64,000 bases of DNA from Liolophura sinensis. Lineage: Eukaryota; Mollusca; Polyplacophora; Chitonida; Chitonidae. Each line of letters begins with the position of its first letter. Within the stretch, counting starts at the first letter, position 1. The DNA is taken from the NCBI RefSeq assembly GCF_032854445.1, contig NC_088295.1, positions 312,501 to 376,500 of the forward strand, read 5' to 3'. Below, piece by piece: positions 1 through 64,000 of the stretch. The notes beneath the pieces are model-generated. The model was given only the letters and a program-made list of their open reading frames with translations. It did no database searches and had not been told where the DNA came from. A program made the translations under genes and the position numbers.

Positions 1-89
1 CACATCTGTGACATCTCCAAATGTGTGACACTACCAAACATCTGTCACATACACAATGTGTGCCATTACCCTACATCTGTGACCCATTA
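1..89. repeat. edge of a ~37-bp minisatellite
   Basis: Imperfect copies of a unit containing CATCTGTGACAT and AATGTGTGACACTACC recur about every 37 bases, for a little over two copies. The array begins outside the window, so its size and gene context are unknown. Confidence 0.55.
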
Positions 90-554
90 AATGAGAAAAA
101 AAAACATAATGAAATCTTCTGATGAAAAGGTGTTAAGAACATATCATAGACCTGATCTTTGATGTATGTAGAGATAATTAACATTGGAATACAGGCAACA
201 TAACAAGAAGGCAATCACCAAATAAAGAATTCTTGTTTAAATGTTTTGCTCTGAATGGATCAATGTGAATTTACTTACAGACCAGTAAATCAATAAAATC
301 ATACACTACAAAATTAAGCAGATTTGAAATTATTTTAAATTAACATAGACTTACATTTATTGTCAGAATGTGTCTCAGTATAAGAAAACATATTTTAAAT
401 TAAAGTTTAATGCCAAGCAGTCTGCATCAGCATCATTATGAACATGATGATATGTCTTGAAGTCTTATGAGTATTAATGAATTTTCAGTATGAAGTAACA
501 TTACCAGGAAAAAAACAATCAATTATTCCATGTTTCTCTTCAAAAAGATTAAAT
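90..554. other. AT-rich non-coding stretch, nothing recognised
   Basis: No open reading frame, splice-flanked exon, tandem repeat or transposon end was recognised. It follows the C-terminal end of the decayed hAT transposase on the minus strand and may hold the end of that element, but I could not identify a terminal inverted repeat. Confidence 0.4.
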
Positions 555-2495
555 GGTCAACATGCACACTCTTCAGCTGTGCTCTCTGAGCACTAACCAC
601 ATCACCCGCCATAGAAAACACACGCTCGCTGGGCACAGAGGTGCCTGGGACCCCCAGGTAGATTTTGGTGAGAGCAGCAAGCAGCAGATAACTCTGCTCA
701 TCGAATTTCCATCAAAGCAGCACGTCATCATCTGTGGAGATCTCTGACTCGGATTTGTACCTTGCCACTTCATCCCCCCTAGTATGTGCAAAGCATCGAA
801 TAGAAAGACTTCTCTGTCACGACTTTAGTTACAAAAATGTCTCCAAAAAACATTTCCCATAGCAGTTTTTTTTTTTTTTGCAGAGGGTTCGTACTTTTCT
901 TCATCCTGGCATTCAAGGGACTTGTATTGTGGGCTCTCACAGAGTGAATATGGAACCTCACATGACTAGTCTAAATCAAATGGTAAATGTGGAATCTAAC
1001 ATGGTAAGTCGGACAGAGGGGGATTTTCCCACAGTCTGCAGAGTGGAGGTTTCAGGTTCTGTTTTAATAACAAAGCATTATGAAGTGCTGCAGCTTTTGT
1101 CCCTATACTGTTGTACACATGGACACATCTAACATCAGCTTCCCGAGTCAACGAAAGAAACATCGGATCTAAAGCTGAGCACAGCAGGAGGAAGTCTCGG
1201 ACTGCATCACCTGTGTAGCATTTTTGAATATCCCTCCTGACGGCAATTTTGATACTCTGTACAAAAGTAGAGTATGTTTCTTCATCCACTGTCATGGCTC
1301 TTGGTATGACCTGTTTTAATGGATGGATGAGTGATGCTGTAGGATGTCACTGGCTGCACAGAAGTGTTGTGACTGCATTCAGGGGCTTTAGAACTCCCAC
1401 GGCTTCCTCTGCCTTGGTGACATCTGATTCTGAAAGTGTCTTCACACCAGATTAATTTTCCTGATTTCTCTACTCAGTAAGACTGAGGTAACAGGAGGCT
1501 GTTGTTCTAAATATCAACTTAACATTTGATATGCACTGTTCCATCTGGTTGGGACATCTTGAACCAGTTTGTGTTCTGGGAGTTTAAGAAGAGCCTGCTT
1601 AGACTTGAGCAGCATTGCTGCCGTTGAGCTTCGGTGAAAAAAGTAAAACAATTCTTCGGACTCTTCCCAAGTCTTGAAACCTTGTTAACCTGTAGTGCCC
1701 TCTGAGATGCTAGATTCGTAGTATGTGCAAAGCATCGAATATGTGGAGCCAGGCTTGCTTCCTCTACTGCCACCACCATGTTGCTTGTCCGTTACACAAG
1801 GTGTAGACACCCCCACTATCTGGAGTTTAAATTAATCCATGGCTGATGTCCGAACATGTGTAATATTTATCACTGTGTGTGATTCAAGGAGAGGTCGGGT
1901 CTGAAGAACATAGTTCCCTATCATCCAATCACTTTTAATGAAGTGGGCTGTTGTTGTGATGAAGCTTTCTGTGCCTCTTGACGTCCATCCATCAGTGGTG
2001 ATTGCTATGGCTGTGACTTTGTCTAATTCAGAAGTAACTCTGTCTCTCACCTCTGACTGCCGACTAGGGATCACCTTTTCGCAGGAGTGAGGGCGGGACG
2101 GCATGTCATACTTTGGCTCTAGTGTCTCTACAAGTCGCCTGAATCCAGTGTTTTCGACCACAAAATATGGGCGCAAGTCAAGAGCAATAAACACCCCAAT
2201 CTCTTTGGTGATTAATTTTGCCCTTGGTGAGATTGGTCCTAGCTTTGAATGCAGCGTCTGTGATAAACAAAGTTGACATTTTGGTTTGACTTGGCGCATT
2301 GTCCTCTGTTACATCAGGGTGGTGCCTCGTAGACATATTTGTGGTACTTCCTGTATATCTGATTGCGATTTTGCAAGTCTGACAAACAGTTACCAAGCGG
2401 TTACCTGCCAGAAAAGCAAAATGCTTCCACACAGCAAATTTGTACTTCTCTCCGCTCACATGGCTAGGGGTATTAAGTTCTTGACGCGACACCAT
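555..2495 (-). pseudogene. degenerate hAT-superfamily (ZBED-type) transposase
   Basis: Minus-strand fragments in several frames, in the correct order, read as a BED-finger hAT transposase. 2178-2495 holds the BED finger (VCQTCK, then TRHHPDV after NMSTR). 1832-2299 holds the N-terminal catalytic region with the phrase AITTDGWTSRGTESFITTTA. 1519-1779 holds the RCFAHTTNLASQRALQVNKV block. 996-1295 continues the insertion and C-terminal part (SALDPMFLSL). Near 560-680 lies the hAT dimerisation signature around PSERVFSMAGDVVSAQRAQL. Frameshifts separate the pieces and no single ORF exceeds about 155 residues, so this is a dead copy. The family usually encodes 600-700 residues, so the whole coding span appears present. 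Neither TIRs nor an 8-bp target duplication could be fixed by eye. Confidence 0.85.
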
Positions 2496-2750
2496 TTTGG
2501 TTGTTGGTTTTTCAAGAAGACATAGTACAGGTCATTTGATTAGCTGTACTGCTGACCCAGAGCCAATCAGAGCAAGGCTTCTGGAAACGGGTTGACTTCC
2601 GCTGTAAGCCGGGAGCCGAAACACAGATTTAAACCCAGCAAACTAAAGGTTTGTGAGTTCATTCACACCTTCACACACTATGTTATATATAGATGTTGCA
2701 CTACTTATTGAGAATAAACCAACCATTATGAACTCTGTCTCGTAATTAAG

Positions 2751-2888
2751 AAATAATTTTCGTGTCAGGGTAGTCTAACAGTAGTTTTAAACATTTTTTA
2801 TATTTTAATATATATTAAAATTTGTAAACTCTTCCACATCGATTTGATGTCAAACTACCGTTAGACTACCCTGACGCGAACATTATTT
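2751..2888. mobile_element. hairpin MITE with ~37-bp terminal inverted repeats
   Basis: The left end (2751-2787) and the reverse complement of the right end (2852-2888) match over about 37 bases with few mismatches; the shared core is GTCAGGGTAGTCTAAC. About 64 AT-rich bases separate the arms. There is no coding capacity. A half-copy of the same family lies at 50398-50490, so it is a dispersed family and not a local palindrome. The superfamily was not identified. Confidence 0.85.
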
Positions 2889-4400
2889 GTATTCTATTAC
2901 CTTGGTAGCAGCAAAATGTTTCATAATTATAACAAAAATGCCATTGCAGCAAAAAACGCCCGCACTTTCCCGGACATGTTTTCGTTCAACCGAACGTTCT
3001 AAAGGGGCGTGACCTACTTCTGGACGAAACCATGATGACGCTAAATATTACAGACGTGCTTTACGACAAGGATAGAACAAAAAAAAAGAATATGTTTGTT
3101 TCTCGAAATCAAGTCCAACTATAAAATATCTGCTTTCATATTGTCCTGCTTTCAGCTGCTGTGATCGGAGTAGGCCTCGGTGAGACAGGCACGGTGTCAA
3201 ACAGCGACCATACTGACAGTGAGCCAGGGACGTCGTTCGTTGCTGGCAGTTTGGGCAGGTCAGAAGATTTCCTAAGCTCAGTTTGACAGAGCTAAAGGAG
3301 CTGGAAACCTCTGGCATCAGCACAATGACAAAAAAGCAGGGAGTTCAACTGTTTAAACGTAATTAAAGTTTGACTTATGTACGAAAAAAAAATAATTGAA
3401 ACATACACAAAATTAGGTGAACACTAGTTTGATACTGAATTTTATTTGGTTTACTTGTGTAAATGCTTTGCGGTCATGTTGTATTCTGTATCAAATTCAT
3501 AAACACTGGGTAACGAATGCTAAAAAAATGGAACACTTCAGTTCACATTTTCAATTCAATGTTAATTTCCCAACATATGTTGATAAATAACAAAACAATA
3601 ACAGCATCATAGATATGCCTTCATGCTTATTATAAGTAAGCAAATAAATATATTATAATTTATATGTTCAAGGTATCATGAGGATAAATATGATTTGTGT
3701 TTATGGGATTGTGAAATACAATTTGTAATAACGCAATCCGTACAAAGTTATATATACATTAAACCAGCGACGTGCACATGTTTCACTCAGTACGCCGTAC
3801 CAGAATCGCTACGTAAAATATAGGCGTCACTTCGTACATAAGGGTCACATGATGTACCGATTTTGAAGATCTGGGTCAACCGCAATACATTTGCGGCAGT
3901 CTGACAACAGCATTTGCAGAGAGAAAAGATAAGCAAATGGACTGAACATTGTGAAAAAAAACAACAGTTCAACATGGATAAAACATCAAACAAGGATTGG
4001 GAGTTAAAAAGGACAATCTGCAGCCAGTCCACTATCCTGAGGATGTGAAGTTGACTGTGCTGTTATTTACTGTTGCATTGTTGAAAACCCTCCAAATCTT
4101 CGAGGCATGACTGAAAACTGGGATTTTGCCATTTGGATGGTATTGCTACTGTTATGTGTAACATTATAGTCGACAGCGTTGGGCACTTGCACTGGGAGTG
4201 GCGTGACCGACATGTAAGTATTCTCAACGGCATTTTCACTTCCAGCATTTTCTGATAACACACTTGAAGCATGCAGGATATTGCTGATTTCACAGCATTT
4301 TGAAACAAACGGTTTGGTGACATAACTCCATACACTGGATTCATTGCGGTGGCCTGTCACAGACATAACGACCACCACAAAAACCCCGGCATCAGCAAGA
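2889..4400. other. intergenic or intronic sequence, no gene recognised
   Basis: Minus-strand reading frames at 3048-3323, 3787-4032 and 4067-4477 look partly protein-like but show no motif I recognise and no clear splice framework. The next GFPT exon after 5962 (usually beginning EGAFAL) was sought here on the minus strand and not found, so this may all be GFPT intron 6. The 3150-3290 stretch could be a remnant of another hAT-type element, but that is weak. Confidence 0.35.
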
Positions 4401-4470
4401 CTACTGTACATATGTGGCACTGCTGTACATGTGTGATACTGCTGTACATGAGTGATAATGCTGTACATGT

Positions 4471-4542
4471 GTGACATGATAATGATCTAAAGCATCACTG
4501 ACCAGTTGCATGGCAGTCATCTCCACCCACTGTCTGAAGTGA
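4471..4542 (-). pseudogene. duplicated 3' end of GFPT exon 6 with its splice donor
   Basis: This stretch repeats, with a few substitutions, the end of GFPT exon 6 (about 5962-6001) and the first roughly 35 intron bases (5930-5961). On the minus strand it reads WVEMTAMQL followed by GTCAGTGATGC, against LVEMTVMQL and GTCAGTGATGC in the real exon. It sits near the far end of the 19-bp array, so the array is bracketed by two copies of the same exon-intron junction. No splice acceptor is visible upstream, so it is probably not used as an exon. Confidence 0.85.
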
Positions 4543-4768
4543 CCCTGCTGGTCATGTGTGACACTACTGTACATGTGTGGCACTCCTGTACTGTACATGT
4601 GTGGCACTGATGTACATGTGAGACACTGCTGTACATGTGTGGCACTGCTGTACGTGTGTGGCACTACTGTACATGTGTGGCACTGCTGAACATGTGTGAC
4701 ACTGATGTACATGTGATACACTGCTGTACATGTGAGACACTGATGTACATGTGTGATGCTGCGGTACA

Positions 4769-5042
4769 TGAATTTATTTATTTATTTATTTGATTGGTGT
4801 TTCACGCCGTACTCAAGAATATTTCACTTAAATGACAACGGCAGCCAGCATTATGGTGGGAGAAAACTGGGCAGAGCCCGGAGGAAACCACGACCATCCG
4901 CAGGTTGCTGGCACATCTTCCGAAGTACGGCCGGAGAGGAAGCCAGCATGAGCTGGACTTGAACTCACAGCGACCGCATTGGTGAGAGACTCCTGGGTCA
5001 TTATGCTGAGCAAGCACGCTAACCGACTGAGCCACGGAGGCC
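4769..5042 (-). mobile_element. tRNA-derived SINE, family A, near full length
   Basis: On the minus strand the element starts GGGGCCTCCGTGGCTCAGTC (A-box-like TGGCTCAGTCGG), has a B-box-like GTTCAAGTCC, a conserved body containing CCACCATAATGCTGGC, and ends in a tail with ATTCTTGAGTACGGCGTGAA then a (TAAA)n-like run. I know this head, body and tail combination as a widespread mollusc SINE; the family name RUDI is a possible match that I cannot verify here. It is inserted inside the 19-bp array, so it is younger than at least part of that array. Confidence 0.85.
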
Positions 5043-5961
5043 CCCTGCTGTACATGAATGATAATGATGTACATGTGTGACACTGCTGTACATGTGTGGC
5101 ACTGCTGTACATGTGTGACACTGATGTACATGTGTGGTACTGCTGTACATGAATGATAATGATATACATGTGTGACACTGCTGTACATGAATGATAATGA
5201 TGTACATGTGTGACACTGATGTACATGTGTGGTACTACTGTACATGTGTGACACTGATGTACATGTGTGGTACTGCTGTACATGTGTGGCACTGATGTAC
5301 ATGTGTGGCACTACTGTTCATGTGTGGCACTGCTGTACATGTGTAACACTGATGTACATGTGTGGTATTGCTGTACATGTGTGACACTGCTGTACATGTG
5401 TGGTACTGCTGTACATGTGTGACACTGATGTACATGTGTGGCACTGCTGTACATGTGTGGAACTGCTGTACATGTGTGACACTGCTGTACATGTGTGACA
5501 CTGCTGTACGTGTGGCACTGCTGTACATGTGTGGCACTGCTGTACATGTATGACACTGCTGTACATGTGTGACACTGCTGTACATGTGTGACACTGCTGT
5601 ACATGTGTGGCACTCCTGTACATGTGTGGTACTGCTGTACATGTGTGACACTGCTGTACATGTGTGACACTGTTGTACATGTGTGACACTGATGTACATG
5701 TGGGATACTGCTGTACATGTGTGACACTGATGTACATGTGGGATACTGCTGTACATGTGTGATAATGCTGTACATGTGTGGTGCTGCTGTACATGTGTGA
5801 CACTGATGTACATGTGTGACACTGCTGTACATGTGTGACACTGCTGTACATGTGTGACACTGCTGTACATGTTTGACACTGATGTACATGTGGGATACTG
5901 CTGTACATGTGTGATAATGCTGTACATGTGTGAGATGATAATGATGTAAAGCATCACTGAC

Positions 5962-6090
5962 CAGTTGCATGACGGTCATCTCCACCAACTCTCTAAAGTT
6001 CTTGTCTTTGTTGTTGTCATACAGGTGCTTGATGAGCTTTGGGATGACCTCTGTGTCGGTTTCAGACTCAAACACAAAGTCTCTCGCTTC
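5962..6090 (-). CDS. GFPT coding exon 6 (glutaminase domain)
   Basis: Encodes 43 codons beginning EARDFVFESETDTEVIPKLI and ending VEMTVMQL. This matches the GFPT segment that follows the glutamine-binding loop (family pattern FESETDTE, then a LVE/QL stretch before EGAFAL). The acceptor is TTGTGACAG and the donor CTG/GTCAGT; both boundaries are phase 0. It joins exon 5 in frame. The next expected exon was not found to the left, so the gene probably continues outside the window. Confidence 0.93.
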
Positions 6091-6171
6091 CTGTCACAAT
6101 AAAAGAAAACAAAGCTTAAACTTTCTCATTCACTGGTATGTTTTGCTGTAGGTTAATAGTTAATAGTACTA

Positions 6172-7478
6172 TCCCATGGCATAACCAAACAAGACTGACC
6201 AAAAATAGCCTGATGACATTGGCATAACTAAACAAGACAGACCAAAACTAGCCTGATGACACTGGCATAACCAAACAAGACTGACCAAAAATAGCCTGAT
6301 GACACTGGCATAACTAAACAAGACTGACCAAAAATAGCCTGATGACATTGGCATAACCAAACAAGACTGACCAAAAATAGTCTGATGACATTTGCATAAC
6401 CAAACAAGACTGACCAAAAATAGCCTGATGACATTGGCATAACTAAACAAGACTGACTAAAAATAGCCTGATGACATTGGCATAACTAAACAAGACTGAC
6501 CAAAAATAGCCTGATGACATTGGCATAACTAAACAAGACAGACCAAAAATAGCATGATGACATTGGCATAACGAAATAAGACTGACCAAAAATAGTCTGA
6601 TGACATTGGCATAACCAAACAAGACTGACCAAAAATAGCCTGATGACATTGGCATAACCAAACAAGACTGACCAAAAATAGCCTGATGACATTGGCATAA
6701 CCAAACAAGACTGACCAGAAATAGTCTGATGACATTGGCGTAACCAAACAAGACTGACCAAAAATAGCCTGATGACATTGGCATAACCAAACAAGACTGA
6801 CCAAAAGTAGTCTGATGACATTGGCATAACTAAACAAGACTGACCAAAAATAGCCTGATGACATTGGCATAACTAACAAGACTGACCAAAAATAGCCTGA
6901 TGACATTGGCATAACTAAACAAGACTGACCAAAAATAGTCTTATGACATTGGCATAACTAAACAAGACTGACCAAAAATAGCCTGATGACATTGGCATAA
7001 CTAAACAAGACTGACCAAAAATAGTCTTATGACATTGGCGTAACCAAACAAGACTGACCAAAAATAGTCTGATGACATTGGCATAACCAAACAAGACTGA
7101 CCAAAAATAGTCTGATGACATTGGCATAACCAAACAAGACTGACCAAAAATAGTCTGATGACATTGGCATAACCAAACAAGACTGACCAAAAATAGTCTT
7201 ATGACATTGGCATAACTAAACAAGACTGACCAAAAATAGCCTGATGACATTGGCGTAACCAAACAAGACTGACCAAAAATAGTCTGATGACATTGGCGTA
7301 ACCAAACAAGACTGACCAAAAATAGTCTGATGACATTGGCATAACTAAACAAGACTGACCAAAAATAGCCTGATGACATTGGCATAACCAAACAAGACTG
7401 ACCAGAAATAGTCTGATGACATTGGCATAACCAACAAGACTGACCAAAAATAGTCTTATGAATGGCATAACTAAAAAA
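6172..7478. repeat. 43-bp minisatellite in GFPT intron 5, derived from the exon-5 junction
   Basis: About 30 tandem copies of a 43-bp unit (plus-strand core CAAGACTGACCAAAAATAGC) fill almost the whole intron. On the minus strand the unit aligns with the last 20 or so bases of exon 5 plus its donor and first intron bases: 34 of 40 positions agree by eye. The donor GTGAGT has become GTCAGT in the monomers. The array runs directly into the real exon-5 donor at 7485. Confidence 0.93.
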
Positions 7479-7485
7479 GACTCAC

Positions 7486-7544
7486 CAAGAACAGCTTAAT
7501 GACTTTGAAGTTGGTGATGATTCCATTGTGTACGACAATAAACT
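7486..7544 (-). CDS. GFPT coding exon 5 (glutaminase domain)
   Basis: A 59-base exon. After the G carried over from exon 4 it reads E-FIVVHNGIITNFKVIKLFL, matching the highly conserved GFPT segment [20 protein letters not shown] that forms part of the glutamine pocket. The acceptor is TTTCTCAG and the donor TTG/GTGAGT. It starts after one codon base and ends in phase 0, fitting exons 4 and 6 exactly. Its last bases are the template-like sequence of the 43-bp array that follows. Confidence 0.95.
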
Positions 7545-7627
7545 CTGAGAAATAAGAAAACGCATGAAGACAATCATACTGAAATGCACAATATAAATAC
7601 AGAGACACATATCCCAAATAACCTCTT

Positions 7628-7709
7628 CAGCCTTTCAGTGGTTGGCCATGATATGGCTGAGATATTGCTGATGTGGCGTTAAGCCATAATCATTCATTCA
7701 TTCATTCTT
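7628..7709 (+). mobile_element. 3' tail of a tRNA-type SINE, family C
   Basis: The stretch with GATATGGCTGAGATATTGCT, then GGCGTTAAGCC and a CATT tandem tail, resembles the 3' end of a SINE family very common in molluscs (canonical end: ATATTGCTGA..GGCGTTAAAC plus a short tandem tail). The tRNA head is missing. It lies in GFPT intron 4. Confidence 0.6.
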
Positions 7710-7935
7710 TCAGTGGCTGTTAAAACCTGCTATGATATAACAGTAAATTATAACCTCAGCATATTTCAGAGTTACATATACCTGTAGATACAGAATACAG
7801 TCGGAAAAAAGCCCATCAAGCGGATATATTATGGCAAACACTAGCCCTTCACCAAGGTAAGCAAATCTTGTATCCGCAGAAACAGTAGCTTTCACTAATC
7901 GCACCCACTTTAATGACAATGAAAACATTCACAAT

Positions 7936-9183
7936 ACTGGTACTGGTACTGTCCATGAATCCCAATCAAATACTGGTACTGTTATTCAAGTAGGCAAAAG
8001 CCAGTGCCGTTCCAAGGATCCCAAACAAAATACTGGTACTGTTATTCAAGTAGGCAAAAGCCAGTGCTGTTCTACAGATCACAATCAAATACTGGTACTG
8101 TTATTCAAGTAGGCAGAAACCAGTGCTATTCCACAGATCACAATCAAATACTGGTACTGTTATTCAAGTAGGCACAGGCCAGTGCTGCTTTACAGATCAC
8201 AATCAAATACTGGTACTGTTATTCAAGTAGGCAAAGCCAGTGCTGTTCCACAGATCACAATCAAATACTGGTACTGTTATTCAAGTAGGCAGAAACCAGT
8301 GCTATTCCACAGATCACAATCAAATACTGGTACTGTTATTCAAGTAGGCACAGGCCAGTGCTGCTTTACAGATCACAATCAAATACTGGTACTGTTATTC
8401 AAGTAGGCAGAAACCAGTGCTGTTCCATAGATCACAATCAAACACTAGTACTGTTATTCAAATGGCCAAAAACCAATGCTGTTCCATGGATCACAATCAA
8501 ATACTGATAGTGTTATTCAAGTAGGCAAAGCCAGTGCTGTTCCACAGATCACAATCAAATACTGGTACTGTTATTCAAGTAGGCAAAGCCAGTGCTGTTC
8601 CACAGATCACAATCAAATACTGGTGCTGTTATTCAAGTAGGCAAAGCCAGTGCTGTTCCACAGATCACAATCAAATACTGGTACTGTTATTCAAGTAGGC
8701 AGAAACCAGTGCTGTTCCACAGATCACAATCAAATACTGGTGCTGTTATTCAAGTAGGCAAAGCCAGTGCTGTTCCACAGATCACAATCAAATACTGGTA
8801 CTGTTATTCAAGTAGGCATAGGCCAGTGCTGTTCCACAGATCACAATCAAATACTGGTACTGTTATTCAAGTAGGCAAAGCCAGTGCTGTTCCACAGATC
8901 ACAATCAAATACTGGTACTGTTATTCAAGTAGGCATAGGCCAGTACTGCTCTACAGATCACAATCAAATACTGGTACTGTTATTCAAGTAGGCAAAGCCA
9001 GTGCTGTTCCACAGATCACAATCAAATACTAGTACTGTTATTAAAGTAGGCAAAAGCCAGTGCTGTTCCGTGGATCGCAATCAAATATTGGCACTGTTAT
9101 TCAAATAGGCAAAAGCCAGTGATTTTCCATGGATCACAATCAAATACTGGTATGGACATTCAAGTAGATGGAAGCCAGTGCTG
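7936..9183. repeat. 59-bp minisatellite in GFPT intron 4
   Basis: About 21 copies of a ~59-bp unit (cores ATACTGGTACTGTTATTCAA and CCAGTGCTGTTCCACAGATC). I found no match to exon 4 or 5, so unlike the arrays in introns 3 and 5 it is not exon-derived by eye. Some stretches stay open on the plus strand and give repetitive 70-150 residue frames, which are not genes. Confidence 0.93.
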
Positions 9184-9319
9184 TTCCATAGATATACCTT
9201 GTCAAACGTTGGGGTGCCCTAATTATGCAGCCAACAAACAAAAAAATAATAAATAATGATCCATTAAAATACAATCCACATGGTAATATATGTATATAGC
9301 TGTGAATGTGAACAAATAC

Positions 9320-9445
9320 CGTGGGTTGGGTCCGATCGTTGTGGGTGACTGTTGACCATGGAAGGTGCTCCGTGTGTGGCCCATCGGGTGTGAGCAATTC
9401 CGCAGTGAACATCGTAGGTCATGTCTAGATTTAGGTCCTCGTGCA
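9320..9445 (-). CDS. GFPT coding exon 4 (glutaminase domain)
   Basis: A 126-base exon encoding [20 protein letters not shown] followed by [20 protein letters not shown], the GFPT catalytic-domain signature ([11 protein letters not shown]) whose Arg and His/Gly residues bind substrate glutamine. The acceptor is CTTGCTTCAG and the donor CACG/GTATTT. It takes a T from exon 3 and leaves a G completed by exon 5 (GAG, Glu), so the phases agree on both sides. Confidence 0.96.
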
Positions 9446-10200
9446 CTGAAGCAAGGAATAACAGCTCTTGTTTATTTCAATCATTTTGATTTGTCTTTGA
9501 TTGATCTAGGAACATTGGCACGTTTAACATTCAACAAGTGGCTTAGAATGTATTCCTAACTACTTACAACATGAAGGGTGGAAAGAATTAAAGATTCATG
9601 TTCAATGCATGACCATGGATATGCCTGACGTAATTTACACTGTACATAATATTTGTCCACTTATCAGTACCATGACAGTGGACATGCTGGCAGTGACTTA
9701 CCCAATACCTGTTCACTTATCAGTGCCATGACAGTGGACATGCTGGCAGTGACTTACCCAATACCTGTCCACATATCAGTGCCATGACAGTGGACATGCT
9801 GGCAGTGACTTACCCAATACCTGTTCACTTATCAGTGCCATGACAGTGGACATGCTGGCAGTGACTTACCCAATACCTGTTCACTTATCAGTACCATGAC
9901 AGTGGACATGCTGGCAGTGACTTACCCAATACCTGTCCACTTATCAGTGCCATGACAGTGGACATGCTGGCAGTGACTTACCCAATACCTGTTCACTTAT
10001 CAGTGCCATGACAGTGGACATGCTGGCAGTGACTTACCCAATACCTGTTCACTTATCAGTGCCATGACAGTGGACATGCTGGCAGTGACTTACCCAATAC
10101 CTGTTCACTTATCAGTGCCATGACAGTGGACATGCTGGCAGTGACTTACCCAATACCTGTTCACTTATCAGTACCATGACAGTGGACATGCTGACAGTGA

Positions 10201-11220
10201 CTTACCCAATACCTGTCCACTTATCAGTGCCATGACAGTGGATATGCTGGCAGTGACTTCCCTAATATCCGTTCACTTATTAGTGCCTTGACAGCAGATA
10301 TGCTGGCAGTGACTTACCTAATATCTGTTCACTTATCAGTGCCATGACAGTGGATATGCTGGTAGTGACTTACATAATACCTATTCACTTATCAGTGCTA
10401 TGACAGTGGATATGCTGGCAGTGACTTCCCTAATATCCGTGCACTTATTAGTGCCTTGACAGCAGATATGCTGGCAGTGACTTCCCTAATACCTGTTCGC
10501 TTATCACTGCCATGACAGTGGATATGCTGGTAGTGACTTACCCAATACCTGTTCACTTATCAGTACCATGACAGTGGATATGCTGGCAGTGACTACCTAA
10601 TACCTGTGCACTTATCAGTGCCATGACAGCGGATATGCTGGTAGTGACTTCCCTAATATCTGTTCACTTATCGGTGCCATGAGAGTGGATATACTGGTAG
10701 TGACTCACCTAATATCTGTCACCTATCAGTGCCATGACAGTAGATATACTGGCAGTGACTTACCCAATATCTGTGCACTTATCAATTCCATGACAGTGGA
10801 CATGCTGGTAGTGACTCACCTAATATCTGTTCACTTATCAGTGCCAAGACAGTGGATATGCTGGCAGTGACTCACCTAATATCCGTGCCCTCATCAGTGC
10901 CATGACAGTGGATATGCTGGCAGTGACTTACCTAATATCCGTGCACTTATCAGTGCCATGACAGTGGATATGCTGGTAGTGACTCACCTAATATCTGTTC
11001 ACTTATCAGTGCCAAGACAGTGGATATGCTGGCAGTGACTCACCTAATATCTGTTCGCTTATCAGTGCCATGAAAGTGGATAAGCTGACAGTGACTTATA
11101 TGTACCATATACCTGTTTATTTATCAGTGCCATAACAGTGGATACGCTGGCAGTGACTTACCTAATATCCGTACACTTATTAGTGCCATGACAGTGGATA
11201 CGCTGGCAGTGACTTACCCA
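10201..11220. repeat. higher-order block duplicated within the 56-bp array (copy 1)
   Basis: This block and 11549-12568 share the same order of monomer variants and are nearly identical at a constant 1348-base offset (24 monomers). They even produce identical spurious 63-residue frames at 10679-10870 and 12027-12218. This shows recent block-scale amplification inside the intron. Confidence 0.88.
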
Positions 11221-11548
11221 ATACCTGTTCACTTATCAGTGCCATGACAGTGGACATGCTGGCAGTGACTTACCCAATACCTGTCCATTTATCAGTGCCA
11301 TGACAGTGGACATGCTGGCAGTGACTTACCCAATACCTGTTCACTTATCAGTGCCATGACAGTGGACATGCTGGCAGTGACTTACCCAATACCTGTCCAC
11401 TTATCAGTGCCATGACAGTGGACATGCTGGCAGTGACTTACCCAATACCTGTTCACTTATCAGTGCCATGACAGTGGACATGCTGGCAGTGACTTACCCA
11501 ATACCTGTCCACTTATCAGTACCATGACAGTGGACATGCTGGCAGTGA

Positions 11549-12568
11549 CTTACCCAATACCTGTTCACTTATCAGTGCCATGACAGTGGATATGCTGGCA
11601 GTGACTTCCCTAATATCCGTTCACTTATCAGTGCCTTGACAGCAGATATGCTGGCAGTGACTTACCTAATATCTGTTCACTTATCAGTGCCATGACAGTG
11701 GATATGCTGGTAGTGACTTACATAATACCTATTCACTTATCAGTGCTATGACAGTGGATATGCTGGCAGTGACTTCCCTAATATCCGTGCACTTATTAGT
11801 GCCTTGACAGCAGATATGCTGGCAGTGACTTCCCTAATACCTGTTCGCTTATCAGTGCCATGACAGTGGATATGCTGGTAGTGACTTACCCAATACCTGT
11901 TCACTTATCAGTACCATGACAGTGGATATGCTGGCAGTGACTACCTAATACCTGTTCACTTATCAGTGCCATGACAGCGGATATGCTGGTAGTGACTTCC
12001 CTAATATCTGTTCACTTATCGGTGCCATGAGAGTGGATATACTGGTAGTGACTCACCTAATATCTGTCACCTATCAGTGCCATGACAGTAGATATACTGG
12101 CAGTGACTTACCCAATATCTGTGCACTTATCAATTCCATGACAGTGGACATGCTGGTAGTGACTCACCTAATATCTGTTCACTTATCAGTGCCAAGACAG
12201 TGGATATGCTGGCAGTGACTCACCTAATATCCGTGCCCTCATCAGTGCCATGACAGTGGATATGCTGGTAGTGACTTACCTAATATCCATGCACTTATCA
12301 GTGCCATGACAGTGGATATGCTGGTAGTGACTCACCTAATATCTGTTCACTTATCAGTGCCAAGACAGTGGATATGCTGGCAGTGACTCACCTAATATCT
12401 GTTCGCTTATCAGTGCCATGAAAGTGGATAAGCTGACAGTGACTTATATGTACCATATATCTGTTTATTTATCAGTGCCATAACAGTGGATACGCTGGCA
12501 CTGACTTACCTAATATCCGTACACTTATTAGTGCCATGACAGTGGATACGCTGGCAGTGACTTACCTA
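11549..12568. repeat. higher-order block duplicated within the 56-bp array (copy 2)
   Basis: Second copy of the block at 10201-11220, with the same variant order and only scattered substitutions. It lies next to the exon-3 junction. Confidence 0.88.
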
Positions 12569-12677
12569 ATATCCGTACACTTATCAGTGCCATGGCAGTG
12601 GATACGCTGGCAGTGACTTACCTAATATCCGTGCACTTATCAGTGCCATGACAGTGGATACACTGGCAGTGACTTAC

Positions 12678-12776
12678 ATGATATCTGTTCCTTTATCAGT
12701 GACACTTTGCCTTTGTTCTTGACCACTTTAATGGAATATGTTTCATCAGTGTCTTGTCCTATATCCACCCCAATTC
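12678..12776 (-). CDS. GFPT coding exon 3 (glutaminase domain)
   Basis: A 99-base exon reading (G)IGVDIGQDTDETYSIKVVK then NKGKVSLIKEQIS. This fits the variable loop and the strand around K-x-G-K-V that follow the YDSxG motif in GFPT proteins. The acceptor is TTGTCCTCCAG and the donor ATCAT/GTAAGT. It starts by completing the G left by exon 2 and ends with a single T completed by exon 4. The 24 bases at its 3' end recur in every unit of the 56-bp array that follows in the intron. Confidence 0.9.
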
Positions 12777-12837
12777 CTGGAGGACAAACAATGTCAGACT
12801 ATAATGTATGTATGCACACCTGTATAATTATCTCATA

Positions 12838-13170
12838 AATGAACGTCCGCTTCAGAAGCGGTACATCCAGGGTCAATCCTGGGTCGAGACACAGCTAAGA
12901 CTTTAAAAGAGGAAGTAACTTGTTTGCTTGGTGTTCAGCATGAAGGGGATAGTACAACGACTGGTTGACCCGTATCAGTATAATGGCTTGGGCGGGGTGA
13001 CTCACATGCCTTCAGTAAGGCGTCTCAGTGGAGCAGCACTGGATAAAACAGCGGTGGAAATCCGTTCTGCAACAAGGAGGCACTTTACATGCACCTTAAG
13101 GATTCCTTCATAGTCATATGACTGAAAAATTGTTAAGTTCGACGTTAAACCCCAAGCACTCACTCACTCG
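12838..13170 (+). mobile_element. tRNA-derived SINE, family B, head-truncated
   Basis: A plus-strand copy of the element also present, complete, at 23243-23610. It contains GAACGTCCGCTTC.. at its head remnant, the body TGGTTGACCCGTATCAGTAT, and the 3' end GACGTTAAACCCCAAGCACT followed by CACT repeats. The first tRNA-like bases are lost. It lies in GFPT intron 2, antisense to the gene. Confidence 0.85.
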
Positions 13171-13659
13171 CTCATAAATGAACAATATGCGAGCTGTGCC
13201 ATGGCTGGTTCATTTGTCCATGAACAAGGCACCATTTCAGTGGTTGCTACTTGACATGCTGTCCTTGAAAAGTTCTACATTATTTCACCTGAACCCCAAA
13301 TTTGCTCTGGATATGCTGAAATTAACAAACACTTGGCTAGAAACAGATTGTGGGGAAAATACTGCTGAAAATCATCATTAGTCAGTCTCTGTCTCCAATT
13401 AAGGACATGTAATAGGCACATTTTTTGAAAATATCATTTTAATTAATGTGGCACTCTTTCTTTTTTTTTCATGTATTTATTATTCATTTTTGTGCTAAAT
13501 ACATTTTCCTCATTTAAGCCATTCACAGGTAATGTTTATTGGAGTGTACCGAGTGCTGAGTACCCTGTCATATTGGACCAGGCACCTAACAAATCCAGAT
13601 TTAATACTGCAGCCAATCCAGTCAAAGCTGGGTATGGCTCAACGATTCGCCACTGATTG

Positions 13660-13800
13660 GCAGCATGCTGAAGCCAGTTGAGTCAACAAAGGCCCTGTCA
13701 CAAGAAAGAAAAAATCATGTCACACAAACCGTAATACATGTGCAATCATAAAACCCATTCTCAATCCAAATACATGTGTATGGGCAGGACTTCATCCAAC
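13660..13800. repeat. left copy of a ~145-bp direct repeat flanking the 47-bp array
   Basis: The stretch containing AGAAAGAAAAAATCATGTCA and its surroundings recurs at 17255-17395 with few changes. Both copies pass into 47-bp repeat units on their right. This means a unique segment was duplicated together with array units. Confidence 0.85.
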
Positions 13801-16800
13801 CCCCTTATTGAATCTAATACATGTGTATTGACAGGGCCTCATCCAACCCCATTGTTAATTCTAATAAATGTGTATTGGCAGGACCTCATCCAAACCCATT
13901 CTCAACCCTAACACGTGTGTACTGACAGGGCTCCATCCAAGCATATTCTCAAACCCAATACATGTGTACTGGCAGGACCTCATCAAATCCCCATTCTTAA
14001 TTCTAATAAATGTGTACTGACAGGGCCTCATCCACGTCCATTCTCAACCCTAATACATGTGTACTGACAGGGCCTCATCCAAACCCATTCTCAACCGAAA
14101 TACATGTGTACCGGCAGGGCCTCACACAAGTCCATTCTCAACCCTAATACATGTGTACTGACAGGGCTCCATCCAAGCATATTCTCAACCCAAATACATG
14201 TGTGCTGGCAGGGCCTCATCCAAGCATATTCTCAAACCCAATACATGTGTACTGGCAGGACCTCATCAAATCCCCATTCTTAATTCTGAAAAATGTGTAT
14301 TGGCAAGGCCTCATACAAGTCCATTTTCAACCCTAATACAAGTGTACTGACAGGGCTCCATCCAAGCATATTCTCAACCCTAATACATGTGTACTGACAG
14401 GGCCTCATCCAAACCCATTCTCAACCGAAATACATGTGTACCGGCAGGGCCTCACACAAGTCCATTCTCAACCCTAATACATGTGTACTGGCAGGGCCTC
14501 ATCCAAACCCATTCTCAACCCAAATACATGTGTGCTGGCAGGGCCTCATCCAAGCATATTCTCAAACCCAATACATGTGTACTGGCAGGACCTCATCAAA
14601 TCCCCATTCTTAATTCTGAAAAATGTGTATTGGCAAGGCCTCATACAAGTCCATTCTCAACCCTAATACATGTGTACTGACAGGGCTCCATCCAAGCATA
14701 TTCTCAAACCCAATACATGTGCCTGCCCCCAGGGCCTCATCCAAACCCAATCTCAACCCTAATACATATGTACCGGCAGGGCCTCATCCAAGCATATCCT
14801 CAACCCTAAAAAAAATGTGTATTGACAAGGCCTCATCCAAGTCCATTCTTAACCCTAATACATGTGTATTGGCAGGGCCTCATCCAAACCCAATCTTAAC
14901 TCTAATACATGTGTATTAGCAGAGCCTCATCCAAGCATATCCTCAGCCCTAATACATATGTACGGACAGGGCCTCATCCAAGTCCATTCTCAACCCTAAT
15001 ACATGTGTACTGGCAGGGCCTCATCCAAACCCATTCTCAACCGAAACACATGTGTACTGACAGGGCCTCACCCAAGTCCATTCTCAACCCTAATACATGT
15101 GTACTGACAGGGCTCCATCCAAGCATATTCTCAAACCCAATACATGTGTACTGGCAGGGCCTCATCCAAACCCATTCTCAACCATAATACATGTGTACTG
15201 GCAGGGCCTCATCCAAACCCATTCTCAACCCAAATACATGTGTGCTGGCAGGGCCTCATCCAAGTCCATTCTCAACCCTAATACATGTGTATTTGCAGGG
15301 CCTCATCCAAACCCATTCTTAATTCTAATAAATGTGTACTGACAGGGCCTCATCCATGTCCATTCTCAACCCTAATACATGTGTACTGGCAGGGCCTCAT
15401 CCAAATCCATTCTCAACCCTAATACATGTGTACTGACAGGGCCTCATCCAAGTCCATTCTCAACCCTTATACATGTGTGCTGACAGGGCCTCATCCAAGT
15501 CCATTCTCAACCCAAATACATGTGTATTTGCAGGGCCTCATCCAAACCCATTCTTAATTCTAATAAATGTGTACTGACAGGGCCTCATCCAAACCCAATC
15601 TCAACCCTAATACATGTGTACTGGCAGGGCCTCATCCAAACCCATTCTCAATCCAAATACATGTATACTGACAGGGCCGCATCCATGTCCATTCTCAACC
15701 CTAATACATGTGTGCTGACAGGGCCTCATCCAAGTCCATTCTCAACCCTAATACATGTATATTAGCAGGGTCTCATCCAAGCATATCCTCAACCCTAAAA
15801 AAATGTGTATTGGCAGGACCTCATCCAAACCCATTCTCAACCCTAATACATGTGTATTGACAGGGCATCATCCAAACCCATTCTAAACCTTAATACATGT
15901 GTACTGGAGGGGCCTCATCCAAGCATATTTTCAAACCCTATACATGTGTATTGGCAGGGCCTCATCCAAACCCATTCTCAACCATAATACATGTGTACTG
16001 ACAGGGCCTCATCCAAACCCATTCTCAACCCTTATACATGTGTACTGACGGCTTCATCCAAGTCCATTCTAAACCCTAATACATGTGTATTGGCAGGACC
16101 TCATCCAAACCCAATCTTAACCCTAATACATGTGTATTAGCAGAGCCTCATCCAAGCATATCCTCAGCCCTAATATATGTGTATGGACATGGCCTCATCC
16201 AAGTCCATTCTCAACCCTAATACATGTGTACTGGCAGGGCCTCATCCAAGTCCATTCTCCACCCTAATACATGTATACTGGCAGGGCCTCATCCAAGCCT
16301 ATTCTCAATCCTAATACATGTGTAGAGGCAGGGCCTTATCCAAGTCCATTCTCAACCCTAATATGTGTGTATTAGCAGGACCTTATCCAACCCCATTCTC
16401 CACCCTAATACATGTATACTGGCAGGGCCTCATCCAAACCTATTCTCAATCCTAATACATGTGTAGAGGCAGGGCCTCATCCAAGTCCATTCTCAACCCT
16501 AATATGTGTGTATTAGCAGGACCTTATCCAACCCCATTCTCCACCCTAATACATGTATACTGACGAGGCCTCATCCAAACCCATTTTCAACCCTAATATA
16601 TGTGTAGAGGCAGGGCCTCATCCAAACCCATTCTCAACCCTAATACATGTACACTGGTAGGGCCTCATCCAAGTCCATTCTCAACCCTAATATATGTGTA
16701 CTGGCAAGACCTCATCCAAACCCAATCTCAACCCTAATACATGTGTATTAGCAAGGCCTCATCCAAGCCTATTCTCAACCCTTATACATGTGTACTGACA

Positions 16801-17254
16801 AGGCCTCATCCAAGTCCATTCTCAACCCTAATACATGTGTATTAGCAGGGCCTCATCCAAGCATATCCTCAACCCTAATACATGTGCAGAGGCAGGGCCT
16901 CATCCAAACCCATTCTCAACCCTGATACATGTGTACTGACAGGGCCTCATCCAAGTCCATTCTCAATCCTAATACATATGTACCGGCAGGGCCTCATCCA
17001 AGCACATCCTCAACCCTAAAAAAAAATGTGTACTGGCAGGGCCTCATCCAAACCCATTCTCAACCATAATACATGTGTACTGGCAGGGCCTCATCCAAAC
17101 CCATTCTAAACCTTAATACATGTGTACTGGAGGGGCTCATCCAAACCCATTCTCAATCCTAATACACGTGTACTGACAGGGCCTCATCCAAACCCATTCT
17201 CAACCCTAATAGATCTGTTCTGGCGGGACCTCATCCAAACCCATTCTCAATTGG
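13801..17254. repeat. 47-bp minisatellite, heterogeneous part, in GFPT intron 2
   Basis: About 73 copies of a 47-bp unit (cores CCTAATACATGTGTACTG and CAGGGCCTCATCCAAACCCA). Variants alternate (CCAAGTCCATT, CCAAGCATATT, CCAAACCCATT) and blocks of several monomers are repeated, for example around 14150-14340 and 14470-14670. No relation to a GFPT exon was seen. Confidence 0.94.
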
Positions 17255-17395
17255 CAGCACGCCGAAGCCAGTTCAGTCAACAAAGACCATGTCACATGAA
17301 AGAAAAAATCATGTCACACAAACTGTAATGCATGTGTACTCAATCATAAAACCCATTCTCAATCCAAATACATGTCTATGGGCAGGACCTCATCC
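17255..17395. repeat. right copy of the ~145-bp direct repeat
   Basis: Matches 13660-13800, including AGAAAGAAAAAATCATGTCA. It separates the heterogeneous 47-bp array on its left from a highly uniform one on its right. Confidence 0.85.
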
Positions 17396-17885
17396 AACCC
17401 CTTTATTAATTTTAATAAATGTGTATTGGCAGGACCTCATCCAACCCCATTATTAATTGTAATAAATGTGTATTGACAGGACCTTATCCAACTCCATTAT
17501 TAATTTGAATAAATGTGTATTGGCAGGACCTCATCCAACCCCATTATTAATTGTAATAAATGTGTATTGGCAGGACCTCATCCAACCCCATTATTAATTG
17601 TAATAAATGTGTATTGGCAGGACCTCATCCAACCCCATTATTAATTGTAATAAATGTGTATTGGCAGGACCTCATCCAACCCCATTATTAATTGTAATAA
17701 ATGTGTATTGGCAGGACCTCATCCAACCCCATTATTAATTGTAATAAATGTGTATTGGCAGGACCTCATCCAACCCCATTATTAATTGTAATAAATGTGT
17801 ATTGGCAGGACCTCATCCAACCCCATTATTAATTGTAATAAATGTGTATTGGCAGGACCTCATCCAACCTCATTCTTAATTTTCA
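17396..17885. repeat. 47-bp minisatellite, homogenised part
   Basis: Ten or so copies of the 47-bp unit in the ATTATTAATTGTAATAAATG variant. The copies from about 17530 to 17870 are virtually identical, in contrast to the diverged units at 13801-17254. That implies very recent expansion or conversion of one variant. Confidence 0.93.
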
Positions 17886-18033
17886 GCCCTAATGTAATGA
17901 ATAAACTGCAATTGCATAATCAGAAAAAAGGAAGACTTTAACTTCCACAGTTTTCAGGCGATTTGAAATATATGTTTCAAAATTTTTAGCCCCACGACAA
18001 GTAGGTGTGAGCATATTAATTTTCAAGGCACTC

Positions 18034-18112
18034 AGTTTTCTCCCAACAAAGTGACCATCGTATAAGTGATATATTCTTGAGTACAGTGTAAAACATCAAT
18101 AAATAAATAAAT
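18034..18112 (+). mobile_element. SINE family A, 3' fragment
   Basis: Only the 3' end is present: TTTTCTCCCAACAAAGTGAC, ATATTCTTGAGTACAGTGTA, then an ATAA tail. It is diverged from the copy at 4769-5042. It lies in GFPT intron 2. Confidence 0.7.
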
Positions 18113-18752
18113 CAGGGCATTCATGTAAGCGGGTCGAGAGAACAAAGTTAAAGGATGTGGTTCAGTTTTACATACATGTGCCAGTATGTAGCCCGAAGAA
18201 CTTAGTAATGAACAGTGCAAGTGAATTACATGTGTCATTTGAACCTCTCCACGTTTTGAAAAATTACCAAAAACGAATTCTAAAATAAACTAGAACTGCC
18301 TGCAGTTGAATGACTTTCAAGCAGTCTGCATGAATGGTTTTCAGTTTTTGCTTCTGTACAGAGCAGTTTGTGACAATGACGATGATAACGTTTGAAACAG
18401 TCATTCAGTCCCCTTTGGGAAATCATGGACTGTGACATGTAACAGTCCAGTTAAGTTCTAAGTCCAGGTTAATATTCTATGCAAGAAAAATAGGCTTCCA
18501 GCTTTCAGTGTGGAAACCTAATTACTTACGAATCATACATGTAGTTTAACTTCTTAGCTAATATTTACATACACCACATTTTGACATGGTTGCTTATACC
18601 ATCAAACTTTCAATGTAAATATCCACTGGACATGGAAATCTCAATTTAATAACTTGAGATGTTGTTATCAATAAGACCTTTAATCCTGGTACTAGTACTG
18701 TTTACTCAACATCTAAATGTCTTTGTAAGAAGAAATCGAGTGAATCTCTTAC

Positions 18753-18860
18753 CAAAAGAATCATAACCTCTGTATTCGAGCTTTCTCACGCCACTGAAGA
18801 GAATTTCCAGAATTTCCTTCCTTGTTGCTGGTACCAAATGATTCAGATATGCAAATATAC
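18753..18860 (-). CDS. GFPT coding exon 2 (N-terminus of glutaminase domain)
   Basis: A 108-base exon reading (G)[18 protein letters not shown] then [18 protein letters not shown]. It matches the start of GFPT proteins (MCGIFAYLN, then L[12 protein letters not shown]). The acceptor is TCCTCTTCAG and the donor TTTTG/GTAAGA. Phases join exon 1 (ATGTGCG) and exon 3. One oddity: the usual Ala of YDSAG reads as Phe (TTT) here. Confidence 0.96.
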
Positions 18861-18912
18861 CTGAAGAGGAATCAGCGTTAAGATACAGAGTAGTCAATGC
18901 TGGACACATTCA

Positions 18913-19165
18913 AAATTTATTTATTTGATGTTTTACGCTATACTCAAGAATATTTCACTTATACGACTGCGGCCAGCCTTATGGTGGGAGGAAACCGGGC
19001 AGAGCCCAGGGGAAACCCATGACCATACGAAGGTTGCTGGAAGACCTTCCCACATACGGCTGGAGATGAATCAGAAGAGCTGGACTTGAACTCACAGGGA
19101 CTGCATTGGCTCCTGGGTCATTGTGCCGTGTTTGAGTGATAATCCGCTTGGCCACGAAGGCCCAC
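18913..19165 (-). mobile_element. SINE family A, near full length
   Basis: Same organisation as the 4769-5042 copy: the tail ATTTATTTATTTG at left, TATTTCACTTATACGACTGC, the body ATGGTGGGAGGAAACCGGGC, and the tRNA-like head rc at GCCACGAAGGCCC. It lies in GFPT intron 1. Confidence 0.85.
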
Positions 19166-19668
19166 CTTCCAAAATTTTCAGTGAACAAAACATATGGCAT
19201 TAAAGAGAACAAATTTAAAGTAAGAACACATGAAATGTATACATGTGGTTATGCCACTACTATAACACAATATTTCACTATTCCCATTTCAGAAAGAACA
19301 CAGCCATTGTTGTTACAAGTAACAATGGTTTCGTTCAATCCATGCATTATCCGTAGAGTTTTCGCTTGACCAAACAAAACTACATGTATAATATATATCA
19401 GCTTAGGGTGATAGCTGATATCACTATTACATGTACATCTAAGTATGTATAATATTATTCTTCATAAACTGGATACAAATAATTTAGGTCAGAGACTCAT
19501 GCTTCGCTGGCTATCAGGGGTAAAAGTAGTACTTAAAAATCTGTGCATAAGAAATAAGGGTATTAGAGATCACACACATAAAGGCGCAAGTTTATCATTT
19601 TACTCACACCTACCAGTACATGCTTTACTTATGCAGTGTGGCAGTGAAAATATTGACTGAACAGTTAG

Positions 19669-19797
19669 CTGGAAGACCTTCCCACATACAACTGGACAGG
19701 ACTTGAACTCACATCAGCCTCTATAGTGGTGAGAGCTAAGCGCCTTAGTTATTATATGTCCTGCACTATCATGTTAACCACTCACCCATGGAGTCTC
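19669..19797 (-). mobile_element. SINE family A, degenerate 5'-half fragment
   Basis: GCTGGAAGACCTTCCCACAT and GGACTTGAACTCACA match the head half of the family A SINE. The 3' half is missing and the rest is diverged. Confidence 0.6.
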
Positions 19798-20404
19798 ATT
19801 TTAATTTCAATAGAGAAATTTCAGAAAAACTGATTTTCTCCCCTGAAGTCCCATCTTCTAATACCATTTGACCACATTACCTCAGCAGCTGCAGTGGAGA
19901 ATAGGTAACAGAAAAAAGGGGACAATCTCAATATCCTCTATAGCTGTAACCCAACAATGTAGAGAAATGCAAAAGTTTTTGGTTTCTTCTTCTGTATAAA
20001 ATTATATACATGTGGTATTCATTTTATATTTTAATGTGTATGTATATGTGTATTTATTTTATAAATTACTTCATTTATCAGATTAATTAATTTTTTCTTT
20101 TTTTAACCAGACACATGGTGTATTTCCGCATAAATGCATGTTTGGCTAGGTGGGGAAATAAAGTGCTATTTGAATCCTCAGGCTTTTTCTAGAAGTTACC
20201 TGATTTTCTGGCAAGTCTACTCTTACGACACTCGACATGTAACCTACATGTACGAGGGCAACAAGTTTTTGAAAACCACTTGCACCAGGGAAACTGTCAG
20301 AAAAAACTAGGTTTCAGCACTTAATATGCTGATTAAATTTATGAAATATAAACAGTGACTGATAAAAACAGAAGCAAGCCCTTTGTGGTATTTCACTTTC
20401 TTAC

Positions 20405-20411
20405 CGCACAT
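20405..20411 (-). CDS. GFPT coding exon 1: Met-Cys start (glutamine:fructose-6-phosphate amidotransferase)
   Basis: GFPT makes glucosamine-6-phosphate from fructose-6-phosphate and glutamine, the first committed, rate-setting step of cytosolic hexosamine and UDP-GlcNAc synthesis. Only ATG TGC G lies in this exon, followed by the donor GTAAGA. The Cys right after Met becomes the N-terminal nucleophile of the glutaminase domain. A first coding exon holding just Met-Cys-G is the arrangement I know for animal GFPT genes. Joining exons at 20405, 18753, 12678, 9320, 7486 and 5962 gives 528 bases, exactly 176 codons with no stop. The family is about 680 residues, so the isomerase (SIS) domains lie outside. 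The 5' UTR extends upward from 20412; its end was not determined. Confidence 0.9.
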
Positions 20412-20544
20412 CTTGCCAAAATCGATAGCGGCTTTCAACAATCCTCCACCCAAAATATCAGCACGACAAGCTTCCTGTCATGCCACGAACGCTAAGTGGG
20501 ACAACCATGTAAACATTCTGCGCCACATGCGGGGCCCAGAGCTT

Positions 20545-20830
20545 GACGCAGTGGGTTGGCTGGAGGGTTGTGATTACGTATACTATCACATGCTTGTCTT
20601 GTTCCATAAGCTTTTGTACTTCCCTTGCTGCCTTCCGCATACTACTGCTGGACATACATTTGTCTGTTCTTAATCACAGTCGTCTCAGCTATAAATTCCA
20701 GGTAGGTGTTCCCATGTGGCATCACGAGTAAATCCATACAAGAATGAAACTATAGTGGAAACTGGATAAATTCTGATTCGAACCGCCATGTTTGAATGTA
20801 TACTCCCCACAGTGAAGGGAGTCATGTATA
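20545..20830. repeat. left arm of an imperfect inverted repeat upstream of GFPT
   Basis: 20563-20627 (AAGCTTATGGAACAAGAC on the minus strand) and 20743-20815 (GGAAACTGGATAAATTC) both recur in inverse orientation at 21030-21165. The left arm carries about 115 extra bases between the two blocks. It starts roughly 150 bases upstream of the GFPT start codon. Confidence 0.75.
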
Positions 20831-21029
20831 CAATTTTCACTTCCACTACTGCTAGACAAGATTGACTTTTTCACACATATGGACTAATTATTTAGGATCA
20901 GTATCACCAGTAATGACTTAGAGGAGCCCATAATCAACATCAATCACTGAAACGATTTCTGAAATAAATAAAACAAAATTGAAGAAAAGATTAGAAGTGT
21001 CGGTAGTTATCCATCTTGTATGGGCTGTG

Positions 21030-21168
21030 AGGAGTATGCATTTGAACATGGCGGGTGAAGTTGGAATTTATCCAGTTTCCAATTTAGTTTCATGCCGTGT
21101 TTAAGGTAAGCTTATGGAACAAGACAGGGTTGTGATAGTATGCGAAATCACAGCCCTACAGAGCTGTT
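21030..21168. repeat. right arm of the inverted repeat upstream of GFPT
   Basis: This arm is contiguous: GAATTTATCCAGTTTCC at about 21066, then AAGCTTATGGAACAAGAC at about 21108. Both are inverse to 20545-20830. It could be a foldback element or an inverted duplication in the divergent intergenic region. Confidence 0.75.
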
Positions 21169-23230
21169 TAAAGATTTCTGCTACACCATACGTGTACAAA
21201 TTGTACTGTAGGTTAGCACTTTTATTCCTCAGTTTCAGAAACATTTCGAAAGGTCTGTGAGCAGCTTTTCCCACACTCTCTAAATGTTACCGTCCGATGA
21301 CTAGACACGGAACGGGCCATTACTGGCGTCTGGTGAGCATGTCTATGAAAAAGTGTGAGAAAAAATATAGCTTGATGTGGTAAAAACGCAAAATTAAGAA
21401 GTGTTGACCACACAATATATTACAACAACACGTTGTCGGAACTTGTCTCGGGGATTGTGCGGGTGTTATTTACGGCTGGGACTAACATGACAGTCTGTTA
21501 TATTAGTCCCAGGTAGCTGTTTCAGATCTTTTCTTTATACTGGGCTGGTGGAGTATTACAGCCACAGGGGCAACCTATGGTAAATTATCAACCGATTCAC
21601 GCCATGTCCGATTAGTCATTTCTAAACGATGTCTGCTTGCAGTATATAAACATACGTCATCTGTGCCTCTTACCTGTCAGCTCGCCCGCACACACAACAC
21701 TTCAGGTATTTTGCACTCAGTAATGGCACACCAGCTCCGAAATACTGAGACGGTCACTGCTGAAGCAGCAGCTATTTTACCGTCACCACAGTTATGGGTT
21801 TTGAACAAGTTAGCCCCAGGTGATTACTTCAACTCCTTTCTTTATACTGGGCTGGGGGGTATTGTAGCGTAGGGACAACCCCTGATATAGCATTTATTCT
21901 TTATTCTCCTCAGTACAACGTTAAATGCCCAGTAATTATATAAGTTAAAAATTATTTTCTTGAATGAAAATTATCCCTTTTTCATTTTTTAAAATTTTAT
22001 ATAAATGTTAATTGATTGTGATGTAAGTATAATTTATTTCATTTCATGTTTTATACCGGTACCAGGAAGCCATAAAATATGAAGTTATATATTCCACCAG
22101 TCTAAGGTGTTAGGACAATGTAAAAATATGTGTTGTTTACTTAAAATTTAGCATTGCATCATTACAGTTAACTCCAATGATTTCTGAACGTAGGTGTCAT
22201 TTAAATTATTGTTTTAAAGAATTTAATAGGGCTCAAAGTGGCACAGTGGGAGCACAACTTCCATACACCCAGAGTGCAATGCACTGCATGGCAGTAAATA
22301 AACAGAATAAGTGCATCATGAGTCCAGTTGTGTGCATCAACTTTTGAAGTTAAGGTTTTCAATCATCGGCATTTGGATCACACCACTTTCGATTTGATAG
22401 AAAATGGCGATGAAAACTGGCAATAAATTGTCGACAGCCCAGCTCTTTAACAGATTTAGTCATTAAACATTTTGTTTTTCTCCTGTTTCGTCAGTTTGTC
22501 TTCAGGGAACGAAAAATCGCTCTCAAAAATTTGTCATTGTCTAACCTCCCTGTAACTTGAACGATTGTTCGCAGCTTCAAGCCCTGTTATTATCATTCAT
22601 ACTTTTCTGAATATCGTCCAATGTTGATCATTTCCCTATAACCTCCAGAATTATCTTCCACTGTGTTGTCTTCTTGCCACTGCCTCTTATGGGTGAAGTC
22701 CATGGATGTCCACGGTGTCAAATTTACCCACCACATCGTTTAATCATTGAATTGTAAAGGGGAATTTAAAGGGTATCCTGAGGTGGCAAAGCCGCATTTT
22801 TCAGAAAATGTATATATCTGTATTTGACTGTATCTTTGTTCCCATTTATTCACAGCACAACAGCCTACCCATCAAAATAATTTTCAGAACAGAAGACTAA
22901 ACAGATCATGTCAGACTTTGATCCCTGTTAGCCTGTTCTATCGTCCGGGCAAAGCGTCACTGCTTTGAAATGGCCTAATTTGAGACTTGTAATTAAGGAC
23001 ATCCTTCTTCTGTCACCCACAATGTTGCAGAGATTATCAGTTTGCTGTACCAGTTCAGAAACCTGCACGCCAACAGGTAGCTTACCTGTGAATGGAGTGG
23101 CACAGTGACTTAGTGTTTACACACTGTTTCAACACTTTTTAATTTCTGAAAAACTTTGTCCATGCCTTTTCTCAGCAGATACATTAAAATATAAAGCAGG
23201 AAAACTAAATGAACTGGACATAGGTAAATT
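21169..23230. other. divergent intergenic region between GFPT and ZCCHC7
   Basis: No exon was recognised. A ~75-base direct repeat is visible at about 21520-21590 and 21815-21885, sharing CTTTCTTTATACTGGGCTGG. The remainder is AT-rich and single-copy by eye. Promoters of both genes must lie between about 20412 and 24645, but no TATA box or other element could be assigned with confidence. Confidence 0.45.
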
Positions 23231-23242
23231 GACGCTCCTGGA

Positions 23243-23610
23243 GTGAGTGAGTGAGTGCTTGGGGTTTAACGTCGTACTCAACAATTTTCCAGTCATATGA
23301 CAACGAAGGAATACCTTAGGGTGCATGCACGTGTAATGTGCCTCCTTGTTGCAGGACGGATTTCCACTGCTCTTTTATTTAGTGCTGCTTCACTGAGACG
23401 ACTTACCGAAGGCAAGTAAGCCGCACCGCCCGAGCCATTATACTGATACGGGTCAACCAGTTGTTGCACTATCCCCTTCATGCTGAACGCCAAGCGAGGA
23501 AGTTACAACTTCCTCTTTTAAAAGTCTTAGGTGTGACTCGATCAAGGATTGATCCTGGATCTACCGGTCCCGAAGCGGACGCTCTGCCAACTGTGCTATC
23601 CGGGCTGGTC
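23243..23610 (-). mobile_element. tRNA-derived SINE, family B, full length with target-site duplication
   Basis: The minus strand starts CCCGGATAGCACAGTTGGCA, a tRNA-like head with A-box-like sequence, then a B-box-like region around GATCAATCCTTGATCGAGTC. The body includes TGGTTGACCCGTATCAGTAT, and the 3' end is GACGTTAAACCCCAAGCACT followed by CACT repeats. It is flanked by a perfect 12-base direct repeat GACGCTCCTGGA at 23231-23242 and 23611-23622, the expected LINE-mediated target duplication. The intact duplication suggests a recent insertion. Confidence 0.92.
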
Positions 23611-23622
23611 GACGCTCCTGGA

Positions 23623-24645
23623 AAATTGTGGGATAATGTGCATGCTGGGATGTAGTTTGCGATCAAGAACAAAGCGCGTATTTGACATTTTCAAAATGTC
23701 AGCTTGAAACAACGGAGCTTTGCCATGACATGATCAAAGGCTGATTGGGTTCTGTTTATCTATTTGGCTTTACCCTGTACCAATTTGATGGTATTTTGTG
23801 CAATATCCTGGGTGGTGCTCCTGTTGTTGAGATATCGGTAGTTTGCGACCTGGAATAAAGTAGACGCATGTTTGATTCTGTCAAGTCAAAAGCTGTAGGA
23901 GTACACATTTGCCATAACCAGCTTCAGCTTAAATACTACCAGCCTGATTACTCATACTAGCCTAGTGTTGGTGAATTCACAAAGCTTGTAATAATTAATT
24001 CATACTCAACAACTGCTTAGGGGAATTATCTTTGTTATTGAACAAGTCTCATGCAAATTGAAGACATAGGAGTGTACTTGGATTAATTACATGCAGCAGT
24101 GGCTTTTAGACAATGAGGTGAAAGATAACATTGGATTGTACAGGGAAGTGAACAAGAGTGAACGATATTCTGAGAACTATGCCTGATAATAACCAGAAAT
24201 TATAATATGTTGACAACAGAACAACATGCACAGTATACATGCATGTACACGTAAATTGTGAATGTCAACAAGATATGGTTTTGGTAGCTCTGAAGCACTG
24301 ACTTTTGTAGTAAGCATGTCAACATACTGCTTATTAGAGACTAGCTCTTCTAAGATGTAATTGCAGCACATCCTATTACATTTGAACAGCATCAGCCCAC
24401 TACATGTAGCTTTCCCCCAGGTATAAGTAACTACATGTGTGTTCATATCTGGCTTTACAAATATTGAACTTTTCTGGCTGGTACTTCGTGGAAGATGGTC
24501 TGCTAAAGAGTCTGGTAATCTCAAAATCAACACAGGTCAAATCAACATTAGTGCAACAGTTACTGTATTAAAATGTACAAACACAGATTATATGACAGGT
24601 CAGTAGGTATCCTTGTTAATCCGGCCTTTGCTGACATTTTTGCAG
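23623..24645. other. 5' flank or first intron of ZCCHC7
   Basis: A minus-strand frame at 24177-24533 (118 residues) shows no motif I recognise. The AG at 24644-24645 (TTTTTGCAG) looks like a splice acceptor, so an untranslated first exon of ZCCHC7 probably lies somewhere upstream; it cannot be located from sequence alone. Confidence 0.45.
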
Positions 24646-25228
24646 GTGTGGAACAGGTTGAAATAATGCTGAGTTTAGACTGGGATGAAGAAGGAGCCTA
24701 TACATACACGTATCTTAGTGAGGATGACGTGGAAGGTGGATGTGAGAGTGGAAACAACTCTGAACTGGAAGAAATAGAGCTTGCATTATACAACCAGATC
24801 CATTATCACCATACCTCCACTGCAGATGTAATGTGTGAACTGAACTCAACTCTTCAAGAGCCAGTTGTGTGGGTTGGACCAGGGGGAGATAACTCACAAC
24901 GAAAACTTGTCTGCAATGAGGCTTTAGGTGCCATTGTTGCAAACTGGGAGGCAAGAGCAAATGTGATGTCAAGGTTGAATGTACCAGCTTACAGGGATCA
25001 GACAGTGTACACGTATCAAACCTTCATGGTTGTATGAAGAGAAAGAGACTGGTCAGTGATGGTGACCAACGTGAGGACAGCATGTGGACAGCTCGGAGGA
25101 TGGCTATATCGGCCAGATCTCGAGTGACTCCCATGAATCAGGAGAGGATGACTCTGTGCTCATGGATCTCCAGCTCAACCTTAGTCAGGAGTCTAGCACA
25201 TGTGAAGGTGACTTCAAATCTCCTCAAG
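24646..25228 (+). CDS. ZCCHC7-like coding exon 1 (acidic N-terminal region)
   Basis: ZCCHC7 is the metazoan Air1/Air2 counterpart, the zinc-knuckle RNA-binding subunit of the nuclear TRAMP polyadenylation complex that feeds RNA to the exosome. The exon starts after TTTTTGCAG; the first ATG is at 24666. It encodes an acidic N-terminus with SELEEIELALYNQIHYHH, matching the conserved EVEFQLYSQIHY motif of vertebrate ZCCHC7. Downstream it reads VDSSEDGYIGQISSDSHESG in another frame and ends CTCAAG/GTATAT, leaving one base that fits exon 2. The frame at the start meets TGA at 25035; reaching the end frame needs either two small shifts or an unusually short 52-base intron (25029-25080, GT..AG). So the middle of this exon is uncertain. 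Confidence 0.75.
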
Positions 25229-25235
25229 GTATATG

Positions 25236-25512
25236 TAACTTTATTTATTTATGTATTTGTTTTGTGTTTTACCCTGTACTATAAAAGTGTAAAAAAAAAT
25301 TCACGTGTTTATAAATGATGGTGGCGAGCATTGAGGTGGGAGCAAACCTGGCAGAGCCCAATGGAAACACACAACCTTCAGCATTTTGCTCTCAGACCTT
25401 CCCATGAATGGCCGGAAAGGAAGCCAGCATGAGCTGGTTTTGAACTCACAGCGACAATATTGGTGAGAGGCTCCTGCGTCATTATGCTATGATGGTGTGC
25501 TAACCACCTCTG
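25236..25512 (-). mobile_element. SINE family A, diverged, full-length copy
   Basis: The tail TTTATTTATTTATG, the body GGTGGGAGCAAACCTGGCAG and AAGGAAGCCAGCATGAGCTG, and the head region GAACTCACAGCGACAATATT..CTAACCACCTC can be followed in order with many substitutions. It lies 8 bases after the ZCCHC7 exon-1 donor. Confidence 0.75.
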
Positions 25513-25904
25513 TACAAAGTACCAGCATAGCTTATGTCATACCTTGAGTGTCTTCACCTGTGTTCAATAAGAGGAAATGCAATATGATTGTATGTTAAAT
25601 GTGATGACAACATAGCATTTTTGAGTAGTACTAGACCAATGATATCTCAAGTTACAATTAACATCACTGCATTTTTTTTCTTCCTAATACTGCTTAAACC
25701 ATGGTGCTAGCTGGTGTGTAAATTGCTGCTATTTATGCATTTACAAGAACAGTTATAATAAAACCCTAACTGAGGTAAATTGACAAGAGGTCGTATTTCT
25801 CTAGTTACATGTGACCATTTGCCAGCTATCACACTGTTGTTGCTGCTGCTGTAGTTTTACTCTCTATACTGTATGTCTGTAATTATTATGTTAATCTTTT
25901 AAAA

Positions 25905-26625
25905 TGTCGAGGTGGTATCGGGTGTTGCAATATCGGGTGTTGCAATATCGGGGTGTTGCAATATCGGGGTGTTGTAATATCTGGTGTTGTCATATGGGGG
26001 TGTTGTAATATCTGGGTGTTGCAATATCGGGTGTTGCAATATCGGGGTGTTGTAATATCGGGGTGTTGTAATATCGGGTGTTGTAATATCGGGTGTTGTC
26101 ATATCGGGGTGTTGCAATATCGGGTGTTGCAATATCGGGTGTTGCAATATCGGGGTGTTGTAATATCTGGGTGTTGTAATATCGGGTGTTGTAATATCGG
26201 GTGTTGTAATATCGGGTGTTGTAATACCGGGTGTTGCAATATCGGGGTGTTGTAATATCGGGTGTTGTAATATCGGGTGTTGCAATATCGGGTGTTGCAA
26301 TATCGGGTGTTGTAATATCGGGTGTTGTAATACCGGGTGTTGTAATATCGGGTGTTGTCATATCGGGTGTTGTAATATGGGGGTGTTGTAATATGGGGGT
26401 GTTGTAATATCGGGTGTTGCAGTATCGGGTGTTGCAGTATCGGGTGTTGCAATATCGGGGTGTTGTAATATCGGGTGTTGTAATATCGGGTGTTGTAATA
26501 CCGCTTGTTGTAATATCGGGTGTTGTCATATCGGGTGTTGTAATATCGGGTGTAGTAATATCGGGTGTTGTAGTATCGAGTGTTGTAATATCAGGTGTTG
26601 TAATATCAGGTGTAGTAAATGTGTA
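25905..26625. repeat. 16-bp G-rich minisatellite in ZCCHC7 intron 1
   Basis: About 45 copies of ATATCGGGTGTTGCAA/TAA with GGG/GGGG length variants. On the plus (transcribed) strand this gives regularly spaced G-runs. It is open in several frames on both strands, producing ITTPD-type repeats that are not genes. Confidence 0.95.
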
Positions 26626-27141
26626 GATCACAATAGTAATATTCCACCATTGATGTCATGTCGGCATAACAGTGACCAAAAATTACAAAATTCGTGACCT
26701 ACATGTATATGTACTGTATTCTGTATTAAAATCACAAGGTACATGTTATTAAAATGTTAGGAGTGGTATCTCAAAAAAGTACTGCTTTTGGTGGATGTTC
26801 CATCGTTGATGAGCTGTGTGCATATTAATTACCATCAATTGTTTTGGCATTAGAATGGCGTTACTCTATGGATAATAGATGTGAAGGTATTTTCACCACC
26901 CAGCATCTTCGTCCTGGTGGTATTTAAATGGTCTGTGTTTTCCATTCATTATATGTCTTAAACTGATTACCCAGAGCTGTGTTAATAAGACCCTAAATGT
27001 GGATATCGACATGTTCGTATCTCTTCTAGCCACTCTCTAAGCAGCACTTCTATTTTGTGCTTGGTTTTTATGAAGGCAGGCACCAAATGGATCCTGTACT
27101 TGCAGCAGATGTACTAGTAATGGCTGTATCTATATTTACAG
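26626..27141. other. ZCCHC7 intron 1 with a dispersed-repeat fragment
   Basis: The stretch 26755-26845 (AGGAGTGGTATCTCAAAAAA, then TTCCATCGTTGATGAG and CATATTAATTACCATCAAT) is related to the copies at 40490-40870. The rest is unannotated intron. It ends in the acceptor TATATTTACAG. Confidence 0.55.
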
Positions 27142-27305
27142 GTGATGGACAGGACTGGTCACTGATTGATGAGGACATGCTATCCCAAGGGCCTGCGTCC
27201 ATCCCACCAAGGTACTACAGACCAGACCGTGTCAAACCTCTCAATATAAGGTGTCGTAACTGTAACGAGGTCGGGCACTTGTCCAAAATCTGCCCCAGAC
27301 CTAAG
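27142..27305 (+). CDS. ZCCHC7-like coding exon 2 with zinc knuckle 1
   Basis: Reads (G)DGQDWSLIDEDMLSQGP then RYYRPDRVKPLNIRCRNCNE, followed by VGHLSKICPRPK. It aligns with vertebrate ZCCHC7 around [40 protein letters not shown]. The knuckle is C-x2-C-x4-H-x4-C. The acceptor is TATTTACAG and the donor CCTAAG/GTAGGC. The first two bases complete the codon begun by exon 1, and the exon ends in phase 0. The GTG at 27057 upstream is an artefact of intron readthrough. Confidence 0.96.
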
Positions 27306-27817
27306 GTAGGCTATTGTATCAGTTGGGACATAAAATGGACAGTGTTTAGTTTTTTGTTGTTTAAAACTATTCACTGGGGGGTGCATGTAAAAGAGTTTCC
27401 AGATTTTGGATTGGTAAATCAAGGTTTATATTTCATCAATCACTGTAAGTACATCAAGGGTGTCCTAGGATAATAAATGGTTTTGTAGTTTTTTAAATTT
27501 TTGGGGCTAAGAAATTTCCCTCAACATATTACACATTGCTCAATCTTTTTTCTTGTTCTTGAAATGCATTTCATCAAAAGTTTGTGTATATCTTTATTGA
27601 GCTTTTGCACCTGACAAGTCCAAGTTTGGTAATGATTTGGGGATTTTTGTGCAGTTTTTGCAATTTGTCACAAAATTTAACACAGTACTTTCAAAAGTAT
27701 AGCACAGTTTGGTTTTTTAGCTGAGGCTTTAATGAAATAGAAACCTCTGTACACGACAGTAGACTTCTGTTTTATCTTTCAGAGTGTTTCATATTTTTTT
27801 ATTAACCTTTTCAACAG

Positions 27818-28700
27818 GCTTTGGCAAATGATTAAAGTGCTTGCCTCTCAATTACTAGGACACAAATGGGTCGGGTTCAGGAACAGGCTGTGGTTAAGTG
27901 ATTAAACTGCTTGCCTCTCAATTACTAGGACACAAGTGGGGCAGGTTCAGGAAGTGGCTTTGGACAAATCATTAAAGTGCTTGCCTCTCAATTGCTAGGA
28001 CACAAGTGGGTCGGGTTCAGGAACAGGCTGTGGTCAAGTGATTAAACTGTTTGCCTCTCAATTACTAGGACACAAGTGGGGCAGGTTCAGGAAGTGGCTT
28101 TGGACAAATCATTAAAGTGCTTGCCTCTCAATTGCTAGGACACAAGTGGGGCGGGCTCAGGAACAGGCTGTGGTCAAGTGATTAAACTGCTTGCCTTTCA
28201 CAATTGCTAGGACACAAGTGGGGCGGGTTCAGAAAGTGGCTTTGGTCAAGTCATTAAAGTGCTTGCCTCTCAATTGCTAGGACACAAGTCGGGTGGGTTC
28301 AGAAACAGGCTGTGGTCAAGTCATTAAAGTGCTTGCCTCTCAATTGCTAGGACACAAGTGGGGCGGGCTCAGGAACAGGCTGTGGTCAAGTGATTAAACT
28401 GCTTGCCTCTCAATTGCTAGGACACAAGTGGGGCGGGCTCAGGAACAGGCTGTGGTCAAGTGATTAAACTGCTTGCCTCTCAATTGCTAGGACACAAGTG
28501 GGGCGGGCTCAGGAACAGGCTGTGGTCAAGTGATTAAACTGCTTGCCTCTCAATTGCTAGGACACAAGTGGGGCGGGTTCAGGAACAGGCTGTGGTCAAG
28601 TGATTAAACTGTTTGCCTCTCAATTGCTAGGACACAAGTGGGGCGGGTTCAGGAACAGGCTGTGGTCAAGTGATTAAACTGTTTGCCTCTCAATTGAATA
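27818..28700. repeat. 70-bp tandem array of tRNA-like units in ZCCHC7 intron 2
   Basis: About 12-13 units of 70 bases. Each has an A-box-like TGGTCAAGTGATTAA, then GCTTGCCTCTCAATT resembling an anticodon arm with CTC in the loop, then GGGCGGGTTCAGGAAC where a B box (GGTTCRANNCC) would be. The length is near that of a tRNA. The first six units alternate between two types (GGCTTTGGACAAATCATTAA and GGCTGTGGTCAAGTGATTAA), a 140-bp dimer; later units are mostly one type. The B box departs from consensus, so pol III activity is doubtful. Confidence 0.9.
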
Positions 28701-28789
28701 AAAAAAATAATAAAAATCCAGCTGCAATATAAGTACGGGGAACCAATGAGAGACTGTAGTACATAGCAAGGTTTTCAGAATTCATGTTT

Positions 28790-30930
28790 CTTCAGTGTGA
28801 AGCAATGGAATATTGAGCAAAAAAGTATGTAGTTTGCTGCATCGACACAGAATCATTGCAGTAGCGTGCTGCACTGACACACAGAATCATTGGGGTAGAT
28901 TTCTGCACTGACACAGAACCATTGAGGTATTTTGATGCACTGACACAGAGAATCATTAGGATAGTTTGCTGTACTGACACAGAGAATCATTGGGGTAATT
29001 TGCTGTACTGACACAGAGAATCATTGGGGTAGTTTGCTGTACTGACACAGAGAATCATTGAGGTAGTTTGCTGTACTGACACAGAGAATGATTGGGGTAG
29101 TTTGCTGCACTGACACCGAGAATGATTGGGGTAGTTTGCTGCACTGACACAGAGAATCATTGAGGTAGTTTGCTGTACTGACAGAGAATCATTGTGGTAG
29201 TTTGCTGTACAAACACAGAGAATCATTGAGGTAGTTTGCTGCACTGACACAGAGAATCATTGGGGTAGTTTACTGCACTGACACAGAGAATCATTGAGGT
29301 AGTTTGCTGTACTGACAGAGAATCATTGGGGTAGTTTGCTGTACTGACACAGAACCATTGAGGTAGTTTGCTGTACTGACACAGAGAATCATTGGGGTAG
29401 TTTGCTGTACTGACACAGAGAATCATTGAGGTAGTTTGCTGTACTGACACAGAGAATCATTGAGGTAGTTTGCTGTACTGACACAGAGAATCATTGAGGT
29501 AGTTTGCTGTACTGACACAGAGAATCATTGAGGTAGTTTGCTGAACTGACACAGAGAATCATTAAGATAGTTTGCTGTACTGACACAGAGAATCATTGAG
29601 GTAGTTTGCTGTACTGACACAGAGAATCATTGAGTTAGTTTGCTGTACTGACACAGAGAATCATTGGGGTAGTTTGCTGTACTGACACAGAGAATCATTG
29701 AGGTAGTTTGCTGTACTGACACAGAGAATCATTGGGGTAGTTTGCTGCACTGACACATAGAATCATTGAGGTAGTTTGCTGTACTGACACAGAGAATCAT
29801 TGGGGTAGTTTGCTGTACTGACGCAGAGAATCATTGGGGTAGTTTGCTGCACTGACACATAGAATCATTGAGGTAGTTTGCTGTACTGACACAGAGAATC
29901 ATTGAGGTAGCTTGCTGTACTGACACATAGAATCATTGAGGTAGTTTGCTGTACTGACACAGAGAATCATTGTGGTAGTTTGCTGTACTGAGACAGGGAA
30001 TCATTGTGGTAGTTTGCTGTTCTGACACAGAGAATCATTGGGGTAGTTTGCTGCACTGACACATAGAATCATTGAGGTAGTTTGCTGCACTGACACATAG
30101 AATCATTGAGGTAGTTTGCTGCACTGACAGAGAATCATTGGGGTAGTTTGCTGCACTGACACATAGAATCATTGAGGTAGTTTGCTGCACTGACACAGAG
30201 GATCATTGAGGTAGTTTGCTGCACTGACACAGAACCATTGAGGTAGTTTGCTGCACTGACACAGAATCATTGGGGTAGTTTGCTACACTGACACATAGAA
30301 TCATTGAGGTAGTTTGCTGCACTGACACAGAGGATCATTGAGGTAGTTCGCTGCACTGACACAGAACCATTGAGGTAGTTTGCTGTACTGACACAGAGAA
30401 TCATTGTGGTAGTTTGCTGCACTGACACAGAGAATCATGGGGAAGTTTGCTGCACTGACACAGAGAATCATTGGGGTAGTTTGCTGCACTGACACAGAAC
30501 CATTGAGGTAGTTTGCTGTACTGACACAGAGAATCATTGTGGTAGTTTGCTGCACTGACACAGAGAATCATGGGCAAGTTTGCTGCACGGACACAGAGAA
30601 TCATGGGCAAGTTTGCTGTACTGACACAGAGAATCATTGAGGTAGTTTGCTGCACTAACACAGAATCATTGGGGGAGTTTGATGCACTGACACAGAATCA
30701 TTGGGGTGGTTTGCTGCAATGGCGGACAGAATCATTAGGAGAATGATTGAGGTAGGATGTTGCTGTGTGATACAGAGTGATTGAGGTAGGATGCTGCAGT
30801 GTGATACAGAATGATTGAGCTAGGATGCTTCAGTGTGATACAGAATGATTGAGCTAGGATGCTTCAGTGTGATACAGAATGATTGAGCTAGGATGTTGCA
30901 GTGTGATACAGAATGATTGAGGTTTATATC
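28790..30930. repeat. 34-bp minisatellite in ZCCHC7 intron 2
   Basis: About 60 copies of ACTGACACAGAGAATCATTG followed by AGGTAGTTTGCTGT. Units near the 3' end (30720-30930) are diverged into GTGATACAGAATGATTGAG forms. It stops about 90 bases before the exon-3 acceptor. Minus-strand open frames inside it are repeat artefacts. Confidence 0.95.
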
Positions 30931-31018
30931 CACCTTGTCAGTGTGTCAGTCATGTTGTGATGATAGTGATACATAGTGTGAACCAGTCATCTTGCCATGA
31001 AGATGGTCTTATTTGCAG

Positions 31019-31195
31019 AAACACCTGATCTGTTACCTGTGTGGTGAGACGGGTCACAATGTCCGCAGCTGTCCAACTTCTATCTGCTACAACTGTGAGA
31101 AGGCTGCTGGTCACACGGCCAGAGATTGTCCTTCATCAAGGAAGAGACTTTGGGAGGTCTGCCATCGCTGTCAGATGCAGGGACATCGGCAATTT
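31019..31195 (+). CDS. ZCCHC7-like coding exon 3 with knuckles 2, 3 and first part of 4
   Basis: Encodes KHLICYLCGETGHNVRSCPT, SICYNCEKAAGHTARDCPSS and RKRLWEVCHRCQMQGHRQF. Knuckle 2 is C-x2-C-x4-H-x4-C. Knuckle 3 has the longer C-x2-C-x5-H-x4-C spacing; this is the position where vertebrate ZCCHC7 is also irregular. Knuckle 4 lacks its last Cys here; exon 4 supplies it. The acceptor is TATTTGCAG, the donor TTT/GTAAGT, and both ends are phase 0. The order corresponds to RRCFLCSRRGHLLYSC..CEYC..CDRCHMLGHYTDAC in vertebrates. Confidence 0.97.
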
Positions 31196-31244
31196 GTAAG
31201 TCTACATACAACTGTTGATGGTACTGACATAAGTTTGTACCGCT

Positions 31245-31290
31245 GTAGACTTATGCAGTATATCTGAGGTTAGGCTCAGCTTACCAAAAT
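31245..31290. repeat. outlying single unit of the 50-bp intron-3 array
   Basis: GACTTATGCAGTATATCTGA followed by GGTTAGGCT matches the 25/50-bp array that resumes at 32240. It is separated from it by a LINE fragment. It starts about 50 bases after the exon-3 donor. Confidence 0.8.
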
Positions 31291-31329
31291 GTGCTTACAT
31301 TACCAGCTGTGCTAAACAAAATGTCCGAA

Positions 31330-32235
31330 AATTGGCATAAAGCAATAGACGACCACAAAATCGCAGGTTCTGTCATGATTGACTTTAAAAAGGCTTTTGA
31401 CGTTATTGACCATCAGATTCTTCTTAAAAAATGAAATATATATGGAGGCACTAACTTAACAATGAAATGGATAACCTCTTATCTCGAATGTCAATCACAG
31501 AAAGTTAGTATCAATAACAAGTTGTCTTCATCTCTAAATGTCGAATGATGAGTACCTCAGGGTTCTTTTCTTGGCCCTTTACTGTTCATAAATAATACTT
31601 TAAATGTTTCTCGCTGTGACATTGAGTTTTATGCTGATGACACCACAATGTACAATGCTTCTAAATCTTTATCCGAAATTCAATCAGATTTGAACTCTAA
31701 TATGGAACTTATTAATCAGTGGTGCTTTGAAAATATAATGCTTCTTAATGTCTCCAAAACAAAGTCCATCCATATTGGAACTACCCAGAAATTGTAAAAT
31801 TGTCATCAGCATTCACTCAGTGTCATGGTCAATGAACAGACAACTGAAAATGTACAAAATTTGAAGCTTCTTGGACTGCATATATACCGTACACTTTCAT
31901 GGCAGAGTCAGATTGACTCAGTACTGTGTCTAAGCTAAGGCAATACTGAGGAGGCAGAAGCCTTTTCTTCCCTTTAAAACAAGACTGTTATTTTATAACA
32001 GTTATATCCTGCCTTATTAAATATACCCTGTCTCTATTTGGGGCAGCTGTTCTTATTTGATCGAGTATATAAACTTCAAAAACTGCTGCAAAAACTTAAG
32101 GACTATACATGAAATTATCCTATACCAAAACAATCTTATTGTTTACAGATCCTTAAATGACTAGTATCCTGACTGTATGAACTCTATATTAGTTATTCCT
32201 AATCAGAGAAGAGCCCCATTATGAACTAAGATCAT
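31330..32235 (+). mobile_element. LINE (non-LTR) reverse-transcriptase fragment, decayed
   Basis: Frameshifted plus-strand fragments read AGSVMIDFKKAFDVIDHQIL (RT motif with the first catalytic Asp), then GFFLGPL-like sequence, then FYADDTTMYNASKSLSEIQS (the YADD active site), then LLNVSKTKSIHIG and a C-terminal DRVYKLQKL-type stretch. Stops and frameshifts make it inactive. It is inserted in ZCCHC7 intron 3, sense to the gene, between one outlying repeat unit and the main array. Confidence 0.88.
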
Positions 32236-32239
32236 GTAC

Positions 32240-34165
32240 AAGCAATATACAGTATATCTGAGGCTAGGCTTATACAGTGTGTCTGAGGTCATGCTTATAC
32301 AGTATATATCTGAGTCTAGGCTTATACAGTGTATCTGGGGTTAGGCTTGTACAGTGTATCTGAGTCTAGGCCTATACAGTATATCTGAGGCTAGGCTTAT
32401 ACAGTATATCTGAGGCTAGGCTTATACAGTATATCTGGGGTTAGGCTTGTACAGTGTATCTGAGGCTAGGCTTATACAGTATATCTGAGGCTAGGTTTGT
32501 ACAGTGTATCTGAGTCTAGGCTTATACAGTATATCTGGGGTTAGGCTTGTACAGTGTATCTGAGGCTAGGCTTATACAGTATATCTGAGGCTAGGTTTGT
32601 ACAGTGTATCTGAGTCTAGGCTTTTACAGTATATCTGAGGCTAGGTTTGTACAGTGTATCTGAGTCTAGGCTTTTACAGTATATCTGACACTAGGTTTGT
32701 ACGGTGTATCTGAGTCTAGGCTTTTACAGTATATCTGAGGCTAGGTTTGTACAGTGTATCTGAGTCTAGGCTTATACAGTATATCTGAGGCTAGGTTTGT
32801 ACAGTGTATCTGAGGCTAGGCTTTTACAGTATATCTGAGGCTAGGTTTGTACAGTGTATCTGAGTCTAGGCTTATACAGTATATCTGAGGCTAGGTTTGT
32901 ACAGTGTATCTGAGTCTAGGCTTATACAGTATATCTGAGGCTAGGCTTGTACAGTGTATCTGAGTCTAGGCTTTTACAGTATATCAGAGGCTAGGTTTGT
33001 ACAGTGTATCTGAGGCTAGGCTTATACAGTGTATCTGAGGTCATGCTTATACAGTATATCTGAGGCCAGGCTTATACAGTGTATCTGGGGTTAGGCTTGT
33101 ACAGTGTATCTGAGGCTAGGCTTATACAGTATATCTGAGGCTAGGTTTGTACAGTGTATCTGAGTCTAGGCTTTTACAGTATATCTGAGGCTAGGTTTGT
33201 ACAGTGTATCTGAGTCTAGGCTTTTACAGTATATCTGACGCTAGGTTTGTACGGTGTATCTGAGTCTAGGCTTATACAGTATATCTGAGGCTAGGTTTGT
33301 ACAGTGTATCTTAGTCTAGGCTTTTACAGTATATCTGAGGCTAGGTTTGTACAGTGTATCTGAGTCTAGGCTTATACAGTATATCTGAGGCTAGGTTTGT
33401 ACGGTGTATCTGAGTGTAGGCTTATACAGTATATCTGAGGCTAGGTTTGTACAGTGTATCTTAGTCTAGGCTTTTACAGTATATCTGAGGCTAGGTTTGT
33501 ACAGTGTATCTGAGTCTAGGCTTATACAGTATATCTGAGGCTAGGTTTGTACGGTGTATCTGAGTCAAGGCTTATACAGTATATCTGAGGCTGGGTTTGT
33601 ACAGTGTATCTGAGTCTAGGCTTTTACAGTATATCTGAGGCTAGGTTTGTACGTTGTATCTGAGTCTAGGCTTATACAGTATATCTGAGGCTAGGTTTGT
33701 ACGGTGTATCTGAGTCTAGGCTTTTACAGTATATCTGAGGCTAGGTTTGTACGTTGTATCTGAGTGTAGGCTTATACAGTATATCTGAGGCTAGGTTTGT
33801 ACAGTGTATCTGAGTCTAGGCTTTTACAGTATATCTGAGGCTAGGTTTGTACGGTGTATCTGAGTCTAGGCTTATACAGTATATCTGAGGCTAGGTTTGT
33901 ACAGTGTATCTGAGTCTAGGCTTTTACAGTATATCTGAGGCTAGGTTTGTACAGTGTATCTGAGTCTAGGCTTATACAGTATATCTGAGGCTAGGTTTGT
34001 ACAGTGTATCTGAGTCTAGGCTTTTACAGTATATTTGAGACTAGGTTTGTACAGTGTATCTGAGTGTAGGCTTATACAGTATATCTGAGGCTAGGTTTGT
34101 ACAGTGTATCTGAGTCTAGGCTTATACAGTATATCTGAGGTTAGGTTTGTACAGTGTATCTGATC
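32240..34165. repeat. 50-bp (2 x 25) minisatellite in ZCCHC7 intron 3
   Basis: About 38 copies of a dimer of two related 25-mers: CTTATACAGTATATCTGAGG CTAGG and TTTGTACAGTGTATCTGAGT CTAGG. From roughly 32340 to 34150 every unit stays in exact 50-base register with substitutions only and no length change, unlike the other arrays here. CTTATACAG and CTTTTACAG variants add partial longer-range order. Confidence 0.96.
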
Positions 34166-34195
34166 TATGTTGTTTATTTGTCATATTCATTTAAA

Positions 34196-34388
34196 AAGTG
34201 TGGCCTCTGTGGCAGAAGGGGTTACTTCACCAGCACAGCACAATGCCATAACCCACCACCCCCCACCCTCATTAAGGGGTCGCTTTTCCTCCAGGCTTAG
34301 CGCGGTTTCCTTCCACCATAATGCTGGCCACCATCGTATATAATATTTTTGAGTACTACGTAAAATTCCAATTAAATAAATCATTTGT
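34196..34388 (+). mobile_element. SINE family A, internally rearranged copy
   Basis: Head-like GGCCTCTGTGGC, then the 3' body TTTCCTTCCACCATAATGCT and GAGTACTACGTAAAATTCCA with an AAATAAAT tail. The middle is replaced or deleted. It ends about 60 bases before the exon-4 acceptor. Confidence 0.7.
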
Positions 34389-34450
34389 AAAGCTTGGTTG
34401 TCTTCAAGTATTGTTTTCATGTCAAAATCAGTGTTTTGTTATGTTTGTAG

Positions 34451-34486
34451 GAATGTCCAGAACTATGGAGACAGTACCATGTTACA
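34451..34486 (+). CDS. ZCCHC7-like 36-base microexon 4
   Basis: Twelve codons, ECPELWRQYHVT. It supplies the final Cys of knuckle 4 (GHRQF|EC) and the W-R-Q-Y-H motif that vertebrate ZCCHC7 has at the same place (EIWRQYHLTT). The acceptor is ATGTTTGTAG and the donor ACA/GTAAGT, phase 0 on both sides. Without it the knuckle would lose its fourth metal ligand. Confidence 0.95.
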
Positions 34487-34769
34487 GTAAGTCTTACATT
34501 TTGTTGTCGATTTGACGTGTTAACTACTTAAGAAGTAACAGTTTAGACCCTCTGTTGTGTATCAAGAAGAATTTGCCAGCTTACAAGTAACATTGTTCAG
34601 AGCATGTGTGTATTTCTGGCTTTGAATGTAATTATGCGGACAATTCTGACAAAGCTGTATAAAGCGGGTGTCAAAGGTTAGTGGTTTACCCTTGGCACTC
34701 GTTTCCCCCAACCCATAAAACTGACTGCCTATGCAACAGTCAAAAATTTAAATCAAATAAATCAGTAAG

Positions 34770-35930
34770 GATATCAAATGGGCAAACAGTTCTGTGTTGT
34801 TGCCAAGCTGTAAGTGGGCAGACAGTTCTTTGTTGTTGCCAAATTGGTAATGTTCAGACAGTTCTGTGTTATTGCCAAGCTGTTAGTGTGTAGGCAGTTC
34901 TGTGTTAATACCTAGCTGTTAGTGTGCAAGTAGTTCGTGTTAATTCCAAACTGTTAATGTTCAGACAGTTGTGTGTTATTGCCAAGCTGTTAGTGTGCAG
35001 GCAGTTCTGTGTTAATGCCAAGCTGTTATTGTGCAGGCAGTTCTGTGTTATTGCCAATCTATTAGTGTGCAGGCAGTTCTGTGTTAATGCTAAGCTGTTA
35101 TTGTGCAGGCAGGTCTGTGTCAATGCCAAGCTGTTAGTGTGCAGACAGTTCTGTGTTACTGCCAAGCTGTTAGTGTGCAGGTAGTTCGTGTTAATTCCAA
35201 ACTGTTAGTGATCAGACAGTTCTATGTGGTTGACGAGCTGTTAGTGTAGAGACAGTTCTGTGTTGTAGCCAACCTGTACGTGGGTAAACAGTTCAGTGTT
35301 GTTGACAAACTGTAAGTGAGCAGATAGTTCTGTGTTGTTAACCAGCTGTTACTGTGCAGACAATTCTGTGTTAATGTCAAGCTGTAAGTGGACAGACAGT
35401 TATGCATTGTTGACAGGCTCTAAGTCGGCCGGCAGTTTTGTGTTATTGACAAGCTGTAAGTGAGCAAACAGCTCTGTGTTACTGACCAGCTGTAAGTGGG
35501 CAAACAGCTCTGTGTTGTTGGCAAACTGTAAGTGTACAGACAGTTCTGTGTTGTTGACCAGCTGTCAGTGAGCAGACAGTTATATATTGTTGACAAGATG
35601 TAAGTGGGCAGGCAGTTTTGTGTTATTGACAAGCTGTAAGTGAGCAGACAGTTTTGTTATTGACAGGCTGTATGATGGCACAGAGTGTTGTGTTATTGAC
35701 GAACTGTGAGTGGGCACAGAGTTTTGTGTTACTGACAAGCTATAAATGGTCTGTTTTGTATTGTTGACCCGTTGTTAGCATTCGGACAGTCCTGAGTTGT
35801 TTACCAGATGTAAGTGGGCAGGTAGTTCTCTCTTGTTCACACGCTGTAAGTGGTCAGACCATTCTGTATTGTTGACAAGCTCTAAGTGGGCAGACCATGT
35901 TAAGTGGGTTTTATGTTGTTAACAAATCAT
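34770..35930. repeat. 36-bp minisatellite in ZCCHC7 intron 4
   Basis: About 32 copies, core GCCAAGCTGTTAGTGTGCAG then GCAGTTCTGTGTTAAT; units after 35220 are diverged (GTTGACAAGCTGTAAGTG). Many units carry TGTAAGTG, which resembles the exon-4 donor ACAGTAAGT, but the surrounding match is too weak to call the array exon-derived. Confidence 0.92.
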
Positions 35931-35949
35931 TACAAATTTTATGTTGTAG

Positions 35950-36036
35950 ACCAAGGGAAGGCTGAACAAGCTTAAACTGAAGAGAAATCCTCGTGTATAC
36001 TGCCATAATTGTGGAGGGAAAGGCCATTTTGGATTT
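35950..36036 (+). CDS. ZCCHC7-like coding exon 5 with first part of knuckle 5
   Basis: Reads TKGRLNKLKLKRNPRVYCHN then CGGKGHFGF. It corresponds to the basic linker and SALAYCYHCAQKGHYGHEC of vertebrate ZCCHC7. The last Cys is supplied by exon 6 (GHFGF|EC), the same split position as in knuckle 4. The acceptor is ATGTTGTAG, the donor TTT/GTGAGC, and both ends are phase 0. Confidence 0.96.
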
Positions 36037-36346
36037 GTGAGCATATTTTCTTGTCATAATTTTATATTATGTATTTATGTAGTTACCAATATGTGGGATA
36101 ATTAAAATCAACTTGACCTCTTGTTTTAAAACTTAAGCAGTCTAGGTCAGGGAAGATAAACATTGGGTTATAATTCGTCACACATTTATTTCTGAGATTT
36201 CACAGTCTTGTCTTTTGCAGTCTTCATTGATTCACTCTAGAGAATTTGTTTACTCATTTTCTTTTAATTAAAGTAACTCCACTGTTGAGAAATCAGTCTT
36301 AATGTTATATTTTAGTCATTTCCCATTTTCTGGGTCCTATTTGTAG

Positions 36347-36452
36347 GAATGCACAGAGTGTCAGGTCAATGCCCATTCCCCAGCTGTTTATCCATTTATA
36401 GCTAGATATGAGGAGTACAAGCCACATGCCACAGACAGTACCAAGAGAAAAG
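36347..36452 (+). CDS. ZCCHC7-like coding exon 6, end of knuckle 5
   Basis: Reads ECTECQVNAHSPAVYPFIAR then YEEYKPHATDSTKRK(G). It matches the vertebrate stretch ECPEREVYDPSPVSPFICYYDDKYE directly after the last knuckle. The acceptor is CTATTTGTAG and the donor AAAAG/GTCAGA, leaving one base that exon 7 completes (GAT, Asp). Confidence 0.96.
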
Positions 36453-36489
36453 GTCAGAATTAGTTTTACTAATTCAATATGAATGTTTT

Positions 36490-37560
36490 AGCAGCAAGTA
36501 GGATGGGCGCCTTCACTCTCCCAACTCTCAGGTTATATGTACAGAATGAGTAAAGATAGCAGCATGGGTGGTTTCACTCTCATAACTCTCAGGTTATATG
36601 TACAGAATGAGTAAAGATAGCAGCATGGGCGCCTTCACTCTCCCAACTCTCAGGTTATATGTACAGAATGAGTAAAGATAGTGGGCTGAGTGGTTTCACT
36701 CTCCCAACTCTCAGGTTATATGTACAGAATGAGTAAAGATAGCAGCATGGGCGCCTTCACTCTCCCAACTCTCAGGTTATATGTACAGAATGAGTAAAGA
36801 TAGCAGCATGGGTGGTTTCACTCTCCCAACTCTCAGGTTATATGTACAGAATGAGTAAAGATAGCAGCATGGGTGGTTTCACTCTCATAACTCTCAGGTT
36901 ATATGTACAGAATGAGTAAAGATAGCAGCATGGGCGCCTTCACTCTCCCAACTCTCAGGTTATATGTACAGAATGAGTAAAGATAGCAGCATGGGTGGTT
37001 TCACTCTCATAACTCTCAGGTTATATGTACAGAATGAGTAAAGATAGCAGCATGGGTGGTTTCACTCTCCCAACTCTCAGGTTATATGTACAGAATGAGT
37101 AAAGATAGCAGCATGGGTGGTTTCACTCTCATAACTCTCAGGTTATATGTACAGAATGAGTAAAGATAGCGGGCTGAGTGTTTTCACTCTCCCAACTCTC
37201 AGGTTATATGTACAGAATGAGTAAAGATAGCAGCATGGGTGGTTTCACTCTCTCAACTCTCAGGTTATATGTACAGAATGAGTAAAGATAGCGGGCTGAG
37301 TGTTTTCACTCTCCCAACTCTCAGGTTATATGTACAGAATGAGTAAAACAGAATGAGTAAAGATAGCAGCATGGGTGGTTTCACTCTCATAACTCTCAGG
37401 TTATATGTACAGAATGAGTAAAGATAGCGGGCTGAGTGGTTTCACTCTCCCAACTCTCAGGTTATATGTACAGAATGAGTAAAGATAGCAGCATGGGTGG
37501 TTTCACTCTCCCAACTCTCAGGTTATATGTACAGAATGAGTAAAGATAGCGGTATGAGTG
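36490..37560. repeat. 61-bp minisatellite in ZCCHC7 intron 6, first part
   Basis: About 17 copies of GAATGAGTAAAGATAGCAGC, ATGGGTGGTTTCACTCTCCC, AACTCTCAGGTTATATGTAC in series. It starts about 40 bases after the exon-6 donor. Each unit contains CTCTCCCAACTCTCAG, a pyrimidine-rich tract ending in AG that resembles a splice acceptor. Confidence 0.95.
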
Positions 37561-39135
37561 GTTTCACTCTCACAGATCTCATGTAGAGAACGAGTAAAGA
37601 TAGCAGCATGGGTGGTTTCACTCTCACAACTCTCAGGCTGTATGTAGAGAACGAGTAAAGATAGCAGCATCTGTGGTTTCACTCTCGTGACTCTCAGGTT
37701 ATATGTAGAGAATGAGTTAATATAGCAGGATGAGTGCCCTCACTCTCACAACTGTCATGTAGAGAATGAGTAAAGTTAGCAGGATGAGTGCCCTCACTCT
37801 CACAACTCTCATGTAGAGAATGAGTAAAGATAGCAGGATGAGTGGCTTCACTCTCACAACTCTCAAGTTATATGTAGAGAGTGAGTGAAGATAGCAGGAT
37901 GGAAACCTTCACTCTCACAACTCTCATGTAGAGAATGAGTAAAGTTAGCAGGATGAGTGCCCTCACTCTCACAGCTGTCATGTAGAGAATGAGTAAAGTT
38001 AGCAGGATGAGTGGCTTCACTCTCACAACTCCCAGGTTATATGTAGAGAATGAGTAAAGATAGCAGGATGAGTGACTTCACTCTCACAACTCCCAGGTTA
38101 TATGTAGAGAATGAGTAAAGATAGCAGGATGAGTGACTTAACTCTCACAACTCTCATGTAGAGAATGAGTAAAGATAGCAGGATGAGTGACTTCACTCTC
38201 ACAACTGTCATGTAGAGAATGAGTAAAGACAGCAGGATGAGTGGCTTCACTCTCACAACTCTCATGTAGAGAATGAGTAAAGATAGCAGGATGAGTGACT
38301 TCACTCTCACAACTGTCATGTAGAGAATGAGTAAAGATAGCAGGATGAGTGACTTAACTCTCACAACTCTCATGTAGAGAATGAGTAAAGATAGCAGGAT
38401 GAGTGACTTCACTCTCACAACTGTCATGTAGAGAATGAGTAAAGATAGCAGGATGAGTGGCTTCACTCTCACAACTCCCAGGTTATATGTAGAGAATGAG
38501 TAAAGATAGCAGGATGAGTGACTTAACTCTCACAACTCTCATGTAGAGAATGAGTAAAATTAGCAGGATGAGTGGTTTCACTCTCACAACTCTCATGTAG
38601 AGAATGAGTAAAGTTAGCAGGATGAGTGACTTAACTCTCACAACTCTCATGTAGAGAATGAGTAAAGTTAGCAGGATGAGTGGCTTCACTCTCACAACTC
38701 TCATGTAGAGAATGAGTAAAGTTAGCAGGATGAGTGGCTTCACTCTCATGTAGAGAATGAGTAAAATTAGCAGGATGAGTGGCTTCACTCTCACAACTCT
38801 CATGTAGAGAATGAGTAAAGATAGCAGGATGAGTGGCTTCACTCTCACAACTCTCATGTAGAGAATGAGTAAAATTAGCAGGATGAGTGACTTCACTCTC
38901 ACAACTCCCAGGTTATATGTACAGAATGAGTAAAGATAGCAGGATGAGTGACTTAACTCTCACAACTCTCATGTAGAGAATGAGTAAAGATAGCAGGATG
39001 AGTGACTTCACTCTGACAACTCTCATGTAGAGAATGAGTAAAATTAGCAGGATGAGTGGCTTCACTCTCACAACTCTCATGTAGAGAATGAGTAAAAATA
39101 GCAGGATGACTGGCTTCACTCTCACAACTCTCTGG
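37561..39135. repeat. 54-bp minisatellite in ZCCHC7 intron 6, second part
   Basis: The same family as the 61-bp part, shortened to ~54 bases by loss of the GGTTAT stretch (units run ..CACAACTCTCATGTAGAGAA). Fifty-four is divisible by three, so the minus strand stays open and yields 18-residue hydrophobic repeats (LILLSLLILYMRVVRVK) over up to 139 codons. This is antisense to ZCCHC7 and I do not regard it as a gene. Confidence 0.93.
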
Positions 39136-39296
39136 TCATATGAAAATGCAACTTTGAGCAATATATGATTAGGGGTCATTCTCATTTTTCCTATACACCT
39201 GTCACTTTCTTATTCAAAATCATAGTGTCTTGTTCTAAATATAGGACAATGAACTTTTGAGATGCAGGTTAAAATATTAAGCTTTTCTGGTTACAC

Positions 39297-39512
39297 TATA
39301 GACCATATTGAAGGTTGTTACACTGTAGACCATATTGAGGGTTGTTACCCTGTAGGCCATATTGAAGGTTGGTTGTTACACAGTAGACCATATTGAGGGT
39401 TGTTACACTGTAGACCATATTGAGGGTTGTTACATTGTACACCATATTGAAGGTTGTTACACTGTAGACCATATTGAGGGTTGTTACACTGTAGACCATA
39501 TTGAAAGCCTTT
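39297..39512. repeat. 27-bp minisatellite before ZCCHC7 exon 7
   Basis: About eight copies of GTTACACTGTAGACCATATT GAGGGTT. It ends about 120 bases before the exon-7 acceptor, so this intron holds repeat arrays near both ends. Confidence 0.9.
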
Positions 39513-39633
39513 GTGAGCCCTAATGCAAGTCGTGTAAGGACCATCAACTGTCAAATATCTCCTGAAGTAGCGTAGCATTGTAAGTGCTGTTAACGATGAA
39601 AAAGATCAAATTGAGAACTGTTTTATACTTCAG

Positions 39634-40118
39634 ATCACCGGGTGTTCGGAAACACTGGCCCTTCAAGAAAGAAGCAAAAGTTAGATGACCGCAGTGCAGG
39701 GATGACCACAGAGTTATCTGATCATGTCAAACATGGGACAAATCCTTTGGCCAAGTTCCAGTCTGAAAGACGCAGAAAACCAAATCAGGATAACAATGTA
39801 GAAAGTGTTCACTATGTGACAGATTACAGCGTCACTGACAACAGTGTCAAGTCCAAGAAAGCAGCTGATCGAAGAAAATCTATAAAGCAAAAGAAGAAAA
39901 ACAAAAAGGCTGCAAATCACATCCCTACAGATGATCAAGAAAGGGGAGGTCTCATCAAAGAGACATTGAACAGTTGTAAAAATGTGAAAAATAGAAAGAA
40001 AAAATCTAAGAAAAAAAACAAGGCTGTTTCTGGAAAGACTTGTGCACAAACGGTGGTTCAGACAAAGAGAGGATTCAACATCGTTTTACCAAATGTAAAA
40101 GTTAAATTTCAGGATTAA
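39634..40118 (+). CDS. ZCCHC7-like terminal coding exon 7 (basic tail)
   Basis: Begins (G)ATCACCGG = DHRVFGNTGPSRKKQKLDD and ends NIVLPNVKVKFQD at TAA 40116-40118. The body is Lys-rich (KQKKKNKKAA, NRKKKSKKKNK), like the basic, low-complexity C-terminus of vertebrate ZCCHC7 that ends in Lys-rich sequence; it probably includes nuclear and nucleolar targeting signals. The acceptor is TATACTTCAG. All seven exons sum to about 540 residues, close to the vertebrate length (about 543). A possible poly(A) signal ATTAAA lies at 40223-40228. Confidence 0.94.
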
Positions 40119-40489
40119 TTTTTCTTCTATTTATTTTAGGATATGATTGTGATATGAATATTATTCTCTTAAATTTTCTTTTGGAAAAGCTCATAATTAG
40201 ATTTTTTGTTTGTTTGTTTTTTATTAAAATACTGTGGAATACTAATATTGAGGTCCATGGAACTGAGCATCAGACACCAAAACTGTTACTTGAGTGGTTA
40301 ATGTGCAATCTCTAGTAAATGAATAGACCACGAATAATAGCTGTATTTTCTCGTGGGCATTTTTCAGAAGCCCTAGTCGTCATATTAGGGATCACATATT
40401 CAGTAAATGCGCACAGATAAGCCACTTTTCAGCTCGCCTGTACTGTAGCTTATTTAGTACTGTAAGTCTTCGCGTTCAATCATAGAGAC

Positions 40490-40870
40490 AGCAATGTTAC
40501 ACAAAATTGTAGGGGTGGTATCTTAAAAAGTACTACAGGTATTGAGCTCAGGGTTTGTACACATGTAGGGCACAATAGCACGAGGAAATATTCCATCGTT
40601 TTTTAGGTGTGGGCATATTAATTTGTGAAGTATAGGGTTTCCACACATGTAGAGCAGATTAGCACGAGGAGGATATTCCATCGTTGATTCGGTATGTACA
40701 TATTAATTCCCGTAAATGACTGAATCCCTGCCTGTTAGGGGTGGTGTCTAAAATATTGTATATATACTGATCTGAAGTTTTACACGCATATAAACCACAA
40801 TGATGCAAGGGGGATTTTTCTATCGCTGATGCTCAGTGAGCATGATAATGACCATCAATCACCAAATCCA
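40490..40870. repeat. three diverged copies of a ~115-bp dispersed repeat downstream of ZCCHC7
   Basis: Units with the pattern TTTACACATGTAG..CACAATAGCACGAGGAGGAT, TTCCATCGTTGAT and CATATTAATT recur three times. Related fragments are at 26755-26845 (GGTATCTCAAAAAAGTACTG, TTCCATCGTTGATGAG) and near 17995-18025 (GTGTGAGCATATTAATTTTC). It is a dispersed family without a recognised class. Confidence 0.65.
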
Positions 40871-41224
40871 CGATTTCAGTTTTTTTCCATTGAGCTGAAG
40901 TTCTGCATTCATTTGTCTTGTACAGGCATTGCTACCAATTACAAGTTACATTTTTTTTTCTGTCGGATATTTTAATATAGCCTGAGTATCGGTCCATTTC
41001 TGTAATGTAATTGTTTACTTAGAATTACTACCTGAAAAATTTGAATACATTTAGGAGACAAGCTCCATAGACTACATCGTACAGACCTGCTGCAGTACCT
41101 TCTCTCACACCTTCTGATCCAGCGGTGTAGCAAAGAGTGACTGTGTACATTGCACAGAATTTCTGCCATATCTGCTCTCCCAGCTTCTGTTCCAGTGGTG
41201 TAGCAGACAGTGTAGGCATTGGTT
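40871..41224. other. 3' flank of ZCCHC7, no feature recognised
   Basis: Minus-strand frames at 40972-41219 have no motif I recognise and no splice framework. They overlap the start of the 52-bp array region. Confidence 0.4.
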
Positions 41225-43840
41225 TGTGGGCTATTCTTATCAGAAATTCATCATGCCGCCGTGCTCCACACGGGTTTGCCCGCTAATCTCACAAGGAATT
41301 CCTTACACCAACCAACTTCACACGGGTTGACAGGATAATCTTACCAGGAATTTGTTAGACCGCCCTGCAGCGCACGGGTTGGCCCGCTAATCTTACCAGG
41401 AATTTCTTAGACCACCCTACTCCACACGGGTTGACAGGCTAATCTTAAAAAGAATTCCTAAGACCGCCCTGCTCCACATCCGTTGGTAGGCTTATCTTAC
41501 CAGGAAATCTTTAGTCCGCCCTGTTCCACACCCATTGGCCCGCTAATCTTACCAGGAATTCTTAAGACCGCCCTGCTCCACTCCGGTTGGCAGACTAATC
41601 TTACCAGGAATTCCTCAGATCGCCTTCCTCCAAATGGCTTGCCAGGCTAATCTTACCAGGAACGGGTTCCACACCCGTTGGCCCGCTAATCTTACCAGGA
41701 ATTCTTAAGACCGCCCTGATCCACACCGGTTGGCAGACTAATCTTACCAGGAATTCCTCAGACTGCCCTGCTCCACATGGATTGCCAGGCTAATCTTACC
41801 AGGAATTCCTTAAACCGCCCTCCTCCACACGAGTTGCCAGGCTAATCTTACCAGGAATTCCTTAGACCGCCCTACTCCACAAGGGTTGACAGGCTTATCA
41901 TACCAGGAATTCCTTAGACCGCCGTCCTCCACATGGGTTGGCAGACTAATCTTACCAGGAATTCCTTAAACCGCCCTACTCCACGCGGGTTGGCATGAAT
42001 TTCTTAGACCGCCCTGCTCCACACGGGTTGACAGGCTAATCTTACCAGGTATTAGACCGCCCTACACAAGGGTTGGCAGGCTAATCTTACCAGGAACTCC
42101 TAAGACCGCCTTACTCCACAAGGGTTGGCAGGCTTATCATACCAGGAATTCCTTAGACCGCCCTACTCCACAAGGGTTGGCAGGCTTATCATACCAGGAA
42201 TTCCTTAGACCGCCCTACTCCACAAGGGTTGGCAGGCTTATCATACCAGGAATTTCTTAGACCGCCGTGCTCCACATGGGTTGGCAGGTTAATCTTACCG
42301 GGAATTCCTTAAACCGCCCTTCTCCACGCGGGTTGGCATGAATTCCGAAGACCGCCCTGCTCCACACGGGTTGACAGACTAGTCTTACCAGGTATTAGAC
42401 CGCCCTACACAAGGGTTGGCAGGCTAATCATACCAGGTGTTTCTTAGACCACCGTGCTCCGCATGGGATGGCCCGCTAATCTTACAAGGAATTCTTAAGA
42501 CCGCCCTTCTCCACATGGGTTGGCACGCTAATATTGCCAGGAATTCCTTAACCTGCCCTACTCCACACGGGTTGGCAGGCTAATATTACCAGTAATTCCT
42601 TAGTGCGCCCTAGTCCACACGAGTTGGCCCGCTAATCCTACCAGGGATTCCTAAGACCGCTCTGCTCCACACCGGTTGGCAGGCTAATCTTACCAGGAAT
42701 TCCTAAGACCGCCCTACTCCACGGGCAGGCTAATCTTACCAGTAATTCCTTAGGGCGCCCTAGTCCACACGAGTTGGCCCGCTAATCCTACCAGGAATTC
42801 CTAAGACCACCCTCCTCCACACCGGTTAGCAGGCTAATCTTACCAGGAATTCCTTAGACCGCCCTGCTCAGCACGGTTTGGCAGGGTAATCATACCAGGA
42901 ATTCCTAAGACCGCCCTACTCCACGGGCAGGCTAATCTTACCAGTAATTCCTTAGGGCGCCCTAGTCCACACGAGTTGGCCCGCTAATCCTACCAGGAAT
43001 TCCTAAGACCACCCTCCTCCACACCGGTTAGCAGGCTAATCTTACCAGGAATTCCTTAGACCGCCCTGCTCAGCACGGTTTGGCAGGGTAATCATACCAG
43101 GAATTTCTTAGACCGCCGTGCTCCACATGGGTTGGCAGGTTAATCTTACCAGGAATTCCTTTGAGTATCTCGTCGTCATATGAGTAAAAAAATTATTAAG
43201 AACTACGTTAAACACCAAGCACTCCCCATTCCTTAGACAGCCGTACTACACACCGGTTGCCAAGCTACTCTTACCAGGAATTTCTAAGACCGCCCTGATC
43301 CACACAGGTTGCCAGGATAATCTTACCAGAAATTCCTTCAACCCGTGGGTTGGCCCGCTAATCTTACCAGGAATTCCTAAGGACGCCCTGCTCCACATCT
43401 GTTGGCAGGCTAATTTCAACAGGATTTCAACAGCGCGGTAACATTACATTGAGTGAGATGACCCTACTCCACACGGTTTGGCAGGATAATCTTGCCAGGT
43501 GTTCGTTAGATCGCCGCTCTGCACAAGGATTTGCTGGCTAATCATATCAGGAGTTCCTTAGTCCGTCCTACTACACACGGTTTGACAGGATAATCTTGCC
43601 AGGTGTTCGTTAGATCGCCCCTCTCCACAAAGATTTGCCGATTAATCATATCAGGAGTTCTTTGGTCCGCCCTATTGCACACGGTTTGGGAGGATAATAT
43701 TGCCAGGAATTCGTTAGATGTCCTCACTCTACACGGGTTGGCACGTTAATCGTACCAGGAATTCGTTAGGTCGCCTCACTACGCACGATTGTCAGCCTAA
43801 TCTTACCAAGAATTTGTCAGATCGTCAATCTCCACAATTT
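41225..43840. repeat. 52-bp minisatellite, ~50 diverged copies
   Basis: Unit core GACCGCCCTGCTCCACACGG then GTTGGCAGGCTAATCTTACC AGGAATTCCTTA. Copies are diverged and vary in length. A ~202-base block of four units (starting ACTCCACGGGCAGGCTAATC) is duplicated at about 42716 and 42918. A SINE fragment lies inside at 43162-43229. GGAATTCC makes a recurrent palindrome. Confidence 0.93.
43162..43229 (+). mobile_element. SINE family B, 3' fragment inside the 52-bp array
   Basis: CGTCGTCATATGAGTAAAAA and ACGTTAAACACCAAGCACTC match the 3' end of the family B SINE (CATATGACTGAAAAATTGTT..GACGTTAAACCCCAAGCACT). The head is absent and array units resume directly after it. Confidence 0.75.
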
Positions 43841-44451
43841 ATTGGCCCAACTACCCTTTTCCAACAAACTGGTAAAAGATATCCCAAAACCTCTATAAAA
43901 ACGTGGTGTATACAAGGGTAACCTGTTGGCATATAGCAGTATTTATTGACACAGTATTCACGGTGCATTTTCATAAGAAGCGTTTCCAGCCACCGTGTTA
44001 AACAGATAAAATACTTCCTAAGACAATCGTATCTCCCGAACCATAGCACTGAAAATCTATTGATAAGTATCTTGCAGAATTCACGACGATGTATTTGCCT
44101 AAAAATGTACATCTGATAATTACCGCATGTACAGCTGAAATATTTAACGAGTGGTTCATGTGTGAAGAACGTATCACACTTTTTACATCTCAGTGGATCG
44201 GCTGGCGATTCGAATTCACAACAGTCAGGGATGTATAACAAAACAGATTTTCACCAATATCACAAAGCTAGTGATTTTTACCCGTTTAGGGACCTGCATC
44301 GATATTTTCAAGTACGGGACACGGTTTATAAGTTGAATAGGGTACATTTTCCCGCCAAATATCCCCTACATTACGTGCGTGATACTCCAAAGCGTATAAT
44401 TATAACAAGGTTACACAACTTATTACACAGCTTGGGCCGAATTCCGTTAGC
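43841..44451. other. unrecognised sequence between arrays, overlapping open frames
   Basis: A minus-strand frame (43825-44241, 138 codons, with CKKC and CTC) and a plus-strand frame (44162-44539) overlap. Neither has a motif I recognise, and the plus frame runs into a T-tract. No splice sites support either. They are most likely chance frames. Confidence 0.35.
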
Positions 44452-44453
44452 AT

Positions 44454-44457
<4 letters not shown>

Positions 44458-44493
<36 letters not shown>

Positions 44494-44635
44494 TCTTAGG
44501 CCCTACTCAAGAACATTGCACTTATGCGACGACGGCTAGCATTATGGTGGGAGGAAACCGGGCACAGCCCGGGGGAAACCCACGGCCATCACCAGGTTGC
44601 TGGCAGACATTCCCACGTACTCATTAGGATTGAAG
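44458..44635 (-). mobile_element. SINE family A, 3' half with long A-tail
   Basis: About 30 T residues on the plus strand (an A-tail on the element strand) precede CTACTCAAGAACATTGCACT, GCATTATGGTGGGAGGAAAC and GGTTGCTGGCAGACATTCCC, the family A body in reverse. The head half is missing. The tail differs from the TAAA-type tail of other copies. Confidence 0.8.
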
Positions 44636-44689
44636 AATTACCAATTATAGGTCATCCAGGGTTTGTCCCACATGATCTCGAATCACAAA

Positions 44690-45535
44690 ATCCCATGGTC
44701 GCCAAATAACGTATCATACCTCATGGTCGCCAAATGACGCATCTTACCCCATGGTTGGCAAATAACGGATCACACCCCTATGGTCGCAAAATGACACATC
44801 CTACCCCATCGTCACCAATTGAAGCATCTTACCCCATGGTGGTCAAATAACTCGTCTTACCCCAGGGTCGTCATATAACAGATCTTACGCCATCGTCTTA
44901 CCCCGTGCTCGCCAAATAAGGTATTTTACCCCCATGGTCGCCAAAAAAGGCATCTTATACTATGGTCGCCAAATAACATATCTTACCCCATCGTCGTCAA
45001 ATAACGTATCTTACCCCATCGTCGTCAAATAACGTATCTTACCCCATGGTCGCCAAATAACCTATCTTATCCCATGTTCGCTAAATAACGTATCCAACCC
45101 GTTGTCGCCAAATAAGGTATCCTACCCCATCGTCGCCAAATAAGGTATCTTACCCCATGGCTTACCCTATGCTCCCCAAATAACGTACCTTACCCCTTGG
45201 TCGCCAAATAACTTATCTTACTCGATGGCGGTCAAATAACGTGTCTTACTTCATGCTTCCCAAATAACGTATGTTATCCCATAGTCTTCAAATAGCGTAT
45301 TTTACCCCATGGTCGCCAAATAACGTATCTAACCTCATGGTCGCCAAATAACATATCTTACCCCATCATCGCCAAATAACGTATCTTACCCCATGGTCGT
45401 CAAATAACTTATCTTAGTCCATGGTCGCCAAATGACACATCTTGTCCCATAGTCGCCAAAAAATGCATCTTACCCCATGGTCGCCAGATAACGTATCTTA
45501 TCCCATTGTCGCCAAATAACGTATCTTACCACCCG
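44690..45535. repeat. 28-bp minisatellite
   Basis: About 30 copies of CCCCATGGTCGCCAAATAAC GTATCTTA, diverged. No link to an exon was seen. Confidence 0.93.
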
Positions 45536-46004
45536 GGGGATGGATTGATTGGTACATACTACCAAAAGTACATAAATGAGTATGCCATGGCTCTTTTCTA
45601 AATATCATTCTAGCAGTCCATAAAACCGGCTGCGAAACCTGTACCTAAGGAATCTTCGTGACATTCTTCATCATTCAAAATGCATATACATATACAGCAA
45701 TGAATACATTCATTGAGTGAAACTTTAAACGACCAACCCGATTCCTGTATTTTAAGTAAACATATGGTCCCGAATCCACTAATTTGAAAGCATTTAACTC
45801 CGTTATAAAAAATAAATCGAAAGTATTTTTCTGTATAGCGTTCAATGGCCTTTAATCTGATATATATGCCATCTTTACAGTAATGCATTGTCTTCAATGA
45901 GGATCATACATACATGTTGTCAGCTCAGCACTAAAGGAGTTGTAGACCCCCTTGCTGGTATAGGAAAATGTAGACATTACCAAATGCACTTCCTCAAACA
46001 CCTA
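45536..46004. other. non-repetitive stretch, nothing recognised
   Basis: A minus-strand frame of 95 codons (45610-45897) has no recognised motif or splice context. The rest appears single-copy and non-coding. Confidence 0.4.
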
Positions 46005-46548
46005 TCATACCCCTGATCTACGCACCGTAGTGAGAACCCTTGTTTCCCTGATCTACACCCCGTGGTGAGAACCCTTCTTTCCCCTGATCTTACACCCCTC
46101 CCCGCCCCTCGTGACAACCTTTTTCCCCTGATCTCCCCACCCCTGGTCACAATCTTTCTTTCCTCTGATCTCCCCACCCCTGATGACAAGCTTTTTTCCC
46201 TGATCTCCCCACCTCTGGTGACAATCTTTCTTTCCCCTGATCTCCCCACCCGTGATGACAAGTTTTTTTCCCTGATCTACCCCCCTGATGACAAGCTTTC
46301 TTTCCCCTGATATTCCCACCCCTGGTGACAAGCTTTTTTTCGCTGATCTACCCCCTGGTGACAAGCTTTCTTTCCCCTGATATTCCCACCCCTGGTGACA
46401 AGATTTTTTTCGCTGATCTACCCCCCTGGTGACAAGCTTTCTTTCCCCTGAACTGTCCACCCCTAGTAACAAGCTTTTCTCCCCCTGATCCACCCCATTG
46501 GTGACAGGCATTTTCCTCACGATCTGTCCCCCTGGTGACAAGATTTCT
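46005..46548. repeat. 36-37-bp pyrimidine-rich minisatellite, left part
   Basis: About 15 copies of CCCTGATCTCCCCACCCCTG GTGACAAGCTTTCTTTC. It is strongly C/T-rich on the plus strand. Interrupted at 46549 by a terminal-inverted-repeat insertion and resumes at 46905. Confidence 0.93.
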
Positions 46549-46869
46549 TACACTAGACAAGGCATTGCTTATGGATTTACAACTTCTAGGTTTTATTGTC
46601 ACGACGTTTCGATGCAGATACTAGCATCGTTATCAAGTGAATGACATCATAACATAAAGTGCTTAAATATAGCAAGTAAAGCTACAGGTGTCAACAGGTA
46701 AGAACACAATAGAGCATATAGGGAAGTAGTGCTCAGACGATTAAGGGGTAAATTCAACGGGCTTAGGCGCTTTAGGGTGTGGTAAGGGGGAGTGTACTAG
46801 TTAGGCTTGGTGGGGTTCCTAGTCGGTTTGAAGGACTAGCAAGTCGTAAGCAATGTCTTGTCTAGTGTA
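46549..46869. mobile_element. non-autonomous insertion with ~24-bp inverted ends
   Basis: The left end TACACTAGACAAGGCATTGC TTA and the reverse complement of the right end (46846-46869) match with about two differences. Inside is ATTGTCACGACGTTTCGATG CAGATACTAGCATCGTTATC, a stretch reminiscent of Penelope-like element flanks. There is no ORF. It splits the 37-bp array, so it is younger than it. The class is unresolved. Confidence 0.7.
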
Positions 46870-46904
46870 CTTGCGTGCCAACTTCTAAATGCCACTAAAA
46901 CAAG

Positions 46905-47215
46905 CTTTCTTTCCCCTTATCTGCCCACCCATAGTGACAAGCTTTCTTTCCCCTGGTCTACCCCCCTGATGATAATCTTTCTTTCCCCTGATCTCCCCAC
47001 CCCTAGTGACAATCTTTCTTTCCCCTGACCTATACCCTCATGGTAAGAACACCATCTTTCTGTATTCTACACCCCGTGGTGAAAACCCTTTCTTCCACTT
47101 CTCTGAACCGCGTGGTTAGAACCTTTCCTTCCCATCACCCAACTCCAAGGTGAGAACTTTTCCTTCTCCTGATCTACACCTGAGATGAGAACCTCATCTA
47201 CACCCCGTGGTAAGG
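46905..47215. repeat. 36-37-bp pyrimidine-rich minisatellite, right part
   Basis: Continues the array of 46005-46548 after the insertion, becoming more diverged towards 47200 (ACACCCCGTGGTGAAAACCC variants). Confidence 0.88.
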
Positions 47216-47512
47216 GTTCAGCGGCCTGTCGTGGCAATTGCCTGATGCGGGAATATCAAAGGTATACTGATCTCCAGATTGCAGCGGACTTCCATAAAAC
47301 CCCAGCTGACCGGCCTTTAGACAACTTATTCTCGTCTGAGGCTTCTCTCCGACACATCTGCAAGAAAAGCAGAAAAGCCAGGTGGTATGTTTTACAACAG
47401 TCACATTCCGTGAAATCAACCATTATCACAGAGAATGTTTTACAGTCATTAATGACTTGTCTGGCCAAGAATGTGTTTGCACTGGATAATATCGCAGATA
47501 GCCTATGTTCAA
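47216..47512. other. unrecognised sequence with overlapping frames on both strands
   Basis: A plus frame (47185-47520, GTG-started) and a minus frame (47256-47525) overlap fully. Both look partly protein-like, but I recognise no family and no splice pair. An uncharted exon here is possible. Confidence 0.3.
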
Positions 47513-47708
47513 TATGCTGACCCAAACTTCATCACCAAACCCTTCAAACAGAGATACTGTGTTATCTCTATATTATACTGATCCAAACTTGGTCTTGTAA
47601 CCCCTCTGACAGATTTACTGTGTTCATCATACCGATCCAAACTCCCTCTGACAGACTTACTGTGTTCATTATGCTGACTCAAACTTGATCTTGTTGCCTC
47701 TGACAGGT
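47513..47708. repeat. short ~45-60-bp repeat, four diverged copies
   Basis: ACTGATCCAAACTTGGTCTT, CCCTCTGACAGATTTACTGT and GTTCAT recur four times with variable spacing. Confidence 0.7.
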
Positions 47709-47719
47709 TTGTCAGCTGG

Positions 47720-47860
47720 TGTTCTGCCAGCTATCTGCGGATGGCCCTGGTTTCCCCCGGGCTCTGGCCGATTTCCTCCCACCATAATGCAGGCCGCCGT
47801 CGTATAGTGAAATATTCTTGAGTACGGCGTAAAACACCAATCAATCCAATCAAGCTGGCG
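47720..47860 (+). mobile_element. SINE family A, 3' half
   Basis: CTGCGGATGGCCCTGGTTTC, CTCCCACCATAATGCAGGCC and GAAATATTCTTGAGTACGGC GTAAAACACC are the family A 3' half in plus orientation. The head is missing. Confidence 0.82.
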
Positions 47861-48167
47861 AACCCTGACTGTTTAAATAAATCTGTACTGAAAGGAGCAT
47901 GTGAAAGTAAGTAGATTGTACATAAAAGTGATAATTTGTACTTGTGTTTTCGGAGTTTGCCTTTTTATTCTACCTTCGAAAGCAAGCATGTAAGTGCAAC
48001 CAACTGCATATTTCAGTGCAGATATTTATAGCTATCATTACATTTATTATCTACATAGTTCACAGAAGCAAATGTGTTACTGACCTACATGTATTTAACC
48101 TGAAATTAATATATGTCTAGATAATTTATATGTGTCCCAGTGAGAATATGGGTAGCAACCTACAGAC

Positions 48168-48326
48168 CTGCAGTAATCGTCTCGTCCGTCCCCGTCGATG
48201 TCTCGCATAAACCACGTGCTTTGATGACCCAGGTCAACCCCTCTCTGTGACACGAATGTGTGACCTTGCCCCGAGCTGCCCGCCAATGCGCAAGACAGAA
48301 ATCTTCTCTTTTTCTTCCCAATCACA
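48168..48326 (-). CDS. FG-GAP/VCBS-like repeat protein, internal exon (downstream one)
   Basis: A 159-base exon encoding, after one carried-over codon, VIGKKKRRFLSCALAGSSGQ, GHTFVSQRGVDLGHQSTWFM and RDIDGDGRDDYCR. The D-x-D-G-D-G-x-x-D calcium-loop pattern followed by D-Y-C-R, with an upstream F-x-S-C segment, is typical of extracellular FG-GAP/VCBS-like tandem repeats. The acceptor is CAAATTGCAG and the donor TGCAG/GTCTGT, starting and ending in the same phase, so it is a symmetric, duplicable module of 53 residues. Its first base completes the CG left by the exon at 63096 (CGT, Arg), giving DYCR-VIG. Gene identity and function are unknown; a secreted or surface role is inference. Confidence 0.78.
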
Positions 48327-48721
48327 CTGCAATTTGAGAAGGTGCTAATTTGACTGAACTTGTTCACTTGACCAAGTGAATAAACCTGGTGACTGGATGG
48401 AATATAGACAGGTTTGTCAGTAAACAATCAATGGTGAAGGCTTTGGCATGCTGGTAGTATTTATACAGCGAGTAAACCACGGTATATACTTGAGTATCTA
48501 ATCGGTTTTAAGGGCGGGTGAGCCCTTCAAGCTCAGTAGTCTAACAAAGTCGTGATAACATGAAATGAACGAGTCGTCTGTATTGACCTGCGTGAAGTAA
48601 ACAGATTGTAACCCAAAAGAGTCAATAAAGCTCCTTTATGTTTGCTCATGTCGAAGGTAATGTTAGATTATCTTTACCAAAACAAAATATGAAACAAGGA
48701 CGTCCAGGAGCCCATGATATA

Positions 48722-50249
48722 CTATCCAAAAAAAGAAACGCATAACCCTGTTTTTTGCGGAGGTGATGCAGTCTTTTCAATTATGCGTAACTAAATAAGA
48801 ATTGCTATTCTGCAAATATTTTTTACACAGATTAAGGAAGGGTCCATATCTAGACAACAAGGCCATCAACTTGAGGTAAGACACTCACAATGAGTCTACC
48901 ACTTGAGTGGAATGTCAGTATCTGTTGTGACCACCACGGGCACGAATAACAGTTCTGACAAGCCTTGTTATGGACTGGATGAGACGCTGGATAGAGGCCT
49001 GGGGAATGTTCTGCAACTCCTCCTGCAAACATGCAACTTGCTCTTGAAGCGTTTGGGGTTGAGGTTGACGTTGGCGTAGACGTCGATCAAGTTCATCCCA
49101 CAGATGCTCAATTGGGTTAAGATCCGGGGAACGGGACGCCCAGGGTAGCACATTTACATTGTTTTCGGCGAGGAAGTCCCTTGTGACACGTGCCGTGTGC
49201 GGTCTTGCGTTGTCCTGCTGGAACAACTCCCGCTGAACGTCAATGACAGGTAAGAGGTGTGGCTGCAGGATGGTGTCTCGGTAGCGTACAGCCGTAAGAT
49301 TTCCCTGAACGTGGACAAGATTTGTACGACCAGTATACGATATTGCTGCCCACATCATCACACTCCCTCCACCAAATCTGTCCACTTGGAGTACGCAGTT
49401 AGGGGCATAATGTTCGTGAGCACGTCTGTAAACCCGGTTTCTACCATCACGTCTCTGCAATAGGAATCTGGACTCATCACTGAACCAAATGCGTCGCCAG
49501 TTGCGTATATTCCATGCAGTCACGTTGTTACACCATCGGAGGCGATTGGCGCGATGGTGAGGACGCAGCACGATCCCAATATAGGGCCTCCTGGCTCTCA
49601 GTCCATGTTCCCTCAGCCTGTTCCGCACTGTCTGACCTGATATCCTCCTCAGTCCCGGTATGCTGGCTGCTGTGCTTTCAGCTGTTGCACAACGGTCACG
49701 CAAATGGAGGACCCTTATGTAGCGATCTTGGGCTGCTGTAGTGACACGTGGTCGACCTGAACGCCGACGGTCATTTGTTGTCCCAGTATTGTTGTAGCGG
49801 GCAGCAAGCCGTGAAATCGTGCTCTGGCTGACGTGTAGACGCCTAGAAATGGACGATTGGGACTCTTCAGCTTGAAGTCTTCCAATGGTAATATTTCTTG
49901 TGACAGTGTCAAGACGTGGCATGTTGAATCAGTTTCAAAACACCACTTGAAAGACGCCGATTTCCGGCCCGAAGTTGCGGTTTTATAGTCACACACTGCA
50001 TGCTTTCCATGCGTAAGTTCGGCGTGTAAGACTGCACGTGATGCAGTGTGGTGCTGTATTTTTTACTTCTTCCAAAAACGGCCTCCAAACTCAACATTTT
50101 CAACCAAGAAATGTTTTGAGGAATAAAATGTGTGCTAACTGTGACTATTAACAATATTAAAACACATTTTGCTCATGAAATGAAGACAAAATGTATTTAT
50201 TTCATTTTAAAATAAAACAAAACACATATGCGTTTCTTTTTTTGGATAG
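48722..50249. mobile_element. complete Tc1-like (DD34E) DNA transposon
   Basis: Ends CTATCCAAAAAAAGAAACGC ATA at 48722 and its inverse near 50227-50249; TA dinucleotides flank both ends (48720-48721 and 50250-50251), the Tc1/mariner target duplication. It contains one uninterrupted transposase ORF (48915-49922, minus). It lies inside the large intron of the FG-GAP-like gene, in the same orientation. Intact ends plus an intact ORF point to a recent insertion. Confidence 0.95.
48915..49922 (-). CDS. Tc1-like transposase, intact
   Basis: 335 residues, the usual Tc1 length. The N-terminal paired-like helix-turn-helix region includes ESQSSISRRLHVSQSTISRL (about 18-37) and a GRPR-type AT-hook (RRSGRPRVT, about 53-61). 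Two catalytic Asp are seen in WFSDESRF and FQQDNARPHTA, and the Glu in SPDLNPIEHLWDELDRR; exactly 34 residues separate the second Asp from the Glu (DD34E). The GGGSVMMWAAIS motif is also present. No stop or frameshift. It binds the element's inverted repeats and performs cut-and-paste transposition in the nucleus. ATG at 49920 is the natural start, just before the helix-turn-helix domain. Confidence 0.97.
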   Translation of the reverse strand: MPRLDTVTRNITIGRLQAEESQSSISRRLHVSQSTISRLAARYNNTGTTNDRRRSGRPRVTTAAQDRYIRVLHLRDRCATAESTAASIPGLRRISGQTVRNRLREHGLRARRPYIGIVLRPHHRANRLRWCNNVTAWNIRNWRRIWFSDESRFLLQRRDGRNRVYRRAHEHYAPNCVLQVDRFGGGSVMMWAAISYTGRTNLVHVQGNLTAVRYRDTILQPHLLPVIDVQRELFQQDNARPHTARVTRDFLAENNVNVLPWASRSPDLNPIEHLWDELDRRLRQRQPQPQTLQEQVACLQEELQNIPQASIQRLIQSITRLVRTVIRARGGHNRY

Positions 50250-50740
50250 TATATGTCATTCTGACAGATAGGCATCGTGGAGCCTCCACGTGACAACGAT
50301 GTCAATGTAAGAGATATCCACCATAAACGTAAAAAGTGTAGTTGATTTCATTGTAATAGATACCCAACATCAACGTCACAAGTGTACACGACTGAAGAAA
50401 TAATGTTCGAGTCAGGGTAGTCTAATGGTAGTTTTACATCAAATCGATGTAGGAGAGTTTATATTGTAAAAGTTTATGTAAATTGATACTTTTCTCTTTT
50501 AAAAAAACGTTCGCTTGGACAGAAAAAATCGCCATTTTGTTTCTTTGTTTATATTTGTCGTCTGCTTTATTCAATGTAAACAACGACCTCTATCCACCCA
50601 CACAACGACAATAGACATGTCCAGGAGTCAAACGCTTCTGTCTCGTGATGGGGGCTATCTAACGACTCGGATAATGTGCACTTGGCACAGAGCCAAGCAG
50701 TGCGTTGTATGTAATAAAAAGGAATCGAAGGGTAATAGAA
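50250..50740. other. intron sequence with a MITE half-copy and start of 92-bp array
   Basis: 50280-50395 contains diverged units related to the following 92-bp array (ATCAACGTCACAAGTGTACA). A MITE arm follows at 50398. 50510-50740 is unannotated, with a plus frame (50515-50826) that has no recognised motif. Confidence 0.5.
50398..50490. mobile_element. half-copy of the hairpin MITE seen at 2751-2888
   Basis: AAATAATGTTCGAGTCAGGG TAGTCTAATGGTAGTTTTAC ATCAAATCGATGT matches the right arm and interior of the first element in reverse complement. The second arm is absent, so it is truncated. Confidence 0.85.
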
Positions 50741-50749
50741 TTCAATGTA

Positions 50750-52435
50750 AAGTCACAGAGCATGTACATCACAAGTGTAGACGATTTCAGTGTAACAGAT
50801 ACCCAGCATCGAGGTCACAAGGGTAAACAGTGTCAGTGTAACAGTCAGGTGGCATGAACGTCACAAGTGTAGACGATTTTAGTGTAACAGATACCCAGCA
50901 TCGAGGTCACAAGGGTAAACAGTGTCAGTGTAACAGTCAGGTAGCATGAATGTCACAAGTGTAGACGATTTCAGTGTAACAGATACCCAGCATCGAGGTC
51001 ACAAGGGTAAACAGTGTCAGTGTAACAGTCAGGTAGCATGAACGTCACAAGTGAAGACGATTTCAGTGTAACAGATACCCAGCATCGAGGTCACAAGGGT
51101 AAACAGTGTAAGTGTAACAGTCAGGTAGCATGAATGTCACAAGTGTAGACGATTTCAGTGTAACAGATACCCAGCATCGAGGTCACAAGGGTAAACAGTG
51201 TCAGTGTAACAGTCAGGTAGCATGAACGTCACAAGTGAAGACGATTTCAGTGTAACAGATACCCAGTATCGAGGTCACAAGGGTAAACAGTGTCAGTGTA
51301 ACAGTCAGGTAGCATGAACGTCACAAGTGTAGACGATTTCAGTGTAAAAGATACCCAGCATCGAGGTCACAAGGGTAAACAGTGTCAGTGTAACAGTCAT
51401 GTAGCATGAACGTCACAAGTGTAGACGATTTCAGTGAAACAGTCACGGAGCATGAACGTCACAAGTGTAGATGATTTCAGCGTAACGAAGAAGGAAAATG
51501 AACGTCACAAATGGAGACAATTTCAGTGTAAGAGAAGGGGAAATGAACGTCACAAGTGGGGACGATTTCAGTATAACAGATATCCAACATGGACGTCAGG
51601 GGGGTGTTTCTCAAATGGGACGTAACGTTACGCCAGCCTAATCACCATGACGTCCAATACTGACGGCATACGTCGCCTTTGCATGTGCAACCGGCGTAGC
51701 ATTACGTCCCCTTTTCGAAGCAGCCCCCAGAAGTGTGAACAATGTCAGTGTGTCAGTCACGGAGCATGAATGTCACAAGTGTAGATGGTTTCAGTGTAAA
51801 AATTACGGAGTTTGCACGTCACAAGCGTGGGCGATTTCAGTGTAAAAGATACCCAGCATGGACGTGACAAGTGTAGACAATTTTAGTGTAACAGATACCC
51901 AGCATGGACATGACAAGTGTTGACAATTTTAGTGTAAAGAACACGGAGTATCAACAGTGTAACAGACACGGAAAATGAACATCACAAGTGTAAACGATTA
52001 TGTTAAATGCCCCAGGTATAAACAATGTCAGAGTCACAGACACGAGGCATGAGTACCCCGTGTGTTAACGATGTCAGGGTCACAGACACGTATCATGAAT
52101 GTCCGTGTGTAAACGATGTCAGGGTTACAGACACGAAACATGCATAAATGCCCCGTCTGTAAACAATGTCGGTGTAAAAGGCATGCAACACGAGTCATAG
52201 GTGTAAACAATGTCAGTTGAACAGACGCGAAGCATGAAAGTCACAGATGTAAACAATGTCAGTCTTATAGACACGCAGCATAAATGACCCGTGTGTAAAC
52301 AATGTCTGTAAAAGAGACCCTATAAGTGCCATAGATATCACAATGTTAGTTGAACAGAGGCGCAGCATGAACGTCACAGATGTAAACAGTCTAATAGACA
52401 CGCAGGAGGAATGTCCTACATAAAGTTCATTTCCC
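50750..52435. repeat. 92-bp (2 x ~46) minisatellite
   Basis: Well-ordered from 50770 to 51430 as AACGTCACAAGTGTAGACGA, TTTCAGTGTAACAGATACCC, AGCATCGAGGTCACAAGGGT, AAACAGTGTCAGTGTAACAG in series, then increasingly diverged until the 60-bp array begins at 52425. A MITE is inserted at 51599-51728. Confidence 0.92.
51599..51728. mobile_element. MITE with ~36-bp inverted ends (GGGGG-type)
   Basis: The left end GGGGGGTGTTTCTCAAATGG GACGTAACGTTACGCC and the reverse complement of the right end (51693-51728) match over about 36 bases with some mismatches. The ends abut AG on both sides, consistent with a 2-base target duplication. GGGGGTGTTTC-type ends are known from several invertebrate DNA transposon groups, including ISL2EU-like elements; the assignment is tentative. 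It splits the 92-bp array. Confidence 0.8.
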
Positions 52436-55400
52436 CTGAAATACTCAGTATAAGTCTACACGGAGTTCAGTAGGCCTACATGAAGTTCATCTAATATGTA
52501 TAACTTAGTATAAGTCTACACGGAGTTCAGTAGGCCTACATGAAGTTCATTTCCTGTGTAATACTCAGTATAAGTCTGCACGGAGTTAAGAAGGCCTACA
52601 TGAAGTTCATTTCCTGTGTAATACTCGGTAGAGGTCTACACGGTGTTCAGTAGGCCTACATAAAGTTCATCTAATATGTATAACTTAGTATAAGTCTACA
52701 CGGAGTTCAGAAGGCCTACACGAAATTCATTTCCTGTGTAATAGTCAGTATAAGTCTACATGGATTTCAGTAGGCCTTAATGAAGTTTATTTTCTGTGTA
52801 ATACTCAGTATAAGACTACACGGAGATCAGTAGGCCTACATGAAGTTCATCTAATATGTATAACTTAGTATAAGTCTGCACGGAATTCAGTAGGCCTACA
52901 TGAAGTTCATATAATATGTATAACTTAGTATAGGTCTACACGGAGTTTAGAAGGCCTACATGAAGTTCATTTCCTGTGTAATACTCAGTATAAGTCTACA
53001 CGGAGATCAGTAGGCCTACATGAAGTTCATCTAATATGTATAACTTAGTATAAGTCTGCACGGAATTCAGTAGGCCTACATGAAGTTCATATAATATGTA
53101 TAACTTAGTATAGGTCTACACGGAGATCAGAAGGCCTACATGAAGTTCATTTCCTGTGTAATACTCAGTATAAGTCTACACCGATTTCAGTAGGCCTACA
53201 TGAAGTTCATTTCCCCTGCAATACTCAGTATAAGTCTACACGGGGTTCAGTAGGCCTACATGAAGTTCATCTAATATGTATAACTTAGTATAAGTCTACA
53301 CGGAGATCAGTAGGCCTACATGAAGTTCATCTAATACGTATAACTTAGTATAAGTCTGCACGGAATTCAGTAGGCCTACATGAAGTTCACTTCCTGTGTA
53401 ATGCTCAGTATAAGTCTGCACGGAGTTCAATAGGCCTACAAGAAGTTCATTTAATGTGTAATACTCAGACAAAGTCTACACATAGTTCATTAGGTCTACA
53501 TGAAGTTCATTTCCTGTGTAATACTCTATAAGTCTACACGGAGTTCAGTAGGCCTGCATGAAGTTCATTTCCTGTGTAATACTCAGTAAGTCTACACGGA
53601 GATCAGTAGGCCTACATGAAGTTCATTTCCTGTGTAATACTCAGTATAAGTCTACACGGAGTTCAGTAGGCCTACATGAAGTTCATTTCCTGTGTAATAC
53701 TCAGTATAAATCTACACGGAGTTGAGTACGCCTACATGAAGTTCATTTCCTGTGTAATATTCAGTAAGTCTACACGGAGATCAGTAGGCCTACATGCAGT
53801 TCATTTCCTGTGTAATACTCAGTATAAATCTACACGGAGTTGAGCAGGACTACATGAAGTTCATTTCCTGTGTAATACTCTATAAGTCTACACGGAGTTC
53901 AGTAGGCCTGCATGAAGTTCATTTCCTGTGTAATACTCAGTAAGTCTACACGGAGATCAGTAGGCCTACATGAAGTTCATTTCCTGTGTAATACTCAGTA
54001 TAAGTCTACACGGAGTTCAGTAGGCCTACATGAAGTTCATTTCCTGTGTAATACTCAGTATAAATCTACACGGAGTTGAGTACGCCTACATGAGGTTCAT
54101 TTCCTGTGTAATATTCAGTAAGTCTACACGGAGATCAGTAGGCCTACATGCAGTTCATTTCCTGTGTAATACTCAGTATAAATCTACACGGAGTTGAGCA
54201 GGACTACATGAAGTTCATTTCCTGTGTAATACTCAGTATAAGTCTACACGGAGTTCAGTAGGCCTACATGAAGTTCATCTCCTGTGTAATACTCAGTATA
54301 AGACTACACGGAGATCAGTAGGCCTACATGAAGTTCATTTCCTGTGTAATACTCAGTATAAGACTACACGGAGATCAGTAGGCCTACATGAAGTTCATTT
54401 CCTGTGTAATACTCAGTATAAGTCTACACGGAGTTCAGTAGGCCTACATGAAGTTCATCTCCTGTGCAATACTCAGTATAAGACTACACGGAGATCAGTA
54501 GGCCTACATGAAGTTCATCTCCTGTGTAATACTCAGTATAAGACTACACGGAGATCAGTAGGCCTACATGAAGTTCATCTCCTGTGTAATACTCAGTATA
54601 AGTCTACACGGAGATCAGTAGGCCTACATGAAGTTCATTTCCTGTGTAATACTCAGTATAAATCTACACGGAGATCAGTAGGCCTACATGAAGTTCATTT
54701 CCTGTGTAATACTCAGTATAAATCTACACGGAGTTAAGCAGGACTACATGAAGTTCATTTCCTGTGTAATACTCAGTAAGTCTACACGGAGATCAGTAGG
54801 CCTACATGAAGTTCATTTCCTGTGCAATACTCAGTATAAGTCTACACGGAGTTCAGAAGGCCTACATGAAGTTCATTTCCTGTGTAATACTCAGTATAAG
54901 TCTACACGGAGATCAGTAGGCCTACATGAAGTTCATTTCCTGTGTAATACTCAGTATAAGTCTACACGGAGTTCAGAAGGCCTACATGAAGTTCATTTCC
55001 TGTGTAATACTCAGTATAAGTCTACACGGAGTTCAGTAGGCCTACATGAAGTTCATTTCCTGTGTAATACTCAGTATAAATCTACACGGAGTTGAGTACG
55101 CCTACATGAAGTTCATTTCCTGTGTAATATTCAGTAAGTCTACACGGAGATCAGTAGGCCTACATGCAGTTCATTTCCTGTGTAATACTCAGTATAAATC
55201 TACACGGAGTTGAGCAGGACTACATGAAGTTCATTTCCTGTGTAATACTCAGTATAAGTCTACACGGAGTTCAGTAGGCCTACATGAAGTTCATCTCCTG
55301 TGTAATACTCAGTATAAGACTACACGGAGATCAGTAGGCCTACATGAAGTTCATTTCCTGTGTAATACTCAGTATAAGACTACACGGAGATCAGTAGGCC

Positions 55401-58400
55401 TACATGAAGTTCATTTCCTGTGTAATACTCAGTATAAGTCTACACGGAGTTCAGTAGGCCTACATGAAGTTCATCTCCTGTGCAATACTCAGTATAAGAC
55501 TACACGGAGATCAGTAGGCCTACATGAAGTTCATCTCCTGTGTAATACTCAGTATAAGACTACACGGAGATCAGTAGGCCTACATGAAGTTCATCTCCTG
55601 TGTAATACTCAGTATAAGTCTACACGGAGATCAGTAGGCCTACATGAAGTTCATTTCCTGTGTAATACTCAGTATAAATCTACACGGAGATCAGTAGGCC
55701 TACATGAAGTTCATTTCCTGTGTAATACTCAGTATAAATCTACACGGAGTTAAGCAGGACTACATGAAGTTCATTTCCTGTGTAATACTCAGTAAGTCTA
55801 CACGGAGATCAGTAGGCCTACATGAAGTTCATTTCCTGTGCAATACTCAGTATAAGTCTACACGGAGTTCAGAAGGCCTACATGAAGTTCATTTCCTGTG
55901 TAATACTCAGTATAAGTCTACACGGAGATCAGTAGGCCTACATGAAGTTCATTTCCTGTGTAATACTCAGTATAAGTCTACACGGAGTTCAGAAGGCCTA
56001 CATGAAGTTCATTTCCTGTGTAATACTCAGTATAAGTCTACACGGAGATCAGTAGGCCTACATGAAGTTCATTTCCTGTGTAATACTCAGTATAAGTCTA
56101 CACGGAGATCAGTAGGCCTACATGAAGTTCATTTCCTGTGTAATACTCAGTATAAGTCTACACGGAGTTCAGAAGGCCTACATGAAGTTAATCTCCTGTG
56201 TAATACCCAGTATAAGTCTGCACGGAGTTCAGTAGGCCTACATAAAGTTCATTTCCTTTGTAACACTTAGTAAGTCTACACGGGGTTCAGTAGGCCTACA
56301 CAAAGTTCATTCCCTGTGTAATACTCGGTATAAGTCTACACAGAGTTGAGTAGGCCTACATGAAGTTCATTTTCCCTGTAATAGGCAGTAAGCCTACACG
56401 GAGTTCAGAAGGCCTACATGAAATTCATTTCCTGTGTAATACTCAGTATAAGTGTACACGGAGTTCAGTAGGCCTACATGAAATTCATTTCCTGTGTAAT
56501 ACTCAGTATAAATCTACACGGATTTCAGCAGGCCTACATGAAGTTCATTTTCCCTGTAATACGCAGTAAGCCTACACGGAGTTCAGAAGGCCTACATTAA
56601 GTTCATTTTCTGTGTAATACTCAGTATAAGTCAGAACGGAGTTCAGTAGGCCTACATGAAGTTTATCTGCTGTGTAATACTTAGTAAGTCTACACGGATT
56701 TCAGTAGGCCTACATGAAGTTCATCTCCTGTGTAATACTCAGTATAAGACTACACGGAGATCAGTAGGCCTACATGAAGTTCATCTCCTGTGTAATACCC
56801 AGTATAAGACTACACGGAGTTCAGTAGGCCTACATGAAGTTCATTTCCTGTGTAATACTCAGTATAAGTCTACACGGAGTTCAGTAGGCCTACATGAAGT
56901 TCATCTCCTGTGTAATACTCAGCATAAGACTACACGGAGTTCAGTAGGCCTACATGAAGTTCATCTCCTGTGTAATACCCAGTATAAGACTACACGGAGA
57001 TCAGTAGGCCTACATGAAGTTCATCTCCTGTGTAATACCCAGTATAAGTCTACACGGAGTTCAGTAGGCCTACATGAAGTTCATTTCCTGTGTAATACTC
57101 AGTATAAGTCTGCACGGAGTTCAGTAGGCCTACATGAAGTTCATCTCCTGTGTAATACTCAGTATAAGTCTACATAGATTTCAGTAGGCCTACATGAAGT
57201 TTATTTCCCCTGTAATACTCAGTATAAATCTACACGGAGTTCAGTAGGCCTACATGAAGTTCTTCTAATATGTATAACTTAGTATAAGTCTACACGGAAT
57301 TCAGTAGGCCTACATGAAGTTCATTTCCTGTGTAATACTCAGTATAAGCCTGCACGGAGTTCAGTAGGCCTACATGAAGTTCATTTCCTTTGTAATACTC
57401 GGAATAAGTCTACACATAGTTCATTAGGTCTACATGAAGTTCATTTCCTGCGTAATACTCAGTATAAGTCTACACAGAGATCAGTAGACCTACATGAAGT
57501 TCATTTCCCCTGTAATACTCAGTAAGTCTGCACGGAGTTCAGTAGGCCTACATGAAGTTCATTTCCTGTGTAATACTCAGTATAAGTCTACACGGAGTTC
57601 AGCACGCCTACATGAAGTTCATTTCCAGTGCAATACTCAGTAAGTCTACACGGAGTTCAGTAGGCCTACATGAAGTTTATTTCCTGTGTAATACTCAGTA
57701 TAAGTCTACACGGAGTTCAGTAGGCCTACATGAAGTTCATTTCCCCTGTTATACACAGTATAAGTCTACACGGAGTTCAGTAGGCCTACATGAAGTTCAT
57801 TTCCTGTGTAATACTCAGTATAAGTCTACATGGATTTCAGTAGGCCTACATGAAGTTTATTTCCCCTGTAATACTCAGTATAAATCTACACGGAGTTCAG
57901 TAGGCCTACATGAAGTTCTTCTAATATGTATAACTTAGTATAAGTCTACACGGAATTCAGTAGGCCTACATGAAGTTCATTTCCTGTGTAATACTCAGTA
58001 TAAGCCTGCACGGAGTTCAGTAGGCCTACATGAAGTTCATTTCCTTTGTAATACTCGGAATAAGTCTACACATAGTTCATTAGGTCTACATGAAGTTCAT
58101 TTCCTGCGTAATACTCAGTATAAGTCTACACAGAGATCAGTAGACCTACATGAAGTTCATTTCCCCTGTAATACTCAGTAAGTCTGCACGGAGTTCAGTA
58201 GGCCTACATGAAGTTCATTTCCTGTGTAATACTCAGTATAAGTCTACACGGAGTTCTGCACGCCTACATGAAGTTCATTTCCAGTGCAATACTCAGTAAG
58301 TCTACACGGAGTTCAGTAGGCCTACATGAAGTTTATTTCCTGTGTAATACTCAGTATAAGTCTACACGGAGTTCAGTAGGCCTACATGAAGTTCATTTCC

Positions 58401-61400
58401 CCTGTTATACACAGTATAAATCTACACGGAGTTCAGTAGGCCTGCATGAAGTTCATCTAATATGTATAACTTAGTATAAGTCTACACGGAGTTCAGTAGG
58501 CCTACAAGAAGTTCATCTAATATGTATAACTTAGTATAAGTCTACACGGAGTTCAGTAGGCCTACATGAAGTTCATCTCCTGTGTAATACTCAGTATAAG
58601 TCTACACGGAGTTCAGTAGGCCTACATGTAGTTCATCTCCTGTGTAATACTCAGTATTAGTCTACATGGAGTTCAGTAGGCCTACATGAAGTTCATCTCC
58701 TGTGTAATACTCAGTATAAGTCTACACGGAGTTGAGTAGGCCTACATGAAGTTCATTTCCTGTGTAATACCCAGCATAAGTCTGCACATAGTTCAGTAGG
58801 CCTTCATGAAGTTCATTTCCTGTGTAATACTCAGTATAAATCTACACGGAGTTGAGCAGGACTACATGAAGTTCATTTCCCCTGTTATACACAGTATAAG
58901 TCTACACGGAGTTCAGTAGGCCTACAAGAAGTTCATTTTCTGTGTAATACTCAGTATAAGTCTACATGGATTTCAGTAGGCCTACATGAAGTTCACTTTC
59001 CCTGTAATACGCAGTATAAATCTACACGGAGTTCAGTAGGCCTGCATGAAGTTCATTTAATATGTATAACTTAGTATAAGTCTACACGGAGTTCAGTAGC
59101 CCTACAAGAAGTTCATCTAATATGTATAACTTAGTATAAGTCTACACGGAGTTCAGTAGGCCTACATAAAGTTCATCTCCTGTGTAATACTCAGTATTAG
59201 TTTACACGGAGTTGAGTAGGCCTACATGAAGTTCATCTCCTGTGTAATACTCAGTGAGTCTACACGGAGTTCAGTAGGCCTACAAGAAGTTCATTTCCTG
59301 TGTAATACTCAGTATAAGTCTGCATGGAGTTGAGTAGGCCTACATAAAGTTCACTTTCCATGTAATACGCAGTATAAGTCTACACGGAGTTCAGTAGGCC
59401 TACATGAAGTTCATCTCCTGTGTAATACTTAGTAAGTCTACACGGACTTCAGTAGGCCTACATGAAGTTCATTTCCTGTGTACTACTCAGTATAAGTCTG
59501 CACGGAGTTTAGAAGGCCTACATGAAGTTCATTTCCTGTGTAATACTCGATGTAAGTCTACACGGAGTTCAGTAGGCCTACATGAAGTTTATTTCTTGTG
59601 TAATACTCAGCATAAGTCTACACATAGTTCAGTAGGCCTACATGAAATTCATTTCCTGTGTAATACTCAGTATAAATCTACACGGAGTTGAGTAGGCCTG
59701 CATGAAGTTCATCTAATATGTATAACTTAGTATAAATCTACACGGAGTTCAGTAGGCCTACATGAAGTTCATTTCCTGTGTAATACTCAGTATAAGCCTG
59801 CACGGAGTTCAGTACGCCTACATGAAGTTCATTTCCTGTGTAATACTCAGTAAGTCTACACGGAGTTCAGTAGGCCTACATGAAGTTCATTTCCTGTGTA
59901 ATACTCAGTAAGTCTGCACGGAGTTCAGTAGGCCTACAAGAAGTTCATTTCCTTTGTAATACTCAGTATAAGTCTTCACAGAGTTTAGTAGGCCTACATG
60001 AAGTTCATCTCCTGTGTAATACTCAGTAAGTCTGCATGGGGTTGAGTAGGCCTACATGAAGTTCATCTCCTGTGTAATACTCAGTATAAGTCTGCACGGA
60101 GTTCAGTAGGCCTACATGAATTTCATTTCGTGTGTAATACTGAGTAAGTCTGCACGGATGTGAGTAGGCCAACATGAAGTTCATTTTCTGTGTAATACTT
60201 AGTATAAGTCTGCACGGAGTTCAGTAGGCCTACATGAAGTTTATCTGCTGTGTAATACTTAGTAAGTCTACACGGAGTTCAGTAGGCCTACATGAAGTTT
60301 ATTTCTTGTGTAATACTCAGCATAAGTCTACACATAGTTCAGTAGGCCTACATGAAATTCATTTCCTGTGTAATACTTAGTATAAATCTACACGGAGTTC
60401 AGTAGGCCTACATGAAGTTTATTTCCTGTGTAATACTCAGTGAGTCTGCACGGAGTTCAGTAGCCCTACAAGAAGTTCATCTAATATGTATAACTTAGTA
60501 TAAGTCTACACGGAGTTCAGTAGGCCTACATAAAGTTCATCTCCTGTGTAATACTCAGTATTAGTTTACACGGAGTTGAGTAGGCCTACATGAAGTTCAT
60601 CTCCTGTGTAATACTCAGTGAGTCTACACGGAGTTCAGTAGGCCTACAAGAAGTTCATTTCCTGTGTAATACTCAGTATAAGTCTGCATGGAGTTGAGTA
60701 GGCCTACATAAAGTTCACTTTCCATGTAATACGCAGTATAAGTCTACACGGAGTTCAGTAGGCCTACATGAAGTTCATCTCCTGTGTAATACTTAGTAAG
60801 TCTACACGGACTTCAGTAGGCCTACATGAAGTTCATTTCCTGTGTACTACTCAGTATAAGTCTGCACGGAGTTTAGAAGGCCTACATGAAGTTCATTTCC
60901 TGTGTAATACTCGATGTAAGTCTACACGGAGTTCAGTAGGCCTACAAGAAGTTCATTTCCTTTGTAATACTCAGTATAAGTCTTCACAGAGTTTAGTAGG
61001 CCTACATGAAGTTCATCTTCTGTGTAATACTCAGTAAGTCTGCATGGGGTTGAGTAGGCCTACATGAAGTTCATCTCCTGTGTAATACTCAGTATAAGTC
61101 TGCACGGAGTTCAGTAGGCCTACATGAATTTCATTTCGTGTGTAATACTGAGTAAGTCTGCACGGATGTGAGTAGGCCTACATGAAGTTCATTTTCTGTG
61201 TAATACTCAGTATAAGTCTGCACGGAGTTCAGTAGGCCTACATGAAGTTTATCTGCTGTGTAATACTTAGTAAGTCTACACGGAGTTCAGTAGGCCTACA
61301 TGAAGTTTATTTCTTGTGTAATACTCAGCATAAGTCTACACATAGTTCAGTAGGCCTACATGAAATTCATTTCCTGTGTAATACTTAGTATAAATCTACA

Positions 61401-62460
61401 CGGAGTTCAGTAGGCCTACATGAAGTTTATTTCCTGTGTAATACTCAGTGAGTCTGCACGGAGTTCAGTAGGCCTACATGAAGTTTATTTCCTGTGTAAT
61501 ACTCAGTATAAGTCTACACGGAGTTCAGAAGGCCTACAAGAAGTTCATTTCCTGTGTAATAGTCAGTATAAGTCTACACGGAGTTCAGAAGGCCTACAAG
61601 AAGTTCATTTCCTGTGTAATACTCAGTATAAGTCTACACGGAGTTCAGTAGGCCTACATGAAGTTCATTTCCTGTGTAATACTCAGTATAAGTCTACACG
61701 GAGTTCAGAAGGCCTAAAAGAAGTTCATTTCCTGTGTAATACTCAGTATAAGTCTTCACAGAGTTTAGTAGGCCTACATGAAGTTCATCTCCTGTGTAAT
61801 ACTCAGTAAGTCTGCATGGAGTTGAGTAGGCCTACATGAAGTTCATCTCCTGTGTAATACTCAGTATTAGTTTACACGGAGTTGAGTAGGCCTACATGAA
61901 GTTCATCTCCTGTGTAATACTCAGTAAGTCTGCATGGAGTTGAGTAGGCCTACATGAAGTTCATCTCCTGTGTAATACTCAGTAAGTCTGCATGGAGTTG
62001 AGTAGGCCTGCATGAAGTTCATCTCCTGTGTAATACTCAGTATAAGTCTGCACGAAGTTCAGAAGGCCTACATGAAATTGATCTCCTGCGTAATACTTCC
62101 CAAGACTACTGGGAGTTTATCCCCTGTGTAATACTTTGTAGGCCCACATAAAGTTCATCTCATGTGTGATAATTAGTAGGTTTACACGCAGTTCGTCCTT
62201 GTGTCATTCTTAGCAGATTTACACGGAGTTCATCTCTTGTGTAATACTGAGCAGGTCAACACGGAGTTCATCTCTTGTGTAATACTGAGCAGGTCAACAC
62301 GGAGTTTATCTCTTGTGTAATACTGAGCAGGTCAACACGGAGTTCATCCCCTGTAAAATTCTTAGCAGGTAAACACGGAGATCATCCCCTGTGCAATATT
62401 TAGAAGGTCTACACGGAGTTCAGTAGGCCTACATGAAGTTCATCTCCTGTGAAACACTTA
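52425..62460. repeat. 10-kb array of a 60-bp unit in the intron of the FG-GAP-like gene
   Basis: Roughly 165-170 copies of AGGCCTACATGAAGTTCATT, TCCTGTGTAATACTCAGTAT, AAGTCTACACGGAGTTCAGT, with a 58-base variant lacking two bases (CAGTAAGTC) and a CTAATATGTATAACTTAG variant. Sixty is divisible by three, which explains the plus-strand frames of up to 188 codons (HEVHFLCNTQYKSTRSSVGL period of 20 residues); these are not genes. Multi-unit blocks are duplicated: about 54060-54770 and 55075-55785 (offset 1016), 57240-57770 and 57896-58426 (offset 656), and 59080-59560 and 60444-60924 (offset 1364). Confidence 0.97.
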
Positions 62461-62794
62461 GCAGGACTGTCAGCAGTTTTAAAAAATGTTGTTCATTAAC
62501 CAGTTATGTTCAATGTTGCAGTTTCTTAAAGTACAACATCAAAAAACCCTGCCGCAATGAGAGCAAAACCAGAGGATCGACAACAAAGTGATAGCTGGCA
62601 AATGGTCAAACGTAACCGGTGACAAGCGCCTTAGGCGTTGTCAGTTTACCTCGTTTTAAGGTTTCATTTTAACTGTTTATGTAAATCATAATAATAATAA
62701 TAGCAAACTACACACCCCTTAGCACTAAGGCTTAAGTGAAATTAGGCAAATTACAAATTAGAAAGCCAGTTTATGGCGAAAATAAAGAAAAGAA
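62461..62794. other. non-repetitive stretch between array and SINE
   Basis: AT-rich, no exon or repeat recognised. Confidence 0.4.
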
Positions 62795-62950
62795 TGGGCC
62801 TCCATTGCTCAGTTGGTTAGCAACCTGCGGATGGTCGTGGATTTCCCCCGGGCTTTGCCCGGTTTTCACCCACCATAGTGCTGGCCGCCGTCGTATAACT
62901 GAAATATTCTTGTGTAAAACACCGTAAAACACCAATCAAATAAAGAAAGA
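62795..62950 (+). mobile_element. SINE family A with an internal deletion
   Basis: The tRNA-like head GGGCCTCCATTGCTCAGTTG GTTAG is joined directly to CAACCTGCGGATGGTCGTGG and the normal 3' half (CCACCATAGTGCTGGCCGCC, ATATTCTTGTG, CACCAATCAAATAAAGAAAG). The B-box and middle, about 110 bases, are missing. Head and tail are otherwise well preserved. Confidence 0.85.
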
Positions 62951-63095
62951 AAGAAAACAATTGACTGACACTAGGCACAGGCCTGTTTCTTATACGTTTA
63001 AACTGTACAAAGTATACATGTAGAGACTGGACAGGGGAGAATATTTTGGACAACATTTGGTGGAAAGAATGGGGAATGGTTGACACATTACCTAC

Positions 63096-63336
63096 CGGCA
63101 GTAATCATTGGCAGCCCCCTGACCCTGAACGTCAGCCCAGCCCTGGAAATACATGGGATCCCCCAAGTCGATGACGTCATAACGCCGTCTGAGGAATGAC
63201 GTGGCCGGGGACGTGACGTCATCCTTAGCGAAATCATACTCTGTTATGGCGCCCGGTGATAGCATGAACACTGGCTTGTTCTGTGATTTGTGTCTAGCTT
63301 CCAACCCCCTGTTACCGCTATTCTGTAGTTGCAAGT
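63096..63336 (-). CDS. FG-GAP/VCBS-like repeat protein, internal exon (upstream one)
   Basis: A 241-base exon reading LQLQNSGNRGLEARHKSQNK, PVFMLSPGAITEYDFAKDDV, TSPATSFLRRRYDVIDLGDP and MYFQGWADVQGQGAANDYCR. The end (VIDLGDPMYFQGWADVQGQG AANDYCR) is a diverged version of GVDLGHQSTWFMRDIDGDGR DDYCR at 48168-48326. The acceptor is TTTTCTAG and the donor TGCCG/GTAGGT, leaving CG for the next exon. It looks like the start of a repeat series preceded by a unique region. The upstream gene part lies beyond 63336 or outside the window. Confidence 0.75.
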
Positions 63337-63439
63337 CTAGAAAAGTACAACAAAGAATATACCATGTTAACAACTACTTGAAACAATACATTTAAAAGAT
63401 AATATTTACTGGGCGAGATGATTCCTATATGGTTTTACA

Positions 63440-63775
63440 CGTGAGTTTGTGGATGACAGATTATGTGTCGTTATGTGTTACGGGATCACAAATTATGTGT
63501 GGTCACTTGTTACGAGATCAGAGACTATGCGTCGTACCGTGTTACTGGATCACAGATTACGTGTCGTCATGTGTTGAGGGATCACAGAATATGGGTTCTC
63601 ATGTGTTACGTGACCACAGAGTATGTGTCATTATGTGTTACGTGATCAGATATTACGGGAACACAGATTATATGTCGTCTCGTGTTACAGGATCACAGAG
63701 TATGTGTCGCCATATGTTATGGGATCACAGAGTATGTGTCGACACGTATTATGGGATTACAGAGCTGGTTGGCCT
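63440..63775. repeat. ~33-bp minisatellite upstream of the FG-GAP-like exon
   Basis: About ten copies of TGTGTTACGGGATCACAGAT TATGTGTCGTCA. It is probably intronic on the minus-strand gene. Confidence 0.9.
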
Positions 63776-63819
63776 GGTGCCTATAAACTGCCGTCAAATA
63801 AGTGAGAAATCCCATAATA

Positions 63820-64000
63820 CTACAATCTACGGTAGCTGACAATTCTCCTCACACTGAATACAACCAGATAACATGTCGACATACCATACAATCTACGGTA
63901 GTTGACAATTCTCCTCACACTGAATACAACCAGATAACATGTCGACATACCATACAATCTACGGTAGCTGACAATTCTCCTCACACTGAATACTACCAGA
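63820..64000. repeat. 66-bp tandem repeat cut by the window end
   Basis: At least 2.6 near-identical copies of CATACAATCTACGGTAGCTG, ACAATTCTCCTCACACTGAA, TACAACCAGATAACATGTCG, ACATAC. Differences between copies are one or two bases, so it is young; its full length is outside the window. Confidence 0.92.

Follow-up and report, generated by a model that had tools for sequence, protein, structure and literature searches.

The window analysed here, a stretch of 64,000 nucleotides of the 609-Mb Liolophura sinensis assembly (C1:312501-376500), carries on its minus strand the gene GFPT, whose product is an enzyme of sugar metabolism. Exons 3 and 4, used together as a probe, returned a match to structures of human GFPT1. 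A gene model was built on the window joined with its neighbours (C1:202501-466500, 264 kb); its exons 1-18 amount to 1980 nt, or 660 codons without an internal stop, and all 660 residues are identical to those of P0001, the Liolophura protein named GFPT isoform X1 by NCBI. Exon 19 was not found, and the model comprises exons 1-18. Since a model that employs the exon-adjacent splice sites reproduces P0001, exon-adjacent donors are the ones in use in this protein, and the exon 3 donor considered below would, judging from the protein, be the annotated one. A second protein, P0002 (isoform X2), agrees with a transcript in which exon 4 is spliced directly to exon 6 and exon 5 is skipped, and its start fits an ATG within exon 4. 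The features on which the argument turns are as follows, in positions of the window and with a slash at the exon-intron junction.

GFPT exon 1: a candidate only, on the basis of the motif ATGTGCG/GTAAGA.
18753..18860, minus strand: GFPT exon 2, whose donor has no copies in intron 2.
12678..12776, minus strand: GFPT exon 3, 99 nt, terminating TCAT/GTAAGTC, recognized by its open frame and identity to P0001.
12678..12701, minus strand: the final 24 nt of exon 3, the exon-derived portion of unit 0 in the intron 3 array.
9643..12701, minus strand: the intron 3 array with its period of 56 bp, made up of the exon unit and 54 copies (TRF, then split into units).
9320..9445, minus strand: GFPT exon 4, the downstream border of intron 3.
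7486..7544, minus strand: GFPT exon 5, 59 nt, terminating TTCTTG/GTGAGT.
6177..7507, minus strand: the 43-bp array of intron 5, the second case in the window, its edge about 22 nt inside exon 5.
5962..6090, minus strand: GFPT exon 6, terminating CAACTG/GTCAGT.
4539..5933 overall, minus strand: the 19-bp arrays of intron 6 (4539-4770 and 5045-5933, TRF).
4503..4540, minus strand: one duplicate of the terminal 38 nt of exon 6 with its donor behind them, at that end of the 19-bp arrays which is remote from the exon.

Other repeats and open frames share the window. Upstream of exon 1 stands a 9.7-kb array of 162 copies of a 60-bp unit (52415-62097), and further arrays are spread upstream of exon 1 between 25.9 and 62 kb. 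A 335-aa open frame at 48915-49922 matches DDE_3 and HTH_Tnp_Tc3_2 and is a Tc1-like transposase, while open frames at 2178-2495 and 27057-27473, with zf-BED and zf-CCHC matches, are likely remnants of mobile elements.

The array of intron 3 begins inside the exon. TRF returns a period of 56 with 54.5 copies and an edge 24 nt within exon 3, and splitting the array yields 55 units in this assembly, namely the exon unit (unit 0) and 54 copies, each of which joins 24 nt from the exon to 32 nt from the intron. Against the consensus of the copies, the exon unit agrees at 20 of 24 exonic positions and at all of the first 15 intronic ones, which reproduces the 35 of 39 reported in the earlier note; over the whole intronic part the agreement is 30 of 32. 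That note had also given about 54 copies, most of them with GTAAGT or GTGAGT, and had described them as decoy exon-end and donor modules lying behind the real donor. The count bears this out: the hexamers at the donor position, read ungapped (units 4 and 54 contain insertions), are GTAAGT in 31 copies, GTGAGT in 10 and GGAAGT in 8, with GTAGTC in 2 and GTACAT, GTACAG and ATAAGT in 1 each, so that the motif is unbroken in 41 of the 54 and GT is retained in 45. As to the interval of 9655..12776 in which the note had placed the array, the array itself is there, and the limits need correction, the array ending at about 9643 and the interval taking in all of exon 3. The matches to an 81-nt probe, of which there are at least 52, a lower bound in that very common words were skipped, all lie within this array.

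The derivation of the array from the exon 3 junction, as the earlier note had claimed, withstands comparison with chance. The junction scores 79 against its own array, and the best of 300 dinucleotide shuffles reaches 26. When 11 junctions of the window were scored against 16 arrays and the best two kept for each, exon 3 led with 79 and exon 5 followed with 50, each against its own array, and the next highest score was 21. The acceptor of exon 4, at the other end of intron 3, scores 16 against the intron, below its shuffles (maximum 20).

Within the array, units 3-26 recur, by eye, as units 27-50, so that part of it is a second-order duplication of about 1.35 kb. A block so nearly identical could also be a mis-assembly, and one might extend this to the view that collapsed or expanded reads generated the copies altogether; we find such an origin barely credible, as the copies differ individually, arrays of differing sequence stand at many junctions (see below), and the 264 kb of joined sequence contain no Ns.

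What is seen at exon 3 recurs elsewhere in the gene. Seventeen GFPT donors, each represented by 30 nt of exon and 15 nt of intron, were scored against their own intron, against the 16 others and against 100 shuffles; the 17 acceptors of the modelled introns were scored likewise. Seven of the 17 donors (exons 3, 5, 6, 10, 11, 15 and 16) have copies in their own intron, with scores of 39-90; the other ten score 20 or less there. Shuffle maxima over all 17 donors do not exceed 28. Among the acceptors, that of exon 8 alone has copies in its own intron, for a total of 8 of the 34 junctions tested, and the remaining acceptors score 20 or less.

These cases are not all alike. Two of them besides exon 3 lie in the window, and the earlier note, as given, names neither the intron 5 array nor the duplicate of exon 6. 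The unit measures 34 bp in intron 10, about 65 bp in intron 15 and 100 bp in intron 16, and exons 6 and 11 have one further copy each. In intron 5, the 30 copies bear the donor GTCAGT (28) or GTCTGT (2), with GTGAGT at the real junction; the exonic half of exon 5 taken alone scores 19 against a shuffle maximum of 23, i.e. not above chance, and the case is counted because of the joint junction match and the array edge 22 nt inside the exon. The duplicate of exon 6 aligns over 53 positions at 91% identity. Between the two exon 6 ends lie the 19-bp arrays, the unit of which is intronic, as if this repeat had grown within a longer first duplication; the insert that splits them resembles, we presume, a tRNA-derived SINE. 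On the acceptor side, a 42-bp array in intron 7 extends 19 nt into exon 8 (TRF), and copies resembling TGCAG/ACNNNACAGCCCTGTG stand before the exon. The own-intron score is 31 against a shuffle maximum of 24, with the exonic half alone at 16, below shuffles.

A generic intronic satellite might resemble an exon end by coincidence, or by convergence on the splice-site consensus. Donor hexamers by themselves would indeed match by chance, and the exonic half of exon 5 is no better than its shuffles. On the other hand, the exonic half of exon 3 matches without its donor (20 of 24 positions; score 33, best shuffle 29), those of exons 6, 10, 11, 15 and 16 do so more clearly (41-60 against at most 28), and for all 17 donors the cross-matches between a junction and the other introns reach no more than 26. 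We give the coincidental reading almost no chance.

Arrays are abundant in the gene as a whole. The GFPT introns hold 31 arrays of at least 100 bp, spread over 14 of 17 introns, and for 12 of the 14 the distance from the nearest array to the donor is shorter than that to the acceptor. Under a null in which the founding unit falls uniformly in the intron minus its arrays, a crude model for which the ancestral intron length had to be guessed, 1.46 arrays would be expected to cross a donor, whereas 6 do so (simulated P = 0.0026); a single array crosses an acceptor, for which the expectation is again 1.46. As the donor-crossing arrays exceed this crude uniform expectation, seeding may not be random.

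Junction-crossing arrays also occur in other genes. From 138 kinase-domain matches we took the 40 short ones (345 nt or less, likely internal exons), compared each exon with its flanks, and counted it as positive if its score lay more than 6 above the shuffle maximum and an array overlapped the match. Four of the 40 are positive, two at the acceptor (L032, with a short exonic part of about 14 nt by eye, and L034) and two at the donor (L045 and L054). The other 36 fall below the threshold, and among these uncounted exons three lie slightly above their shuffles (L038, 30 vs 27; L052, 26 vs 22; L062, 24 vs 23). In a CCT gene, chosen for the repeated exon matches already visible in it and so not an unbiased sample, exon 7 has on its donor side a 109-bp unit of which 93 nt are exonic; the other 8 CCT exon matches tested are negative.

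A rule confined to donors, as suggested by the 7 of 17 GFPT donors, was dropped in view of the acceptor case in GFPT intron 7 and the two acceptors among the kinases. Pooled, and with the CCT case included, donors outnumber acceptors by 10 to 3 (binomial P = 0.09); given this P value and a CCT case chosen for its signal, we do not claim a genome-wide donor bias.

For amphioxus globins, arrays across exon-intron boundaries, termed “mirages”, have been put forward as a source from which introns are gained (PMC3087553), and it may be asked whether intron 3 and its fellows themselves arose when an exonic AGGT segment was duplicated in tandem (a gain of the type modelled by Rogers), the array being what was left over. 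A paralogue of the gene bears on this point.

C1:45.05-45.08 Mb: the GFPT paralogue.

By eye, introns interrupt the paralogue at the positions that correspond to those after exons 3, 5, 15 and 16 (4 of 4), and in the first 400-600 nt after these four donors the paralogue has neither an array longer than 60 bp nor a junction copy above shuffles. Because the paralogue shares the positions and, over that span, lacks the arrays, these four introns predate the arrays. Intron gain is thus disfavoured there, and as an account of the arrays we judge it very improbable. The paralogue also has two adjoining matches to one late stretch of P0013 (C1:45049261-45049440 and 45050069-45050245), at 59% and 93% identity, perhaps a duplicated exon.

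Most copies in intron 3 are, on paper, better donors than the site that precedes them. For the real donor, CAT/GTAAGT, the U1 pairing energy is -5.5 kcal/mol; of the 45 copies with GT, 41 pair better, and the 41 copies with GTAAGT or GTGAGT have a mean of -10.2 kcal/mol. Read-through into intron 3 meets a stop at +35, whereas the first decoy donor lies further on, at +56; an intron 3 decoy, if used at all, would therefore give an unproductive transcript. A pure donor-strength rule would predict that decoys are used in intron 3, contrary to a “first donor wins” rule.

One may therefore picture the decoys as functional, with donor competition or retention of U1 setting the amount of productive GFPT mRNA, in the manner of poison splicing or U1 telescripting. 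The strength and number of the intron 3 copies and the stop that their use invariably meets would suit such a role, as would the 2 of 11 copies in intron 10 (7 others being equal) and the single copy in intron 11 that are stronger than the real donor, and the fact that the exon skipped in isoform X2 lies just before the intron 5 array. That protein, however, may be unrelated to the array, and the pattern is not general: all 24 scored copies of intron 5 are weaker than the real donor, none is stronger among the 12 in intron 16 (3 equal) or the 18 in intron 15 (8 equal), and the single copy in intron 6 is equal. Nor are the donor positions of the intron 3 units better conserved than the rest. 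Columns +1 to +6 stand at 0.98, 0.85, 0.78, 1, 1 and 1, a mean of 0.94 that equals the mean of the remaining intronic columns (0.94), and such uniformity favours, as far as column conservation can speak, passive copies rather than decoys kept for use. Comparable arrays, moreover, are found in kinase and CCT genes. We therefore hold a regulatory role of the decoys to be improbable.

Taken together, these observations lead us to conclude that the arrays are very probably minisatellites that began as a tandem duplication spanning one splice junction of an intron already in place, and that they very probably stay intronic because the exon-adjacent site is the one used. For intron 3, the founding tandem duplication would have spanned the exon 3/intron 3 junction, taking 24 nt of exon and 32 nt of intron, and the array would have arisen within a pre-existing intron and grown by slippage and unequal exchange, including the one duplication of about 1.35 kb that covers about 24 units. 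Exon definition would then select the splice site that touches the real exon, i.e. the 5'-most donor or, for copies on the acceptor side, the 3'-most acceptor; if so, the copies would all remain intronic and the array would be tolerated. Occasional use of a decoy would lead to a stop codon or a frameshift, and such mis-spliced RNA would presumably be removed by NMD.

Beyond this, boundary-seeded satellites might be a genome-wide route of intron growth in chitons, favoured at donors since the exon-nearest donor commits first, with the stronger decoys of GFPT used on occasion and the length of the array tuning the unproductive share, which would vary between individuals. We regard this wider scheme as unlikely.

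The earlier note had held that no satellite class of this kind has been described, and here it must be set aside. Minisatellite-like duplications of exon-intron boundaries, termed “mirages”, are reported from amphioxus in Adh3, troponin C, the globins BflGb6 and BflGb9, and PGBD5 (PMC3087553; PMC3902484). As described in those two papers, mirages carry splice signals in many copies, arise on both donor and acceptor sides, and reportedly leave normal splicing undisturbed; their units measure 10-72 bp in Adh3 and 150-160 bp in the globins (PMC3087553; PMC3902484). Length instability between haplotypes or in the soma would be a further mark of a mirage. Four features could be compared, and the chiton arrays agree in each. 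The intron 3 unit joins exon and adjoining intron (24 + 32 nt); the splice signal is kept in many, though not all, copies (GT in 45 of 54); the units of 56, 43, 34 and about 65 bp fall within the sizes reported, with the 100 bp of intron 16 between the two reported ranges; and both types of boundary are hit (in GFPT, 7 donors and 1 acceptor out of 17 each; among the kinases, two of each). By their sequence features, then, the chiton arrays are mirages.

Human genes in segmental duplications offer a further precedent, namely internal tandem repeats at exon-intron boundaries, with 27 intron modifications recorded (PMC2812944). These too are minisatellites across exon-intron borders, described there as 30-bp units repeated four times on average and able to form novel introns (PMC2812944); in the chiton, unlike these, the four introns checked are older than their arrays, which leave the annotated protein unaltered. 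Where introns are gained through tandem genomic duplication, the duplication is likewise reported to involve splice sites (PMC4974935; the Rogers model as given in PMC3087553), whereas here no new intron results, the paralogue already having the four introns checked. The tandem dual-specific AGGT sites of the polyubiquitin gene UBC also form an array of splice-competent motifs, but are reported to delimit coding monomers and to be used (PMC10809524); the chiton copies are intronic and known from sequence alone. For the intron repeat of sea bream myostatin, the accessible text makes no mention of exon sequence within the repeat (PMC3045353).

The arrays are thus real, well above chance and recurring, but of an already named kind. 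A literature search that missed most subscription papers found no report of mirages in chitons or other molluscs, and as far as the literature searched extends, what is new is the phylum, the copy number, the share of junctions affected in a single gene, and the fact that in intron 3 most decoys, rather than the real donor, are the stronger sites. The animal here is a chiton; a single intron holds 54 copies, as compared with the 3 or 6 reported for BflGb6; 8 of 34 tested junctions are affected in one gene; and most intron 3 decoys out-pair the real donor, features that set these arrays apart from the amphioxus mirages as so far described (PMC3087553; PMC3902484). With one weak authentic donor ahead of several dozen stronger decoys, intron 3 offers a natural test of splice-site choice, and the arrays suggest a simple route of intron growth. 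The two mirage papers deal with a handful of amphioxus genes (PMC3087553; PMC3902484), and here the same kind of array is found at nearly a quarter of the junctions tested in one gene, and in other genes too.
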